DNA from: a virus
DNA length: 53,240 bases
IMG/VR virus record: IMGVR_UViG_3300046167_000167
Coordinates: 1 to 53,240 of that record
Reading direction: 5' to 3' (one strand)
The notes under the pieces are model-generated. The model was not told the DNA's origin. It did no database searches and was given only the letters and a program-made list of their open reading frames with translations. A program made the translations under genes and the position numbers. Shown piece by piece: positions 1-53,240 of this stretch (positions are counted from its first letter, which is position 1; every line of letters begins with the position of its first letter).

Positions 1-2036
1 TTGGACTAGTGCCGGGTGCGGGTGACGCAGCACAAAAAGCAATCATGCAAGGTACAAAAATGATGGCCGAAAGAAGTGGCCAACTTGCTGGAGAGCTAAC
101 AGGCACTGCTAGAGCAATACGGGACGGCGACTTAGAATTTATTAGGGGTAGAGGTAATCCTGAAAACAGCCAAGGTGTAGGCGCTGATGTTGCTCGAAAA
201 GATCCGTCCAAAGCTAAGATGGATGAACTAGACCCGATACGTCAAAATAGTTCTAAAGGCTTTTATAAAACTAAAGCCCCTAACTATGTAGAAGACATTG
301 AAGTAGATGTAGAAGATCAAGGACTTCTAGTACCTGAAAAGTCTTTATCTATAGACGATTTAGAAAACACCGATCTAATTCCTCTTATTGCAGACAGAAC
401 TGCGGCGGGTAAAACCTTAAAGGGTGTTCAAGGCGGTGCTAAAGATTATAAATTTGAAAACCCGGTAGATCTGCAAGGTGGCCGAGGCTTCATGCGTTAT
501 CCCGATACTGGGGCGTTTGCCTCAATGCCTAATGTAATGGGGGAACAAGCTCAGTTAGCAAAACGAGTAGCCGAGGGTGGCGGTGACCCTAGATTAGTGC
601 ATATGTCCATGTCTGCCGAAGGCGGTGATTTTAGCACCATGATGAGCGATACCGTCATGGAGATGATGGATCAATCGGACATCTCTGCGAAAGATGTCAA
701 AGCTTTTGATAGTTGGGTTAAAGCTAATGTAGACGCAGATTTCCCCGGCATCCGTAGTGCGAATGCAAAAGATTATTTAGCTACACAAGTACCCGGCACT
801 CGACGCCAGCTAATGTGGAAGAAGTTAGATGGCCCTGAATTTAAGAATAAAGGCTTTCCCGTAATGGGAGATGCAAGGGTAGCAATAACAGACCCACGGC
901 TGCTTTCTTCACCTTCAATGCAAGGCTCCTCTGTTACCAAAGTAGATACCTCTGGTAACCTAATTACTGGCCCCGTCCGTCAGCATAAGACCTACTCATC
1001 ACAAGTTGGCCCTACTGGAGCAGATGGATATGTGGGAGAACTTGATGCTGTACCCTACGAGATATTAATGCGGGACTTCTTTGAGCAACGCCGCGCCGCT
1101 GGAACAAAGGCAGGCTCTGATCAGCGTTCTCTACAGATGAACAGTACCTTCAGTCAGCCTGTTGATGCTCAGATGGTTGAGGAGGTTAATCGCTATTTAG
1201 AAATTCAAGATTTGGCAGAGAGAGATGCCTATCGAAGAAACATCTCAGATATGCGTCAGGATCGCACACAATATAATCTTGGACACAACGGTGGTCCGCC
1301 CATAAACGATCCACCCGTGATAACTCAAATGTCAGATGCCTTTGCAGAACCTCTAGAGATTGGTATCAATTCGGCGGCTAAAGACGGAGCCTTGTTAAAG
1401 TCTTACACAAGCGAAGACTTACAAATGCTGGATCAACTGGCTGAAGGAGCTACGGCAGGGACACGCAAAGCAGATGCATTGATTAATTCTCCAGTAGAAC
1501 CGGGTACAAAAGTAGGAATACGTCTGAACCTAAATTCTAACATACCAGATGCTCTGCCGGGTATGAATAAATTACAGACATTACATAAGAATAATTACAA
1601 CGGTCAGGCTCTGTCTTATCAGACTACTGCTACCGTAGAAAATGTTAAATTCAATGTAAGTCAGTCAGGTAGAGCGGGTATTGCAGCTAAAAAATATGCG
1701 CCTACTACTCCAGAAGCTAAGAGTAAATTTCCTGCTATGTCCGTCGATGGTAACTATGTTGCCGATAGAAATATTTTAAATGAAATGGACAATACTGTAG
1801 TAGAGATAGGTACTAATCCAATGAACCTCCATCTATTTATAGATATGGCTACAGGTCAGGCTGTAGAGAGTGCAGAGATAGCAACAGTTATTGGGGACAG
1901 AGCTTACGCTAAGGGAGTTAAGTACATGAAGAAAGCAGACGCTCCTGCACCTAAAAAAGCTTCTGATGGTACAGAACTACCTAGTGAAGTTCGCTATAAG
2001 ATGAATAAGGGAGGTTTAGTTACGGCTCTACATTAA
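1..2036 (+). CDS. Large virion-associated protein, 3' part of a gene that wraps across the window ends
   Basis: The reading frame is open to base 1 and ends at 2036. Joined to the frame that leaves the right edge (52949-53240) it gives 775 residues with no stop, so the GTG at 9 is not needed as a start. The join rebuilds a hydrophobic Gly/Ala-rich stretch (LGAAATIIGLVPGAGDAA) like the membrane-active or pre-toxin hairpins of secreted and internal virion proteins. The middle is unrecognised. Around 1279-1300 lies a GHNGGPP motif, which I associate with alphaproteobacterial and phage proteins. The C-terminus ends in Lys/Met/Gly-rich residues (MNKGGLV), a tail seen in several marine phage virion proteins. 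It sits downstream of portal and upstream of the capsid genes, so a structural or ejected role is inferred; the function is unknown. Confidence 0.8.
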   Translation, partial: GLVPGAGDAAQKAIMQGTKMMAERSGQLAGELTGTARAIRDGDLEFIRGRGNPENSQGVGADVARKDPSKAKMDELDPIRQNSSKGFYKTKAPNYVEDIEVDVEDQGLLVPEKSLSIDDLENTDLIPLIADRTAAGKTLKGVQGGAKDYKFENPVDLQGGRGFMRYPDTGAFASMPNVMGEQAQLAKRVAEGGGDPRLVHMSMSAEGGDFSTMMSDTVMEMMDQSDISAKDVKAFDSWVKANVDADFPGIRSANAKDYLATQVPGTRRQLMWKKLDGPEFKNKGFPVMGDARVAITDPRLLSSPSMQGSSVTKVDTSGNLITGPVRQHKTYSSQVGPTGADGYVGELDAVPYEILMRDFFEQRRAAGTKAGSDQRSLQMNSTFSQPVDAQMVEEVNRYLEIQDLAERDAYRRNISDMRQDRTQYNLGHNGGPPINDPPVITQMSDAFAEPLEIGINSAAKDGALLKSYTSEDLQMLDQLAEGATAGTRKADALINSPVEPGTKVGIRLNLNSNIPDALPGMNKLQTLHKNNYNGQALSYQTTATVENVKFNVSQSGRAGIAAKKYAPTTPEAKSKFPAMSVDGNYVADRNILNEMDNTVVEIGTNPMNLHLFIDMATGQAVESAEIATVIGDRAYAKGVKYMKKADAPAPKKASDGTELPSEVRYKMNKGGLVTALH

Positions 2037-2229
2037 GACCGTAATCATAGAACCTTTTCTTTCCTGTTGGGTTAGTACCTAACGCATTGTCCAGCATCTT
2101 TTCTATTAATTCTATTTGAATTTCAGATTTAGAATTTACCGAAGTTCCATTTGGTAATGCATATTTAACTGCCTTATAGATCTCATCTATTAGACGCTCT
2201 TTATTTTCAATATCCAATTCATCACTCAT
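2020..2229 (-). CDS. Small hypothetical protein on the opposite strand (possible moron)
   Basis: Sixty-nine residues, acidic at the start, with regular amphipathic helices and protein-like composition. It lies in the only gap of this part of the + strand structural operon, in the reverse direction, and its stop overlaps the end of the upstream gene by 17 bases. No clear Shine-Dalgarno precedes the ATG. On the - strand a weak promoter-like pair (TTGCAG, 17 bases, TAATTA; 2236-2264) lies just upstream. No family is recognised. A single reversed gene with its own promoter inside a late operon is the usual form of a moron, but it could be a chance ORF. Confidence 0.45.
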   Translation of the reverse strand: MSDELDIENKERLIDEIYKAVKYALPNGTSVNSKSEIQIELIEKMLDNALGTNPTGKKRFYDYGLNVEP

Positions 2230-2274
2230 AACACTTAATTACTACACTAATTAATATCCTGCAAGGAATTTATT

Positions 2275-3465
2275 ATGGACTTAGAGCCAAAGAAAGTAGC
2301 TGGGGTTACTACCCGTAACGGTAAGCCTGTTTGGACGAATGCAGAGAACAAAGAACCGTACTCTGAGAAATCATCATCTTTTAATTACGGTGATGCAATA
2401 TTGGTTACTCCCACAATCGACCCCACTAACGGCAAGCCTTACGACTTAAAACAACTCTTTGACTATTATGATCAAAATGGCCCCTATGATATGTACACGG
2501 GCGAGAAGCTGCCCATGTTTGAAGATGAGCCTACGGCTACAGCGTATTCAAAGTGGCGCTCCCAAAACCTCTTTAACACTGACCTCACAGAGCAACAGTT
2601 CTACACGGGTGAGAGCGATATGTACTCACCGCAAGACGGCTCCGACATTACGGTTAAAGACCGAATTAAAGACGCAATGTTCCACGCCGGGGACATTAAA
2701 GATGACGTAGTAGGTTTCTTTAGTGGCGATGCCCAAGAGTACGCACTTGGTGGCCTAGCTACAGCCAACAAAGGGATAACCACACAAGAGGGTAAAGATA
2801 TGGCTGATAAGAAGTTTCAACTTGATAAGAAGAAGGCCGACACAGACAAGGACGGTAAACTTAGCAAGTACGAGGAAGTCCGAGGCGAAGCCATCCAGAA
2901 GGCTATGGATAATGATGAGATCGTGGAGATGTACCACGGCGGCATGGCCTGCGGATGCGGAGGAGACTGTGACGGCTCCTGTGATGGCAGTATGATGGAC
3001 GGCATTATGGGATACGACGATGTGTCTGGCAATCCTATTCCAGTAGGCTCCCACGCTGAGAACGTGCGTGATGACATCGATGCAAAGCTAAGTACTGATG
3101 AGTATGTATTACCTGCCCATGTAGTTAAATGGCACGGCCTGAAGCATATTCAAATGATGCAGTCAGAGGCTGAGATGGGTCTTATGTCTATGCAAATGGA
3201 TGGCCTAATTCAACACGCAGGCGACGAAGAAGCTGAAGATACAGCACCCTGCCCTGAGTGTGACGGCTCTGGATGTGAACACTGCGAAGGTAAAGGTTAC
3301 CACGAAGCAGACGAAGATGTGCCATCTGAAGAGATGGACATAGAGGAAGCTACTGTAGAGGTAGACAACCTTTTAGACGATGAAGAAGAGACTGAAGAGC
3401 CAGTTTCTACAACATCAAAACTCCCCGGAATGCTTAAAAAACAGAAATTTGCATTCATAATTTAA
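2275..3465 (+). CDS. Virion structural protein with EF-hand loop and Cys-rich metal-binding motifs
   Basis: A 396-residue acidic protein starting at ATG after a good AAGGAA site. Residues 189-200 form a canonical 12-residue EF-hand calcium loop (D189, D191, D193, G194, E200). A Cys cluster follows (C226, C228, C232, C236). Residues 326-337 hold a DnaJ-like CxxC-DGSG-CxxC knuckle. Near residues 262-290 is a segment of the form RDDIDAKLSTDEYVLPA followed by HGLKH, resembling a motif common in marine phage head and neck proteins. The C-terminal 60 residues are Asp/Glu-rich. It lies between the portal-side genes and scaffold, so it is probably a head protein or assembly factor. Its exact role is unknown. 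Confidence 0.75.
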   Translation: MDLEPKKVAGVTTRNGKPVWTNAENKEPYSEKSSSFNYGDAILVTPTIDPTNGKPYDLKQLFDYYDQNGPYDMYTGEKLPMFEDEPTATAYSKWRSQNLFNTDLTEQQFYTGESDMYSPQDGSDITVKDRIKDAMFHAGDIKDDVVGFFSGDAQEYALGGLATANKGITTQEGKDMADKKFQLDKKKADTDKDGKLSKYEEVRGEAIQKAMDNDEIVEMYHGGMACGCGGDCDGSCDGSMMDGIMGYDDVSGNPIPVGSHAENVRDDIDAKLSTDEYVLPAHVVKWHGLKHIQMMQSEAEMGLMSMQMDGLIQHAGDEEAEDTAPCPECDGSGCEHCEGKGYHEADEDVPSEEMDIEEATVEVDNLLDDEEETEEPVSTTSKLPGMLKKQKFAFII

Positions 3466-3504
3466 GTGGATACCCGAATATTATCGGACCCATAAGGAAA
3501 CCCT

Positions 3505-4278
3505 ATGTTAAAAGAAAAGTATACTCGCGCCCCAGAGGCGGACGATGAATTGACCTACAGCGAAGAAATGGCGCAGCAATCCCCACAGTCCGTGGAGCAA
3601 TTAAGTGCTGAAGAAGAAAGCTACAAGAAACGCTATCAAGATATTCAACGGCACATTCAAACCGTGCGAGATCAGAAGGATCAAGAATTAAACGCAGTCA
3701 AGAAACAACTAGATGCAGCCACCCGGCAGCAAATTAGGTTTCCAAAGACTGACGAAGAGGTAGAGGCTTGGTCAAATCGCTATCCCGATGTGGCTAAGAT
3801 TGTTGATACCATTGCCCGCAAACGTGCCAACGAAGCACTAGAACAGGGCGAACAGCGACTAAAGAAAGTAGAAAACTTTGAGCGCAGCCTGCATAAAAAG
3901 ACGGCAGAGCAACAGCTAGTTCAATTGCATCCAGACTTTGCCCAGATACGGCAAGATCCAAAGTTCCATGAGTGGGTATCTATGCAGCCCTCTGCAATGC
4001 AAGACAGCGTCTACAAGAATAATACGGACGCCACTTGGGCCTCTCGTACTATTGATCTGTACAAAGCAGATATGGGAAAGCGGAAGACTAATAAGTCGGC
4101 AGCTCAAGCAGTCGGTCGAACTTCGTCTTCGGCTCCCACTATAGGCGGCAAGGCCTCATTCTCTGAGAGTATGGTTCAGGCAATGTCAGACCGTGAATAC
4201 GAAGCAAATGAAGAAGCTATTAACGCCGCAATTTCAGCGGGTACTTTTTCATATGACATTTCCGGCGCTGCACGATAA
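3505..4278 (+). CDS. Capsid scaffolding protein
   Basis: A 257-residue, charged, mostly helical protein with a long predicted coiled coil over roughly residues 30-140 (repeated Glu/Lys/Gln heptads) and a short low-complexity Ser/Ala segment before the C-terminus. It starts at ATG behind an AAGGAAA site and lies directly upstream of the major capsid gene, the usual place for a podovirus scaffold. Scaffold proteins guide procapsid assembly and leave before DNA packaging. The call rests on position and composition, as scaffolds share little sequence. The C-terminus is not strongly basic, which is less typical. Confidence 0.7.
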   Translation: MLKEKYTRAPEADDELTYSEEMAQQSPQSVEQLSAEEESYKKRYQDIQRHIQTVRDQKDQELNAVKKQLDAATRQQIRFPKTDEEVEAWSNRYPDVAKIVDTIARKRANEALEQGEQRLKKVENFERSLHKKTAEQQLVQLHPDFAQIRQDPKFHEWVSMQPSAMQDSVYKNNTDATWASRTIDLYKADMGKRKTNKSAAQAVGRTSSSAPTIGGKASFSESMVQAMSDREYEANEEAINAAISAGTFSYDISGAAR

Positions 4279-4300
4279 CACCTAACTAAGCAATTAACTA

Positions 4301-4329
4301 TTGCAGTAATTAAATCTCTGTGTTATAAT
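4301..4329 (+). promoter_or_regulatory. Sigma-70-type promoter for the major capsid gene
   Basis: TTGCAG at 4301-4306, a 17-base spacer, then a perfect TATAAT at 4324-4329. It is just after the scaffold stop and fires toward the capsid gene, leaving an untranslated leader of about 260 bases. Confidence 0.7.
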
Positions 4330-4335
4330 GAAACC

Positions 4336-4596
4336 ATTGATTTTAAGGCGTAGGACACTCATTAAGTACACCCTACGCCAAACCCTCCAGATAATAGTAA
4401 TAGGTCCACCAGCAAGTTTTGACCCGCTTTGGCGATACTCTTAATGCCCTGACACCGATGTTACATTGTCTGTTATAGCTGCTTCTATTTTCAATTTATA
4501 AACACTTTGTTGGGCGTCATTATCGCCAACTAATAATACAAGTCAATTGATTTTTAGAAGTTCATTTCAAGCCATTTCATTCAAGGAGCATCCAAA
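4336..4596 (+). other. Structured 5' leader of the major capsid gene
   Basis: About 260 bases without an ORF between the promoter and the capsid ATG. Two perfect inverted repeats stand out: GGCGTAGG (4347-4354) with CCTACGCC (4372-4379), and TTGGCGATA (4429-4437) with TATCGCCAA (4521-4529), the latter enclosing 83 bases. Neither is followed by a T-run, so they are not simple terminators. They could stabilise the capsid mRNA or control its translation. The ribosome site AAGGAG lies next to the start. Confidence 0.5.
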
Positions 4597-5655
4597 ATGG
4601 CATTTCCAAAGGCATCAGGTTATACTAACCTCAATTCGGGCAATTTCAGCCCAGTAATTTATTCCAAAAAAGTTCAGAAGGCACTCCGCAAGGCATCTGT
4701 CGTAGAGTCGGTGACCAACACCGATTATTCGGGAGAGATCGCCAACTTTGGAGATAGTGTTAAAATTATCAAAGAACCTGATATCACTATCACAACCTAT
4801 GAGCGCGGCACTCAACTGGCAACACAAGATTTGACAGACGCCGATTTCACTATGGTTGTCGATCAAGCTAACTACTTCCAGTTCGCTATCGATGATATTG
4901 AGGAGGCCCACAGTCACGTCAGCTTCGGCGATTTGGCCTCAGATCGTGCTGGTTACCGTCTGCGTGATACCTTTGACGCAGAAGTAATGGGCTACTTGTC
5001 CGGCTGGAAGACACCCGGTTCATGGGCGCGTCGTTCAGCATCTGGCGACATCAACGGCACTAAGGCAGACACTAACGCCGGAAATGATGAAATGCTGGCA
5101 GCTAACAAGCTGGATATTACAACATTCGGTGGCAGTGACCTTGGCGTAGATGGCGAAGTAACATCCATTCCAATCGCCGCTGGCGGTGGTGCTGGTGGTA
5201 TCACTTCTCCATTGGCAATCCTGAACCGTATTGCACGGCAAATGGATCAAGCCAACGTAGACACAGATGGCCGCTGGGTAGTAATCGACCCAGTATTTGC
5301 TGAAGTGTTGATGGATGAGTCAAGCAAACTGATCAACGCAGACTTCGGTGGCGGTGATGAGCTTCGCAATGGCCGTCTGCCGGGTACTCTTCGTGGGTTC
5401 TCAATCTACAAGTCCAATAACCTTCCATACCTTGGCACTGGTGCTGGTACAGCCGCTTCTGCGGGTTCCGAAACCAACTTTGGTGTGATGGTTGCTGGTC
5501 ACGCATCTGCGGTAGCTACGGCTCAACAGATTGCTAAGACTGAGACTTTCCGCTCACCAACAACATTCGCGGACATCGTGCGCGGCATGAGCCTCTATGG
5601 ACGCAAGATCCTTCGCCCAGAGGCGTTGTTCACAGCGAACTATAACCTCGCATAA
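4597..5655 (+). CDS. Major capsid protein (HK97-fold type inferred)
   Basis: A 352-residue protein, the usual size for a podovirus major capsid subunit. It begins MAFPKASGYTNL, has a charged N-arm-like region (residues 1-60) and an Ala/Gly-rich C-terminal half with DGRWVVIDP and a terminal GMSLYGRKILRPEALF segment of the kind ending HK97-fold A-domains. It follows scaffold, has its own promoter and structured leader, and is followed by a terminator-like hairpin: the classic setting of the most abundant virion protein. No fold search was possible; the call is from position, size and general resemblance to marine podovirus capsid proteins. Confidence 0.85.
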   Translation: MAFPKASGYTNLNSGNFSPVIYSKKVQKALRKASVVESVTNTDYSGEIANFGDSVKIIKEPDITITTYERGTQLATQDLTDADFTMVVDQANYFQFAIDDIEEAHSHVSFGDLASDRAGYRLRDTFDAEVMGYLSGWKTPGSWARRSASGDINGTKADTNAGNDEMLAANKLDITTFGGSDLGVDGEVTSIPIAAGGGAGGITSPLAILNRIARQMDQANVDTDGRWVVIDPVFAEVLMDESSKLINADFGGGDELRNGRLPGTLRGFSIYKSNNLPYLGTGAGTAASAGSETNFGVMVAGHASAVATAQQIAKTETFRSPTTFADIVRGMSLYGRKILRPEALFTANYNLA

Positions 5656-5662
5656 AACTTTT

Positions 5663-5700
5663 AGGGGCTGGCTTAGTGCTGGCCCCTTACCTCTTTTTTT
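5663..5700 (+). terminator. Rho-independent terminator after the major capsid gene
   Basis: AGGGGC (5663-5668) pairs with GCCCCT (5682-5687) and the stem extends inward with G-T pairs around a short loop. A run of seven Ts (5694-5700) follows. It is probably a partial terminator that leaves the capsid gene expressed above the tail genes. Confidence 0.75.
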
Positions 5701-5711
5701 AAGGTAGCTCT

Positions 5712-6401
5712 ATGCCATCTACTTATATTGATCTTTGTAACCAGACCCTACGCCGCCTCAATGAGGTGGAGATTGCTGAAGCTGACTTCGGATCAGTTCG
5801 AGGTGTGCAGGCGCTTGTTAAAGATGCCGTAAAGGCTTCTGTAGCGAAGATAAATCAAGCAGAGTTTGGCTGGCCCTTTAATGCGGCAGAACAGACCGAC
5901 ACTTTAATCGTAGGGCAGACAGAATATTCTTGGCCACAATACTTTAAAGTAGTTGATTGGAACAGCTTTCAAATCCAAGCCGACGATAATTTACGCACAG
6001 GCTTTAAGACATTAAAATTCATAGAACAGGACGAATGGTATTCGGACTACCGGGACGATGACTATACCGCAGGCGCATCTGGTCGGGATATCCCAGAGTT
6101 TGTATTCCCCTCCCACGGCAATGGGTATGGCGTAAGCCCCTCACCCAACCGGGCGTTCACAATAAAGTTTAGATACTTTTTGAACTACACTGACATCAAT
6201 AACGCAACAGATGTCACCCGCATCCCAGAAAGCTATGATACCGTCCTGATCGATGGGGCGCTTTATCATTTGTATATGTTCAAGGACAACGTGGAAGCCG
6301 CACAGGTAGCGTATATCGCCTTCGAGAAGGGCATCAAAGACCTTCAAACATTATATATTAATAACAATGTCTCCATTAGAGACACTAGGATTAAATTCTA
6401 G
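5712..6401 (+). CDS. Head-tail adaptor / tail tubular protein A-like
   Basis: 229 residues starting at ATG after AAGGTAG. The opening MPSTYIDLCNQTLRRLNEVEI and the aromatic-rich middle (WPQYFKVVDWNSFQI, then QDEWYSDYR) are typical of short-tailed phage adaptor proteins that bind the portal ring (T7 gp11 or P22 gp4 class). It sits between capsid and nozzle genes, and its stop codon directly abuts the next ATG. The family call is by resemblance and position only. Confidence 0.7.
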   Translation: MPSTYIDLCNQTLRRLNEVEIAEADFGSVRGVQALVKDAVKASVAKINQAEFGWPFNAAEQTDTLIVGQTEYSWPQYFKVVDWNSFQIQADDNLRTGFKTLKFIEQDEWYSDYRDDDYTAGASGRDIPEFVFPSHGNGYGVSPSPNRAFTIKFRYFLNYTDINNATDVTRIPESYDTVLIDGALYHLYMFKDNVEAAQVAYIAFEKGIKDLQTLYINNNVSIRDTRIKF

Positions 6402-8066
6402 ATGCCAGATCAAATACAATCCTTCAAATTAGTTTGTAGTGGCGGTCTGAATAGTAACGAAAATCATTTAGATCTTTCGGATAATAGCCCCGGCTCTGCC
6501 ACACGACTTGTTAACTACGAACCGGGCCTCTTTGGGGGCTATCGTCGTATTGAAGGCTACTCACAATTTGATAGCGACTACGGCGAAGTGACGGTTGATG
6601 GACAGACCACAGGACAGGGCAAGGTCTTAGGTCTAGCTATATTTAAAGAAGACGTAACGAATACCACTAAGATCATTGCCGCCCGTCAGGATGCTGGAGC
6701 TAATACTTACAGCTTTTACTTTTACACCGCATCAATCGGCTGGCGGAAGTACACACTAGATCACTCAGTATCTCGCCCGATGACCTTAAACGGCCTGACC
6801 GTAGATAAGCTTCGCCACGCTACTTTTAACTTTGGCACAGGTAACCACATCGTCTTCGTAGACGGCGTAAATCCTGCCATAGTATTTAACGGAGCTTACT
6901 GGAAAGAGATTAAGTCTTCCCATGCTGGTGGATACGATGCGGCAAACAATACTGCGGGTGGCCCACAGGCGCTGAATGCCCCTGCTTTGGTAGATGTCTT
7001 TGAGAACCATGTGTTCTTGTCAGGCCACGAAGCTACCGCAGCGGCAGTAGCACATAGCGCACCTAATGATCCGTATACTTGGACTACGGCGGCGGGTGCG
7101 GGACAACTGGCTTCTGGCTTTGATGTAGTACAGATTAAACCGTTTAGGGATGACTTATTCGTCTTCGGCGGCAACTCAATCAAAAAGATTGGAGTAGATG
7201 GCTCTGGTAACTTTACTCTAGCACAGGTCACCGCAAACGTAGGCTGCGTAGCAAGAGACAGTGTACTGGAAATTGGCGGGGATCTGATGTTCCTCGCACC
7301 TGATGGCTTCAGACCTTGCGCCTCAACTTCTCGCATTGGCGATGTGGAGCTTGAAACATTAAGTAAGCCAATACAGGCTACATTAGTCGATATCATAAAA
7401 AACGAAGACATGACCACACTGAATGGCGTTGTCATTAGGTCAAAGTCGCAAGTCAGATATTTTATCGGTGACGGCGGGGTTTTGGCGGGAGATAGTCTTG
7501 GTATTATCGGTGGATTAACTAATAGCTCTGGTTCGATTGGCTGGGAGTTTGGGGAACTTTTAGGTATTCGAGCTTCGTGCTGTACTAGCGGATACATTGG
7601 AACCGCAGAATTCGTATTGCACGGTGATTATGACGGCAAAGTATACAAGCAAGAAGATGGTATAAGCTTTAATGGCGAAGATATCGTAAGCATTTACGCT
7701 ACACCTTATTTAGATTTTGGTGAGACAGAACAACGCAAAATAATGCGAAAGATAAATACATTCATTCGGGCAGAAGGCCCGTTAGAAATGTTACTTTCCA
7801 TGACCTACGATTGGGGTGATGGGGCTGTTTCAACGCCATCCACATACTCACAGACATCTTCAGGAGCGCCTACCCAATACGATGGTAGGAACATTAATTA
7901 TGCTGCCACAAACGTACTGTATGGCGGCTCATCTAAACCAATTATGACCAGTGACATTCAGGGATCAGGATTTTCTGCACAGGCTACTTTTGTGACGGTA
8001 GGTCAGACAGAGTCATTCAGCATCCAAGGTATGGTCTTTGAATTTACTGCGGCAGGGAGAAGATAG
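6402..8066 (+). CDS. Tail nozzle / stabilisation protein (P22 gp10 or T7 gp12-like)
   Basis: A 554-residue protein whose N-terminus (CSGGLNSNENHLDLSDNSPG, then ATRLVNYEPG and YRRIEGYSQF) matches the pattern of podovirus nozzle or stabilisation proteins, which start with a conserved GGLN and a YRR segment and fold as a beta-propeller-like tail tip. The rest is beta-rich with many Gly/Asp turns and no coiled coil. The gene begins right after the adaptor stop and precedes the fibres. It probably forms the distal tail tube and the fibre attachment ring. Confidence 0.7.
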   Translation: MPDQIQSFKLVCSGGLNSNENHLDLSDNSPGSATRLVNYEPGLFGGYRRIEGYSQFDSDYGEVTVDGQTTGQGKVLGLAIFKEDVTNTTKIIAARQDAGANTYSFYFYTASIGWRKYTLDHSVSRPMTLNGLTVDKLRHATFNFGTGNHIVFVDGVNPAIVFNGAYWKEIKSSHAGGYDAANNTAGGPQALNAPALVDVFENHVFLSGHEATAAAVAHSAPNDPYTWTTAAGAGQLASGFDVVQIKPFRDDLFVFGGNSIKKIGVDGSGNFTLAQVTANVGCVARDSVLEIGGDLMFLAPDGFRPCASTSRIGDVELETLSKPIQATLVDIIKNEDMTTLNGVVIRSKSQVRYFIGDGGVLAGDSLGIIGGLTNSSGSIGWEFGELLGIRASCCTSGYIGTAEFVLHGDYDGKVYKQEDGISFNGEDIVSIYATPYLDFGETEQRKIMRKINTFIRAEGPLEMLLSMTYDWGDGAVSTPSTYSQTSSGAPTQYDGRNINYAATNVLYGGSSKPIMTSDIQGSGFSAQATFVTVGQTESFSIQGMVFEFTAAGRR

Positions 8067-8069
8067 ACT

Positions 8070-10124
8070 ATGGCAGGTTACACACGGCAGTCTCAAGGCA
8101 CTATAATTAATGGGTCGCCTATTACTGCACCTCCCCTTAATTCTGAGTTTAATCAGGTAGCTGATGCATTTCATGGCACAACTGGTCATGGACATACTGG
8201 CGCTACAGGTGATGCTCCTAAAATACCTCTAGCGACATCTGTTTCTGGCTTTTTGCCAGCCGTACATGGTGGCGTAGGTGGCCTAAATAAAATGGACGCC
8301 ACATCCGCCCCTATAGCCACCAACGATATCTCTCAGGGCTATGTAGTAGGCTCCATGTGGCAGAATACTGCAACAGGTCGAACATATATCTGTATCGTTA
8401 ATTCTTCTAACGCAGCGGTCTGGCAAGAGCTAATTAAAGTATCTAATGGTAATGCAATAATTCCAGCCGCTAACGACACTATCGATCTGGGAAATACTTC
8501 TACGCGCTTTCAAGACTTGTTTCTGAGCGGAGGAATTGCGGCGGCTACAAACGTGGCTGTTGGCGGTACTCTAAACGTCACTGGAACCACCACAGTCGGT
8601 ACAATAAATGGTACAACTGCAACTGTAAGTGGACTAACTACACTAAACCAAGTTGATGCTAACAGTGGTACGATTGATGGCACGGTTATCGGCGGCAATA
8701 CAGCCAGCCCAATCACTGGTACGACAATCACCTCTACTAACGGATTCACGGGCGATATTACTGGTGATGTCACTGGTAACGTAACGGCTGCGTCTGGTAC
8801 TTCTAGCTTCACCAACATTAGTGCATCAGGCACTATTACTGGGGCAGTCTCTGGCGATGTCTCTGGTAACTTAACCTCTTCAGGTACATCTACGTTTAAC
8901 AACGTAACAATCTCAGGCACACTGAATATGGATGGCGGTACAACTGCTACCATCCAGAACCTAACTGATCCAACTAACCCACAGGACGCCGCCACACGCA
9001 ACTATGTGGAAACCCGTATCGCTGATGTGATTGATGTGGCACCCGCAGCCTTAGACACCTTGAATGAGATTGCGGCTTCACTGGCAGATGATGCTAACTT
9101 CGCAGGGACTATGACTACTGCCCTAGCGGGTAAGGTAAACGACACTGGCGATACCATGACGGGCAACCTGATTATGTCCGGCGCTACGGTCACAGGTCTA
9201 CCTCTACCAACGGCAATTACTGAGGCGGCAAGTAAACAGTATGCCGACCAGCAAGATGCCCTACAGGTATCACGGTCTGGTGATAGTATGTCAGGCCAAT
9301 TGGCTATGGGCCTCAACAAGATCGTTAACTTGGGTGCGCCGACTTCTAGCACTGATGCAAGTTCGAAAGGCTATGTGGACGGCATCCTCGGTTCTGCTAC
9401 AGCGGCTTCTGCTTCGGCAGCGGCGGCAGCTACATCTGAGGCCAATGCTGCGGTATCGGAAGCTAACGCACTTGCTTCTCAGAACTTAGCACAAGATTGG
9501 GCAGTCAAGACAAACGGCACCGTTGATGGCAGTGACTATTCTGCAAAATATTGGGCCACACAGGCTGACGTAGGAACAGTTGCGACCAACATAGGTTCGA
9601 TAAACACAACAGCCGCTTCAATAGCTAACGTCAATCTTACTGGCGGATCAATCGCAGCGGTTAATACTGTGGCGAACAACATCAACAGCGTTAATGACTT
9701 CTTTGATACATACTTTGTTGGAGCCAACCAGCCCACAAGTTCAAATGTAACAGAAGGCGATTTGTGGTTCGATACAACCGCCCAAATTTTAAAAGTCAGA
9801 TCAGCAAGTGGATTTCAAAGTGCTGGTTCGTCGGTAAACGGCACGGCTGACCGTGAAGAATACACAGCTACAGCTAATCAATCATCATTCGCAGCTACAT
9901 ATGACCCAACCTACTGTGATGTATACCTAAATGGTATTAAATTAGCACCTTCAGACTTTACCGCAACAGATGGAGCCAACGTGGTCTTGGCCTCACCAGC
10001 GGCAGCGGGAGATAGCGTTTCTATCGTTAGCTTCGGCACCTTTGAATTGGCAGACCACTACAACAAAACAACAGTCGATGCACTCATCGATGATGTCGAA
10101 ACTCTAGCATTGGCAGGAATATAG
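8070..10124 (+). CDS. Tail fibre protein
   Basis: A 684-residue fibre. The N-terminal 100 residues probably bind the tail. Residues 150-310 are Thr/Ser/Gly/Val repeats of the form SGTxTxxNVTxSGTL typical of beta-structured shafts. Next come two copies of a NxDTGDTMTGxLxM-like motif, common in phage fibres and marked by D-TMTGNL and DSMSGQL. An Ala-rich helical segment (ATAASASAAAAATSEANAA) leads to a C-terminal beta domain with YLNGIKLAPSDFT. It starts three bases after the nozzle stop and is the first of four fibre or adhesin genes in a row. Confidence 0.85.
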   Translation: MAGYTRQSQGTIINGSPITAPPLNSEFNQVADAFHGTTGHGHTGATGDAPKIPLATSVSGFLPAVHGGVGGLNKMDATSAPIATNDISQGYVVGSMWQNTATGRTYICIVNSSNAAVWQELIKVSNGNAIIPAANDTIDLGNTSTRFQDLFLSGGIAAATNVAVGGTLNVTGTTTVGTINGTTATVSGLTTLNQVDANSGTIDGTVIGGNTASPITGTTITSTNGFTGDITGDVTGNVTAASGTSSFTNISASGTITGAVSGDVSGNLTSSGTSTFNNVTISGTLNMDGGTTATIQNLTDPTNPQDAATRNYVETRIADVIDVAPAALDTLNEIAASLADDANFAGTMTTALAGKVNDTGDTMTGNLIMSGATVTGLPLPTAITEAASKQYADQQDALQVSRSGDSMSGQLAMGLNKIVNLGAPTSSTDASSKGYVDGILGSATAASASAAAAATSEANAAVSEANALASQNLAQDWAVKTNGTVDGSDYSAKYWATQADVGTVATNIGSINTTAASIANVNLTGGSIAAVNTVANNINSVNDFFDTYFVGANQPTSSNVTEGDLWFDTTAQILKVRSASGFQSAGSSVNGTADREEYTATANQSSFAATYDPTYCDVYLNGIKLAPSDFTATDGANVVLASPAAAGDSVSIVSFGTFELADHYNKTTVDALIDDVETLALAGI

Positions 10125-10125
10125 C

Positions 10126-10904
10126 ATGGCTTTAAATACAACCACTCTTGAGACAAATCTCAACACAAAAATGAACGCCACAACAGGCACAACCTCGGGT
10201 AAGGACTTCTTGCTACTTGGAAAGGCGGTCGAGGCTCTCACGCCCTCAATCACAGTAGCTTCTGTAATTGCTGAAGGCACAACTCAAGTAGCTGCGGTAC
10301 AAGCGGCTGCGGCTGGCTACGCGCCATTAGCTGACCCAACCTTCACAGGTACGGTAAACGCTGCGGCGCTCACACTCTCAGGCGACCTGACCGTTAACGG
10401 TACAACTACCGTAACGGTGAACAGCACCGACGCTTAGACGTTGCGGACCTTAACATTACGATTGCTGATGGCGCTGCGGACGCGGCTGCGGCAAACGGTG
10501 CTGGCATCACGGTAGATGGTGCTTCAGCCACGATGCTCTATACCAGTGCAACGGATACATGGGACTTCAACAAGGCTATCACAGGGACGTACACGAACCT
10601 TCAGCCTGTTATTAATACAAACGCAGCGGTCACAGGTGCTACAACTTTTGATGTAACAAAGCCGATGCACCACTTCGACATGACAGGTGCGGCCTCGTTT
10701 ACTGGCGTAAACATTGCGGCAGGCAGAACCTGCATGATGGTTCTTGATACTACAGCAACGCCACACACGCCTTCTTGGGGCAGCGACATTAAGTGGCCCG
10801 GTGCAACTGAGCCAACATGGGCTGACAGCCGTTACTGGATTGTGTCCATGACCTGTCTTGATGGATCAATCATCTTGGCTTCGGCTTCTGGTTACACGGT
10901 TTAA
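10126..10904 (+). CDS. Second tail fibre protein, reading frame broken once
   Basis: The frame from ATG 10126 stops at TAG 10435-10437. The next frame is open across that stop and continues to 10904, reading LDVADLNITIADGAADAAAA and then GITVDGASATMLY, sequence typical of phage fibres that follow a VNGTTTVTVNST segment. Joining at GCTTAG by a -1 shift, or by one missing T, gives about 259 residues reading NSTDA-LDVADLN. The first part (to 10437) carries the N-terminal fibre repeats, the second part a compact C-terminal domain. A later ATG at 10533 would be an artificial start. It ends before a good AAGGGGG site for the next gene. A true truncation cannot be excluded. Confidence 0.7.
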
Positions 10905-10916
10905 GGGGGTAAGCAA

Positions 10917-11858
10917 ATGAGTTTACCAACAAACTTTTTCATTGGCCGTGGTGGTGCTATCGGACCCGAACCCATTACTGGCTTTAGTGATGGTGCTACA
11001 ATCTTAAACGGCTACGGCTTTGAACTCTATAAAGCAGGTGTCGGGAATGCCAGTAAGTTTTATTATTATTTTACCGTCCCTTCTGGTGTTACAAAGCTGC
11101 GCTTCATCGCCATAGGGGCAGGTGCAGGTGGTACAGATACCTACAACGTATATGGTGCAGGTGGCGGGGGAGGAATCGAAGGATTTTTAGATGTGTCTGC
11201 GGGTGAAACCGTTAGGTGCGCTGTGGGTATTGGCGGTGAAGGTGTCGACACAGGATCATCAGGTAGAGGCGGCGACTCTGATATTTATCAAGCTTCCACA
11301 GGTTATTTTATGGAGGCATATGGGGGTAGAGATAATTCTTATGGGTCAGGTGTTCGTAGAGGTAATGGTTACTCAGGCGGCTATCCTTCTTCTAACGTAA
11401 TCTCTCAAGGTACTGGAGGTGCAACAAACACAGATGGTGATAACTCCAGTAACCTAAATCCAATTACTAATGCAGTATACCTTTCTGGTGCAACTGCTCA
11501 TGCAGGTGGCGCAGGAGGTTGGGATTCTCACCCAGTTAGTTTTGGTTCTGGAATAGGTTTTGGTGGAGGTGGTGGTTTTACTAACTCAACTACTAGTCGA
11601 AGAAACGGCGGTATCTACGGCTATGCAGGTGGTAATGGACAAGGCAGTCAAGGCAACGCAGGGCTTGGACCCGTAGGCGGTAATCCATATGGACCTACTG
11701 CTAATGGCAGTGGCTACGGCGGTGGCGGTGGCTCCTACGGCGGTGGTGGTTGTGATGGATGGTCTGGTGGCTGTGGTGCGGGTGGCTTAATCCGCATCTG
11801 GTGGGCCTCAAGCCAAGGTGATCCTGATTGGATTCTGTCAGGCGGTAATTATGTATAA
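10917..11858 (+). CDS. Glycine-rich tail adhesin
   Basis: 313 residues. A beta-type N-terminal half precedes a C-terminal glycine-rich domain (about residues 75-300) with many GGGG blocks, a Cys-containing turn (GGCDGWSGGCGAGG) and a closing LIRIWW. This architecture is that of glycine-rich phage receptor-binding tips. Its C-terminal domain resembles the end of the following gene, which closes with GIVLVWW, so the two are probable paralogues at domain level. Likely a host-recognition protein displayed on the fibres. The start has a strong ribosome site. Confidence 0.75.
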   Translation: MSLPTNFFIGRGGAIGPEPITGFSDGATILNGYGFELYKAGVGNASKFYYYFTVPSGVTKLRFIAIGAGAGGTDTYNVYGAGGGGGIEGFLDVSAGETVRCAVGIGGEGVDTGSSGRGGDSDIYQASTGYFMEAYGGRDNSYGSGVRRGNGYSGGYPSSNVISQGTGGATNTDGDNSSNLNPITNAVYLSGATAHAGGAGGWDSHPVSFGSGIGFGGGGGFTNSTTSRRNGGIYGYAGGNGQGSQGNAGLGPVGGNPYGPTANGSGYGGGGGSYGGGGCDGWSGGCGAGGLIRIWWASSQGDPDWILSGGNYV

Positions 11859-11870
11859 GGAAATCACCCA

Positions 11871-14216
11871 ATGAGCAAAGCAAGAATATTAGCCGACCTG
11901 ATTTCCGACAGCCAAATCACGGCGTCAGAAATTACAGGTCTTGAACTTAACGCAATCCAGCAAGGAGACACTATCGTTGAAGTGTCGGACACAGGCAGCG
12001 GCGGCAAAGTCGTTGTTCGTGTGGATGGCGCTGACAATTCTGAGTTTAACGCTGGCGGGATTAAAGTCCCGTCAGGCACAACCGCACAGCGTGACCCAGC
12101 GGCTGTTGTTGGTTCGCTGCGATACAACACAACCATAGGCTTCTTTGAGACGCTTACAGGCTCTGGTTGGGGTGCTGTGGCTACACCTCCAAGTATTACA
12201 GGTATTACCCCTAGTAACTTTGATGGTGCTGCCGGGGCTACCTTTACCGTGGACGGTGCGTTCTTCGATACTGCTACTACAGCGGTATTCAAGGGCGCTG
12301 ACGGTACAGATTATGCGGCGGCTACAGTTACTTATGTTAGCACTACACAGATTACTATTACAAACGCTACAAATCTGCCCGTAGCAAATGAGCCTTTTAG
12401 GATTTCCGTTACTAACGGTGCTGGTCTGTCTGCAGAAAGCATACAAGGCATTGATGCTGGTTCTGTCCCAGCCTTCACAACAGCCGCAGGTACTCTTGCT
12501 ACTACAACACGCTGGGATGATGCGGTCTCTGTAACTGTAAATGCTACTGACGCTGAAAACACTATCTCAGGCTATGCGGTTACTGAAGGAAACCTACCAG
12601 CGGGTCTTACTCTGGACGGTACTACAGGTGCTATCACGGGAACGTCTACTGAACAGACTACGACCACCTATACGTTTACCATTGAAGCCACTGACAGCGC
12701 AGGGAACACAAACACTCGTCAGTTTAATATTCAGATCGTTAATTCTGCACCCGTTTGGAGTAGTCCTGCGGATGGCGTTACTCTTGATGTAAACGGTGCT
12801 GCATCTATATCCCTAAGTGCGTCAGACCCAGAGGGTTCTAATGTATCTTATAGTTCCTCTAACCTACCCACAGGCTTTTCTATAAGTGGCAACACTATTA
12901 CAGGTACATCAAACTCTTATGTGACTTCTAGCGTATTAGTAAATGCCTCTGATGGTTATAACTTTTCTGGTAGAAGTTTCTTTATTAACAATATCGCACC
13001 CCGACTTGGGCTAAGCTCGTGGCCTTCTACAATAATCGGCTTTGCTGACCCATCTGTTTCATCCTATGACGTAAGCGGAAGTAATTTTGTAGGTTATACA
13101 AGCCCTTATGACGGTCGATTTGTAAATGAATGGGATGTTTTATCAGACCAAAATATTGTAGGTGCAAACGGAATCTCGCCTAGTAACATAACTTCACCTC
13201 TTGGCCGTACTGTTCCATCGTCAACATGGGCTTCTCTTCGGAACATTGGAGACAGACAAGGCAATGCACAGTCTGCCGAAAGAGCAGGTTTTGGCTTATT
13301 TTCTGTAGGAAGGGATTGTCCATCTAGTGTTACTACTATCAACGTACTTGCATACGGGGGCGGTGGATACCAAACTATGGCGAACTACGCCCAAACACAA
13401 TTTTCGGTTGTAGATCAGGATACTTTTAGGATTTGTATCGGTGCTGGTGCATCTAATGGCGGAAGTAAACCCGCAGCCAATGGCGTTGGCGGGGGTGGTG
13501 CGGATGGTGACGGCAGCGGCCGTGGCGGCGGGGGAGGCACAGGGTTCTGGGATGTGGGCATATCTCGCTCATCCTCTAGCTCTAACCGTTTTGTAGTTGC
13601 AGGAGGAGGAGGCAACTACGTCAACAACAATGGAAGAGTAGGAACGTCTGCGGCAAACTCTACTCAAGGAGACACTCTGTATTCTGCAATTGCATACACT
13701 AATGGTCAAGACCCCGGCAACAATGCAGCAAATTATCATATGGGCGGTGGCCCCGGGGCAGGTGGCTATAGTTCTACTGGTGGTAATTCTTTTAGCCTTT
13801 CCAATACAGGGAATCCAGGTGCGTACAATACAGGCACTGGACAAGCGGATCGTAGTCAAGAGACAATGTCTGATATTTATCGTCGTGGTGACGGTGGTGG
13901 TACAGGAGGTAGCGGTAGTAACCCAACAGATCGTACTACAGGCGGCGGTGGTGGCTTTGCTTACAATGCAATTGGTCTTGGTGGCGGAGGTGGCCAGTTT
14001 GGCGGCGGCGGCGGTTGGCAAGGCGGTGGCGGCGGTTGGGGAGACAGCGGTACGGCTGGCAGTTCCTTTGCCAATGGTGGGACTACTCCTACTTATGGTA
14101 TCGGTCCTGTTGGACCTTCTGGCTCAAATACTTTTAGCACCTATAACCCTCCTGTGTCTGGCCTGTCGCATCCGTATGACTATCACAGCCACGGAATAGT
14201 TCTTGTCTGGTGGTAA
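11871..14216 (+). CDS. Large adhesin with Ig-like repeats and a glycine-rich tip
   Basis: 781 residues in modules. Residues 1-105 form an attachment region ending RYNTTIGFFETLTGSGWGAV, a motif common at phage fibre bases. Residues 106-200 look like an IPT/TIG fold (ITGITPSNFDGAAGATFTV). Residues 200-370 contain two putative Ig/cadherin-like (He_PIG) repeats, shown by LPAGLTLDGTTGAITGTS and LPTGFSISGNTITGTS. The remainder, after about residue 470, is a glycine-rich domain with long GGGG runs ending in LVWW. Ig modules on phages bind surface glycans; the glycine-rich end probably makes receptor contact. It is the last gene before a new promoter. Confidence 0.8.
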   Translation: MSKARILADLISDSQITASEITGLELNAIQQGDTIVEVSDTGSGGKVVVRVDGADNSEFNAGGIKVPSGTTAQRDPAAVVGSLRYNTTIGFFETLTGSGWGAVATPPSITGITPSNFDGAAGATFTVDGAFFDTATTAVFKGADGTDYAAATVTYVSTTQITITNATNLPVANEPFRISVTNGAGLSAESIQGIDAGSVPAFTTAAGTLATTTRWDDAVSVTVNATDAENTISGYAVTEGNLPAGLTLDGTTGAITGTSTEQTTTTYTFTIEATDSAGNTNTRQFNIQIVNSAPVWSSPADGVTLDVNGAASISLSASDPEGSNVSYSSSNLPTGFSISGNTITGTSNSYVTSSVLVNASDGYNFSGRSFFINNIAPRLGLSSWPSTIIGFADPSVSSYDVSGSNFVGYTSPYDGRFVNEWDVLSDQNIVGANGISPSNITSPLGRTVPSSTWASLRNIGDRQGNAQSAERAGFGLFSVGRDCPSSVTTINVLAYGGGGYQTMANYAQTQFSVVDQDTFRICIGAGASNGGSKPAANGVGGGGADGDGSGRGGGGGTGFWDVGISRSSSSSNRFVVAGGGGNYVNNNGRVGTSAANSTQGDTLYSAIAYTNGQDPGNNAANYHMGGGPGAGGYSSTGGNSFSLSNTGNPGAYNTGTGQADRSQETMSDIYRRGDGGGTGGSGSNPTDRTTGGGGGFAYNAIGLGGGGGQFGGGGGWQGGGGGWGDSGTAGSSFANGGTTPTYGIGPVGPSGSNTFSTYNPPVSGLSHPYDYHSHGIVLVWW

Positions 14217-14272
14217 ATGACACACCCTCAAGAAGGCTGGCACATATCCAGAAGTACCAGCCAACTTAACCC

Positions 14273-14301
14273 TTGCTAATACACCAACTAAGTGCTACAA
14301 T
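14273..14301 (+). promoter_or_regulatory. Sigma-70-type promoter upstream of the 14.3-26.3 kb genes
   Basis: TTGCTA (14273-14278), 17 bases, TACAAT (14296-14301), in the 119-base gap after the adhesin. A short GGCTGG/CCAGCC hairpin lies just upstream (about 14237-14262) but has no T-run. Confidence 0.5.
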
Positions 14302-14335
14302 TGTGATATTGTTAAACTAGGTATAACCACACACA

Positions 14336-14791
14336 ATGAACGATACTCCTGACAAGTACAGGTCGTTCGTCTTAACAGCTCAAAATGTAATAAGATATTG
14401 GACGGTATTAGAGCCGCATATTGATAGAGCTTTAGAACACGGTATAGGCGAACTAACCTCATTCGACATCTGCAAATTAGCACTAAACAATCAAGCTCAG
14501 ATTTGGGCTACAGTAGACCACAATGAAAAACTATCATGTGTGACTGTTACGAAAATTATAGTCACTGAAAACACCAAACACCTTCACATTGTTTGCCTCA
14601 CTTCTGTCGATAATACGGTGCGCAACATGAAGGATCAGTTCCATAATCTAGAAGATTTTGCGAAACATAACGGCTGCACATCGTTGCAAGTCTGGGGCCG
14701 CAAGGGTTGGGAACGTAAGTTGAAACCTCTCAAAAGTAGAAGCGGGAATAGCTTTAAGACGCTCTACTACGTTTTCCATCAGGAGATATAG
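14336..14791 (+). CDS. Hypothetical protein, possibly GNAT-like
   Basis: 151 residues, first gene after the promoter. The C-terminal third (QVWGRKGWERKLKPLKSRSG followed by an aromatic strand) resembles the end of small phage GNAT-type acetyltransferase-like proteins, in which GRxGW-KxLKPxGF precedes the last strand. The acetyl-CoA pyrophosphate loop is not obvious, so activity is doubtful. It is followed after one base by the next gene, suggesting co-expression. Its role is unknown. Confidence 0.6.
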   Translation: MNDTPDKYRSFVLTAQNVIRYWTVLEPHIDRALEHGIGELTSFDICKLALNNQAQIWATVDHNEKLSCVTVTKIIVTENTKHLHIVCLTSVDNTVRNMKDQFHNLEDFAKHNGCTSLQVWGRKGWERKLKPLKSRSGNSFKTLYYVFHQEI

Positions 14792-14792
14792 A

Positions 14793-16142
14793 ATGCTGTT
14801 AAACCCAATAATGCGCCACCTAAATCCACGAAGTTCAGGACTTATTGTATTTAAAGGTGGCGGTGGCGGTACTCCCGCCCCCGTAGCTACAGAAACTACA
14901 GGCACAAGTCTAGCGAGTGATTTAGGGGGAACCGTAGGTGGAGCATCTACATCTGATATGGGTGTTCACGGCGATGATTTTGGTAGTGGAAAAGCTATAA
15001 CACCGCCACCCCCAGCACCAGCACCAGCACCTACTATTGATACTTCCAATCTAGCTAAGTCAGCGGCAATGGATGCAGGTTTTGCCAGCGTACTAGGTGA
15101 CACTGGCAACATCTTATCCGACACTGGTCAGATTAAATCTAACGTGAATACAGGTTTTGCGTCCATTGAAGACTTGCTAGGCCAGTATAATACTGCGTCA
15201 CAACAGCAATTCAGCAACCTAAGTCAAGGCCAGACCGCTGGCTTTCAGGACATGGGAAACCGCTTTGATACTGTCGATCAAGCCACTAGCAATCTTCAAG
15301 GCACAGTCGATCAAGGATTTGTAGATCAGGCACAGGGCTTTAGTGATGCACAGGCCAATCGCACAGCTAATGCTGCCCAAGCAGACGCAAGCTTTGCTGC
15401 CGCTGGTCAAGCTATGGATCAAGGATTTGCAAACACCTCAGACCAGATGACGCAAACTCAGGCTAACGTCTTGGGCGGTCAGGCTGGTATACAAACAAAT
15501 CTAGATAATATGTCTGCAACTGCGGATATTTACGCCGCCGAATCTATGCAAAATCAGGAAGCACTACAACAGGGACAGGATCAATTTGTAAGCAGCTTTG
15601 ATGATTACACTGATCGCTACGGGCAAGATCAGAAATTAGCAATCAACTCACGCAATGATATTTTTCAAGCACAAGCCAATCAATCTGAGAAGCTGCGGGA
15701 AGATATTGGTGAGTATTCACAGGCACTCCAAACGGGTCAGGAAGATTTGACTACCGAAATACAAGAACGCTCAGTCGGATTGGAAGAACAATTTGCTGAA
15801 GGCCTAGCTGGTCTGGATGCTTCACAGATTACACAGGCCCGTAATCAGGCTAGATCAGCTTCCCGGCTAACAAATCTAAACCCTGCAATGCGTACTAAGT
15901 TTAGTCAGCTTGGAGCGTCTTTCAACGATGCAGGTCAGCTAATCGAAAGCAGCATCGACGCAGATGGTGGAACAACAAACCGCTCAGTTGATCGCACTGG
16001 TAACCTTCTACTCAACAAATTTGATGTCACGGGTCAATCAATGGGTGGAGCAACAATTAACCTTCGCACATCTCTTCAGGAGTTAAGCGATTTACAAGGC
16101 CAATCAAGTGGATTTGCCTCCCCATTCGCACAAACAGGATAA
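14793..16142 (+). CDS. Helical virion protein, possible internal or tail protein
   Basis: 449 residues. A short N-terminal segment ends in a glycine run and a Pro/Ala-rich linker (residues 20-85). The rest is long, Gln/Ala/Asp-rich and strongly helical, with repeats of the type DQGFVDQAQGFSDAQ and MDQGFANTSDQMTQ, as in extended coiled coils. No enzyme motif is seen. It lies between the acetyltransferase-like gene and lysozyme. Long helical proteins at this place in podoviruses are usually internal or tail-needle-like proteins; this is inference. Confidence 0.6.
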   Translation: MLLNPIMRHLNPRSSGLIVFKGGGGGTPAPVATETTGTSLASDLGGTVGGASTSDMGVHGDDFGSGKAITPPPPAPAPAPTIDTSNLAKSAAMDAGFASVLGDTGNILSDTGQIKSNVNTGFASIEDLLGQYNTASQQQFSNLSQGQTAGFQDMGNRFDTVDQATSNLQGTVDQGFVDQAQGFSDAQANRTANAAQADASFAAAGQAMDQGFANTSDQMTQTQANVLGGQAGIQTNLDNMSATADIYAAESMQNQEALQQGQDQFVSSFDDYTDRYGQDQKLAINSRNDIFQAQANQSEKLREDIGEYSQALQTGQEDLTTEIQERSVGLEEQFAEGLAGLDASQITQARNQARSASRLTNLNPAMRTKFSQLGASFNDAGQLIESSIDADGGTTNRSVDRTGNLLLNKFDVTGQSMGGATINLRTSLQELSDLQGQSSGFASPFAQTG

Positions 16143-16145
16143 ATC

Positions 16146-16878
16146 ATGCATCCAAATACAGTATCAAAAGACTGCGTAGAACTTGTTAAAAAGTTTGAAG
16201 GTCTGCACAAAGTTAAAGACGATGGGATGGTACACGCCTATCGATGCCCCGCAGGTAAAGTGGACTTGCGGATTTGGGGCAACCAAAGGGGTACGCTCTG
16301 GAGTTAAGTGGACTAAAGAGTACTCCGAAATGCGCCTGATCGAAGACCTAGAGGAACACGGTAAGATTGTTAAGAAATACGTCAATGTACCTTTAACTCA
16401 ATCTCAGTACGATGCCCTTACCTCATTCGTATTCAATTTAGGTGGTGGTGCGTTCAGATCATCAACTTTGCTTACACGTTTGAACTCTGGAAAGTACGAC
16501 GAATGTCCTGAACAGATCATGCGGTGGAACAAAGCCCGTGTGGATGGCAAACTAACACCGCTTCGTGGACTAACACGCCGCCGCACCGCAGAGGCCGCTA
16601 TCTTCGCCCGTGAGGCTCAACTGCCTTCTGATGAAGGTGGGCCGCAGATGCCACAGAAACCTACGGCAGAGGCTCCTAAATCACTTGCTAAGTCCAAGAC
16701 AATGGCTGGGGCCGGGATCGCTGGTGCAGCCACGGCCATGAATGAAGTAGCAGGTCAAATGCAGGGGCTGGTAGCTTACGCCCCTATGTTAAAAACAATC
16801 TTCTTGGTGTGTGCAATCGGCGGTATCGCTTTGGCTGCATACGCTCGTTTCAAAGATAATAAAGAAGGCGTCCACTAG
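16146..16878 (+). CDS. GH24-type lysozyme (endolysin) with C-terminal membrane segment, frame broken once
   Basis: The ATG at 16146 begins a frame reading VELVKKFEGL then HAYRCPAGK, which ends early at 16307. From about 16254-16261 the next frame carries on (WTCGFGATKGVRSG) to 16878. Joining them by one +1 step, or by removing one A from GGTAAAGTGG, restores the CPAGKWT block (Cys, five residues, Thr) of GH24 lysozymes together with the catalytic Glu18 of KKFEG. The joined protein is about 243 residues. Spacing from Glu18 to Cys34 is 15 residues against 8 in the usual pattern. After the lysozyme domain (to about residue 165) a linker leads to a hydrophobic segment (APMLKTIFLVCAIGGIALAA) near the C-terminus, so the enzyme may be membrane-anchored or bear a holin-like tail. 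An ATG at 16183 would lack the catalytic Glu and is rejected as the start. It is followed directly by the spanin genes. Confidence 0.8.
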
Positions 16879-17117
16879 TGTTCATCTTTGGTAAAATTAA
16901 GATGTACATCATTGCCACTTTAGCATTGGCCCTGCCCATTATCTACGTCTTCGGGCAGATCAAAGGGCGGGCAAAAGAAAAGAACAAAGTTCTAACGGAT
17001 GAACTACAGGCGCAGAAAAAGGCGTCTGATTTTTATAAGGCGATGGCTGAAAATGAGAGCGATACTCTTACTGACCGCCGCTCTGTCACTGACAGGCTGC
17101 GCAAAAACGGTCTATAG
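16878..17117 (+). CDS. Inner-membrane spanin (Rz-like)
   Basis: 79 residues from GTG 16878, whose G is the last base of the lysozyme stop. One N-terminal membrane segment (IATLALALPIIYVFG, about residues 12-26) is followed by a charged helical stretch, the form of an i-spanin. A second ORF with a lipoprotein signal is nested in another frame near its end, as in Rz/Rz1 pairs. Spanins join inner and outer membranes in the last step of Gram-negative lysis. It is shorter than many i-spanins. Confidence 0.7.
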   Translation: MFIFGKIKMYIIATLALALPIIYVFGQIKGRAKEKNKVLTDELQAQKKASDFYKAMAENESDTLTDRRSVTDRLRKNGL

Positions 17118-17298
17118 AACCCAGCTTGAAATCTACTGCCCCCAAATCAAGCAGTATGATGAGCGGTTCAACAACCAATTAGCTGATGAATTAGAAAGTC
17201 TTCCTGCCGATGCTACGGCAATCGATGAGGCTGTCAAAAACTACATCTACCTTCGTGATCGTATCCGTAGATGTGAAGAGGAAAAGGATAAGATCTGA
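17053..17298 (+). CDS. Outer-membrane lipoprotein spanin (Rz1-like)
   Basis: 81 residues from ATG 17053, inside the Rz-like gene in a different frame and extending past it. The N-terminus MRAILLLTAALSLTGCAK is a lipoprotein signal with lipobox LTGC, so the mature protein starts at Cys16 or so. The remainder is charged and helical (RTQLEIYCPQIKQYDERFNN), unlike the Pro-rich classical Rz1. Earlier in-frame starts would place a basic stretch before the signal, so this ATG is preferred. Its stop TGA overlaps the ATG of the next gene. Confidence 0.75.
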   Translation: MRAILLLTAALSLTGCAKTVYRTQLEIYCPQIKQYDERFNNQLADELESLPADATAIDEAVKNYIYLRDRIRRCEEEKDKI

Positions 17299-19745
17299 TG
17301 GGTTTATGGGCAGATACTATTGGCGATGGCAACAGCTTCACTGAGAGTGTGGCTAATGTGTTTACTCCGACTGATGGGGCTTCATATGTAGGTGGTACGC
17401 TGACGTATGACAGCGGTGATAATGCAGGTACGGTGGTTCAGCAAAACTCTGATGGTAGCTTTGGGACTTCCTCTGACAATAATGGTAAGGGATACACAGG
17501 TTCTGCAAACGACACCACCAGTAATTCCGATAACATTTCAGGTAATACAAATAACAAATTTGTACCAACGGGTTCAGCCCCCAGCACAATGGCTTCCATT
17601 CTAGGATTTGCTACACCTGTGACGGCAGTGGCTACTGTAGCTGGTAAACTCATGGGCTGGGTAAATGGCCTTGATCCAGAGGCCGACATTATAAATGGCG
17701 ATGTAATTGGTGGGCGTCAAATATATACCAAAGCTGGCGAAGGCGGGATGTCTTATTCCTACAACTTTCTTGGACAGCCCTACGAAGTTGAAGTTATAGA
17801 CGGTAAGGTTGTTGATAAATTAACACAGGATGCAAATGGTAACTATCCCGGCACTGAAGGGTATGACCAATCAACTACTCGCTACGCAACAATGGCTCAA
17901 GATCTCCGAGATCAGGGCAACGATGACGAAGCCGATGCGCTTTTGGCAGAGGCCGAAGATAACGCTGCCACAGAACCACCTAGTAATGTAGAAACCAATT
18001 CCGACGAAATACTGGAGATGGCTAAAGCAGCCGGAGTTATACAGTCACAAGAAGACATGAAGGCTATAATTGCCGACCCTAATAAGTTTTTAAATGATAG
18101 GGGTCTTAAACTGGCAGACATTATGCCGACCATCGATGCTAATGCGGAAGGTACACTTCTAGACCCCAATGATCCGAGGTACAGTCTGGGTGAAAATGAT
18201 GGGTACACTGCCGTTGCTACAGGCGATGCAGCCACGGTAGCAGACGTAGTGCAACCAAACACAGCTACTTATGACGCCCAGATGTCAGAGCTTACTGACA
18301 AAGAAATGGTAACCGCAGCCACCGGGACGGTAAGTGATGATGCAGTAGTAAATGCAGATAACCTCATTACAGACATCGAAGGTGCGGCCACTGGTGTAAA
18401 TGCAGACGGCACACGCAGTGTTCTAGGCGAAGCTCTAAATAATTTTGCCTCTCAAGACATTAGTTCTGTGATTGATACGAGTACGGTATCAGGTAAGTTG
18501 TTTGCCCAGAAGCTAGGTGAAGGTAACTACACCGACGCCAAGGCTACTGTCTTAGGTCAAATGAAGATTATATCGGAAGAGTTTAAAGACTCTAACGGAA
18601 ATCCGACTATACCCGCTTGGGCGCAGTCTATGCACCGAGATGCCTCAAAATCTGTAGCCTTTAATGGCATATCAGGTACTGCGGCAACGGCAGCTTTTAG
18701 TAATGCAATTATGGAAGCTACTCTGGGAGTGGCCGAACAGGATGCAAGTTTTTTCCAAACGCTGACCATCAAAAATCTAGACAACCGTCAGCAAGCCGTA
18801 ATTAACAAGGCTAATGTTTTATCTAACCTAGAGATGAACAACGTAGACGTTAAGACACAGGCGGCAATACAAAACGCCAAAAACTTTATGCAGATGGACC
18901 TAGAGAACTTAACTAACGATCAACAGGCAGAGGTAATAAACCGAGCCGCATATGTTCAGTCCCTGTTCGATAATACTGCCGCTATCAATGCACAGCGGTT
19001 GTTTACGGCAGATAATGAAAATGACGCCAATAAGTTTTGGGGTGAACTTGCAGTATCGGCACAGCGTCACAACTCATCTGAGATGAATGCCTTAAAGAAG
19101 TTTAATGCAGGCGAAACTAATGACGCTGCGCAGTATAATTCGGACATGAAGAATGACCGCCAAAAGTTTAATGTAACTTTTCAAAATGAAATTGACAGAA
19201 GTAATGCTAAGTGGCGGCAGACCGTAGAGACTGCCAATAATCAAATAATGGTTGATGCCCATACAGCGGATGTGAAAGCAGCCCTCGACATAACACAGGA
19301 AGCCCAGAATAGGCTTTGGGATAGCACAGATAGCGTACTAGATTTAATCTGGAAGACTACCGACAACGATATGGAGCGTGAGCTTAGATTGTTGACCGCA
19401 CAGATGACCGCGCAGTCGGGTCAATCTTCCGGCGGCGGATTTATGGATAGCGTACTACAATTAGGTGGCGCTTTCTTAGGGACCAGTACTGGCGCTGGTT
19501 GGCTGAAGAGTATTTTACCATCAGACGTTAGGCTGAAAGAAAACATCCAGCATTACGACACTTTGAAAGGTATTAATTTTTATACTTGGGATTGGAATAC
19601 TGAAGGCAAACGAGTTGGAGCCGACCAATTCCCTCCCTTTGGAGTACTAGCGCAAGAGGTGCAGAAGACGCACCCGAAAGCCGTAGTCGAGGATCACAAC
19701 GGATATCTTCGGGTAAATTATGGGATGATTAACAATGACATTTGA
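17298..19745 (+). CDS. Virion protein with C-terminal S74 intramolecular chaperone
   Basis: 815 residues. The N-terminal 250 are Asp/Asn/Gly-rich; residues about 460-700 are Gln/Asn/Ala-rich helices (NLDNRQQAVINKANVLSNLE is typical); the last 75 form an S74 peptidase or chaperone domain, SDVRLKENIQHYDTL...INFYTW...GVLAQEVQKTHP...VNYGMI. In this family the Ser and Asp of SDxRLKxxI drive self-cleavage after trimerisation of fibres and spikes. Here the domain is attached to a mainly helical protein and lies after the lysis genes rather than with the fibres. It overlaps the next gene by 11 bases. Confidence 0.8.
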   Translation: MGLWADTIGDGNSFTESVANVFTPTDGASYVGGTLTYDSGDNAGTVVQQNSDGSFGTSSDNNGKGYTGSANDTTSNSDNISGNTNNKFVPTGSAPSTMASILGFATPVTAVATVAGKLMGWVNGLDPEADIINGDVIGGRQIYTKAGEGGMSYSYNFLGQPYEVEVIDGKVVDKLTQDANGNYPGTEGYDQSTTRYATMAQDLRDQGNDDEADALLAEAEDNAATEPPSNVETNSDEILEMAKAAGVIQSQEDMKAIIADPNKFLNDRGLKLADIMPTIDANAEGTLLDPNDPRYSLGENDGYTAVATGDAATVADVVQPNTATYDAQMSELTDKEMVTAATGTVSDDAVVNADNLITDIEGAATGVNADGTRSVLGEALNNFASQDISSVIDTSTVSGKLFAQKLGEGNYTDAKATVLGQMKIISEEFKDSNGNPTIPAWAQSMHRDASKSVAFNGISGTAATAAFSNAIMEATLGVAEQDASFFQTLTIKNLDNRQQAVINKANVLSNLEMNNVDVKTQAAIQNAKNFMQMDLENLTNDQQAEVINRAAYVQSLFDNTAAINAQRLFTADNENDANKFWGELAVSAQRHNSSEMNALKKFNAGETNDAAQYNSDMKNDRQKFNVTFQNEIDRSNAKWRQTVETANNQIMVDAHTADVKAALDITQEAQNRLWDSTDSVLDLIWKTTDNDMERELRLLTAQMTAQSGQSSGGGFMDSVLQLGGAFLGTSTGAGWLKSILPSDVRLKENIQHYDTLKGINFYTWDWNTEGKRVGADQFPPFGVLAQEVQKTHPKAVVEDHNGYLRVNYGMINNDI

Positions 19746-19929
19746 TGAAGCAATCAAGAAATCAATCAAAATGTTTATGAAGGGCAAGATGCCCATGAAC
19801 ACAAGTCAGATAAGTGAAGAAGGCTTGTTCTTCACCCCTGAGTACTTTGACGAATTAGAAGAAGATTTGTTGGAAGAACCTACGGATAGCAAGAAGGCTA
19901 AGGAAGAGGAGATGGAAGATGAGGTTTGA
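19735..19929 (+). CDS. Small acidic hypothetical protein
   Basis: 64 residues, Glu-rich in the C-terminal half, starting within the end of the S74 gene and ending within the start of the next (ATG at 19919). The chain of short overlaps argues that it is a real, translationally coupled gene. No family is recognised. Confidence 0.6.
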   Translation: MTFDEAIKKSIKMFMKGKMPMNTSQISEEGLFFTPEYFDELEEDLLEEPTDSKKAKEEEMEDEV

Positions 19930-20476
19930 GGCTCCTATTCCCGGCGCAAATTTTACGGCAGATACCCGAAATTACTCTTGGCATAGGCCACCTGACTTAG
20001 TCGATTACGATGAAGCTGTAGGCTACATGATTGATAAGATCGATGAGCCAGAACAAATTGAAGTAGTATATGCAATGCTGGGTATAGACGCCCACATCAC
20101 TACCGTTGTCTCCACGCTTCTTCTACAGGCCATCAGCAAGGGCAAGATAGGTATCGACCTAGCCGTCCTGATTGCTGGACCTTTAGCCCGTTACATTGAG
20201 ATAGCCGCTAAGGACGTAGGCATTAAGTATGAGATGGGGATTGAGGATAAGGACCGGGTTGTACTCACCCCTACCCTGCTAAGAGCCTCCATAGGGCTTA
20301 TGGATACAGCTAAACCTGAACCAATCCAACAGACAGACGAAGCAGCTACTGAGGCGTCTCCAGAGGCTCCTGTAGAGGGTCTAATGACCCGACCTGATAC
20401 AGTAGCAGCACCTGAAGATGAACAGGCGGCTATGCTTGGTGCTATGGTAGAAGAGGAACCTGAAGATGAGCTTTAA
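19919..20476 (+). CDS. Hypothetical virion-region protein
   Basis: 185 residues. The first 130 look globular, with a hydrophobic helix-rich core (VVSTLLLQAISKGKIGIDLA); the last 55 are an acidic Pro/Ala/Glu linker-like tail. It overlaps both neighbours by 11 bases. Its place before two large internal-type proteins suggests a virion or assembly role; nothing more specific can be said. Confidence 0.6.
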   Translation: MRFEAPIPGANFTADTRNYSWHRPPDLVDYDEAVGYMIDKIDEPEQIEVVYAMLGIDAHITTVVSTLLLQAISKGKIGIDLAVLIAGPLARYIEIAAKDVGIKYEMGIEDKDRVVLTPTLLRASIGLMDTAKPEPIQQTDEAATEASPEAPVEGLMTRPDTVAAPEDEQAAMLGAMVEEEPEDEL

Positions 20477-22877
20477 GACAGAGGCCGCAAGAGTACGCGC
20501 AGGTATAGCTTCAGGCGGCTACAAAAAGAAGACAAATCCTTTTCAGGGTTTTGTAGATGAATTAGCTTACGGCTTAAAAAAACAGGACGAAGAGAAGCGT
20601 CAGGAAGAGCGAGTTAAACGTCAGGAAGCTAGGGTTGCTGCACGGGCTACTAAGGCCAAACAGGATGCCGAGGATAAGCGCGAAAGAGAACGTGAGCAAC
20701 TAGCAAACTTCTATTTTACGAGTACTGGGCAAGATGCTAGTCCTCAAAATAAATCTGCAATTATGAGCGTCATTAGGGGCGGTAACTTTACCGACTTCTC
20801 TGATTTAGAAGCTCATATGAAGCAGTATAGCACTTACAGTAAAGGTACTGTTCCATCTATGGAAGTAGCTCCCGGCGAAGTTCCATTTGATATGTTGCCT
20901 GAGAGCGATGTGGATACGCAGACGCAAGAGATACTTAAACAGGAAAAAGGTGCAGGTACTATAGAATTTGGCGGTAGCCGAGGAAAAGACGTACTAACTA
21001 TGGCGCTTGATGAAGTTCGCTTTGAGCTTAGTGACCCCTCTATTACTTCAGAACGTAGGGCAGAGCTAGAACGTAGACTTGCTTCTCTGACTGAAGCCAA
21101 AGAGTATATTGGGACAGAAATGTTCCATCCCGATGGTAGAAAGTCTACACCCCGAAATGCAGAAGAAGAAGCAGATCTTAGCTCACAGGGCTTTGTAACA
21201 ATAGAGCCTGCGGCCAAGAAAGATTATATTGGGACAGAAATGTTCCATCCCGACGGTAGAAAGTCTACACCCCGAAATCCAGAGGAAGAAGCAGATCTTA
21301 GATCACAAGGCTTTGTAACAATAGAGCCTGCGGCCACGAAAGACTTTAAAGACATACCATTTTATGGAAAAGACGGCGCAACTGTAGTAGCTACCGATGC
21401 GGAAATGGCACAGCAATATCAACAAAGCCCAGAGTGGTCCCGCGAAAAGCCGGGTAAGCCTGTACCGTTTATTGAAAGAAAAATGTACCATCCAGATGGC
21501 CGTTCTTTTGAAGTTAAAACTGCACAAGACTTAACAGAAGCTTTGGCCGACGGGTTTGTTAAAATTCAACCTGCGGACAAACCAGATTTTGTAAGACAAA
21601 CTCTTTATTTAGACGGGGCAGAAATTACGCCCAGAGACGAAGCACAGGAAAAAATTTATTTAGACAAAGGTTATCTACCTGAAAAACCTGCTAATCACGG
21701 AAAGGGTTTCCAGCCACGATTTGTTTTCGATAATAATACAGGAGGTAAGGTAAAGGTCTTCACCCAAGCCGATTTGAATGAAAGACTTGACCAAGGCTTC
21801 ACTGTTGAAGAGCTACCTAGACCAAAAGATTTTGGTGATGTTATGCTGTATAACGGACGGCAGTCGATAAATGTTGATAATATAGATGACTTAAATAAAT
21901 ATTTAGGTCTTGGGTTTAGTAAGGTTAATCCCGGCCCAGAGCAAAAATATATTAAGCGTAAATATTATAAAGACGGCCAAGAACAGGATGTTTTAGATCA
22001 ACAAAAACAGGATGAATTAGAGGCAGATGGTTGGAGCGCAATTAAACTAGATGATACCGCCCAGATTATGGCAGATCTAGGAATTGATCGTAAGACTGCG
22101 GCGCAAATTAAAAACGGTGTACTTAAAGTATCTACCAACTTTGCAGGTCAGCCTATAGTCATTGACATCAGTCAGGGTACTTCTGAGCAAGTTTCCTCTG
22201 GAAATCCTACGGAACAACAAAACAATTTGGACAGCCTCGATGCTGCACTGAGTCAAGTCAATCCAAATTGGAAAGATACTCTCCGTTTGGAAATAGTTGT
22301 AGATGGTAAAACGGTAGTTGTTACGCCCGAACAAATTCAGAACAATGAATCTTTTAAAATACAAGTAGAAGACTTAACGGGCCTAGAAGGAGCATTTGGT
22401 CTGGGTGGTGCGCTTAACAAGCTTGCAGGTAAAGCTGGTGATATATTTGGGGTAGAATTTCAGTCCGAGCAAAACAAAGCAATTACCTTTATGAGCAATC
22501 TTCGCCTGAATACTCTTATCAACCTAGCAGCCGCTACCGCTGGAGGTCTACGAGATAGTGTTTGGAACAAGCAACAAATTATTGCAACTCTACCTGAACC
22601 CGCCCGTGTGTTTGAGGGTCCAATTGAAGCTAGAAACAAGACTGTTGAAACTCTTCGTAGTATTCAAACAAGTCTAAAACTTCTCGACAGGAACATTAAT
22701 TCTGGACAAATTGCAAAAGCTCAACTTTCACAGAGTACAATTACAAGAGCTTCTTTAAGGGAATTAGAGAAAACATATCTTACGGTGTTGGAGGCTTTTG
22801 AGGGTTCAGTTGAGCCAGTTGCTCTGCCTGACTCCTTTATATCAACCCCAAATAAAACATCTGGAGAAACCGACTAA
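20466..22877 (+). CDS. Large virion protein with tandem PDGR-type repeats
   Basis: 803 residues. The N-terminal 80 are Lys/Arg/Glu-rich coiled coil (EEKRQEERVKRQEARVAAR). Residues about 210-540 are built of roughly seven repeats of 38-45 residues with the plan MYHPDGR...(about 15)...L.x.GFVxIxPA.K. The first two repeats are nearly identical, the later ones diverged. The C-terminal third is helical. No enzyme motif is seen. It overlaps the previous gene and joins the next by TAATG. A structural, perhaps ejected, protein is likely. The repeat family is not one I can name. Confidence 0.65.
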   Translation: MSFKTEAARVRAGIASGGYKKKTNPFQGFVDELAYGLKKQDEEKRQEERVKRQEARVAARATKAKQDAEDKREREREQLANFYFTSTGQDASPQNKSAIMSVIRGGNFTDFSDLEAHMKQYSTYSKGTVPSMEVAPGEVPFDMLPESDVDTQTQEILKQEKGAGTIEFGGSRGKDVLTMALDEVRFELSDPSITSERRAELERRLASLTEAKEYIGTEMFHPDGRKSTPRNAEEEADLSSQGFVTIEPAAKKDYIGTEMFHPDGRKSTPRNPEEEADLRSQGFVTIEPAATKDFKDIPFYGKDGATVVATDAEMAQQYQQSPEWSREKPGKPVPFIERKMYHPDGRSFEVKTAQDLTEALADGFVKIQPADKPDFVRQTLYLDGAEITPRDEAQEKIYLDKGYLPEKPANHGKGFQPRFVFDNNTGGKVKVFTQADLNERLDQGFTVEELPRPKDFGDVMLYNGRQSINVDNIDDLNKYLGLGFSKVNPGPEQKYIKRKYYKDGQEQDVLDQQKQDELEADGWSAIKLDDTAQIMADLGIDRKTAAQIKNGVLKVSTNFAGQPIVIDISQGTSEQVSSGNPTEQQNNLDSLDAALSQVNPNWKDTLRLEIVVDGKTVVVTPEQIQNNESFKIQVEDLTGLEGAFGLGGALNKLAGKAGDIFGVEFQSEQNKAITFMSNLRLNTLINLAAATAGGLRDSVWNKQQIIATLPEPARVFEGPIEARNKTVETLRSIQTSLKLLDRNINSGQIAKAQLSQSTITRASLRELEKTYLTVLEAFEGSVEPVALPDSFISTPNKTSGETD
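21105..21344 (+). repeat. Recent 120-bp in-frame tandem duplication
   Basis: Copies at 21105-21224 and 21225-21344 differ at only about seven positions by eye and encode 40 residues each (starting YIGTEMFHPDGRKSTPRN). They are the youngest pair in the degenerate repeat array of the surrounding gene. Confidence 0.9.
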
Positions 22878-25800
22878 TGGCAAATGAAATAGATGTTGGC
22901 CTGATTAAAAAGTTTAGATCAGATGGAGCTAGTGATCAGGAAATATTAGATATCCTAGTCAAGGATGGTGGTGGGACACTCAACGTAAACGAAGATGTAT
23001 TAGACCTACAGGCTGCGATAGAAGCGGGAGTAAATTCCAGTGATCTCTTAGACTTTATCACTTCAGGTAAGCAAATTAGAGTTGACATCGACAGTGGCGC
23101 AGAGGCCGCTATAGCGGGTGCAGGTACAGGTCTAACTAACTTGATAGGCTTACCTGTAGATATATTAAATTCTACACAACAAGCCATTGAAGGTGGTGTG
23201 CGTAAGGGCATTAACTATGCGGCAGGTACAGAATTAAGTACTAATCCAGAAGACTACTTGTTCTCCAGCACCAAACCATTTGGTGGAGCCGAGTCAATAC
23301 GCAGCGGTATAGAAACTGTCGTTAATCCAGTTGAAAGAGCCGTAGGTCTTCCTGAGACTAAATTTGTCAGCCGAGAAGAAGTCCCCGATGACTACCGGGG
23401 GTACTACACTGCGGGACGGGTTGTTGGGGAAAATCTAGCTCCAACAGCAATTGCTTTAAAAGCCGCGAAGTCAGGGATTGGTCTTTCTAATCCTATGATG
23501 CAGGGCATTCGCAATAATCCCAAGGCGTTCTTAACTGGGGAAGCCGCAGCCACTACAGGTGCAGCTAGTGCAGCCGCCACCGCAGAGGTACTGGACTTTG
23601 GAGACAATCCCTATGTGATGGCTGGTGCAGAAATACTGGGCGCTCTCGTAGGCGGTAACGCCCCTACTATCGCAAAATACAGCCCCGCTTCTATGGCTTA
23701 CCAAGGAGTAAAATCTTTAGGTAATCAGGTTATGAAGGGTCTAAGTAGTGATGCCGCCCGTATGGGTGCATATGAACAAATTCTAAAGGCCGCAGATCAG
23801 GGGAGAACTTCTTTATTAAAAGAGGCGGAAGTCGCTGCTAAAAACGGAGATGCTGAACTAGCAAACTCTCTCAGGGCAGAGGCCGAGTTGTATACAGTTG
23901 AACGTATGCGATCAGATATTGAAGCTGCGCTGGCGCTTGGGGAAAATACTCCTGAAGCAGTAAGCCGTATGTCCGTAGGTAATCTAACTACAAATCCCGT
24001 ATTGCAGTCGATGCAAAAAGAGATGATGGGACAAAGCCCTCAGTTTAGACAAGAAACTATGAATACGGCTAATGAAGCTATCTCAGGTATTCTGGAGGTA
24101 TCTGAATTATTGGCACGGGCAGGTAACACTGCCGCTGCACAGGCACTCAGGACACGGGCCTACTCCTCTATGATTGATGCTACCCTAGCCAATGCCACTG
24201 GTAATGTAGCAGAGGCTATGAAGGCTGTAATGGGTTCAGACAAAGCGGCTGCATCCGTACTGGCGCAGAAAACTTTGTTTAGCGCAAAAACCAATATGCG
24301 CGAGATGGAGACTTATCTATGGGGCCGCATAGACGGTGGTCAGGTAGTATCTGGTGACGCCATCTCAGAAGTTATTGATAAAATCTATAGTGATAAGCTT
24401 TTGGACGGTATGACTATTGCTGGCGGCGGTCAGATTGATGAGGCCATCAATGCAATGAGCCAGAAAATTAAATCTGGTAAAGGTCTTTCCGTATCCGAAA
24501 TTTTAAAGTTCCGTTCTATTATGCTCTCCAACTCAAGGAAGGCTGGTGCTTCAGATGACTACTTCCAAGCAGGTCTATTCGATGAACTTGCTGGTGCAGG
24601 TATCGATGAGCTTAATAAGCTGGAAGGTGCTGCCGGGGATGCCGTTGACCTAGCCCGTGGATTTAGTGTTCAGCTTAACAAAAGGTTTACTAGGTATTTT
24701 ACTAAAGATGCTCTCTCAACCGAGAAGCTTGGCGGTACAAGTATTAGAGATAGTGAACTACTTGAAGAAGGTTTCAATGCCGGAGGAGATCAGGCCAACA
24801 ACAAGTTTCAAGACTTACGAGAGGCCTCTGAGTTCCCAGACGAAGTAGCTCCCGGTGTAGACGCAATACGCGCCCGTGATGCGGCTGATGCAGATGCTGG
24901 AAGTTTACCTGCACCAGAGGGTGGTCCCACAGGCGGTAGAGATGTAGCCACTAATGAAGGTGTAATTTACCCAGAGAATACTTCTTATCCAACAGGACAA
25001 GCTGGAGAAGGATTTACTACCGACGATGGCACAGTAATATTCCCTCCCGAAGGTTCTCAAGACGGCTCAAGATTGGATGAGATGTTTAATCGTCCCGATG
25101 GAGCTACCTATAATCGTAATACTGCGGAAGCCCCTGACGAAGAGTTTGTCCTAAACGAAGGCGGTGACCCTAACCAGCAAGCCCTTACTACTGAGGCTGA
25201 CAATACTCCTATAAGTCTAGGGGATGATATGTCGGCAGCGCAGGAAGAGTTTCTACGAGGTAAGGTTAGAGAGCTTGCTGGCATAGACAATGTCATTACG
25301 CCGGAAGCTTTGACCACCTTTATGGAAAATAACCAGAAGCTGATTGCTGAGTTCCCTAACCTTCGGGATGATATACTATCCATACATGATGCACAAAGAA
25401 CTGCCGACAGACTTGTGGAAGACCTAAGCTTGGCTGCTAACAACGAAAAACTACCAGAGGCTATTGGTCAGGCTCTCGCTACAAACACCCCAATAGAAAC
25501 TTTTAGTAAGTTGGCTAAGGAAGCTATTACTCCTGACGCTAAAATAGATTTCCGAAACGCTGCAATGGATGAGTTATTTAGAGGTGCTGTTAAAAGTGAC
25601 GGTAGCCCTGATATGCTCAAGATATCTGAAAACCTTTTAAAGCCTGTCAGTGGGCGCAAGGGAGATGTCAACGTATTAGATGTCATGGTAAGCAACGGCA
25701 TTCTAGAAGCTAGTGAGATGGAAGCTATAGTTAACTTACTCAGCGAAGGATTGGTAATTGAAAAGAGTATACGAGATCCTAAGATCTTTGATAGAGCTAT

Positions 25801-26323
25801 TGCAGAGACCCCAGACATCCAGAAAAACATTGCTCGACTAGCTGGTGCTAACGCTGGTGTACTGTTTGGCTCTGGTAATGCCAGCCTACAGGCAGCGGCC
25901 ATTGGTTCTGCATTCTTCAAGAAATACATCGATCAGTTTCCTTTAGGTAAACAGGCTGTAGAAATGCAAAATCTACTTAAACAGCCGAAGCTGCTTGCCA
26001 GTATGTTCTCCAAAAACCCGACACTAAGGAAGACCGCGTTCCAATCTGCAAAAGAGTATTCGTTGAGGTTGAAAGAACTAGGTATCTCCGGCTCAGTTTC
26101 TGCCGCATCATCCGCTGCGGTCAATAAAGTAGGAGAAAGTATGAGTACTATGCGCACTGCCTATCCCAGTGCCGTCACAGGTAATACTCAAGATCAGACA
26201 AACCCAACAGTAAGCATAGACGATCAAATGATGGACTTGAACCTTGTAAATGCACCAACTGCTTACGATGTTTTTGGTGAAGGTAACCCGCTAATCTATG
26301 ACGGAAACGGAAATGCACGATAA
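22877..26323 (+). CDS. Giant internal virion / ejection-type protein
   Basis: 1148 residues, the largest gene and the last of the late operon, as is usual for podovirus internal core proteins that enter the cell with DNA. Residues about 75-95 (AAIAGAGTGLTNLIGLPVDI) and 225-275 are Gly/Ala-rich, membrane-interacting in appearance. The middle (residues 320-620) is helical. Residues 650-780 form a Gly/Pro/Asp-rich linker. The remainder is helical again. I see no lytic transglycosylase or other catalytic motif. It starts by TAATG overlap with the gene before. Confidence 0.65.
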   Translation: MANEIDVGLIKKFRSDGASDQEILDILVKDGGGTLNVNEDVLDLQAAIEAGVNSSDLLDFITSGKQIRVDIDSGAEAAIAGAGTGLTNLIGLPVDILNSTQQAIEGGVRKGINYAAGTELSTNPEDYLFSSTKPFGGAESIRSGIETVVNPVERAVGLPETKFVSREEVPDDYRGYYTAGRVVGENLAPTAIALKAAKSGIGLSNPMMQGIRNNPKAFLTGEAAATTGAASAAATAEVLDFGDNPYVMAGAEILGALVGGNAPTIAKYSPASMAYQGVKSLGNQVMKGLSSDAARMGAYEQILKAADQGRTSLLKEAEVAAKNGDAELANSLRAEAELYTVERMRSDIEAALALGENTPEAVSRMSVGNLTTNPVLQSMQKEMMGQSPQFRQETMNTANEAISGILEVSELLARAGNTAAAQALRTRAYSSMIDATLANATGNVAEAMKAVMGSDKAAASVLAQKTLFSAKTNMREMETYLWGRIDGGQVVSGDAISEVIDKIYSDKLLDGMTIAGGGQIDEAINAMSQKIKSGKGLSVSEILKFRSIMLSNSRKAGASDDYFQAGLFDELAGAGIDELNKLEGAAGDAVDLARGFSVQLNKRFTRYFTKDALSTEKLGGTSIRDSELLEEGFNAGGDQANNKFQDLREASEFPDEVAPGVDAIRARDAADADAGSLPAPEGGPTGGRDVATNEGVIYPENTSYPTGQAGEGFTTDDGTVIFPPEGSQDGSRLDEMFNRPDGATYNRNTAEAPDEEFVLNEGGDPNQQALTTEADNTPISLGDDMSAAQEEFLRGKVRELAGIDNVITPEALTTFMENNQKLIAEFPNLRDDILSIHDAQRTADRLVEDLSLAANNEKLPEAIGQALATNTPIETFSKLAKEAITPDAKIDFRNAAMDELFRGAVKSDGSPDMLKISENLLKPVSGRKGDVNVLDVMVSNGILEASEMEAIVNLLSEGLVIEKSIRDPKIFDRAIAETPDIQKNIARLAGANAGVLFGSGNASLQAAAIGSAFFKKYIDQFPLGKQAVEMQNLLKQPKLLASMFSKNPTLRKTAFQSAKEYSLRLKELGISGSVSAASSAAVNKVGESMSTMRTAYPSAVTGNTQDQTNPTVSIDDQMMDLNLVNAPTAYDVFGEGNPLIYDGNGNAR

Positions 26324-26325
26324 GC

Positions 26326-26362
26326 AAAAAAAGAAACCCCCGCCAACCAAAGCAGGGGTTTC
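26326..26362 (-). terminator. Rho-independent terminator of the leftward replication operon
   Basis: Read on the - strand, GAAACCCC (26362-26355), a 14-base loop, GGGGTTTC (26340-26333) and a run of Ts (26332-26326). It lies beyond the + strand terminator, so each convergent operon is stopped only after passing the other's hairpin. Confidence 0.85.
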
Positions 26363-26390
26363 CAACCAACGAACAAGGCGACCAATCTTT
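26362..26390 (+). repeat. Orphan copy of the AACCAACC...ACCAATC leader motif
   Basis: CCAACCAACGAACAAGGCGA followed by CCAATCTTT, closely matching the leader before the 40.0-kb gene, yet no start codon follows it here. It lies between the two convergent terminators. Confidence 0.55.
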
Positions 26391-26422
26391 AGCCCTATTC
26401 GAAATTAATTTAGTGTTTTTAT

Positions 26423-26456
26423 GCTCTCAGGTCAAGTGATCTGGGGGCTTTTTTTA
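26423..26456 (+). terminator. Rho-independent terminator of the late operon
   Basis: GCTCTCAG (26423-26430), a ten-base loop, CTGGGGGC (26441-26448; eight pairs including two G-T), then seven Ts. It ends 16 bases before the stop codon of the ribonucleotide reductase gene on the other strand. Confidence 0.8.
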
Positions 26457-26472
26457 TAAGAAAATAAGATAT

Positions 26473-28377
26473 TTAAGCAGAGATATCTACTAATTCACAA
26501 CTGTCTCCACTACACGCCATAGTCTGCATAGCGACAGTAGTATCTTCCTTTTCGTAGTTCGATAAGTCCGCCCAATTAATCTTTTCAGGCATAACAGATA
26601 GGAGAGTTTCATAGTCAGTTTTAGAACAATCTTGGTACGGTGGTTGCTGGTAAGTATGTTCAGCAAATGGCAGAAAGCTAACCCCACTCATTTCATCAAA
26701 ATTCTTATAGACAAATGTTCCCACATCAAACCACTCATTTTTTTTGACGTTGATAGTTACGCTTGGTTTATGTTCCGCAAAATGCCTCTGGTACATCAGC
26801 CACATTTCAAGCTGCTCAATAGCCGTCATATCTGCGGTGCAGACCGCTCCTTCAGGAGACTTAACTGGAAAGCTGAATACAGTCGTTTGATCCGGCTTAA
26901 ACGCCTCTGGCTCATTGGGAATCCCTTGATCTTTCATAAACTGTGTTAGTGGGTCTTTGTTATCACCACGAACAGTACGAATATAATAGGGGCTGTGCCT
27001 AGCATGAATACCAGAGGCGGAATCAACAAGTTGTGAAACCGTGCCGGAAGGCTTAACGCAAGTGATAGCAGCAGCGACAGGGATGCCAAGGCGTTCAGCC
27101 CACTCAGCATTAGTGTTAATAGCAACATCTTTTAAATGCCTCAAAGTTTTATCAAGTCCACTATTAGCGGTAGTCATTAGAGGGTTATCCATAATACCTG
27201 TGAGGCTGACACCAAGCAGACGCTCATCTGAGGTATTCTTTTCCCATATCTTCCGTAAGTAGGGAAACTTTGTATAGGTAGCCTGTATAGTACCTAAGAT
27301 CGTAGCTAGGCGTACCTTCCGCTCTAAGTCTTTCAGCGTATCTGTAGCCCGGATTACTACTTCACTGAGGTTGCAAAACTGACTTGGTAATAAAATTATT
27401 TCAGAACAAGGGTTTGTACCAAATTCTGCATCTGATTTGCGGCGACCATTTAGACCTGCCTGCACCTTTGCTGCCTGTCGATTGAAGATGCCCCGTTCAC
27501 CTGAACCGGACTCCACCAGAGCCATCCACTCACGCATAAATGACATACTGTCAGGCTTCTCAGAGTAGGCCACAGAGTTGTTAGCCAGCCCTCGATGCGG
27601 ATTTTGCTCATACCACTTACCGCTCTTGGCGTGGCGCATACGGTCATCTGACAAATTACTTAATGAAATCATTGCACTACGACGAACGCCGCCTACGACT
27701 ACTATTTCACCGACCTTACACATGAGGTCATGGCACTCAATCGAAGACAGTTTACGACCTTGTGCTTCCTTAAAAGTGCTAACTGCAAAGTTAAACAGAT
27801 CGATCAGAGGAGCGGGTCCAGATGCCCTGCCCCCAAAGGTTTTAAGCCGCGCCCCCGCTGGCCGTACCTTTTCAACATTCCACTTAGGAATTTCACCAGC
27901 CCAGAGGAGTGCCAGAACTTGCCTGAAAGCCTTAGCCCAGCCTTCCTTACTGTCCTTAACCATGACGATAGTGTCGCTGTCGAAGAGTGTAGGGACTTCG
28001 GGAAGTTTATCGATGCACTGACGCTCTACACTGAAGCCCACCCCAGTTCCGCACAGCAAGATGAACATAGCCTCATCGAAGGCCTTCGGGTCATCTACGG
28101 CTAGGTAGCTACAGTTATACATACAGGTGTTATCCCGCGCTGCCGCTGGACCCGCTGTCATTAGTGACCGCATACTGGGCATTACCTCCAGACTGAGGAT
28201 AGCCTGTTCGATATCTTTTATGTAGCTATCGTCACCCGCAACAGGTTTTACGATGTTTTCCATGTAGCGAGATACTGTCTCACCCCAAGTCTCCCGGCGA
28301 CCTTCTTCCTCAATCCACCGTGCGTAACGGCTGGTTGCGATAAAGGTTTGATAATCGGTTGGTAAATAGTTATTCAT
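26473..28377 (-). CDS. Adenosylcobalamin-dependent (class II, monomeric-type) ribonucleotide reductase
   Basis: 634 residues. It reduces ribonucleotides to deoxyribonucleotides for phage DNA synthesis. The active-site block N322-P-C324-S-E326 with C335 eleven residues on, and C89 in the N-terminal CMYNCSYL segment, match the thiyl-radical Cys, Glu, Asn and redox Cys pair of monomeric B12-dependent reductases such as the Lactobacillus leichmannii enzyme. The C-terminus CSGDSCELVDIS supplies the shuttle pair C622/C627. It is about 100 residues shorter than the Lactobacillus enzyme. No second subunit or NrdH is present, in line with a one-protein class II system whose cofactor must come from the host. 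It is the last gene of the leftward operon and abuts the pyrophosphohydrolase gene. Confidence 0.9.
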   Translation of the reverse strand: MNNYLPTDYQTFIATSRYARWIEEEGRRETWGETVSRYMENIVKPVAGDDSYIKDIEQAILSLEVMPSMRSLMTAGPAAARDNTCMYNCSYLAVDDPKAFDEAMFILLCGTGVGFSVERQCIDKLPEVPTLFDSDTIVMVKDSKEGWAKAFRQVLALLWAGEIPKWNVEKVRPAGARLKTFGGRASGPAPLIDLFNFAVSTFKEAQGRKLSSIECHDLMCKVGEIVVVGGVRRSAMISLSNLSDDRMRHAKSGKWYEQNPHRGLANNSVAYSEKPDSMSFMREWMALVESGSGERGIFNRQAAKVQAGLNGRRKSDAEFGTNPCSEIILLPSQFCNLSEVVIRATDTLKDLERKVRLATILGTIQATYTKFPYLRKIWEKNTSDERLLGVSLTGIMDNPLMTTANSGLDKTLRHLKDVAINTNAEWAERLGIPVAAAITCVKPSGTVSQLVDSASGIHARHSPYYIRTVRGDNKDPLTQFMKDQGIPNEPEAFKPDQTTVFSFPVKSPEGAVCTADMTAIEQLEMWLMYQRHFAEHKPSVTINVKKNEWFDVGTFVYKNFDEMSGVSFLPFAEHTYQQPPYQDCSKTDYETLLSVMPEKINWADLSNYEKEDTTVAMQTMACSGDSCELVDISA

Positions 28378-28805
28378 TAATTGGTCTCCACTAAGTGTTT
28401 TAAATTTGCTGGTTTATAATTCGGTCCCTTTAGAACTTTCCCTGAAGAGTTCTTTAGAGGTTTTCCGTCTACGCCTAATTTGCTCATGTTTGAGGCCATA
28501 ACTAAGCGGAAGCCTTCTTCTACATCCCACCCATACGTCACGCAGTAACCAATTACGGTAACCAAAATATCCATCAGTTCCTTGAACATATTTGCGGGAT
28601 TATTTTGGCTACAGCTTTCATCAAAAGCCTCTCCGTATTCCTCTTGAATTAAACCCCAGCGGAAATCCTCTAGGTCTTTATCTTTAAGCCACGGCTGGTT
28701 GATCGGCTGATCCATGCGTAGGGCAAAGTCAGTCACAAGTTGCTGCATGGTGGATAAAGGCGGGTTGTATACTTTAAAGGCGTCAATATCCTCCTGTGTA
28801 ATCAT
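28377..28805 (-). CDS. MazG-like nucleotide pyrophosphohydrolase
   Basis: 142 residues from the ATG at 28805, preceded by AGGAG and overlapping the TGA of DUF3310 by ATGA; a longer upstream frame is less likely. The motif EEYGEAFDE...KELMDILVTVIGY has the ExxE...ExxxD pattern of the all-alpha NTP pyrophosphohydrolase (MazG) superfamily. The tail MASNMSKLG...GKVLKGPNYKP is typical of the phage branch of the family. It probably hydrolyses nucleoside triphosphates or lowers alarmone signals. Its pairing with ribonucleotide reductase fits nucleotide-pool control. Confidence 0.8.
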   Translation of the reverse strand: MITQEDIDAFKVYNPPLSTMQQLVTDFALRMDQPINQPWLKDKDLEDFRWGLIQEEYGEAFDESCSQNNPANMFKELMDILVTVIGYCVTYGWDVEEGFRLVMASNMSKLGVDGKPLKNSSGKVLKGPNYKPANLKHLVETN

Positions 28806-29044
28806 TTTTCTATCTCCTGAATTAATCGGTCTAAGTACCAGCGGCATTTTTTGAGATCTTCTAGGCCGTTTTTGTATGGCCATCTCCAGAGGTACTTAAA
28901 AACAGTCTGCCAACAGTGCGCCTGATGCGGAGTTACTAAGACTTTAGGGGGTATTGTACCGCCTTCAGTCATAGCCTTCATGGCGTCGATGCACTCAATG
29001 GTATGATTGTAGTGGGACGGGCTGTTCACCATATCCGAAGCCAT
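28802..29044 (-). CDS. DUF3310 family protein
   Basis: 80 residues. The opening SPSHYNHTIECIDAMKAM and the later KYLWRWPYKNGLEDLKKCRW are the signature of DUF3310, a small phage family often beside replication or nucleotide genes. Biochemical role unknown to me. Its ATG overlaps the stop of the preceding gene and its stop overlaps the next start, so it is translationally coupled. Confidence 0.85.
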   Translation of the reverse strand: MASDMVNSPSHYNHTIECIDAMKAMTEGGTIPPKVLVTPHQAHCWQTVFKYLWRWPYKNGLEDLKKCRWYLDRLIQEIEK

Positions 29045-29385
29045 CAGTGTAGCTTCTTCTTAAAAGCTAATACGTTATCATCTGAATTTAGACGCATGGC
29101 ATCCAGAAGCTCTTCGGAAGGCTCAAAGGTTACTTCTAGGCCGTCCCTGTCTTCATAGAGTTCGTCTTCCAGCATAGATATTCTACGCAAAAGCCTGCCC
29201 GTGATTACAAACTCCTCAAGAGTTGTATTCAGTTTAGCCATCAGGCCGTTGCACAGGTCTAAGTAGAAGGTTTCCTGTTCGTCAGACATCGAAGAGCTAA
29301 GGCTCTCATTTAAAGACACCTCAAGAAGATCATCGTCTTGATCTACGGTCATAGTAATTTGAATTGTATTCTCAGGAAGTTTCAT
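29044..29385 (-). CDS. Acidic hypothetical protein
   Basis: 113 residues, strongly acidic, with a beta-like N-terminus (TIQITMTVDQDDDLLEVSLN) and helical C-terminal half. Coupled by short overlaps to the nuclease before it and DUF3310 after it. It could be a small accessory or inhibitor of its neighbours, but nothing in the sequence shows this. Confidence 0.6.
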   Translation of the reverse strand: MKLPENTIQITMTVDQDDDLLEVSLNESLSSSMSDEQETFYLDLCNGLMAKLNTTLEEFVITGRLLRRISMLEDELYEDRDGLEVTFEPSEELLDAMRLNSDDNVLAFKKKLH

Positions 29386-29738
29386 TTCTTGCCTTTTTTC
29401 GTTAGTTTGAAAAAATGCTCCGCGTCCATAACAGCTAAGGGCTTTTGACGGTCACCCTTAATTATAGCTATTGGCTCTGCACCCTTGGGGCAGTTCTCTG
29501 CCGCCTGATCCATCACCTTGTAGATGGCGAATGACTTGAACGCTTTGCACTCGATTGAATATGGAAATAGGCGTCTGGCGGCGGGACTTAGTTGTACGTC
29601 TTCGCCGCCAGCACCCATAGAAGTGCTTCTGACATCGTCGGGGAGGAGTGCTTTAGGAAACAGGGATAGTATCTTATCCCTAACCCATTGCTGATGTCTT
29701 CGGCCCTTCGCCTTGGCACTTGAGGTTTTTATCGCCAC
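29382..29738 (-). CDS. Small PD-(D/E)XK-type nuclease (Holliday-junction-resolvase-like)
   Basis: 118 residues. An N-terminal basic helix (KGRRHQQWVRDKIL) is followed by GAGGED (D47) and SIECKA (E63, K65), giving the D...ExK metal-binding core of the PD-(D/E)XK fold, and a later strand/helix pair. Similar short phage nucleases are annotated as resolvases or endonucleases. It overlaps the end of the exonuclease gene by 10 bases. A role in recombination or in processing replication intermediates is inferred. Confidence 0.65.
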   Translation of the reverse strand: MAIKTSSAKAKGRRHQQWVRDKILSLFPKALLPDDVRSTSMGAGGEDVQLSPAARRLFPYSIECKAFKSFAIYKVMDQAAENCPKGAEPIAIIKGDRQKPLAVMDAEHFFKLTKKGKK

Positions 29739-30501
29739 TTGGGGAGTTCAAGGATCGAATACTCGCCCCAGCCCGTGCCAAAATCTTCCTTATCGGTTGC
29801 CTCTTTTATCGTAGCCAACACCTTGTGCATATTCTCGGTAGCATTATCCAATAAGTTGGGGCTTACGATATGCATATGGCTGGCATAGGGGGCCGCTTTT
29901 TCCACGGCAATGAACTTAAATTTGTCCACAGAAATACCCGCCATTCGACAGGTATAAATGTAGAAGGCTGCTTGTATGTCGTAGGAGTACTTCCAGCACT
30001 CTTTAGCAAATCCAAGGGGACTAGCGTCTTGAGTGGTCTTAACATCGTACACAGCTCCCTCTGAGGGTATGTAGAGGTCTGGTCGGGTCTTCAGCACTAG
30101 CCCAGTGCGTTCACACTCTGCAAAGATAGAGACTTCATTTTGACGATCCTTGTGGCGCAAAGCCTTCTTGCACACAGGGTTCTTCAGTGTCTCTGTCGCC
30201 ATACGATGAGCTACATGGTATTCTACTTCAGTCAGGACAATCTGATCAGGACCAGCATTCTCTTCCAACTCAGTAAAACCTTTAGACTTCCTAGTCTTTG
30301 GTCCCTTTGACAACAAGGTCACGATCTTCTTCTAGTAAGAGGGCGTGTACCGCTGACCCCATAGAGAAAGCTGCCGTCTGTCCTGCGTTTCTCGCCCTTC
30401 CAGTGGGCAAGAGACTTTTTAAATACCGACTTAACTGCGGTTGAAGAAATACCATTCTGTGAATGGTACTCCTCATTAGACATATTTTCTATTATGCCCA
30501 T
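29729..30501 (-). CDS. RecE/lambda-type PD-(D/E)XK exonuclease, frame broken twice
   Basis: The gene begins at ATG 30501 (TAATG overlap with the previous stop). Frame one reads NEEYHSQNGISSTAVKSVFK to GSFLYG; frame two supplies SAVHALLLEEDRDLVVKG; frame three supplies PKTRKSKGF and the rest to 29729. Each step is +1 and can be removed by dropping one G from a GGGG run (about 30357-30360) and one from a GGG run (30303-30305). The joined protein is about 256 residues and matches the order expected for RecE-like exonucleases. Catalytic residues lie in RPDLYIP and VYDVKTT (D...DxK), with YDIQAAFYIY as the QxxxY element. As sequenced, only a 197-residue fragment from GTG 30322 retaining those motifs would be made. 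It probably resects DNA ends for recombination beside the ssDNA-binding protein. Confidence 0.75.
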
Positions 30502-31325
30502 TATACGCGGTAGTCTTCGGCGAGAGTATCAACGGCATCCATAATACGATCAGCTTCAGCGAGATCTTCTTTCTGTGCTACTGCTTCACGATACTGTTCC
30601 TCTATACTCTTGTTCTCTGAAGTAATTAGATTTGTAACGTGAGCGAGGCTGTCGTAAGTAAGTTGATCCATAGGGATTGGACTGTTAAACGTAGGATGGA
30701 AGTGCATAACATAGAACTTCTTACCATAAGAATTTGTCAGTGTTGCCTTTGACAAGATGCTTTCAAAATCCCAGAGGTTCATACCCTGCGGCAGCTTTTT
30801 TACTACATCGTGGTAGAAAGGACCGAAGTTCTTAATCTTGCCTTCAAAAACACAAGGCTGGTTCTCAATGGTGACTTCACGACCATCTGTTGTCTTTCCA
30901 GTGTAACTTATAAGACCTCTAACAATTCTATACTTGGCCCTACCTTCAAACTTTTTCTTCTCCTCTGGAGACATTGCAATAGATTCTTCATAGGTGGGTA
31001 CGTTACATCGTAAGCCTCCCAATTGATCCCGCGCTTCATCGTTATTTTCATTTCTAATCAATAGAGATTTATTGATTAATTTATTGTCATCACCCCAATG
31101 TCTAAACTGGATATGGTTACTAAAAGCACGAAATCTTACATTTTCCGTGGCATATGCCTGATCTTGCTTGGTCTTCAAAAAGAATGCACCCATTGGACCG
31201 TTGTCGCCATCATAATTCATTTTTAACTCAGGGATGCTTGGCCCTGTTGATGTTGATGCAGCGCCTAGTTGTGCGCTAATTTCTGCTAACGATAAGCCGT
31301 TTTCTTGTACTACTAGTTCAGTCAT
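30501..31325 (-). CDS. Probable single-stranded DNA-binding protein
   Basis: 274 residues starting at ATG after GGAAGAG. The N-terminus is flexible, the middle is beta-rich with conserved-looking aromatic residues (FRAFSNHIQFRHW, FEGKIKNFGPFYHDVV), and the last 45 residues form an acidic helical tail ending EDYRV, as in many ssDNA-binding proteins. It lies between polymerase and exonuclease. The function is inferred from context and tail; a recombination mediator is the main alternative. Confidence 0.5.
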   Translation of the reverse strand: MTELVVQENGLSLAEISAQLGAASTSTGPSIPELKMNYDGDNGPMGAFFLKTKQDQAYATENVRFRAFSNHIQFRHWGDDNKLINKSLLIRNENNDEARDQLGGLRCNVPTYEESIAMSPEEKKKFEGRAKYRIVRGLISYTGKTTDGREVTIENQPCVFEGKIKNFGPFYHDVVKKLPQGMNLWDFESILSKATLTNSYGKKFYVMHFHPTFNSPIPMDQLTYDSLAHVTNLITSENKSIEEQYREAVAQKEDLAEADRIMDAVDTLAEDYRV

Positions 31326-31374
31326 AACTCTTCCTCAATTTGGTCTCTCATTATACGACAGTTAGGTGGCGTAA

Positions 31375-33528
31375 TCAAGCATATTCCTGTTGCTCTAGCC
31401 AATTTGGTCCGCCGCTGATTTCTATGTCTAGAGGCACAATTGTCTTGTACCCAAACCGCTTCTCAGCCTCTTCCCCGACACCTGTCATGGCCTCAGTCAG
31501 GATAGATTTTACTTGCTCAATCTCATCTGGATGAGTGTCCACGCAAATTGAATCGTGGACGGTAAGAGTAAGTTTGCTGCGTAAATCTGCTTGTTTAAAC
31601 AGTTTAAATGCTCTTATGCAGGCTAATTGCACAAGATCGGCGCTGAAGCCCTGCACCGGGTAATTAAGAATTTGGGTTGCACTAGTCACCCTGCCGTTCT
31701 TAGTTCTCTCAACATTAGGCCAGAAATATTGACGGCCACTAGGTGTCTCTACAGTTCCATTCTTGAGTGTTCCTGTCATCAGAGATTGATGCCAGCCGTA
31801 TATACCTTCGTAGATACCGTAGAACCTGTCGAAGTACGCCTTTATGTGGTCCGGCATACCAAATCCTGTACCCCCAAAAAGAGGCTGGAACGATGCCCAC
31901 TTATGACCTTGGCGTTCATCCTTTGTCACATGAGAGGCTGGCTTTTTAAGACATATACTGGCGGTCTGTCTGTGGATGTCCTTGCCCTCAAGAATATCGG
32001 CAAGACCTTGGCTATCTCTCGACAGTTCGCAAGCCGTCCTAAATTCAAGGCCTGAGTAGTCGGATTCAATCCATATACCGTTTTCAAATCGACTGATGAA
32101 ACACTTCCTTACCGGGAAACCTCTCTTCGGTTGATTTTGTAGGTTGATTGACATCCCGCCGCCGGAGGAAAGCCTACCAGTGGCAGCTACACACTGATTG
32201 AAGTTGGCGTGAAGGAAGCCCGTGTTTCTAGTTCCTCGCTGGATACCTGCCACAAAGCTATCTAAATACACAGACAGCGCACTGAGCCGACTGATCTTAG
32301 TCAGAAACTCTACTGCTATATCATTCTTCTTACGCTCTGCCTGAAGTATAAGGCCTTTGATGGTTTCCTTATCAGTCTTAAAGCCATTGATGCTGGCGTC
32401 GAAAGCGGTACTGGGTGACATTCTCAGGCCAGCGGCAACACCAGTGCTTTGGTATATTGCACCAGCACCCGTACAGGTCTTGCACTTAGTCCTGTTCTTA
32501 TAAGGTTCGTCAGTCTGAACCCGGTACTTCTTACCCAACTTTATTTTGGTTTTGACTTTGTACTTTTGTATCGAACCCATGCCGTTGCAGTCATGGCACT
32601 TGATCGCCCTAGTCTTGTGGACGATTTTAGTGGTTGCCCTGACAGCATCAACAAACTGGGATTGGGTCATAAAGGGTGGCCTGAGTGACTTACCCGCCTC
32701 GTTAGTTCCGATATTGAAGGTCTGTTGGTGAGCTTCCCGGCTGATTACCTCACGCGAGTAGACCACCTTGGTCATGTCCGCTCCGCTATTTAAATTAATA
32801 GGTGTATCACCCATTACCATTTCAACGATCTCATTCAGCCGCTTCTCTAATATCTCCTTCTCAGATTCAAACTCACGCTCAACTTCCTCAAGCGCGTCTA
32901 AGTCAACCTTCACGCCATTCATTTCTATCTCACATAGAAACAGAAGCATCTCATGCATGAAGGGTATTACTTTTTTAAGTGACTGATTATGCTCACGCTC
33001 AAGTATAGGGAGTTGTGCGAGGTATAGCTCTCCACAGGCCTTTACGTCTGCTTCGGCATATTCGTTAACAACTTCCAGAGGCATCTCTGAGAAGTCTACG
33101 CCATCCCTGAACATCTCATCAATTAACTCAGACTTCTTCAGACTTTTAACTTGGCGTCTGATGGCACTCTCTTTTAAAGAGAGCGGCCTACGCTGACCCT
33201 TGGCAAGTAAGTACTCGACTATCATGGTATCGTATACGATAGGCGGTAAAGTGAACCCCATCTCTTGTAGCCACTCAGCATCGAACTTCGTATTGTGGCA
33301 GACCATCATATCCGCTGACAGTAAGTCCGCCCGCAGTTCGTCCGTAGGATCACATCCTTCGTAGTCCTTGTGATACCAGACAGCTTTCTTAACGTGATCT
33401 ACTGTATCTTCACCTAGCCAGCCCCAGTAACCCGACACACACTTGTTGCGTGGGTTCTTTGGGCTGTTGTCTATTCTACCTTCGATGCGTTCTACCGTTG
33501 TTTCTAAATCTAATACTAATATCTTCAA
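31375..33528 (-). CDS. polA: Family A DNA polymerase with inserted DnaJ-like zinc module
   Basis: 717 residues from TTG 33528, whose first bases overlap the TGA of the small upstream gene. The 3'-5' exonuclease shows D7-L-E9, N79/D83 and Y157/D161. The polymerase shows motif A around D490 (ESDYSGLEFR), the O-helix R539...K543...F547 and motif C H658-D659. F547 aligns with E. coli Phe762. Between the two domains, residues 311-318 (CHDCNGMG) and 349-356 (CKTCTGAG) form a pair of CxxCxGxG knuckles, i.e. half of a DnaJ zinc domain (about 32460-32600). I recall this arrangement as a mark of HMO-2011-type phages. It replicates the phage genome with the adjacent helicase and primase. Confidence 0.95.
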   Translation of the reverse strand: MKILVLDLETTVERIEGRIDNSPKNPRNKCVSGYWGWLGEDTVDHVKKAVWYHKDYEGCDPTDELRADLLSADMMVCHNTKFDAEWLQEMGFTLPPIVYDTMIVEYLLAKGQRRPLSLKESAIRRQVKSLKKSELIDEMFRDGVDFSEMPLEVVNEYAEADVKACGELYLAQLPILEREHNQSLKKVIPFMHEMLLFLCEIEMNGVKVDLDALEEVEREFESEKEILEKRLNEIVEMVMGDTPINLNSGADMTKVVYSREVISREAHQQTFNIGTNEAGKSLRPPFMTQSQFVDAVRATTKIVHKTRAIKCHDCNGMGSIQKYKVKTKIKLGKKYRVQTDEPYKNRTKCKTCTGAGAIYQSTGVAAGLRMSPSTAFDASINGFKTDKETIKGLILQAERKKNDIAVEFLTKISRLSALSVYLDSFVAGIQRGTRNTGFLHANFNQCVAATGRLSSGGGMSINLQNQPKRGFPVRKCFISRFENGIWIESDYSGLEFRTACELSRDSQGLADILEGKDIHRQTASICLKKPASHVTKDERQGHKWASFQPLFGGTGFGMPDHIKAYFDRFYGIYEGIYGWHQSLMTGTLKNGTVETPSGRQYFWPNVERTKNGRVTSATQILNYPVQGFSADLVQLACIRAFKLFKQADLRSKLTLTVHDSICVDTHPDEIEQVKSILTEAMTGVGEEAEKRFGYKTIVPLDIEISGGPNWLEQQEYA

Positions 33529-33671
33529 AACGGCGGCTCCCCATTAGCATCGAGCGCAGGCATCTTGAATGAGTAGTCACGATCTACTGGCTTCTGTTTA
33601 GGGGTGGGATTAATTACGCCTACTTCGGATAGAAGCAGCGCAAGTTGCGGGGGTAAGATCTCACACTTCAT
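33525..33671 (-). CDS. 48-residue protein between helicase and polymerase
   Basis: ATG at 33671 overlaps the end of the helicase gene by 11 bases, and the TGA at 33525-33527 overlaps the TTG start of the polymerase. The product starts MKCEILPPQLALLLSEVG and is Pro-rich. The tight double coupling supports a real gene; it may also serve to carry ribosomes to the polymerase start. No family recognised. Confidence 0.6.
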   Translation of the reverse strand: MKCEILPPQLALLLSEVGVINPTPKQKPVDRDYSFKMPALDANGEPPF

Positions 33672-34878
33672 ATCGAGAGGTCTGCGCATTGAGATTACAA
33701 ATTACTGTGCCGTGCCATCCACTGATCTTATTCTTCATCACAGTAAGATACCGTGTGGGATCGTCTGGGTTATCTGCATCGTTCATTTTACCAGCACCTA
33801 TCAAGATGTCGGTCTCTGCAATCTTACCTACCTTCGATCCCTCAAGCATAGTGGGAGTAAGCCGTGTCTTACCCTCTGCCTCTGCACTCGCCTGACTAAG
33901 ACCAATTAATGCACAGTTGTGTTTTTTGGCTAACTCCCGCAGACGATAGTACAGTTCTCGCAGTCTTTCGTGACCACTATTAAATTGCTGTGTAAGAGCA
34001 ATCTTATCGGCCATGTCTAGAATACATACGCCGCACTGTTGTTTGTTTAAGTATGCGTCCAGCATCTGGATGTCCCAGCCTTGGGCGTCAGCAAACACTA
34101 AGCGGTCCTTGATTCCTGAGTACCGGGCTTGCGCTGCGTGAGGATCGAACTCTATTTCGTCCTTGGTCATTCCAGTGTACGCTTGTATAGCCCTCAACTT
34201 AGTGCGTTTGGCTACTTCTTCGTTTGCCACATAACAAACTTTGGCATTTTGCTGACAGAAACCTCCCGGGGATGCACACAGAGAGATGGCTAAGGCAGTC
34301 TTACCTACGTTTGAATACGCTGCAATGACACCAAACTCACCTCGACCAATACCGTAAACATGACGGCTCAAGGTCTCTATGTTGAATTTGAATCTGTTGT
34401 CGTTGCTTACTACTGACAGTAGCTCATAGATATCGTCGGTCACATCCTCGCCAAAATCATCTGGCATATAGCCGTTTGATACCCGGTCTACTAAAGTGAC
34501 CAGCTTATCCATCGCCCCAGTGTCACCTTCGGACATCATTATGCCAAGGTTGGCTACGTCTGTACCGATGTGCTGACGCCATAGGTTTTCTATAACGTCT
34601 GTTGCTATTTCTGCGTCTATTGTCTCCGCGTTATTTATGCAGTTGATCTGGTCTTCAATCTCAGCGGTCCACGAACCCGTCGATGTTGGGTTCTGCGCCT
34701 TCCAAAATGCAAACAACTCCAAGGAGCTAATGTCCTTGTTGAATTTATCGTGCATGGTTACGATTGTTTGGTACACATCCTTTACTGCATCGTCGAATAT
34801 ACTTGGTCTCAGCTTTGCCTTGTTTTGATTATAGAAATCAACATCGAGGCAGCTTTTTATGAGTGATTGGTCTATCAT
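33661..34878 (-). CDS. DnaB-type replicative helicase
   Basis: 405 residues from ATG 34878 (MIDQSLIKSCL). A longer frame to 34962 would run through a terminator and is rejected. The RecA-like core has Walker A AAYSNVGKTA, Walker B GVCILDMAD and a LIGLSQASAEAEGK segment typical of DnaB-family motor domains; the N-terminal 130 residues resemble the helical DnaB N-domain. It unwinds DNA for the polymerase. Primase is encoded separately, unlike the fused T7 gp4. Confidence 0.85.
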   Translation of the reverse strand: MIDQSLIKSCLDVDFYNQNKAKLRPSIFDDAVKDVYQTIVTMHDKFNKDISSLELFAFWKAQNPTSTGSWTAEIEDQINCINNAETIDAEIATDVIENLWRQHIGTDVANLGIMMSEGDTGAMDKLVTLVDRVSNGYMPDDFGEDVTDDIYELLSVVSNDNRFKFNIETLSRHVYGIGRGEFGVIAAYSNVGKTALAISLCASPGGFCQQNAKVCYVANEEVAKRTKLRAIQAYTGMTKDEIEFDPHAAQARYSGIKDRLVFADAQGWDIQMLDAYLNKQQCGVCILDMADKIALTQQFNSGHERLRELYYRLRELAKKHNCALIGLSQASAEAEGKTRLTPTMLEGSKVGKIAETDILIGAGKMNDADNPDDPTRYLTVMKNKISGWHGTVICNLNAQTSRYEV

Positions 34879-34930
34879 TAGTTGGCCTTTTAAATTGCTC
34901 GATGACGCCACCTTATAGAATGTTTTAAGC

Positions 34931-34959
34931 AAAAAAAAGCCCCACCAAGAAGGTGAGGC
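34931..34959 (-). terminator. Rho-independent terminator before the helicase gene
   Basis: On the - strand GCCTCACC (34959-34952), loop of five, GGTGGGGC (34946-34939; one T-G pair), then eight Ts. It separates the primase-side genes from helicase, implying a further promoter or partial read-through for the helicase-to-reductase genes. Confidence 0.85.
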
Positions 34960-34991
34960 CAATTTAATTTATAAGCAGTTGATTTTGTTCG

Positions 34992-35198
34992 TTAGTTTGA
35001 TCTAAACTTCATTTTAGACAAATTTACTGAGCCGGGAGGTCCACGGCGCTCACGCAACTCCACTTGGTAGTGGACTATGCGTTTGTTACTTTCACAATAA
35101 TCTTTGATTAGTTTTTCCAGTGCATCCTCTTCGATGCCTGCTTCTCGGAAACCACCTTCGATTTCCATATCCATGATCGCTATTCCGCGTGCTTTCAT
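34992..35198 (-). CDS. Small hypothetical protein
   Basis: 68 residues with alternating charged residues; MKARGIAIMDMEIEGGFREA start and a Pro-Gly turn near the end. It lies between a structured noncoding stretch and the terminator before helicase. No family is recognised; an overlapping frame upstream appears to be a shadow. Confidence 0.55.
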   Translation of the reverse strand: MKARGIAIMDMEIEGGFREAGIEEDALEKLIKDYCESNKRIVHYQVELRERRGPPGSVNLSKMKFRSN

Positions 35199-35268
35199 TG
35201 TACCATTCCCTTTGCTTTAACGTCTGTACTGGTATCGTAGACGAATATTTTTTCACGCAGCGGATTGA

Positions 35269-35358
35269 CTGCGCCCCCATATTTTTATTTCAGTTTATTG
35301 AGGGGGAGCCTGATGAGGATTTTGCCAGCTTGATGGCTTCTCCCCAAACTGGGCGCAG
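35269..35358 (-). other. Nested inverted repeats in the primase to small-ORF gap
   Basis: In this 190-base gap CTGCGCCC (35269-35276) pairs with GGGCGCAG (35351-35358), enclosing GGGGAG (35303-35308) and CTCCCC (35340-35345). On the - strand this would fold as one long stem-loop upstream of the 68-residue gene. No T-run follows, so a regulatory RNA structure rather than a terminator is suggested. Confidence 0.4.
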
Positions 35359-35388
35359 GTATAAATAACACCTGACGTATTATTGGTT

Positions 35389-36156
35389 TTAATAATCACA
35401 ATTAAGTACCTTAGTTATTCGTTTAACTGATAGGCACTTTAGATCCTCGCTTGTGAGTCTTACAAATAGCTTAGTTCCAAGCGCCTTACTAATGCGTAAT
35501 GCCTTTTTAGATGCATCCTTGTCAAGAACTAAATATTTTGTGGAATATAAATGCAGAGAATTTTTAATTGCTGGAGTGACATTAGTACCAAGCAACGCCA
35601 CACCAACTAATCCATCAATCCGACTCACACTACAGGCGCTAGGGGCATCCTCAACTAAGACTGCGGTTTCACCTGTACCAATGTGTATTCCTTCGGGAAG
35701 TGATCCATATGTAATCCACTTAGGTCCGTATGCTTTGAGTGATCTACCTACTGCACCTTCTCCATTACAGAATAACACCCGGTCTTCAGCGGGAGCATAT
35801 CGGACATCTACCAAACCGCTTTCGTATGCTTCTAGGCTGTTGTTCTTTTCTAGGTAGTCGATGGCTGGTTGATGGTTTCTGACTGATGTAGTCATCGAAG
35901 GTACAGGCTTTCTAAAAGCAGTCTTCATGCTAACTTCATTTGCTAGATAGTTTTTGACTGCCTGAAGGTTACGTTTACCTGTGTAAATTCCTTTGGCAGA
36001 GCAACTGGCTCTGTAACAGTTCCACATTAACTTACCATCAATCTTTGATAGAGCTAACTTCTTTGGTTGATAGCAAAATGGACAGGTTATTACTTTTGTA
36101 ACACCTTCTTGGATAGGTATATCTTTTATTATCTGTAGTTGTTCTTGATAGGTCAT
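35389..36156 (-). CDS. DNA primase (zinc ribbon plus TOPRIM)
   Basis: 255 residues. An N-terminal zinc ribbon uses C25, C28, C47 and C52. The TOPRIM fold shows LVEDAPSA (E169, D170) and the LVLDKDASKKAL segment (D212, D214). This is the layout of the primase half of T7 gp4-type proteins, here without the helicase, which is a separate gene. It primes lagging-strand synthesis. It is the first gene of the leftward replication operon and follows a possible promoter. Confidence 0.85.
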   Translation of the reverse strand: MTYQEQLQIIKDIPIQEGVTKVITCPFCYQPKKLALSKIDGKLMWNCYRASCSAKGIYTGKRNLQAVKNYLANEVSMKTAFRKPVPSMTTSVRNHQPAIDYLEKNNSLEAYESGLVDVRYAPAEDRVLFCNGEGAVGRSLKAYGPKWITYGSLPEGIHIGTGETAVLVEDAPSACSVSRIDGLVGVALLGTNVTPAIKNSLHLYSTKYLVLDKDASKKALRISKALGTKLFVRLTSEDLKCLSVKRITKVLNCDY

Positions 36157-36201
36157 TTACTAGCCGTTGGTTATACTGCCCCTCCAAAGGGACAGCGTCA
36201 G

Positions 36202-36227
36202 CTTATACAGATTACTAAACCTGTCAA
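36202..36227 (-). promoter_or_regulatory. Possible promoter for the leftward replication operon
   Basis: On the - strand a perfect TTGACA (36227-36222) and TATAAG (36207-36202) separated by only 14 bases. The short spacer makes it weak or dependent on an activator. It is the best candidate upstream of primase. Confidence 0.3.
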
Positions 36228-36330
36228 CACCTAATTAAATGCTTTTGTAAATGTTTTACCACGCCACTTAAAGTTAGTAGGTATTTATAATAATCGTTAA
36301 TTTATCGTTTAAATACAATACTTCCTACCA

Positions 36331-36369
36331 CTCAATTGGTCGTAGGTTCGATCCCTACCGCCGGAGCCA
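36331..36369 (+). other. Probable attP: 3' end of a tRNA gene without the rest
   Basis: The 39 bases contain a T-arm (GTAGG-TTCGATC-CCTAC) followed by CGCCGGA, G and CCA, i.e. acceptor strand, discriminator and CCA end. The upstream half of a tRNA is absent. Together with the bases before the T-arm (ATTGGTC) and discriminator G it looks most like an alphaproteobacterial tRNA-Asn 3' end. A tRNA 3' fragment about 0.85 kb from an integrase gene is a standard phage attachment core. The surrounding 314-base gap is AT-rich on its left side. Confidence 0.75.
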
Positions 36370-36405
36370 TTTGTTTATATAACAGTCACTTACCTCAGTA
36401 ATGTA

Positions 36406-36461
36406 GAAAAAATGGCATGGCAGAATGCATCGTGGCAGTCTGCCATTTCTACCATTTTTTC
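36406..36461 (-). terminator. Two-step hairpin terminator after thyX
   Basis: Outer arms GAAAAAATGG (36406-36415) and CCATTTTTTC (36452-36461) and inner arms TGGCAGA (36418-36424) and TCTGCCA (36439-36445) are all perfect. On the - strand the outer arm supplies six Ts, stopping leftward transcription from the integrase/thyX genes just before attP. Confidence 0.75.
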
Positions 36462-36470
36462 AAAGGTAAC

Positions 36471-37220
36471 TTACTGATTCTCACGCTCTTTAGCTCGTTG
36501 GCGTTCTTCGGCAGTCATTGATCGGATGGTAGGATACTCTTTTCCCATCAACGCGGCCCACGATACGGGAAACAATTCTTCCATATATTCGCTGATCTTA
36601 TTGGCTACCACCCGGCTCTCATACTGGGTGTCATGGGCGCAACGAAGCTTACACATCTTGCTCACGGCCTTCAGGCTACCTGACCACACCCAAGAGCTTA
36701 ACATCGACTGAGGAAGCAGCATACGGGCTTGCTCTGCGGCAACGCCTTGGGCAATCATCTTTCTGTAATCACCCAAGCACTTTTCATGTATCTCTTTAGC
36801 GTAAATATTGGGAAAGTACTGGGACTCTGCCGCACCGCTGGACCCTTGCTTTGAGTTTTTAGGTTTACCACGCCATTCGTCTGGAGTGTAGAACTCAGGG
36901 TCGGTGTCGATGTAGCGGCGGCTGACCTGATTCCAAGGCATATACTCATGTTTCTGAAGTTGGGCGATACAGAATACAGGGGCCGTGCATCTGAAGGTTA
37001 CAAATGCGTGGTTAAAGGGACTGTAGTGTTGGTGATCAGCTAAGTACTTAATAAGTTTTTTATCACTGTCGTGGATGACGGGTATCATATTACTATCTGA
37101 TGAACCTGTGTAGCCCAAAGCTACACTTTTCTTGTCGTAACTGACCCTCGCCGCATCTACCACTGATAGATCGTCGCCAGTGTGTCGCACATACTCTACA
37201 GTTATTTGTTCTACACCCAT
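36471..37220 (-). CDS. thyX: Flavin-dependent thymidylate synthase (ThyX) with altered signature
   Basis: 249 residues. It makes dTMP from dUMP using FAD, NADPH and methylene-tetrahydrofolate. The YSPFNHAFVTFRCTAPVF segment and the signature region are clear. The family signature RHRxxSxNxxSxR reads here K90-H91-E92-YMPWNQV-S100-R101-R102: the two Arg of RHR are Lys and Glu, while His, Ser100 and Arg102 are kept. A gain of a Glu at an FAD-binding position is unusual. It lies directly after integrase, apart from the other nucleotide genes, and is followed by a terminator. Confidence 0.9.
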   Translation of the reverse strand: MGVEQITVEYVRHTGDDLSVVDAARVSYDKKSVALGYTGSSDSNMIPVIHDSDKKLIKYLADHQHYSPFNHAFVTFRCTAPVFCIAQLQKHEYMPWNQVSRRYIDTDPEFYTPDEWRGKPKNSKQGSSGAAESQYFPNIYAKEIHEKCLGDYRKMIAQGVAAEQARMLLPQSMLSSWVWSGSLKAVSKMCKLRCAHDTQYESRVVANKISEYMEELFPVSWAALMGKEYPTIRSMTAEERQRAKERENQ

Positions 37221-38348
37221 TTATAGTAATCCTCTTTTAGTATTAGCTGCGGTACTTTCAGTCTCGCCCTCGATTGCGTAGACTACTAGCATCGAAGGGT
37301 TCTTGTGGCCTGTGAGGGACATCAACTGTCTGTCAGTACATCCTGATTGGCTTGCATGGGTTGCTCCAGTGCGCCGTAGGTCAGACATCCAGATTGTCGA
37401 ATACTTTTGACTGCCATCTTTGTTGAATTGTCCCTCTAAGGCGACTTCAGGTAGACCGTAGCCATCAGCCATCTTTCGGAAGATCTTGTTGCATCTATCC
37501 TGCGTGAACGGCTTGCCAGTATTTTCGTTGGCGAAGATGTAATCGTCTGAATTACGCTTGGCGTGAAGGTGCAGACGATCTTGTACAGCATTGGTGACCT
37601 TAATACGCATCTGCTTTCCTGTCTTTTGCTGGGTAAAATTAGACACTCCAGTAAGCCCATCAATGTTGGCCCACTTCATCGATCGTACATCAACAGGACG
37701 CTGGCAGAACTCAAAGCACATACGGATCATAGTACCCATGCTATAGAAGCCTTGTTCGTCACAGTACTCAATCATCCCGTCGATTTGATCTAATTCCCAT
37801 AAGACCCGACGAACAGGAAGTTGCGGAAGCTTGACCAATGCAAACGGGTTAGCCTTGACCTTCCCTGCGCGGAGAGCTTCGTTCCAAATGATCTTTAGAA
37901 CCTTGAAGGTGTGGTTAGCTTTGTGTGTACTGATCTTATTAGCTATGTGTAGCCACAGTGCGTTAGCATATTCGTAGTCAACGTCTGACACATGAAGTTT
38001 ACCAAAAGGTTTACCAGTAACGTGTTCGGGTAGAACGTGCCTGATGTGGTCATCGTATGACCGCTTGGTAGAAGGACTAGCTATAGTCTGAAACTTCATG
38101 GAATTTTTATAATATTCAGTCAGAGCTTCGACTGACCGTTTATCTACAAATACATCCTCGACATTACCTGCCTTCCAAGCTTCAAACTTACGTTTCAGTT
38201 CATACCCACGGGCGTTAGCCTCGGCGCTGTCAGTAAGTGTGTCTCGCTTTAGATCTGGGAACGCTCTGAGTAGTTCGTCGGTGGGCCTGATGTCATAGAC
38301 GCGGGTGTTACCTTTCATTCGAGGGCGGACATAGGGAGCTTTAGCCAT
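37221..38348 (-). CDS. int: Tyrosine-type site-specific integrase
   Basis: 375 residues from ATG 38348 (MAKAPYVRPRMKG), overlapping the previous stop by eight bases; a longer frame is not used. The C-terminal catalytic domain shows the first Arg in FCQRPVDVRSM, Lys in QQKTGKQ, box II SDLRRTGATHA, LTGHKNPS and the nucleophile Tyr in MLVVYAIEG. The usual His of HxLR is Ser here. The N-terminal part contains a core-binding SAM-like domain. It should recombine attP (36331-36369) with a host tRNA gene. No excisionase is recognised, though the two small upstream genes are candidates. Confidence 0.9.
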   Translation of the reverse strand: MAKAPYVRPRMKGNTRVYDIRPTDELLRAFPDLKRDTLTDSAEANARGYELKRKFEAWKAGNVEDVFVDKRSVEALTEYYKNSMKFQTIASPSTKRSYDDHIRHVLPEHVTGKPFGKLHVSDVDYEYANALWLHIANKISTHKANHTFKVLKIIWNEALRAGKVKANPFALVKLPQLPVRRVLWELDQIDGMIEYCDEQGFYSMGTMIRMCFEFCQRPVDVRSMKWANIDGLTGVSNFTQQKTGKQMRIKVTNAVQDRLHLHAKRNSDDYIFANENTGKPFTQDRCNKIFRKMADGYGLPEVALEGQFNKDGSQKYSTIWMSDLRRTGATHASQSGCTDRQLMSLTGHKNPSMLVVYAIEGETESTAANTKRGLL

Positions 38349-38360
38349 TAGACAGACCCT
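38341..38360 (-). repeat. Gene-junction repeat, copy 1
   Basis: TTAGCCATTAGACAGACCCT at the stop/start junction of the 95-residue gene and integrase. It matches 19 of 20 bases of 38621-38640, exactly 280 bases away. Confidence 0.85.
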
Positions 38361-38628
38361 TTCTGTAGTCTTGCCAAAGCAGACTGTAGGAGATTTCGTG
38401 GTACTGGCAGTAGCCGATAGCAGCATACATAGTCTTTGCATCCGTACTATCGTCTATCTCTGCATAGATACCGTCTTCCCGCATTTCTAACGTGAACCAG
38501 TAGTTCTCATCATCGTGCCAGTGTAGCTGAGTAGCTTCCTTAGTGGTGCTACAGTGCATTTGACCAATAACCTCAGTCAGACCGCCAATAGACCATATAA
38601 ACTTGCTGAATACTGCTTCCTTAGACAT
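38341..38628 (-). CDS. Small hypothetical protein of the integrase operon
   Basis: 95 residues from ATG 38628 (MSKEAVFSKFIWSI), rich in Trp/His/Tyr in the middle (LHWHDDENYWFTLEM). It overlaps genes on both sides by eight bases, and both junctions are copies of the same 20-base sequence, so it ends GLSNG while its upstream neighbour ends GLSNV. It is placed like an excisionase or regulator but has no recognised motif. Confidence 0.65.
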   Translation of the reverse strand: MSKEAVFSKFIWSIGGLTEVIGQMHCSTTKEATQLHWHDDENYWFTLEMREDGIYAEIDDSTDAKTMYAAIGYCQYHEISYSLLWQDYRKGLSNG

Positions 38629-38640
38629 TAGACAGACCCT
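38621..38640 (-). repeat. Gene-junction repeat, copy 2
   Basis: TTAGACATTAGACAGACCCT at the stop/start junction of the 85- and 95-residue genes; see copy 1. Confidence 0.85.
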
Positions 38641-38878
38641 CATACTGCTCAATTGCGTAGAGCATCTTCAGCATTATATTTACGTCCCGCTTTCGGAACT
38701 CTAGGTGGCGTGTGGTCTGGCAGACAACGTCATCACCGTGTTCAAAGTTCTGTGCGTGGTAGTCCTGCGCCAGAGCTTTAATCTCTTCCAAAGTGAAGCA
38801 CACCTTAACGTCTGATGGGCTAGATACTTCTGCTATGCTGCGTGTAGGTTCAACGCAATTTCCTAATTCAAAGTTCAT
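38621..38878 (-). CDS. First gene of the integrase operon, hypothetical
   Basis: 85 residues from ATG 38878 (MNFELGNCVEP), chosen because the repeated AACCAACCAACAAGGACCAAT leader with its AAGGA ribosome site stands right before it. The C-terminal half is helical and charged (FRKRDVNIMLKMLYAIEQYE). No helix-turn-helix is evident. It is transcribed from the operator-bearing promoter at 38912-38940 and overlaps the next gene. Confidence 0.65.
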   Translation of the reverse strand: MNFELGNCVEPTRSIAEVSSPSDVKVCFTLEEIKALAQDYHAQNFEHGDDVVCQTTRHLEFRKRDVNIMLKMLYAIEQYEGLSNV

Positions 38879-38881
38879 GTT

Positions 38882-38903
38882 ATTGGTCCTTGTTGGTTGG
38901 TTA
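38882..38903 (-). promoter_or_regulatory. AACCAACC leader with ribosome site
   Basis: Reads TAACCAACCAACAAGGACCA-AT on the - strand, immediately before the ATG at 38878. One of six copies of this leader in the window and the only one on this strand. Confidence 0.65.
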
Positions 38904-38954
38904 ACAGGGCCATCTAACAAATAAGTTAACAGGCAGTCAAGTAAAAGTTAACAG
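38900..38954 (-). promoter_or_regulatory. Integrase-operon promoter overlaid by three GTTAACAG operators
   Basis: On the - strand TTGACT (38940-38935), 17 bases, TTAGAT (38917-38912). Three identical GTTAACAG octamers lie at 38900-38907, 38925-38932 and 38947-38954: downstream of the -10, within the spacer and upstream of the -35. Such spacing suggests a repressor or integrase/excisionase-binding array. A fourth copy, in opposite orientation, is in the noncoding DNA at 41653-41660. Confidence 0.6.
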
Positions 38955-38958
38955 TCAC

Positions 38959-38982
38959 AAAAAAAGACTGCCGAAGCAGTCT
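38959..38982 (-). terminator. Rho-independent terminator with UUCG loop
   Basis: On the - strand AGACTGC (38982-38976), loop TTCG, GCAGTCT (38971-38965), then six Ts. It isolates the 67-residue gene to its right from the integrase operon promoter. Confidence 0.9.
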
Positions 38983-39009
38983 GATTTCCCCACGCGAACT
39001 GGTGTATAT

Positions 39010-39213
39010 TCAGGTGGCAGATACCTTATATAGTATGTCCCACTTATCAAACGATACATCAGTCTCATGGGGCATTGCCACCGCCGCATTTGATTTCTGC
39101 ATATATACAACGACATAGTCTTTTTTAAGTTTATCCGCTGAAGTTAAAGCATCATATAACGCTTCGCTAATCTCTAGTGCCTGCTTAGTGTTTATATTAA
39201 GTGTAGTTGTCAT
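39010..39213 (-). CDS. Small hypothetical protein at the divergent control region
   Basis: 67 residues from ATG 39213 (MTTTLNINTKQALEIS), preceded by GGAG. It is a single-gene unit with a promoter-like pair upstream (39297-39325) and a strong terminator behind. It stands where a temperate phage repressor would be expected, but no helix-turn-helix is evident. The unit is bracketed by a near-repeat, TTTCCCC(A/G)CGCGAAC, at 38986-39000 and about 39268-39282. Confidence 0.6.
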   Translation of the reverse strand: MTTTLNINTKQALEISEALYDALTSADKLKKDYVVVYMQKSNAAVAMPHETDVSFDKWDILYKVSAT

Positions 39214-39296
39214 TGTATCTCCGTTTCTCTTTAGAACTTGTTTTATTAAGTGGGAGATAAAAGAAAATTTCCCCGCGCGAACACGCCATACATCAC

Positions 39297-39325
39297 TGCA
39301 TATTAGTATCACTTAGATAATACAA
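39297..39325 (-). promoter_or_regulatory. Candidate promoter for the 67-residue gene
   Basis: On the - strand TTGTAT (39325-39320), 17 bases, TATGCA (39302-39297). Modest match. Confidence 0.35.
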
Positions 39326-39428
39326 GTTCTTTCTGGGACGTTGGGCGGCAGGTTGCTCAAATAAAAAATTGCGCTTAATTAAAATATCTCTGACGGTTTT
39401 ACTCAGGTATTACGTTTGATATTAGCAG

Positions 39429-39457
39429 TTGATTTTGATGAGTGGCACATATATACA
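39429..39457 (+). promoter_or_regulatory. Promoter of the rightward accessory block
   Basis: TTGATT (39429-39434), 17 bases, TATACA (39452-39457), firing toward the 39.5-kb genes and facing away from the promoters above. A small CGGC-TCTG-GCCG hairpin followed by five Ts lies shortly after it, a possible weak attenuator. Confidence 0.55.
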
Positions 39458-39484
39458 CTTAGGGCGGCTCTGGCCGTTTTTCGA

Positions 39485-39506
39485 AACCAACCAATGGAGA
39501 CCAATC
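39485..39506 (+). promoter_or_regulatory. AACCAACC leader with GGAGA ribosome site
   Basis: AACCAACCAATGGAGACCAA-TC just before ATG 39509; its presence decides that start over the upstream in-frame ATG at 39416, which overlaps the promoter. Confidence 0.65.
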
Positions 39507-39508
39507 AC

Positions 39509-39691
39509 ATGATCACTATGAACCAACTTGTGGCCATCGAAGCCGCCACACATAACCGCAAGACGCCCTCAGATATCGATGCGCTGCTTGCTACCACCTA
39601 CTTCAGCCAATCGCTGCAAGAACAGCGCGAGATGGGCGAACTGTCCCTGCCGCAGTTTATTCGTGTTCTAAAAAAGGGAGGGCAATCATAA
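39509..39691 (+). CDS. Small hypothetical protein, first of the accessory block
   Basis: 60 residues from ATG 39509 (MITMNQLVAIEAATH). Helical; contains a short TPSDIDALLATTYFSQSLQE stretch. It joins the next gene by TAATG. The coding sequence uses more G/C-ending codons than the replication genes. No family recognised. Confidence 0.6.
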   Translation: MITMNQLVAIEAATHNRKTPSDIDALLATTYFSQSLQEQREMGELSLPQFIRVLKKGGQS

Positions 39692-39900
39692 TGACACTGA
39701 TCGCAAACTACCCGACCAAAAAGAACTGCAAAGAGCATATTGGCCAGCGCCTGCACTACTTAGAGACCAGCCTGTTTGGCCCTGAGTATCAGGCGAATGG
39801 AAAGCTGACTGTTTGCAACCGCCCTCATATCACCGGGCATGGACGCGAATGGTTTGGTCAGATCGTCATGAAAGACGGCCTGATCGCCTCAGTATCGTGA
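39691..39900 (+). CDS. Small hypothetical protein
   Basis: 69 residues, starting MTLIANYPTKKNCKEHIGQR, with a beta-like C-terminal half containing HITGHGREWFGQIVMKDG. Coupled by TAATG to the gene before. No family recognised. A 118-base gap with another leader copy follows. Confidence 0.6.
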   Translation: MTLIANYPTKKNCKEHIGQRLHYLETSLFGPEYQANGKLTVCNRPHITGHGREWFGQIVMKDGLIASVS

Positions 39901-39971
39901 GGTGCGACTGTTCATAATTTGCTATGGAGCCGGATCGCTCTGGCTCGATATCCTTACAATTTTGTTTACTT

Positions 39972-39996
39972 AACCAACCAACCAACAAGACCAATC
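39972..39996 (+). promoter_or_regulatory. AACCAACC leader upstream of the DUF932-like gene
   Basis: AACCAACCAACCAACAAGAC followed by CAATC. Here it is 23 bases from the ATG at 40019, where an additional AAAGGA site serves as ribosome site, so the leader is not only a Shine-Dalgarno. Confidence 0.6.
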
Positions 39997-40018
39997 TTTG
40001 ATCGTGAAAGGATCACAA

Positions 40019-40915
40019 ATGTTAGACTTCCAAAACTTTAATCACGCCCTCGAACTGCCAACCAATATTGACTTCGCCCCAGCCTTTGAGGCCTCGCGAT
40101 TGGCAAAGCACAAATTTGTCATAAACGAAGTGACAGGCGAAGTGATCGGACACGTTGGCGACACCTTTACCTGTGCATCTCATCGTGACTTTTTCGAGGG
40201 TGTATTCAGTCAGGTGCAAGAGAACCTGACATCTGAAGACATCGAAGGTGCAGAGATCAGCTACAAGAATGGCCGCTCAAATGCATTCGCCATGATGGAT
40301 GTGCAGCTCCCTTCGGTCAGCTCTGAGATCGTCACCACCAACGGCCACACAACAAAATTGGCCCAGCGTATCATCGCACTGCACTCTATCGATGGCGGCA
40401 GCGGATCGAATACTACGCTGTTCGGAAACATCGATAATTTTTGTTTAAACGGTCAGGTCTCCGGCGAATACTCTACAGTCCGCCGCCGGAACACTTCGCA
40501 GTTTTCAGTCGAGGCTTTTATCAAGCAACTGCGTCAGTCAAAGAATGACTTCTATCTACAATCAGAACAGCTCCAGCAATTTGCCCAGACTGAACTGGCG
40601 GACAATACAGTGAAGCGGCTGTTGGATAGTATGCTGAACACTGCCAAGCCTGATCCAGAGGCCAAGCGCCGGAACGTCGAGACCAAGGCCGATAAAATGT
40701 TCAAACTGTACCGGGATGAGGTCCAAGTGCGCGGTGCAAATAAGTTTGCTCTGGTCAGCGCGTTCTCGAATTATGCGACATATGCAGATGATCGAAACGG
40801 CTTCAACCTGCGGAACACCGCCAACAAGAATGAGACCAAGGCGACATCGATGATGGCCCGTGAGCTTGAGGTCAACAAGTGGATGTCCGACAGCCGTTTC
40901 TTGGAGGCAGCGTAA
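40019..40915 (+). CDS. DUF932-like protein
   Basis: 298 residues from ATG 40019 (MLDFQNFNHALELP); an upstream start at 39998 lies within the leader. The order of segments, an HxFVINEVTGEVIGHVGDTF strand pair, a RIIALHSIDGGSGSNTTLFG core and a FCLNGQ segment, resembles DUF932 proteins of phages and plasmids, whose function is not known to me. It is the largest protein of the accessory block. The gene is relatively G/C-rich and joins the next by TAATG. Confidence 0.55.
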   Translation: MLDFQNFNHALELPTNIDFAPAFEASRLAKHKFVINEVTGEVIGHVGDTFTCASHRDFFEGVFSQVQENLTSEDIEGAEISYKNGRSNAFAMMDVQLPSVSSEIVTTNGHTTKLAQRIIALHSIDGGSGSNTTLFGNIDNFCLNGQVSGEYSTVRRRNTSQFSVEAFIKQLRQSKNDFYLQSEQLQQFAQTELADNTVKRLLDSMLNTAKPDPEAKRRNVETKADKMFKLYRDEVQVRGANKFALVSAFSNYATYADDRNGFNLRNTANKNETKATSMMARELEVNKWMSDSRFLEAA

Positions 40916-41145
40916 TGCGCAAAATATATCAAAGCGAATTGAGCGAGTTTGTGGATTATTGCTGGGGATTTTATGGCACTGGCCAAGTCTATGATCTGGG
41001 AGCATCTCGCTCGGCAATCAGATCAGCTTGCAGGCTAGTGACCCACCGCAAAGATATTCCATTTGAAGGTTACACTTATGACCGTGAATATGTTCGCCAG
41101 ATTTTGGAGAGCATTGGCTATGAAGAAAAAGAGGGAGAAGTGTAA
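40915..41145 (+). CDS. Small hypothetical protein
   Basis: 76 residues from ATG 40915 (MRKIYQSELSEFVDYCWGFY). The pattern of an aromatic N-terminal helix, an Arg-rich helix (SRSAIRSACRLVTHRK) and an acidic end suggests a small folded, possibly nucleic-acid-binding protein. Coupled to both neighbours by TAATG. No family recognised. Confidence 0.6.
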   Translation: MRKIYQSELSEFVDYCWGFYGTGQVYDLGASRSAIRSACRLVTHRKDIPFEGYTYDREYVRQILESIGYEEKEGEV

Positions 41146-41522
41146 TGGGTTTGCATATACAAGTTTATCGCCCGTTTTTGGATGGTGTTGATTGCACAAA
41201 TGGTGGGGTCTCATCCTACGCCACCAGCCTATGCTTGGTGAATGCCGAAGGTCCATTCGAGCCATCTGCGGATGTCCCGGCAGTGATGTTGGTTCCCGGC
41301 AACGTGCCGGACAGTGTGAAAATTGTGCCGCTCGATGACGATGGTCAGCCTCGCAGTGGAACTATGTTCGGAGGTAATCTGGCTCGATCGTCTGACAGTC
41401 GGTTCGGTCAATTGCTGAGAACTATGCTGCATCCGATTGCGGCAGGTTCATACACATCTGGTAGTGTGGCCATTCACGATAGAATTGAGACAGCGGCTGA
41501 GGCTGAATTTTACAGCCGCTGA
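41145..41522 (+). CDS. Hypothetical protein
   Basis: 125 residues, beta-rich in appearance, starting MGLHIQVYRPFLDGVDCTNG with several Gly/Pro turns. It ends the first operon of the accessory block, right before a terminator. No family recognised. Confidence 0.6.
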   Translation: MGLHIQVYRPFLDGVDCTNGGVSSYATSLCLVNAEGPFEPSADVPAVMLVPGNVPDSVKIVPLDDDGQPRSGTMFGGNLARSSDSRFGQLLRTMLHPIAAGSYTSGSVAIHDRIETAAEAEFYSR

Positions 41523-41545
41523 TTAGACACTAATTTCTCCCAACT

Positions 41546-41574
41546 GGCCCCGGCAAATGCTGGGGTCTTTTTTT
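41546..41574 (+). terminator. Rho-independent terminator within the accessory block
   Basis: GGCCCCGGC (41546-41554), loop AAAT, GCTGGGGTC (41559-41567; two G-T pairs), then seven Ts. Confidence 0.85.
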
Positions 41575-41808
41575 GTCTTAGACCGCCCCAAAAATAGCAA
41601 AATCGCCGTACATTGCCGAAACGATCTTTTTTGATCTCAGATATGGCAGAAACTGTTAACGCACTCAGTGGCGCTCTCAGGCGCTCTCAGGCAATTTAGC
41701 TAAAATCTTATCTGTCACTTTATTAGTTGTTAAATTGCACCACTTACTTTAGTGTGGGGTCACGGGCAGTGTGCCTGACAACCAACCAACCAACCGGAGA
41801 CCAATCAA
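41575..41808 (+). promoter_or_regulatory. Noncoding control region for the second accessory operon
   Basis: It holds a CTGTTAAC octamer (41653-41660, like the integrase operators), a CTCAGTGG element (41664-41671) shared with the 43.8-44.3 kb repeat region, a tandem GGCGCTCTCA repeat after it, a weak promoter pair TTATCT-17-TAAATT (41708-41736), and the AACCAACC leader with GGAGACCAATC at 41780-41806 just before ATG 41809. Confidence 0.45.
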
Positions 41809-42069
41809 ATGACACAACCAAACTTAAATCTACTGAATGAAATGGCCGCTGACATCTTTGGCGGATACACAAAAGAAGTCGAACTGCGCAAAGTCAAAAA
41901 AGGTGGATATTTCAAACGCAAACCTACCGCAGCCGCTGAATATATTCGCAACCACTATAACCGCAAAGATCAGTTTGGACCTGCAAATTACTCATGTTCT
42001 GACAGCGAGGATATGAACCGGGAGATATTCCTGAAGCCTTCCACAATCGTTTATGTGGAGGCCTACTGA
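41809..42069 (+). CDS. Small hypothetical protein
   Basis: 86 residues, basic (VELRKVKKGGYFKRKP), starting right after the leader. The compact order of a helical N-terminus and a KxxxxAAEYIRNHYNRKD segment suggests a small DNA- or RNA-binding protein, but no family is recognised. Joined to the next gene by overlapping TGATG. Confidence 0.6.
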   Translation: MTQPNLNLLNEMAADIFGGYTKEVELRKVKKGGYFKRKPTAAAEYIRNHYNRKDQFGPANYSCSDSEDMNREIFLKPSTIVYVEAY

Positions 42070-42389
42070 TGCGCTTATATGTTAACAGCAAAGGCCAGTG
42101 GGCAGGGACGCAGGCAGAGGCCAAAAAGATCGACGCCCACCTGATCGATGTGCCGACAGATAAGCCGAGCCTGATTGCATTCCTAAACGGGCAGAAAAAG
42201 ACTGTGGCCGTCGAGGCTGTCGAGCCGACACCTGTCCCATCGAAAAAGCAGAGGCAGCACATCAGCCATGAACTGTTCGATGTGGCCAATCGTGCCACCA
42301 TCCAAGAACTTCAGACTGTGGTCTATCGCTATCTGATGCAGGTGGATGATGCCCTCGATCTGAATACCAAAAACCAACCAACCAAATAA
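42069..42389 (+). CDS. Hypothetical protein
   Basis: 106 residues. A beta-like N-terminus (MRLYVNSKGQWAGTQAEAKK) is followed by a linker and a helical C-terminal half (RATIQELQTVVYRYLMQVDD). No family recognised. Another leader copy starts inside its end. Confidence 0.6.
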   Translation: MRLYVNSKGQWAGTQAEAKKIDAHLIDVPTDKPSLIAFLNGQKKTVAVEAVEPTPVPSKKQRQHISHELFDVANRATIQELQTVVYRYLMQVDDALDLNTKNQPTK

Positions 42390-42402
42390 TCGGAGACCAA
42401 TC
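42372..42402 (+). promoter_or_regulatory. AACCAACC leader with GGAGA ribosome site
   Basis: AACCAACCAACCAAATAATC followed by GGAGACCAATC, overlapping the end of the preceding coding sequence and ending just before ATG 42405. Confidence 0.65.
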
Positions 42403-42404
42403 AA

Positions 42405-43121
42405 ATGAACCGCCAAGAAATCTTAAAGAAACTAAAAGCATTCGCTCAGCGCACTGTTGAAAATGGATGCACTGAGGCTGAGGCAATTGCAGCGGCCAAG
42501 GCTATGCAGTCACTGCAAGAAAAGTATGACTGCACACTCACAGAGCTAGACATCTCCCTGACTGAATATGTCAAAGATAAAATAACTTTAGGCACAAAAA
42601 TAAAGCATCCCGTCTGGGGTGCGCTGTTTGGTTTGCAGGTATTCACTGGGGTGCGCCTCGTTTCATATGGAACGAAGCTCACAGTCTTTGGACAACAGCA
42701 CTGCGTGGACAATGCCATCTACCTGATCAGCCTATTGCAATCATCTATGGAGCTAGAGTTTTTGAGATATAAAAATTCGGCAGATTATGCGGAGCAGAAA
42801 TTTTACCATCACGCCAGATCGATCCGCTCTAGCTTTATGAATGGAATGGCATCCCGCCTTAGTTCCCGTTTGCTGGCCATGCATAATGAGAGCCGCCAAA
42901 ATGTTGAGCAGCCGACAGGATCAAACGGCACGGCCTTGGTGGTCATGGCAGATAAGGCGCTCGATACCGCCTACAGGAAGGCCTTCCCCAATCTCAGATC
43001 AGGACGCAGTCAGACCACCAGCCGTGTTGCAGGGGCATCGTCTGCCGGACGCTCTGCCGCCGACCGTGTAGGCCTTCGCAGTGGGGTCTCAGGTGGCGGA
43101 TCGCAGAGGCTGTTAGGTTAA
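42405..43121 (+). CDS. DUF2786-like protein
   Basis: 238 residues. The N-terminal 40 (ILKKLKAFAQRTVENGCTEA, then EAIAAAKAMQSLQEKYDCTL) match the DUF2786 pattern of a short helix pair with EA.AA..A..L..KY. The middle is a helical domain with HPVWGALFGLQVF; the last 40 residues are Ser/Arg/Gly-rich and probably disordered. Function is unknown to me; such proteins occur on plasmids, phages and other mobile elements. It joins the next gene by TAATG. Confidence 0.65.
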   Translation: MNRQEILKKLKAFAQRTVENGCTEAEAIAAAKAMQSLQEKYDCTLTELDISLTEYVKDKITLGTKIKHPVWGALFGLQVFTGVRLVSYGTKLTVFGQQHCVDNAIYLISLLQSSMELEFLRYKNSADYAEQKFYHHARSIRSSFMNGMASRLSSRLLAMHNESRQNVEQPTGSNGTALVVMADKALDTAYRKAFPNLRSGRSQTTSRVAGASSAGRSAADRVGLRSGVSGGGSQRLLG

Positions 43122-43231
43122 TGGATCTGGTCAAAATACTGGGGCGGCTGACCGCAGCCGTCCAATTCGTTGTGGTGATTTTAGTCATCGCCAATTTCAT
43201 AAACATCGCAATTAAGTGGAGCATCATCTAA
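43121..43231 (+). CDS. 36-residue membrane protein
   Basis: MDLVKILGRLTAAVQF leads into a hydrophobic stretch (VVVILVIANFINIAI) and a short end. The start overlaps the previous stop (TAATG) and its stop overlaps the next ATG in the same way, arguing for a real gene. A single-pass inner-membrane peptide; role unknown. Confidence 0.6.
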   Translation: MDLVKILGRLTAAVQFVVVILVIANFINIAIKWSII

Positions 43232-43563
43232 TGCTAGTACAAACAAAAAACAGAATGGACCTTCTCCCTGCATCTGATCGCTGGCCAACGTCTGGCGATT
43301 ATTCTGCCAGCAATTGGAAGGCCTCGACCGTCACACTGGGGCATATCTTTTTGGGTGATCCACCGCAAAAAATGAAAGACGCAATTCACAATACTTCCGA
43401 CGCTGATCTGGTGTCAGGCTTCGGAGCAACCAATCGTCTGATCTGCTACTATCGTGTGCATCCTGTGACGAACAAGGATGAGATCGAGCATCAAGAGATC
43501 AGAAAAAACTTAATGGAAAACGAACTATGTATTCGGCTGAGGGCCGGGAGGGTAGAGCAATGA
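43231..43563 (+). CDS. Hypothetical protein
   Basis: 110 residues from ATG 43231 (MLVQTKNRMDLLPASDRW), chosen over an upstream ATG because of the TAATG coupling. Mixed alpha/beta composition. No family recognised. Its stop overlaps the next start by ATGA. Confidence 0.6.
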   Translation: MLVQTKNRMDLLPASDRWPTSGDYSASNWKASTVTLGHIFLGDPPQKMKDAIHNTSDADLVSGFGATNRLICYYRVHPVTNKDEIEHQEIRKNLMENELCIRLRAGRVEQ

Positions 43564-43742
43564 TAGCAGTGTGCAGAGATGAATGCGGTGATGAGCAACT
43601 TGTGGACTGCTTAGGCCAGGACACAGGCAATATTCCTGGTGAGTGGACCTTTAGATATTGGAGGCAGTGGTCTCCACTGCATCTAGCTTATGATCGCCAG
43701 CAAGGTGACGGCGATTATTACAATCCCGAAGAGGATTGTTGA
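43560..43742 (+). CDS. Small hypothetical protein
   Basis: 60 residues from ATG 43560 (MIAVCRDECGDEQLVDCLGQ), with four Cys, three near the start, and many Trp/Tyr (WTFRYWRQWSPLHLAY). The ATGA overlap sets the start. It is the last gene of the accessory block and precedes a terminator. Confidence 0.6.
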   Translation: MIAVCRDECGDEQLVDCLGQDTGNIPGEWTFRYWRQWSPLHLAYDRQQGDGDYYNPEEDC

Positions 43743-43772
43743 GGTAGCATCGATCATAACAAACGAATGAAG

Positions 43773-43795
43773 CAGGCCTCCGGGCCTGTTTTTTT
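43773..43795 (+). terminator. Rho-independent terminator ending the accessory block
   Basis: CAGGCC (43773-43778), loop TCCG, GGCCTG (43783-43788), seven Ts (43789-43795). Confidence 0.9.
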
Positions 43796-43827
43796 GTGCC
43801 TGACGTTAAAAGTAGGATGCACCTGAG

Positions 43828-43854
43828 AGGCTCAGAGAGAGCCGCACAGTGACG
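43828..43854 (+). repeat. 27-bp direct repeat, copy 1
   Basis: AGGCTCAGAGAGAGCCGCAC followed by AGTGACG; 25 of 27 bases match copy 2 at 43958-43984, 130 bases on. Confidence 0.9.
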
Positions 43855-43957
43855 CAACAGCTCAGTGGCATATTAGTGCAGTTAATAGTTTACCCCACTG
43901 AGAGCGGCTGTGCGTGGCTGTGTGATGGTGGGCTATTCGCGGCCAACACCTAGTGAC

Positions 43958-43984
43958 AGGCTCAGAGAAGGCCGCACAGTGACG
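43958..43984 (+). repeat. 27-bp direct repeat, copy 2
   Basis: AGGCTCAGAGAAGGCCGCAC followed by AGTGACG; partner of 43828-43854. Confidence 0.9.
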
Positions 43985-44040
43985 TTAGCAGCCAGCAATG
44001 GGTCGTAGGTGGTGGCGTAGGAATGGCGGCTCAGGTGGAC

Positions 44041-44118
44041 GGCTAGAGTGGACGGCTAGAGTGGACGGCTAGAGTGGACGGCTAGAGTGGACGGCTAGAG
44101 TGGACGGCTGGGGTAGAC
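44041..44118 (+). repeat. 13-bp tandem repeat array (iteron-like)
   Basis: Five perfect copies of GGCTAGAGTGGAC (44041-44105), then a degenerate copy GGCTGGGGTAGAC (44106-44118) and a partial match just before. The 13-base period breaks any reading frame, so it is not coding repeat. Confidence 0.95.
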
Positions 44119-44581
44119 ATCGAGGCAGGTGGCTGAAGGTATACAATCGCTCCCTTCGCTCCCTTGTCAGGTGATCGTCAGACCTCTGAGCAGGCGCAGC
44201 GCGTAGGCTCGATCGCTGGCAGATCGTGACATTTATCTCACAGTATTTTGCTTGTGGCAGATTGTGCCATAATTAATTTTATCGACATCTTTTAAATAGC
44301 TGTAATCTTTTGACAATTACCCAATCGACTGCCAACTGCTCAGTGGTAGGTTTAAGTATTACCCAATAAAAACAACAGCCTAAGATATTCTGCTATGATC
44401 TAATCTTTCTCAGCGAGATCTCGGCCACCCCCGGCGACTGCCACCCCCCTCCCCCCCGGTGTCGTATACAACCACGGCCTATTTTGGGAATTTTGCAACT
44501 GTAAATGGCCCCAAGCCGACTTCTAGGTACACGATATTCGTAAAGGCACTAGATGCAGTGGTTTTTAGGTATACAAGCACC

Positions 44582-44610
44582 TTGTAAAGTATTTAGCTAA
44601 CTGCTATACT
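44582..44610 (+). promoter_or_regulatory. Promoter at the start of the late-side genes
   Basis: TTGTAA (44582-44587), 17 bases, TATACT (44605-44610), leading into the gene at 44655. Confidence 0.6.
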
Positions 44611-44654
44611 AAGCCACCAAGTACCAATCTAGTTGTAGCGACTAGGACAACCAC

Positions 44655-44999
44655 ATGAGAGATCATCCCGCAGAGGATACTGGGGCAGACGGCAGACTGT
44701 TTGATGCTGGAATACCCTTCTACATCGATCACGACTTACAGGTAATCAACAGCGGCACACTGTTTGTGCAGTCTACTATTGAAGTTGGGGACATAGACAG
44801 GCTGACTGTCTTAAAACCTTTCTATGAGATAATCACTGACATCCTCGACAACGTAGAAGATGACTACGGTGAGCTATATGCCATAGCAAATGAACTTAAT
44901 AGAGAAGCGGAAAGGCTACGGGAATTAGCACAGAGGATAGAAGACAGCGACCAGAGTGTAGCTGATCTTTTTGATACTGCCTATGACTCAACAGCTTAG
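44655..44999 (+). CDS. Acidic hypothetical protein
   Basis: 114 residues, very acidic, with a helical C-terminal half (ELNREAERLRELAQRIEDSD). ATG is preceded by AGGA. It overlaps the start of the nuclease gene by 17 bases. No family recognised; the low pI and the gene order leave open a DNA-mimic or partner role for the nuclease, which is speculation. Confidence 0.6.
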   Translation: MRDHPAEDTGADGRLFDAGIPFYIDHDLQVINSGTLFVQSTIEVGDIDRLTVLKPFYEIITDILDNVEDDYGELYAIANELNREAERLRELAQRIEDSDQSVADLFDTAYDSTA

Positions 45000-45411
45000 T
45001 CTATTTCCATTAGACGAAGTACTTTCTGAGGAAGTTCTCAGTAAGAAGTGCATAGCCTGCGGATGTGATAAGGTCATTAGTGATTTCCCCATTCTACGCA
45101 GAGGTAGAGGTGAGCGGGATACTATGAGGTCTGTCTGCAAGGAATGCCACAAAGTAGCCTGTGCTATAGTGGCAGACTACAGAAATACTAACCCCTTGCC
45201 GGACGACTTTTGCTGTCCTCTATGTAGTAGAAGTATGGAAGACTTCCAAAAGGAAGGACGCTATAGGACACAGTCTCCTTTTTCAGTGGATCATAATCCT
45301 GAGACTCTAGAAGTACGCGGCTGGATATGTAACCCATGCAATAGTTCGATGGGTCTAGCTAAACATTCAGTAGACGTACTGAGCAACATGATAGAGTACC
45401 TACAAGCATAG
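44983..45411 (+). CDS. Endonuclease VII-like (HNH-type) recombination nuclease
   Basis: 142 residues from ATG 44983. Two zinc knuckles are visible: an N-terminal one (CIACG...CKECHK) and the catalytic one (CCPLC...CNPCN). The core FSVDHNPETLEVRGWICNPC plus NSSMG matches the DH...RG.LC..CN...G signature of T4 gp49-like endonuclease VII proteins, which resolve branched DNA before packaging. Located just ahead of the head genes, it fits clearance of junctions or a free-standing homing-type nuclease. Confidence 0.8.
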   Translation: MTQQLSLFPLDEVLSEEVLSKKCIACGCDKVISDFPILRRGRGERDTMRSVCKECHKVACAIVADYRNTNPLPDDFCCPLCSRSMEDFQKEGRYRTQSPFSVDHNPETLEVRGWICNPCNSSMGLAKHSVDVLSNMIEYLQA

Positions 45412-45452
45412 CGGGTATGCCACTTATCTATCTACTCCTTAGATCACCTAAT

Positions 45453-45461
45453 TGTTATAAT
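45453..45461 (+). promoter_or_regulatory. Extended -10 promoter for the DUF1127 gene
   Basis: TG-T-TATAAT (TATAAT at 45456-45461), with no good -35, followed at once by the palindrome GTGATCAC (45462-45469), a possible operator at the start point. Confidence 0.5.
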
Positions 45462-45490
45462 GTGATCACATATAGTTAAGGAGATTAGAT

Positions 45491-45676
45491 ATGTTCACTA
45501 AGTTATTTGCAATACTCGTACACACATTCACAGGCGAGAGTGCATTACTCAAGAGCCTACAGAAGACCCAACAGCAAAGGGCTGACTACTGGATCTTACA
45601 GAATATGACAGACAAGGATTTAAGGGATATCGGCATTACCCGTGGAGAGATTAACTCTAAGGTATTTGGCGGGTAG
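45491..45676 (+). CDS. DUF1127 family small protein
   Basis: 61 residues from ATG after AAGGAGA. The C-terminal half (ADYWILQNMTDKDLRDIGIT then RGEI) is the DUF1127 signature (L..L.DxxLRDIGLTR..I), common in alphaproteobacterial chromosomes and rarer in phages. Bacterial members have been linked to phosphate and carbon physiology and RNA turnover. It has its own promoter with a palindrome, so it may be expressed independently as a host-modulating gene. Confidence 0.75.
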   Translation: MFTKLFAILVHTFTGESALLKSLQKTQQQRADYWILQNMTDKDLRDIGITRGEINSKVFGG

Positions 45677-45826
45677 ACTGCTTTAAGTAATCTACTTAGG
45701 CACCTACCCCCATACTAGGGTGACTTAGAGTATGTATATAGTATACCGCTCAACCGACAATTCATTATACCCATTAATTACCTAACTGTCAATGTAAATA
45801 GTTAGCAACAGCACCTAATTAGGGGC

Positions 45827-45856
45827 TTGACCAAGTGTTACATTAAATGGTAAAAT
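45827..45856 (+). promoter_or_regulatory. Likely main late promoter
   Basis: TTGACC (45827-45832), 18 bases, TAAAAT (45851-45856), just upstream of the uninterrupted run of head genes from 45872 on. Confidence 0.65.
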
Positions 45857-45871
45857 GAAGGATAAATAAAA

Positions 45872-46129
45872 TTGTCGTTTAATTTATATTATATACGCGC
45901 TGCAATTCAAGAGCGCACAGGCCGAGTGCTAAAGTTCGATCACATCAAGAGACTGTTAGTAGAAGAGGGATTGGTTACTCAATCGGAGTTAGACGCCAAT
46001 CCCTTAGCTAAAGAGTTCGACGGGTATGGTCGATACTTTGCCACTGAAGATTGTTCAGTAGCTATACCGCTTGAGCCTAGAAGATTTATTCCAGAACTTA
46101 TTGATGAGGACTTTGACGATGAAAGCTAA
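45872..46129 (+). CDS. Hypothetical protein
   Basis: 85 residues from TTG 45872 with AAGGA upstream (MSFNLYYIRAAIQERTGRVL). Helical N-terminus, acidic end (PELIDEDFDDES). It overlaps the next gene by 11 bases. No family recognised. First gene behind the late promoter. Confidence 0.6.
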   Translation: MSFNLYYIRAAIQERTGRVLKFDHIKRLLVEEGLVTQSELDANPLAKEFDGYGRYFATEDCSVAIPLEPRRFIPELIDEDFDDES

Positions 46130-46292
46130 AGCGTGTGGCGCGGATGTTAGCCCAGCCAAGAAACGTAAGATGCCGTCCCTAAATATGGGCGGTATGGTTA
46201 CTAAGAAGAAGAAGCCAGCATACGGCGGCGGCGGGATGGCCATGAAGAAACCGGGCTATAGCTACGGCGGTATGGCTGGCAAAAAGAAGTAA
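46119..46292 (+). CDS. Small Lys/Gly/Met-rich protein
   Basis: 57 residues from ATG 46119 (MKAKACGADVSPAKKRKMPS). It consists of Lys clusters and Gly-Met/Gly-Tyr repeats (YGGGGMAMKKPGYSYGGMAG). Such short basic Gly-rich proteins occur near marine phage head genes. Possibly a DNA-binding or virion decoration peptide; function unknown. TAATG joins it to the next. Confidence 0.6.
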   Translation: MKAKACGADVSPAKKRKMPSLNMGGMVTKKKKPAYGGGGMAMKKPGYSYGGMAGKKK

Positions 46293-46489
46293 TGTTTGTC
46301 GGGGTCTTGCTTCTCTGTATGTCGGTAACAGACGTATCTAGCTGTGACGTACAGATGAAGCCTAAGACTATTTATTCTTCTCAAAAAGAATGCGCCGTAG
46401 AGATGTTTAAGATCGCCAAGTACGCAGCAAACAGATTGCAAATGGTGACCAAACCTTACTGCTTTTCAATAGAGGGACACAACATCTAG
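46292..46489 (+). CDS. Small exported protein, paralogue of 52299-52463
   Basis: 65 residues with an N-terminal hydrophobic, signal-like segment (MFVGVLLLCMSVTDVSSC) and a following Cys pattern: YSSQKECAVEM, then PYCFSIEG. The small ORF at 52299 has the same plan (hydrophobic start, YPSEKVCQE, then LYCFEI), so the two are likely paralogues. Probably membrane or periplasmic; a lysis or superinfection role is possible but not shown. Confidence 0.6.
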   Translation: MFVGVLLLCMSVTDVSSCDVQMKPKTIYSSQKECAVEMFKIAKYAANRLQMVTKPYCFSIEGHNI

Positions 46490-46510
46490 CAAAACTTTCG
46501 GGGGGGAGTG

Positions 46511-46966
46511 ATGCTTGCAGAAATTGCAATGGCCAACGCCGCGTTTTCGGTAATCAAAACGGCGGTGCAGAATGGCCGGGAACTAGCTCAGTGCGGTAAA
46601 TCTATCAGTGATTTCTTAACTGCCGAGGATAGCCTTAAAGAAAAAGCTGACAGTGACAAGAAATCTATTTTTAAAAAAGTCATGGGTAAGGACACCGCCG
46701 ACTTTGAAAGTTTCCTAGCTCTCGATCAGATCAAAGAACAGCGCCGTCAGCTTGAGTCTCATATGCGTCTGTACGGAAGACCCGGCCTCTACGATAGCTG
46801 GGTTGAGTATCAGGGGCAGGCTAGGAAGGCTAGGAAAGAGGCTGAGAGACAGCGGAAGAAGGAGAGAGAGGAGCTTGTAGAAGCCATCTCAATCTTCGCC
46901 GGAGTTATGATTATTTTAGGTCTGGCGGTAGGCGGCGGCTACCTTTTCTACATCTACAAAATGTGA
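46511..46966 (+). CDS. Helical protein with C-terminal membrane segment
   Basis: 151 residues from ATG 46511 behind a strong GGGGGAG site. Long charged helices (ARKARKEAERQRKKEREELV) are followed by a C-terminal membrane segment (IFAGVMIILGLAVGGGYLFY). Proteins of this form are widespread in marine phages near head genes. Tail-anchored topology is inferred; function unknown. Confidence 0.65.
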   Translation: MLAEIAMANAAFSVIKTAVQNGRELAQCGKSISDFLTAEDSLKEKADSDKKSIFKKVMGKDTADFESFLALDQIKEQRRQLESHMRLYGRPGLYDSWVEYQGQARKARKEAERQRKKEREELVEAISIFAGVMIILGLAVGGGYLFYIYKM

Positions 46967-46973
46967 GGCTTTC

Positions 46974-47243
46974 ATGGCAGGCAAGACTAAGGCTGAGAAG
47001 ATCGCCGCTGGTAAGAAACGTCACGGCTTTACCGCAGTAAATAAGCCACGGCGAGGCGGACCCAAGAAGTTTGAGGTTCTGGCGGTAGAGGGTGACAGCG
47101 TTAAGTATATCACCTTTGGCGATCCAAAGATGGAGATCCGCAAAGATAATCCCGCAGCCCGTAAATCGTTCAGAGCTAGGCACAAGTGTGACACGGCTAC
47201 TAGCAAATTAACGGCCAGATATTGGTCCTGCAAGAAATGGTGA
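46974..47243 (+). CDS. Small basic Cys-containing protein of marine phage type
   Basis: 89 residues, strongly basic. The C-terminal half (FGDPKMEIRKDNPAARKSFR then ARHKCDTATSKLTARYWSCK) is a pattern I recognise from many marine phages, including cyanophages: FGxPxMxIRKxxPARRxSFRARHxC...YWSC. Its role is not known to me; nucleic-acid binding or virion location is likely. It begins a run of three small basic genes before the terminase genes. Confidence 0.7.
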   Translation: MAGKTKAEKIAAGKKRHGFTAVNKPRRGGPKKFEVLAVEGDSVKYITFGDPKMEIRKDNPAARKSFRARHKCDTATSKLTARYWSCKKW

Positions 47244-47247
47244 TCTA

Positions 47248-47412
47248 ATGGCTGCTAAGAAGAAAACAAAGAAGGATGCCTGTTACGAGAAAGTAACGAA
47301 GGCAATGCCGCAAAACTCTGCATATCGGAGCGGTCACATAGTTAAGTGCCGCAAAGTTGGCGCTAAGAATTACAACATAGGCGGCAAAAAAAGTGGCAGC
47401 AAAAAAAAGTAG
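47248..47412 (+). CDS. 54-residue basic protein
   Basis: MAAKKKTKKDACYEKVTKAM start, IVKCRKVGAKNYN middle and a Lys/Gly/Ser end; two Cys. The segment KKDxCYxKV...SAY.SG..VKCRKVGA.N is one I recall from marine phage small proteins. It overlaps the next gene by 20 bases in another frame, across runs of seven and eight As. Confidence 0.7.
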   Translation: MAAKKKTKKDACYEKVTKAMPQNSAYRSGHIVKCRKVGAKNYNIGGKKSGSKKK

Positions 47413-47638
47413 TACCAGCGGTGGCCTAAAGAAGTGGTTCGGACAGAACGGCGGTAAGGGCTGGGTTAACTGTAAGACGGGTGGCCCCTGTGGACGTAAG
47501 TCTAAGAAGAGTGGTGGCTCCTACCCCGCCTGTAGGCCCACTATGGCTCAGTGCAAATCCAAAGCTGGGAAAGCCGCCACAGCAAAGAAAACTTCTTCCA
47601 AGAAGGTAAATTGGAAACCTAAGAGGAAGAAAGCATGA
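47393..47638 (+). CDS. Small basic Cys-rich protein (DUF5872-like pattern)
   Basis: 81 residues from GTG 47393. KKWFGQNGGKGWVNCKTGGP and CGRKSKKSGGSYPACRPT carry the order KKWF...WV..CK....CGRKS...YPACRPT known from DUF5872-like proteins; the rest is Lys/Ala-rich. Like its two neighbours it may bind DNA or metal. The stop overlaps the next ATG (ATGA). Confidence 0.65.
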   Translation: MAAKKSSTSGGLKKWFGQNGGKGWVNCKTGGPCGRKSKKSGGSYPACRPTMAQCKSKAGKAATAKKTSSKKVNWKPKRKKA

Positions 47639-47910
47639 GCGAAGATCGCCTTACCCGAATTGAGGATAAGTTGGACGCACTCTCAAACGCAGTCATTACT
47701 CTCGCCCGAATGGAGGAGCGCATGATTACTGTGTTTAAGCGTATGGACAATATCGATGACCAACAGAAAGCAATGTGGGATCGCATCGTTAAGCTAGATC
47801 AGCTTACTGCGTCCAGAGGCCATAAGCTTCAATTCTTTGAACGGATCTGGTGGATCGTATTCACAGCCTCAATAGGCGCTGGGTTTGTATATATGAGGAC
47901 GATGGGATGA
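47635..47910 (+). CDS. Coiled-coil protein with C-terminal membrane segment, holin candidate
   Basis: 91 residues. Heptad helices (RLTRIEDKLDALSNAVITLA) lead to a C-terminal hydrophobic segment (IWWIVFTASIGAGFVYM). This design is shared by small phage membrane proteins often named holin or haemolysin XhlA-like. It lies just before TerS, far from the lysozyme, so the holin idea is tentative. Confidence 0.6.
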   Translation: MSEDRLTRIEDKLDALSNAVITLARMEERMITVFKRMDNIDDQQKAMWDRIVKLDQLTASRGHKLQFFERIWWIVFTASIGAGFVYMRTMG

Positions 47911-48281
47911 AGACTGAAAAAGAATATACCGAAAAGCAGTTGATGTTCCTAGACGCCCTTATGTCTGAGGAGTGCAAAGGTAATATTAAGAAGGCCATGC
48001 AGGCCGCTGGCTATGCGGACAACACCTCTAGCACGGTAGTCGTATCCGCCCTGAAGGATGAGATTAACGACAGAGCCGCTATGGTGATGGCTATGAATAG
48101 CACCAAGGCAGCTTGGGGTATGGTAGACGTATTAGACGATCCCGGTGCTATGGGCGCTCGTAACTCTATCTCAGCGGCTTCCCAGATACTGGACCGCACA
48201 GGCCTCATTAAGAAAGAGCAAGTAGAAGTTAAGAATACAGGCGGGGCGATGTTTATATTGCCACCGAAGAGCGACGATTGA
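47907..48281 (+). CDS. Terminase small subunit-like protein
   Basis: 124 residues from ATG 47907 (ATGA overlap). The N-terminal part EKQLMFLDALMSEECKGNIK followed by KAMQAAGYADNTSST is the helix-turn-helix pattern of TerS DNA-binding domains; the C-terminus (MFILPPKSDD) resembles TerS tails. It overlaps TerL by four bases (TTGA). It would recognise packaging sites. Confidence 0.8.
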   Translation: MKTEKEYTEKQLMFLDALMSEECKGNIKKAMQAAGYADNTSSTVVVSALKDEINDRAAMVMAMNSTKAAWGMVDVLDDPGAMGARNSISAASQILDRTGLIKKEQVEVKNTGGAMFILPPKSDD

Positions 48282-50149
48282 GCATTTGGTTAGATAAGAC
48301 CAGACCTAATAAGACCGCTAAGATACCATACGCATACAAGGAATCTGACCACGATCCCTTAGTTTTAGTAGCTGACGAAGATAAAGCTACAATGGTAGAA
48401 GAGGCCTTAGACTATCTGGAAGATGGACACTCCACCCGCAAGACGGCTGAGTGGCTGACATCCAAAACTGGTGACAGGATTACTCATCAGGGTCTGATAC
48501 ATATATGGAAAGCCCGTAGAGGCCCAGACAGCGAGAAGCCGTCCAAACGTCTGAAGCAGCTTGCCAAAGAAAACCGCAAGCGTAAGCCCAAGACAAAGGC
48601 TGAGAAGACACTGGCCACCGCCAAGCGTAAGCAGACAGATGCTAAACGCAGGCTGACTATGGCGAAGAAGGCCTTAAATGAGCTACAGCCTGCAAAGGAA
48701 TTAGACACTTCCAACTTAGACTTCTCTATCATCGAGAGCGAAAAGCAGAAGCAGGAAGTCGTATTCGCACCCAACGAGGGACCACAGACAGAGTTCCTAG
48801 CGGCCAGCGAAAGAGAAGTGCTTTATGGCGGCGCAGCCGGAGGTGGAAAAAGTTTTGGACTTCTCGCAGACCCCATGCGCTACTTTAGTAACCCTAATTT
48901 CAATGGCTTAATACTACGTCGAACCAACGACGAACTAAGAGAACTAATCTGGAAATCACAGGAATTATACCCCAGAGCATTTCAAGGGGCAAAGTGGGCA
49001 GAGAAGAAGTCACAGTGGACGTTTCCTAGCGGGGCCAAACTCTGGTTAACCTACCTAGAGAGAGATCAGGATGTTTTACGCTATCAAGGGCAGGCCTTTA
49101 GTTATGTAGCATTCGATGAGTTAACTCAGTATCCTACTGATTTTGCTTGGAATTATATGAGATCTCGGCTTCGTACAACCGACCCTACCCTGCCGATATA
49201 TATGAGAGCGACCACAAACCCCGGTGGCGCGGGTCATGGATGGGTAAAGCGCACTTTTATTGACCCGGCTCCAGCTAATACAAAGTTTGTAGCACGGGAC
49301 TTAGAGAGCGGCGATGACATGGTCTACCCTGACGGCCATGAGAAGGCTGGGGAGCCACTGTTCTACCGTCGATTTATACCCGCCAGCCTCAAGGATAATC
49401 CCTACCTCATGGAGGGCGGGCAGTACGAGGCTAACTTGCTGTCTCTACCTGAGATGCAGCGTAGGCAGTTACTTGAAGGAGATTGGGCAGTTGCAGATGG
49501 TGCGGCGTTTTCAGAGTTTAGGTCATCAGTACACGTTATTGAGCCGTATGACATACCGACTGATTGGCGTAGGTTTCGCTCATGTGACTACGGATATAGC
49601 TCTTATAGTGCTGTTCACTGGTTTGCTATTGATCCAAGCTACGGGACACTAGTCAATTACCGGGAATTATACCTGAGTAAGCACACAGGCAGAGACCTAG
49701 CGAAGGCAGTTATAGAAGCCGAAGGCGGTGAGCGTATTGACTACGGCGTACTGGACTCCAGTTGTTGGCATAATCGCGGTCAGTTAGGACCATCTATAGC
49801 CGAAGAGATGATTTCACAGGGTACACGCTGGCGTCCTAGCGACAGAACTAACGGCGCACGGGTGGCAGGCAAGAACCGCTTCCACGAAGTTCTGAAAATA
49901 GACGAAGATACAGGCCTACCGGGCATCCAGTTCTTCAATACTTGCCGCCAGATAATCGCAGACCTGCCCGTCATACCAGCGGACCCTCGAGGTTCTGATG
50001 ACATCGACCCCCGCTACGCATCAGACCACGCATACGACAGTGTCAGATACGCAGTTATGAGCCGACCCAAGGCATTCAGCCCCTTTGATATGGGCCAAGG
50101 CATTCCACAACAAGTCTGGCGTCCCGCAGACACAACATTTGGATACTAA
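48278..50149 (+). CDS. Terminase large subunit with N-terminal helix-turn-helix extension
   Basis: 623 residues from TTG 48278. The ATPase core has Walker A GGAAGGGKS (residues 184-192), Walker B YVAFDE and the coupling TTNPGG motif. The nuclease domain shows SCDYGYSSYS, DYGVLDSSCW and an Asp-rich DPRYASDHAYDSVRYA near the end. The first 165 residues are additional: HSTRKTAEWLTSKTGDRITH at 51-70 looks like a resolvase-type helix-turn-helix, followed by a basic Lys-rich coiled coil (KRKPKTKAEK and on). It packages DNA into the prohead through the portal. Confidence 0.92.
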   Translation: MSIWLDKTRPNKTAKIPYAYKESDHDPLVLVADEDKATMVEEALDYLEDGHSTRKTAEWLTSKTGDRITHQGLIHIWKARRGPDSEKPSKRLKQLAKENRKRKPKTKAEKTLATAKRKQTDAKRRLTMAKKALNELQPAKELDTSNLDFSIIESEKQKQEVVFAPNEGPQTEFLAASEREVLYGGAAGGGKSFGLLADPMRYFSNPNFNGLILRRTNDELRELIWKSQELYPRAFQGAKWAEKKSQWTFPSGAKLWLTYLERDQDVLRYQGQAFSYVAFDELTQYPTDFAWNYMRSRLRTTDPTLPIYMRATTNPGGAGHGWVKRTFIDPAPANTKFVARDLESGDDMVYPDGHEKAGEPLFYRRFIPASLKDNPYLMEGGQYEANLLSLPEMQRRQLLEGDWAVADGAAFSEFRSSVHVIEPYDIPTDWRRFRSCDYGYSSYSAVHWFAIDPSYGTLVNYRELYLSKHTGRDLAKAVIEAEGGERIDYGVLDSSCWHNRGQLGPSIAEEMISQGTRWRPSDRTNGARVAGKNRFHEVLKIDEDTGLPGIQFFNTCRQIIADLPVIPADPRGSDDIDPRYASDHAYDSVRYAVMSRPKAFSPFDMGQGIPQQVWRPADTTFGY

Positions 50150-50151
50150 AT

Positions 50152-52299
50152 ATGGCATTGATGGAAAAACCACTACCAGAAGACGTAACAGATACTGATA
50201 TTGCAGTACCCCTTGACGAAGACGGCGATGTAGAGCAAGAAAATATCAATTTTTCTGGTGCGGTGGCCTTTGTAGACAGCCAATATACCCGCGCAAAGGA
50301 CGCACGTTACTCCGACGAAGAGCGTTGGCTGGACTCCTACCGCAATTATCGCGGTATTTACTCCAGTGAGGTACAATTTACCGACACAGAGAAGTCAAAA
50401 GCCTTTATTAAGGTCACTAAGACGAAAGTATTGGCCGCTTATGCCCAAGTTGTGGACGTTCTGTTTGCTGGCAGCAAGTTTCCTATCGGTATTGAGTCCC
50501 GGCAGTTCCCAAACAACCTAGCTGAGTCCGTATCCTACGATCCAAACGCCCTGACAGACGAAAAAGTTAAGGAAAAGGTCAAGGTAGACTACAAAGTACC
50601 AACTTCTATCGTCCGCCCTGACATTGCTAAGGAGCTAGGCCTGTTTAAAGACAACCTAGAGCCAGTAAAAGACGAATTAGAGCTAGGTAGTAAGACAACA
50701 CCGGGTTCCATCACCTTTGAGCCAGCAAAACGTGCCGCCCAGAAGATGGAAAAGCTAATGCACGACCAGTTGGAAGAGACTGACGCGCCTAAGCATCTTC
50801 GATCAGTAGCATTCGAGACCACACTCTTCGGTACAGGTGTATTCAAGGGTCCATTTGCTATGGATAAAGAATATCCACGCTGGGATGCGGAAGGTAACTA
50901 CGATCCACTGTTTGAGACCATCCCTAAGATGGAATACGTCAGCATTTGGGACTTCTACCCCGATCCAGACGCTAGGAATATGTCTGAGGCTGAGTTTACC
51001 ATCCAGCGACACCGACTGAACCGCACACAGATGCGTTCACTAAAGAAACGGCCACACTTCCGCTCTGAGAGCATTGAATTAGCCTTAGAATACGGCGCAG
51101 ACTACCAGAGAGAGTACTGGGAGGACGCCTTAGAAGACGATACAGTAGCATCCTCGATGGAACGCTACGAAGTACTGGAATATTGGGGCATATTGGACGC
51201 AGAATTGGCTGAAGAAGCCGACATTGAGATACCTAAAGAACTAGAAGATCAGGACGAAATTCAGGTCAATATATGGATATCTAACGGCCAAATCCTTCGT
51301 TTAGTGCTAAATCCGTTCACACCCACCCGCATTCCTTACTTAGCAGTGCCGTATGAGCTTAATCCGTACAGCTTTTTCGGCATTGGTGTGGCTGAGAATA
51401 TGCTTGATACTCAATTGCTGATGAATGGCTTCATGCGTATGGCGGTGGATAATGGCGCACTGTCTGGCAACCTATTAATTGAGATCGATGAGACAAACTT
51501 AGTACCGGGACAGGATATGTCTGTGTACCCCGGCAAGGTCTTTCGGAGGCAGTCAGGTCAACCGGGTACTGCGATTAATGGCACTAAGTTCCCCAACGTA
51601 AGCCAAGAGCTTCTTATGATGTTTGACAAGAGCCGACAGCTTGCAGACGAAGCAACAGGTATCCCGTCATACAGTCACGGTTCAGGAGCCGTTGGCGGTG
51701 TAGGTAGGACTGCTTCGGGTATGTCTATGCTCATGGGGGCTGCCGCTCAGAACATTAAGGCCGTTGTCAGAAATATAGATGATTACTTACTAGCTCCGCT
51801 TGGCCGCAGTCTGTTCAGTTTCAATATGCAATTCAATTTCGACAAAGAGTTTATTGGCGACCTCGACGTTAAGGCACGGGGTACTGAGAGCCTCATGCGT
51901 AATGAAGTTCGTAGCCAGAGACTTCTACAGTTCATGCAGATGACGGCTAACCCTGCGATGCAGCCGTTTGTTAAATACGATTACATCTTGCGTGAGTTGG
52001 CTTCCAGCATGGACCTAGACGAAGATAAGATCTTAAACGATCCACGCGAGGCGGCTATCCAACAGAAGATGATGGCCGAGATACAGGCACTCATGCCCCA
52101 GCCCCCAGTACCTCCACAGGGAGCAACCCCTGAAGGCGGACCACCCTCCGTACAAGACCCAACAGGCAACGGCGGCGGTAACGTAGCCCCCGGCCAAGCA
52201 CCTGAACCAGACGCAGCGGGTTTCACAGGCGGCGGCGGTGGAGCCAACGGCGGTAATGCACCACAACCACAGCAACCTCCTCAAGGACCAGTTCAGTAA
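50152..52299 (+). CDS. Portal protein
   Basis: 715 residues, directly after TerL. The sequence is of the large podovirus portal type: an acidic start, an AFVDSQYTRAKDARYSDEER wing segment, a middle with PRWDAEGNYDPLFETIPKMEY and FYPDPDARNM, then DEATGIPSYSHG and TASGMSMLMGAA, a motif seen in these portals. The last 80 residues are Pro/Gly/Gln-rich and probably disordered. It forms the dodecameric DNA channel. It joins the next gene by TAATG. Confidence 0.88.
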   Translation: MALMEKPLPEDVTDTDIAVPLDEDGDVEQENINFSGAVAFVDSQYTRAKDARYSDEERWLDSYRNYRGIYSSEVQFTDTEKSKAFIKVTKTKVLAAYAQVVDVLFAGSKFPIGIESRQFPNNLAESVSYDPNALTDEKVKEKVKVDYKVPTSIVRPDIAKELGLFKDNLEPVKDELELGSKTTPGSITFEPAKRAAQKMEKLMHDQLEETDAPKHLRSVAFETTLFGTGVFKGPFAMDKEYPRWDAEGNYDPLFETIPKMEYVSIWDFYPDPDARNMSEAEFTIQRHRLNRTQMRSLKKRPHFRSESIELALEYGADYQREYWEDALEDDTVASSMERYEVLEYWGILDAELAEEADIEIPKELEDQDEIQVNIWISNGQILRLVLNPFTPTRIPYLAVPYELNPYSFFGIGVAENMLDTQLLMNGFMRMAVDNGALSGNLLIEIDETNLVPGQDMSVYPGKVFRRQSGQPGTAINGTKFPNVSQELLMMFDKSRQLADEATGIPSYSHGSGAVGGVGRTASGMSMLMGAAAQNIKAVVRNIDDYLLAPLGRSLFSFNMQFNFDKEFIGDLDVKARGTESLMRNEVRSQRLLQFMQMTANPAMQPFVKYDYILRELASSMDLDEDKILNDPREAAIQQKMMAEIQALMPQPPVPPQGATPEGGPPSVQDPTGNGGGNVAPGQAPEPDAAGFTGGGGGANGGNAPQPQQPPQGPVQ

Positions 52300-52463
52300 T
52301 GTGGATGCTCTTATTTTTCCAGTTAGTGAATAACAACGTAACTCACTATAAGCTAGGCCAGTATCCCAGCGAAAAAGTATGTCAGGAACAAAAGACTAAG
52401 GCTTCTGTCTTAGTGACTACTACCAACATTGCCCTCTACTGCTTTGAGATCACAAATGGATAA
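52299..52463 (+). CDS. 54-residue exported protein, paralogue of 46292-46489
   Basis: MWMLLFFQLVNNNVTHYKLG start with short hydrophobic stretch, then YPSEKVCQE and ALYCFEI. The ATG overlaps the portal stop (TAATG) and its end overlaps the next start, so it is embedded in the operon. Shares the two-Cys plan with the gene at 46292. Confidence 0.6.
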   Translation: MWMLLFFQLVNNNVTHYKLGQYPSEKVCQEQKTKASVLVTTTNIALYCFEITNG

Positions 52464-52734
52464 AGTAAAATTACCTTTGGCCCTAGTCTTAGCTATGGCC
52501 GTACAATTAGTGGGTGCAGTCTGGTGGGTATCAAAGCAGTCCTACACTATAGATAGTCTACGCGAAGAAGTTTCTAACCTACAGGAAGTTACAAAAGTTA
52601 TAGATTTAGACGTAGCCCAATTAATACTCTTCGCCACATTTACAGAAAACCGCTGGGCCGAAGCCTATGCAGAGGACATGACCTACATCCGCCAATTTGG
52701 CACAAAGGCTGTCCCTAAAAATACAGGCAAATAA
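52456..52734 (+). CDS. Small membrane protein with one N-terminal span
   Basis: 92 residues from ATG 52456 (MDKVKLPLALVLAMAVQLVG then AVWWVSK), one membrane span followed by an amphipathic helix (IDSLREEVSNLQEV) and a charged tail. Similar to i-spanin or holin-type topology, but placed after portal. TAATG joins it to the next gene. Function unknown. Confidence 0.6.
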   Translation: MDKVKLPLALVLAMAVQLVGAVWWVSKQSYTIDSLREEVSNLQEVTKVIDLDVAQLILFATFTENRWAEAYAEDMTYIRQFGTKAVPKNTGK

Positions 52735-52949
52735 TGGATAAACAGTTTTTCAGGGAGCTTCTGCCCCTAGTCAACGACAGAGAGCAGTACTCCTCGTTAA
52801 AGGACTACGCAAAGGCCCGCATACTACATTACCACGGTCTGCTTGAGACTACTAAGGATCACCAGCGAGTATTAGAAATTCAGGGAGCTATAGCGGAATT
52901 GAAGCGCATAGAGACCCTGAGAGATGAAGTTACTAAGGGAGCCGAATAA
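52734..52949 (+). CDS. Small helical protein downstream of portal
   Basis: 71 residues, all-helical and charged (QYSSLKDYAKARILHYHGLL, then LETTKDHQRVLEIQGAIAEL). I recall small helical genes of this kind beside portal in related marine podoviruses but cannot name a function. Both ends overlap neighbours by TAATG. Confidence 0.6.
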   Translation: MDKQFFRELLPLVNDREQYSSLKDYAKARILHYHGLLETTKDHQRVLEIQGAIAELKRIETLRDEVTKGAE

Positions 52950-53240
52950 TGGGTCTGTATGAGTTTATGTTTGGTGGGGAAGAGGCCTCTGAAGAGACCG
53001 AAACTATGTTTGGGTTTACCGCAGAAGGTGCGACACAGGAAGCAGAAAAACTTGCAGTAGATATCCCAGAGATCACTTGGAAAGACGTAGGCAATGTAGC
53101 CTTAGACTTCACCCCTATCATAGGAGACATCAAGGGCGGTTATGAGACCGTCCAGATGATTGGTGAGGAGCTATCTCAAGAAAACCCTAACTACTATCTA
53201 ATAGGCGCTATGGGCGGCTTAGGGGCCGCTGCCACGATCA
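52949..53240 (+). CDS. 5' part of the large virion-associated protein that continues at base 1
   Basis: 97 codons plus one base run off the right edge without a stop. ATG 52949 overlaps the previous stop. The N-terminus (MGLYEFMFGGEEASEETETM) leads to ALDFTPIIGDIKGGYE and LIGAMGGLGAAATI, which becomes LGAAATIIGLVPGAGDAA when read across to base 1. The order resembles the pre-toxin TG-type or internal virion membrane hairpins with FxPxxGDxKGxxE and GxxPGxGD elements. See 1-2036 for the rest. Confidence 0.8.
   Translation, partial: MGLYEFMFGGEEASEETETMFGFTAEGATQEAEKLAVDIPEITWKDVGNVALDFTPIIGDIKGGYETVQMIGEELSQENPNYYLIGAMGGLGAAATI

Follow-up and report, generated by a model that had tools for sequence, protein, structure and literature searches.

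A predicted minus-strand RNA complementary to a leader shared by early genes in an HMO-2011-type roseophage

Described systems and the phage

The closest described counterparts of the locus analyzed here are the start-associated sequences of cluster K mycobacteriophages (SAS/ESAS; PMC3203893, PMC11373665) and the CI antisense RNA of the satellite phage P4 (PMC4825925). In cluster K, a short repeat covers the ribosome site of non-structural genes only, in a single orientation and with an upstream gap; a promoter and an inverted repeat precede a subset of the copies, and some genomes carry a gene-less copy. All of these features recur here, although the phages are unrelated, the sequence is another one and an antisense RNA was not described there. 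The P4 CI RNA is a small phage RNA that pairs with the phage's own early leaders, whereby the replication genes are shut off, and a similar arrangement is predicted below. It is cut from the leader transcript and works by transcription termination, with two sites.

The window, that is, the whole stretch of 53,240 nucleotides that was analyzed, comes from an HMO-2011-type roseophage near CRP-738, its closest isolate (Qin et al. 2022, PMC9038755). HMO-2011-type phages have been described as dominant in the ocean, with a broad distribution (PMC9038755), and the window resembles them in genome plan, integrase, replication, packaging and late genes. Its DNA polymerase was 75.6% identical to that of CRP-738 and 35-57% identical to those of nine other isolates; the polymerase and the common gene order (integrase, primase, helicase, DNA polymerase, RNR, late, packaging) placed the phage, which encodes an integrase, in this type. 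Integration is known for the isolate CRP-3. No mention of the leaders or the RNA was found in the texts searched on these phages (PMC9038755). Proviruses with the window-type DUF932 gene were also sought in bacterial genomes, and only five distant matches, in metagenome bins, were obtained.

Gene content, composition and turnover of the early block

We analyzed a block that the first-pass annotation had described as about twelve tightly coupled accessory genes of foreign-looking composition, with recognizable DUF932 and DUF2786 products (Table 1). The genes are indeed packed on the plus strand, but they number 11. The DUF932 gene matched PF06067 above the Pfam cut-off (E=1.5e-8, 35.2 bits versus 23), whereas the DUF2786 match (PF10979) fell short of its own (17.5 versus 23.9 bits), although the associated DUF7168 in the same protein exceeded its cut-off (E=9.9e-9, 35.4 versus 25.5 bits). 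A DUF932 gene was present in the early module of all isolates checked (CRP-1, HMO-2011, CRP-738, CRP-3, CRP-212 and CRP-235). Its AlphaFold model (mean pLDDT 70) gave nothing significant in a PDB structure search, and its matches in BFVD included other DUF932/TIGR03299 proteins; the DUF2786/DUF7168 model (pLDDT 56) was too poor for a structure search. Among 10 of the 11 block proteins, none matched a PADLOC defence model at E<=0.1.

The block is a position-conserved early module in which genes turn over one by one at stop/start overlaps. It is syntenic with gp55-65 of CRP-738 and with IMG/VR relatives at the same genome position. The claim that the block is accessory holds in so far as its genes turn over quickly: near-identical phages are missing individual genes, with the gaps lying exactly between TAATG overlaps (40915 and 42069 in L014, 42405 in L006). 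Three deletion joins were examined, of which two lay at TAATG, one at a short homology and none at a leader.

Compared with the replication genes (GC 0.456, GC3 0.468), the block showed GC 0.496 and GC3 0.549, which bears out the claim of more G/C-ending codons. The composition differed most clearly in codon usage, where the block and the windows overlapping it gave the highest distance among equal-sized pieces (0.172; next independent piece 0.128), whereas GC alone placed it merely within the top 8% of equal windows. The same GC3 bias was observed at the same position in CRP-738 (0.558 versus 0.421), CRP-3 (0.650 versus 0.544) and CRP-212 (0.611 versus 0.495), where that position holds mostly other genes; in CRP-235 it was nearly gone (0.445 versus 0.436). 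The GC bias is therefore a property of genome position in several lineages, and the description as foreign-looking was not confirmed. As for own promoters and terminators, one strong terminator and lineage-conserved -35/-10 pairs upstream of 39509 and 41809 were found, but matches to generic promoters numbered 9, against 15.8 in shuffled sequence.

Table 1. Positions of the early module, the leaders and the predicted RNA gene in the window
Feature	Position	Strand	Remarks
Rightward early module, 11 genes including DUF932 and DUF2786/DUF7168	39509..43742	+	ORFs, composition, Pfam, synteny
Block genes 1-5	39509-39691, 39691-39900, 40019-40915, 40915-41145, 41145-41522	+	DUF932: 40019-40915
Block genes 6-11	41809-42069, 42069-42389, 42405-43121, 43121-43231, 43231-43563, 43563-43742	+	DUF2786/DUF7168: 42405-43121
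Strong terminator within block	41546-41567
Region without genes between the early block and the late genes	43743..44654	.	conserved in relatives
Leader of gene 39509, AACCAACCAATGGAGACCAATCACATG	39485..39511	+	promoter TTGATT-N17-TATACA and short hairpin GGGCGGCTCTGGCCGTT upstream
Leader of DUF932 gene, AACCAACCAACCAACAAGACCAATC ... ATG	39972..40021	+	start-associated
Hairpin CGGGCA-GTG-TGCCTG and leader of gene 41809	41763..41811	+	start-associated
Leader of DUF2786/DUF7168 gene	42372..42407	+	start-associated
Leftward early promoter TTGACT-N17-TTAGAT and leader of gene 38621-38878	38876..38931	-
Primase leader: TATAAG -10, hairpin CTGTCCC-TTTGGAG-GGGCAG, AACCAAC	36154..36200	-	weak copy without the GACCAAT part
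Predicted RNA promoter, sigma70-like, TTGACC-N17-TAAATT	26407..26435	-	conserved in 21/21 elements examined
Predicted antisense RNA gene	26326..26401	-	9-bp stem-loop, linear seed, terminator
Loop seed of its stem-loop, GAUUGGUC	26387-26380	-
Linear seed, GUUGGUU	26370-26364	-
RNA terminator	hairpin 26363-26332	-	followed by U-run
Late structural operon terminator	26423..26448	+	opposite strand; apical part contains the -35 box of the RNA promoter

The shared leader and the predicted RNA gene

Genes uncoupled to an upstream gene are headed by a common leader, AACCAAC-N-AGGA-CCAATCA-ATG, whose consensus here is AACCAAC...AGGACCAATCAAATG. An A/C-rich AACCAAC is followed by the Shine-Dalgarno sequence (AGGA/GGAG), CCAATCA and the ATG, such that both conserved flanks fall outside the Shine-Dalgarno. 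The leader often lies 3' of a hairpin beginning at the predicted transcription start; these hairpins covary, and folding scores of single leaders were no lower than those of shuffles. Exact CCAACCAACC occurred four times in the window against 0.06 expected. Leader copies in the window precede early and replication genes only, and coupled genes carry none. Among 21 viral stretches bearing the long leader pattern, 16 encode homologues of window genes, while none of 84,980 species genomes of bacteria and archaea contained the pattern, which led us to reject the leader as a host ribosome site. Like cluster K SAS, it is found in front of non-structural genes that open a translation unit, a few bases from their start codon, but it does not match the 13-bp SAS consensus GGGATAGGAGCCC, and we take it as analogous rather than as a member. 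Unlike in cluster K, the leader hairpins covary in this group and the gene-less copy appears to be a conserved RNA gene. DUF3310 (window 28805-29044), guessed in PMC11373665 to be the leader-binding factor, was rejected, since CRP-1 encodes DUF3310, yet its early genes show no leader.

The predicted RNA gene (26326-26435, minus strand, promoter included) occupies the interval in which the late and the replication/RNR operons converge. It was found in 37 IMG/VR stretches, in each of them next to homologues of the same genes from the late side, the replication side or both. A covariance model built from six sequences matched, at the expected place, all 10 phages with the leader (E 5e-6 to 4e-41) but none of the three without it (CRP-1, CRP-345 and HMO-2011); leader and RNA gene thus co-occur. 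No Rfam 15 family reached its gathering threshold, the best sub-threshold match of the region being rnk_pseudo (27.7/55 bits). Compensatory changes were observed in 22/30 base pairs (0/500 shuffles on all measures) and in 9/9 pairs of the seed hairpin. G-U pairs, counted for the plus against the minus strand, were 0:22 in terminator H1 and 51:1 in the opposite-strand terminator; the central seed hairpin gave 3:18, indicating the minus strand as the RNA strand by 21 wobble cells from related, non-independent sequences. In all 21 elements, 17-18 nt separate TTGAC[CT] from a -10-like hexamer, which was scored as the best of five spacings and is weak in some cases; the stem begins 1-8 nt after the hexamer. 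Conservation of the -35 box may be partly structural, because the box overlaps the late terminator. By sequence, the 21 elements show the features of trans-acting antisense sRNAs, namely an own promoter, a structured RNA with an accessible seed and a terminator, and the conserved gene is predicted to make a minus-strand transcript of ~75 nt.

The stem-loop of this RNA exposes UUGGUC, the complement of the leader's GACCAA, and its single-stranded GUUGGUU is the complement of AACCAAC. Predicted duplexes were stronger for cognate pairs (-25.5 versus -17.3 kcal/mol; permutation p 5e-5), and RNA and leader sequences followed the same lineage pattern (p 5e-5, and 1/120 when five lineages were compared). 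The five block-type leaders ranked 1-5 among 55 window genes for the predicted duplex, a ranking that is not independent of leader discovery because the leaders were tagged partly by definition. The primase leader pairs with the linear seed only.

Alternative readings and the proposed mechanism

Several other explanations were weighed. The annotation's proposal of an imported anti-host or anti-defence island draws on a composition unlike the rest and on differing gene content among close relatives. The module, however, was located at one and the same genome position in all related isolates that were checked, with DUF932 in each, and the bias follows position in 3/4 isolates. Of the two observations that the annotation itself named as refuting, conservation as core early genes holds for synteny, but the composition is not equal to that of the rest. 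With neither a defence-family match among 10 of the 11 block proteins nor a PDB fold match for DUF932, an anti-defence role found no support. The import reading is thus largely refuted, and an island of this kind is very improbable. The gain and loss of single genes within the block would also fit leaders that serve chiefly as short recombination sites for swapping cassettes, like the boundary sequences of lambdoid phages. This is more improbable still, as the deletions examined did not join at leaders and the leaders vary by lineage jointly with the RNA.

Alternatively, the leader may merely be a good ribosome site or 5' UTR copied among genes, and the element two convergent terminators flanking a dead leader copy. 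Two terminators are present and the leaders contain a Shine-Dalgarno, but a dead copy would lose the covarying hairpin, the promoter and the lineage-specific leader version retained in five lineages, and a mere ribosome site does not explain the conserved AACCAAC and CCAATCA; we consider this unlikely. A decoy on the sense strand was our initial reading: the late operon would end, at its 3' side, in a plus-strand RNA that mimics the leaders and titrates a leader-binding protein or factor. The plus strand does carry the leader sequence itself, and H3, the late terminator, is plainly a structure of this strand. This reading, which we now regard as slightly more unlikely than a dead copy, was given up for an antisense RNA after the wobble count of the seed hairpin and the promoter check, in which a minus-strand promoter was followed by the stem in every element.

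We therefore favor, with a probability of roughly 70%, that the early genes form a rightward operon and that an antisense RNA encoded at the far side of the genome silences the leader-tagged regulon. The operon would run from the divergent promoter region beside the integrase, with genes gained and lost as single cassettes and the common leader marking those that open a translation unit. A separate minus-strand gene would yield the RNA (stem-loop, single-stranded seed, terminator), which would base-pair with leader sequence to either side of the Shine-Dalgarno and block ribosome binding. As the early genes share a start tag that the RNA fits, one RNA is suggested to turn off the early set; the whole regulon would be silenced together, as an early-to-late switch and/or for lysogen immunity, and untagged coupled genes would be controlled through coupling only. 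Transcription of the RNA, its pairing in the cell, repression and a role in timing or immunity are what we infer from these sequences. The best reading is hence an undescribed multi-target antisense RNA that would repress early genes by covering the ribosome site. Unlike P4 CI RNA, it would have a separate gene and promoter, several dispersed targets and an overlap with the ribosome site. The expectation of new biology in the block was borne out, but the novelty appears regulatory, lying in shared leaders and an RNA apparently targeting them.

More tentatively, and at less than even odds, this temperate marine phage group may do without a protein repressor of early genes, the small antisense RNA being both master repressor and immunity factor for near-identical dispersed targets, with co-evolved lineage-specific RNA and target versions. 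Such versions would, if true, confer immunity specific to each lineage. The proposed mechanism makes sharp predictions, namely one RNA, defined targets and lineage-specific pairing, and it would give a testable explanation of the cluster K start-associated sequences as well. For HMO-2011-type phages, a single RNA acting on a repeated early tag would, for a phage, be a master switch of unusual simplicity and would bear on how these phages time expression and keep lysogeny.

Identity of the phage and nature of the early block

We compared the window, a single virus record of 53,240 bases, with 50,697 phage records, and its right half gave a sole megablast match, Roseobacter phage CRP-738, an HMO-2011-type phage of 53,826 bases (PMC9038755). 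The DNA polymerase showed 75.6% identity to that of CRP-738 and 35–57% to those of nine other HMO-2011-type isolates. A tRNA 3′-end-like sequence near the integrase was also present in CRP-738 and in four compared viral sequences (L009, L010, L012 and L041).

The flagged block contained 11 genes joined by stop/start overlaps. As the first-pass annotation had claimed, its composition was deviant (GC3 of 0.549 versus 0.468 in the replication genes), with codon usage the most distant among all equal-sized pieces, and its DUF932 gene was solid by profile match. The gene called DUF2786-like was recognisable, but it scored for DUF7168, not DUF2786. The remaining genes fell into PHROG families without assigned function or had no PHROG match.

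The same annotation had suggested that the block could be an imported anti-host or anti-defence island. However, homologues of the block were found in identical order and at the equivalent location in CRP-738 (gp55–65). CRP-3, CRP-212 and CRP-235 carried different small genes at this position, but a DUF932 gene was present; in CRP-1 and HMO-2011 it adjoined the integrase. Raised GC3 was also observed at the block position in CRP-738, CRP-3 and CRP-212, and hardly in CRP-235, indicating that the bias is a property of the position rather than of a single import. Synteny, DUF932 in the relatives' modules and the recurring bias thus contradicted an imported island, and none of the 10 block proteins (of 11) compared with defence models gave a match at E ≤ 0.1. 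"Accessory" nevertheless described the content well, since genes changed quickly between near-identical phages: L014 lacked the gene at 40915, exactly from TAATG to TAATG, and also 42069, and L006 lacked the 42405 gene at another TAATG.

The gene-free region beyond the block was also found in CRP-738, CRP-3, CRP-212 and CRP-235, and its core was kept even in the distant L009. The tandem repeat within it had at most 2 copies in close relatives. The Endonuclease VII gene showed ~31% identity to its counterpart in L004 and L006, which around this gene were 88–100% identical to the window, an apparent allele replacement.

Features of the window, with coordinates
Feature	Position	Strand	Remarks
Late genes	to 26323	plus	
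120-bp direct duplication inside a late gene	21099-21343		94% matches
Predicted antisense RNA	about 26401 to 26326	minus	from sequence
Predicted antisense RNA promoter	-35 at 26435; -10 ending at 26407	minus	from sequence
Gene-less leader copy	26364-26387		between late operon end (26323) and RNR stop (26473)
Replication genes and integrase	26473 to about 39200	minus	
DUF3310 protein	28805-29044		
tRNA-3′-end-like stretch (TTCGATCCCTACCGCCGGAGCCA)	36333-36369	minus-strand side	near integrase; likely attP core
Flagged block	from 39509	plus	
Gene-free region	43743-44654		about 0.9 kb, between early block and late small genes
Tandem repeat, 13 bp (GTGGACGGCTAGA)	44035-44109		5.8 perfect copies
Core of gene-free region (GGCGACTGCCACCCCC..TCCCC..GTATACA)	near 44420-44500		candidate origin or packaging site
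Endonuclease VII gene	44986-45411		

A leader shared by gene starts

A repeat search revealed a 34-nt leader common to the genes at 39509, 41809 and 42405. The leftward gene starting at 38878 carried the same leader on the other strand, and the DUF932 gene also had it; it was absent where a gene start was coupled to the stop codon upstream. Leader versions differed by lineage among relatives: AACCAAC...AGGACCAATCAAATG in CRP-738 and others, AACCAACT...GGTAACCAA in L009 and L012, CTAACTTGGAG...GACCAAATG in CRP-3, TCTAACTGGAG...TGACCAAATG in CRP-212 and TAAACTTGAAAAGGAAATGACCAAATG in CRP-235. Unbiased k-mer enrichment before gene starts independently recovered leader words in many of these genomes; in CRP-1 and HMO-2011 it yielded no more than the usual words of Shine-Dalgarno type. 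The strict pattern was found in 21 viral stretches, 16 of which held homologues of window genes; a search of 84,980 species genomes of bacteria and archaea gave no hit. A different start-site repeat, AACCAACAGAAACCATNAAGGACCAATGANATG, was common to three viral contigs without window homologues (L201, L205 and L210), which may represent another phage group with a leader of this kind.

Hairpin ends adjoined leaders more often than gene-less AACCAAC sites (p = 1.8e-6). At one orthologous leader, a hairpin pair appeared as five pair types in ten sequences, always paired, and all other pairs were invariant. Several leader hairpins began ~12 nt past a -10-like hexamer, which is only suggestive of a position near the predicted transcription start.

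A predicted antisense RNA gene at the late/RNR junction

Searching with the gene-less leader copy returned 37 viral stretches, each adjoining homologues of the same late genes, replication-side genes or both. From six sequences we built a covariance model, which matched this element, with rough E-values, at the same junction in each of the ten phages tested that bear the leader (the distant CRP-3, CRP-212 and CRP-235 among them), and found none in CRP-1, CRP-345 and HMO-2011. No Rfam family corresponded to it. Double-sided changes occurred in 22 of 30 base pairs, the compared sequences being related and the counts not independent. None of the 500 shuffles and none of the slid controls equalled the element on any covariation measure; the alignment was fitted to the model, which favours this result.

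A G-U pair on one strand is A-C on the other. G-U cells numbered 51 on the plus strand versus 1 on the minus strand in hairpin H3, indicating the late terminator, and 0 versus 22 in H1, indicating a minus-strand terminator. Similarly, the central hairpin H2, bearing the leader complement, had 3 versus 18 and thus belongs to the minus strand. Read on that strand, all 21 elements showed TTGACC or TTGACT, a 17–18-nt spacer and a -10-like hexamer, followed within 8 nt by the H2 stem, whose loop contained UUGG (mostly UUGGUC), then by GUUGGUU or its lineage version, and lastly by the terminator H1 and its U-rich tail.

Predicted pairing with the leaders and a proposed switch

The five block-type leaders were the top five predicted partners of the RNA among 55 window gene starts, with predicted duplex energies from -27.8 to -35.2 kcal/mol against a median of -18.8. 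In a comparison of nine genomes, each RNA fitted its own leaders better (-25.5 kcal/mol) than those of others (-17.3; permutation p = 5e-5), element/leader sequence similarity likewise followed lineage (p = 5e-5), and at the five-lineage level the true pairing was the best of 120 permutations, shared ancestry contributing to these figures. Yet common descent alone cannot explain why element and leaders still match in each lineage as both change.

All evidence for the model is sequence, and we infer everything from transcription onward. The RNA would pair with AACCAAC and GACCAAT, which flank the Shine-Dalgarno, and would in this way block initiation on early mRNAs of both arms. Separately, a weak helix-turn-helix match was seen in CRP-212 gp55 (sites: L019 9717-10379 and CRP-3 gp56); CRP-212 gp55 and CRP-3 gp56 have their C-terminal end in common and are a possible protein regulator in those phages' early module.

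The CI RNA of phage P4, which acts in immunity through antisense RNA, is a precedent for the proposed role (PMC4825925). CRP-3 integrates at a tRNA-Met gene (PMC6918029), and the element is present in its genome. The RNA could serve as a timer closing the early phase, or it could provide immunity in lysogens.
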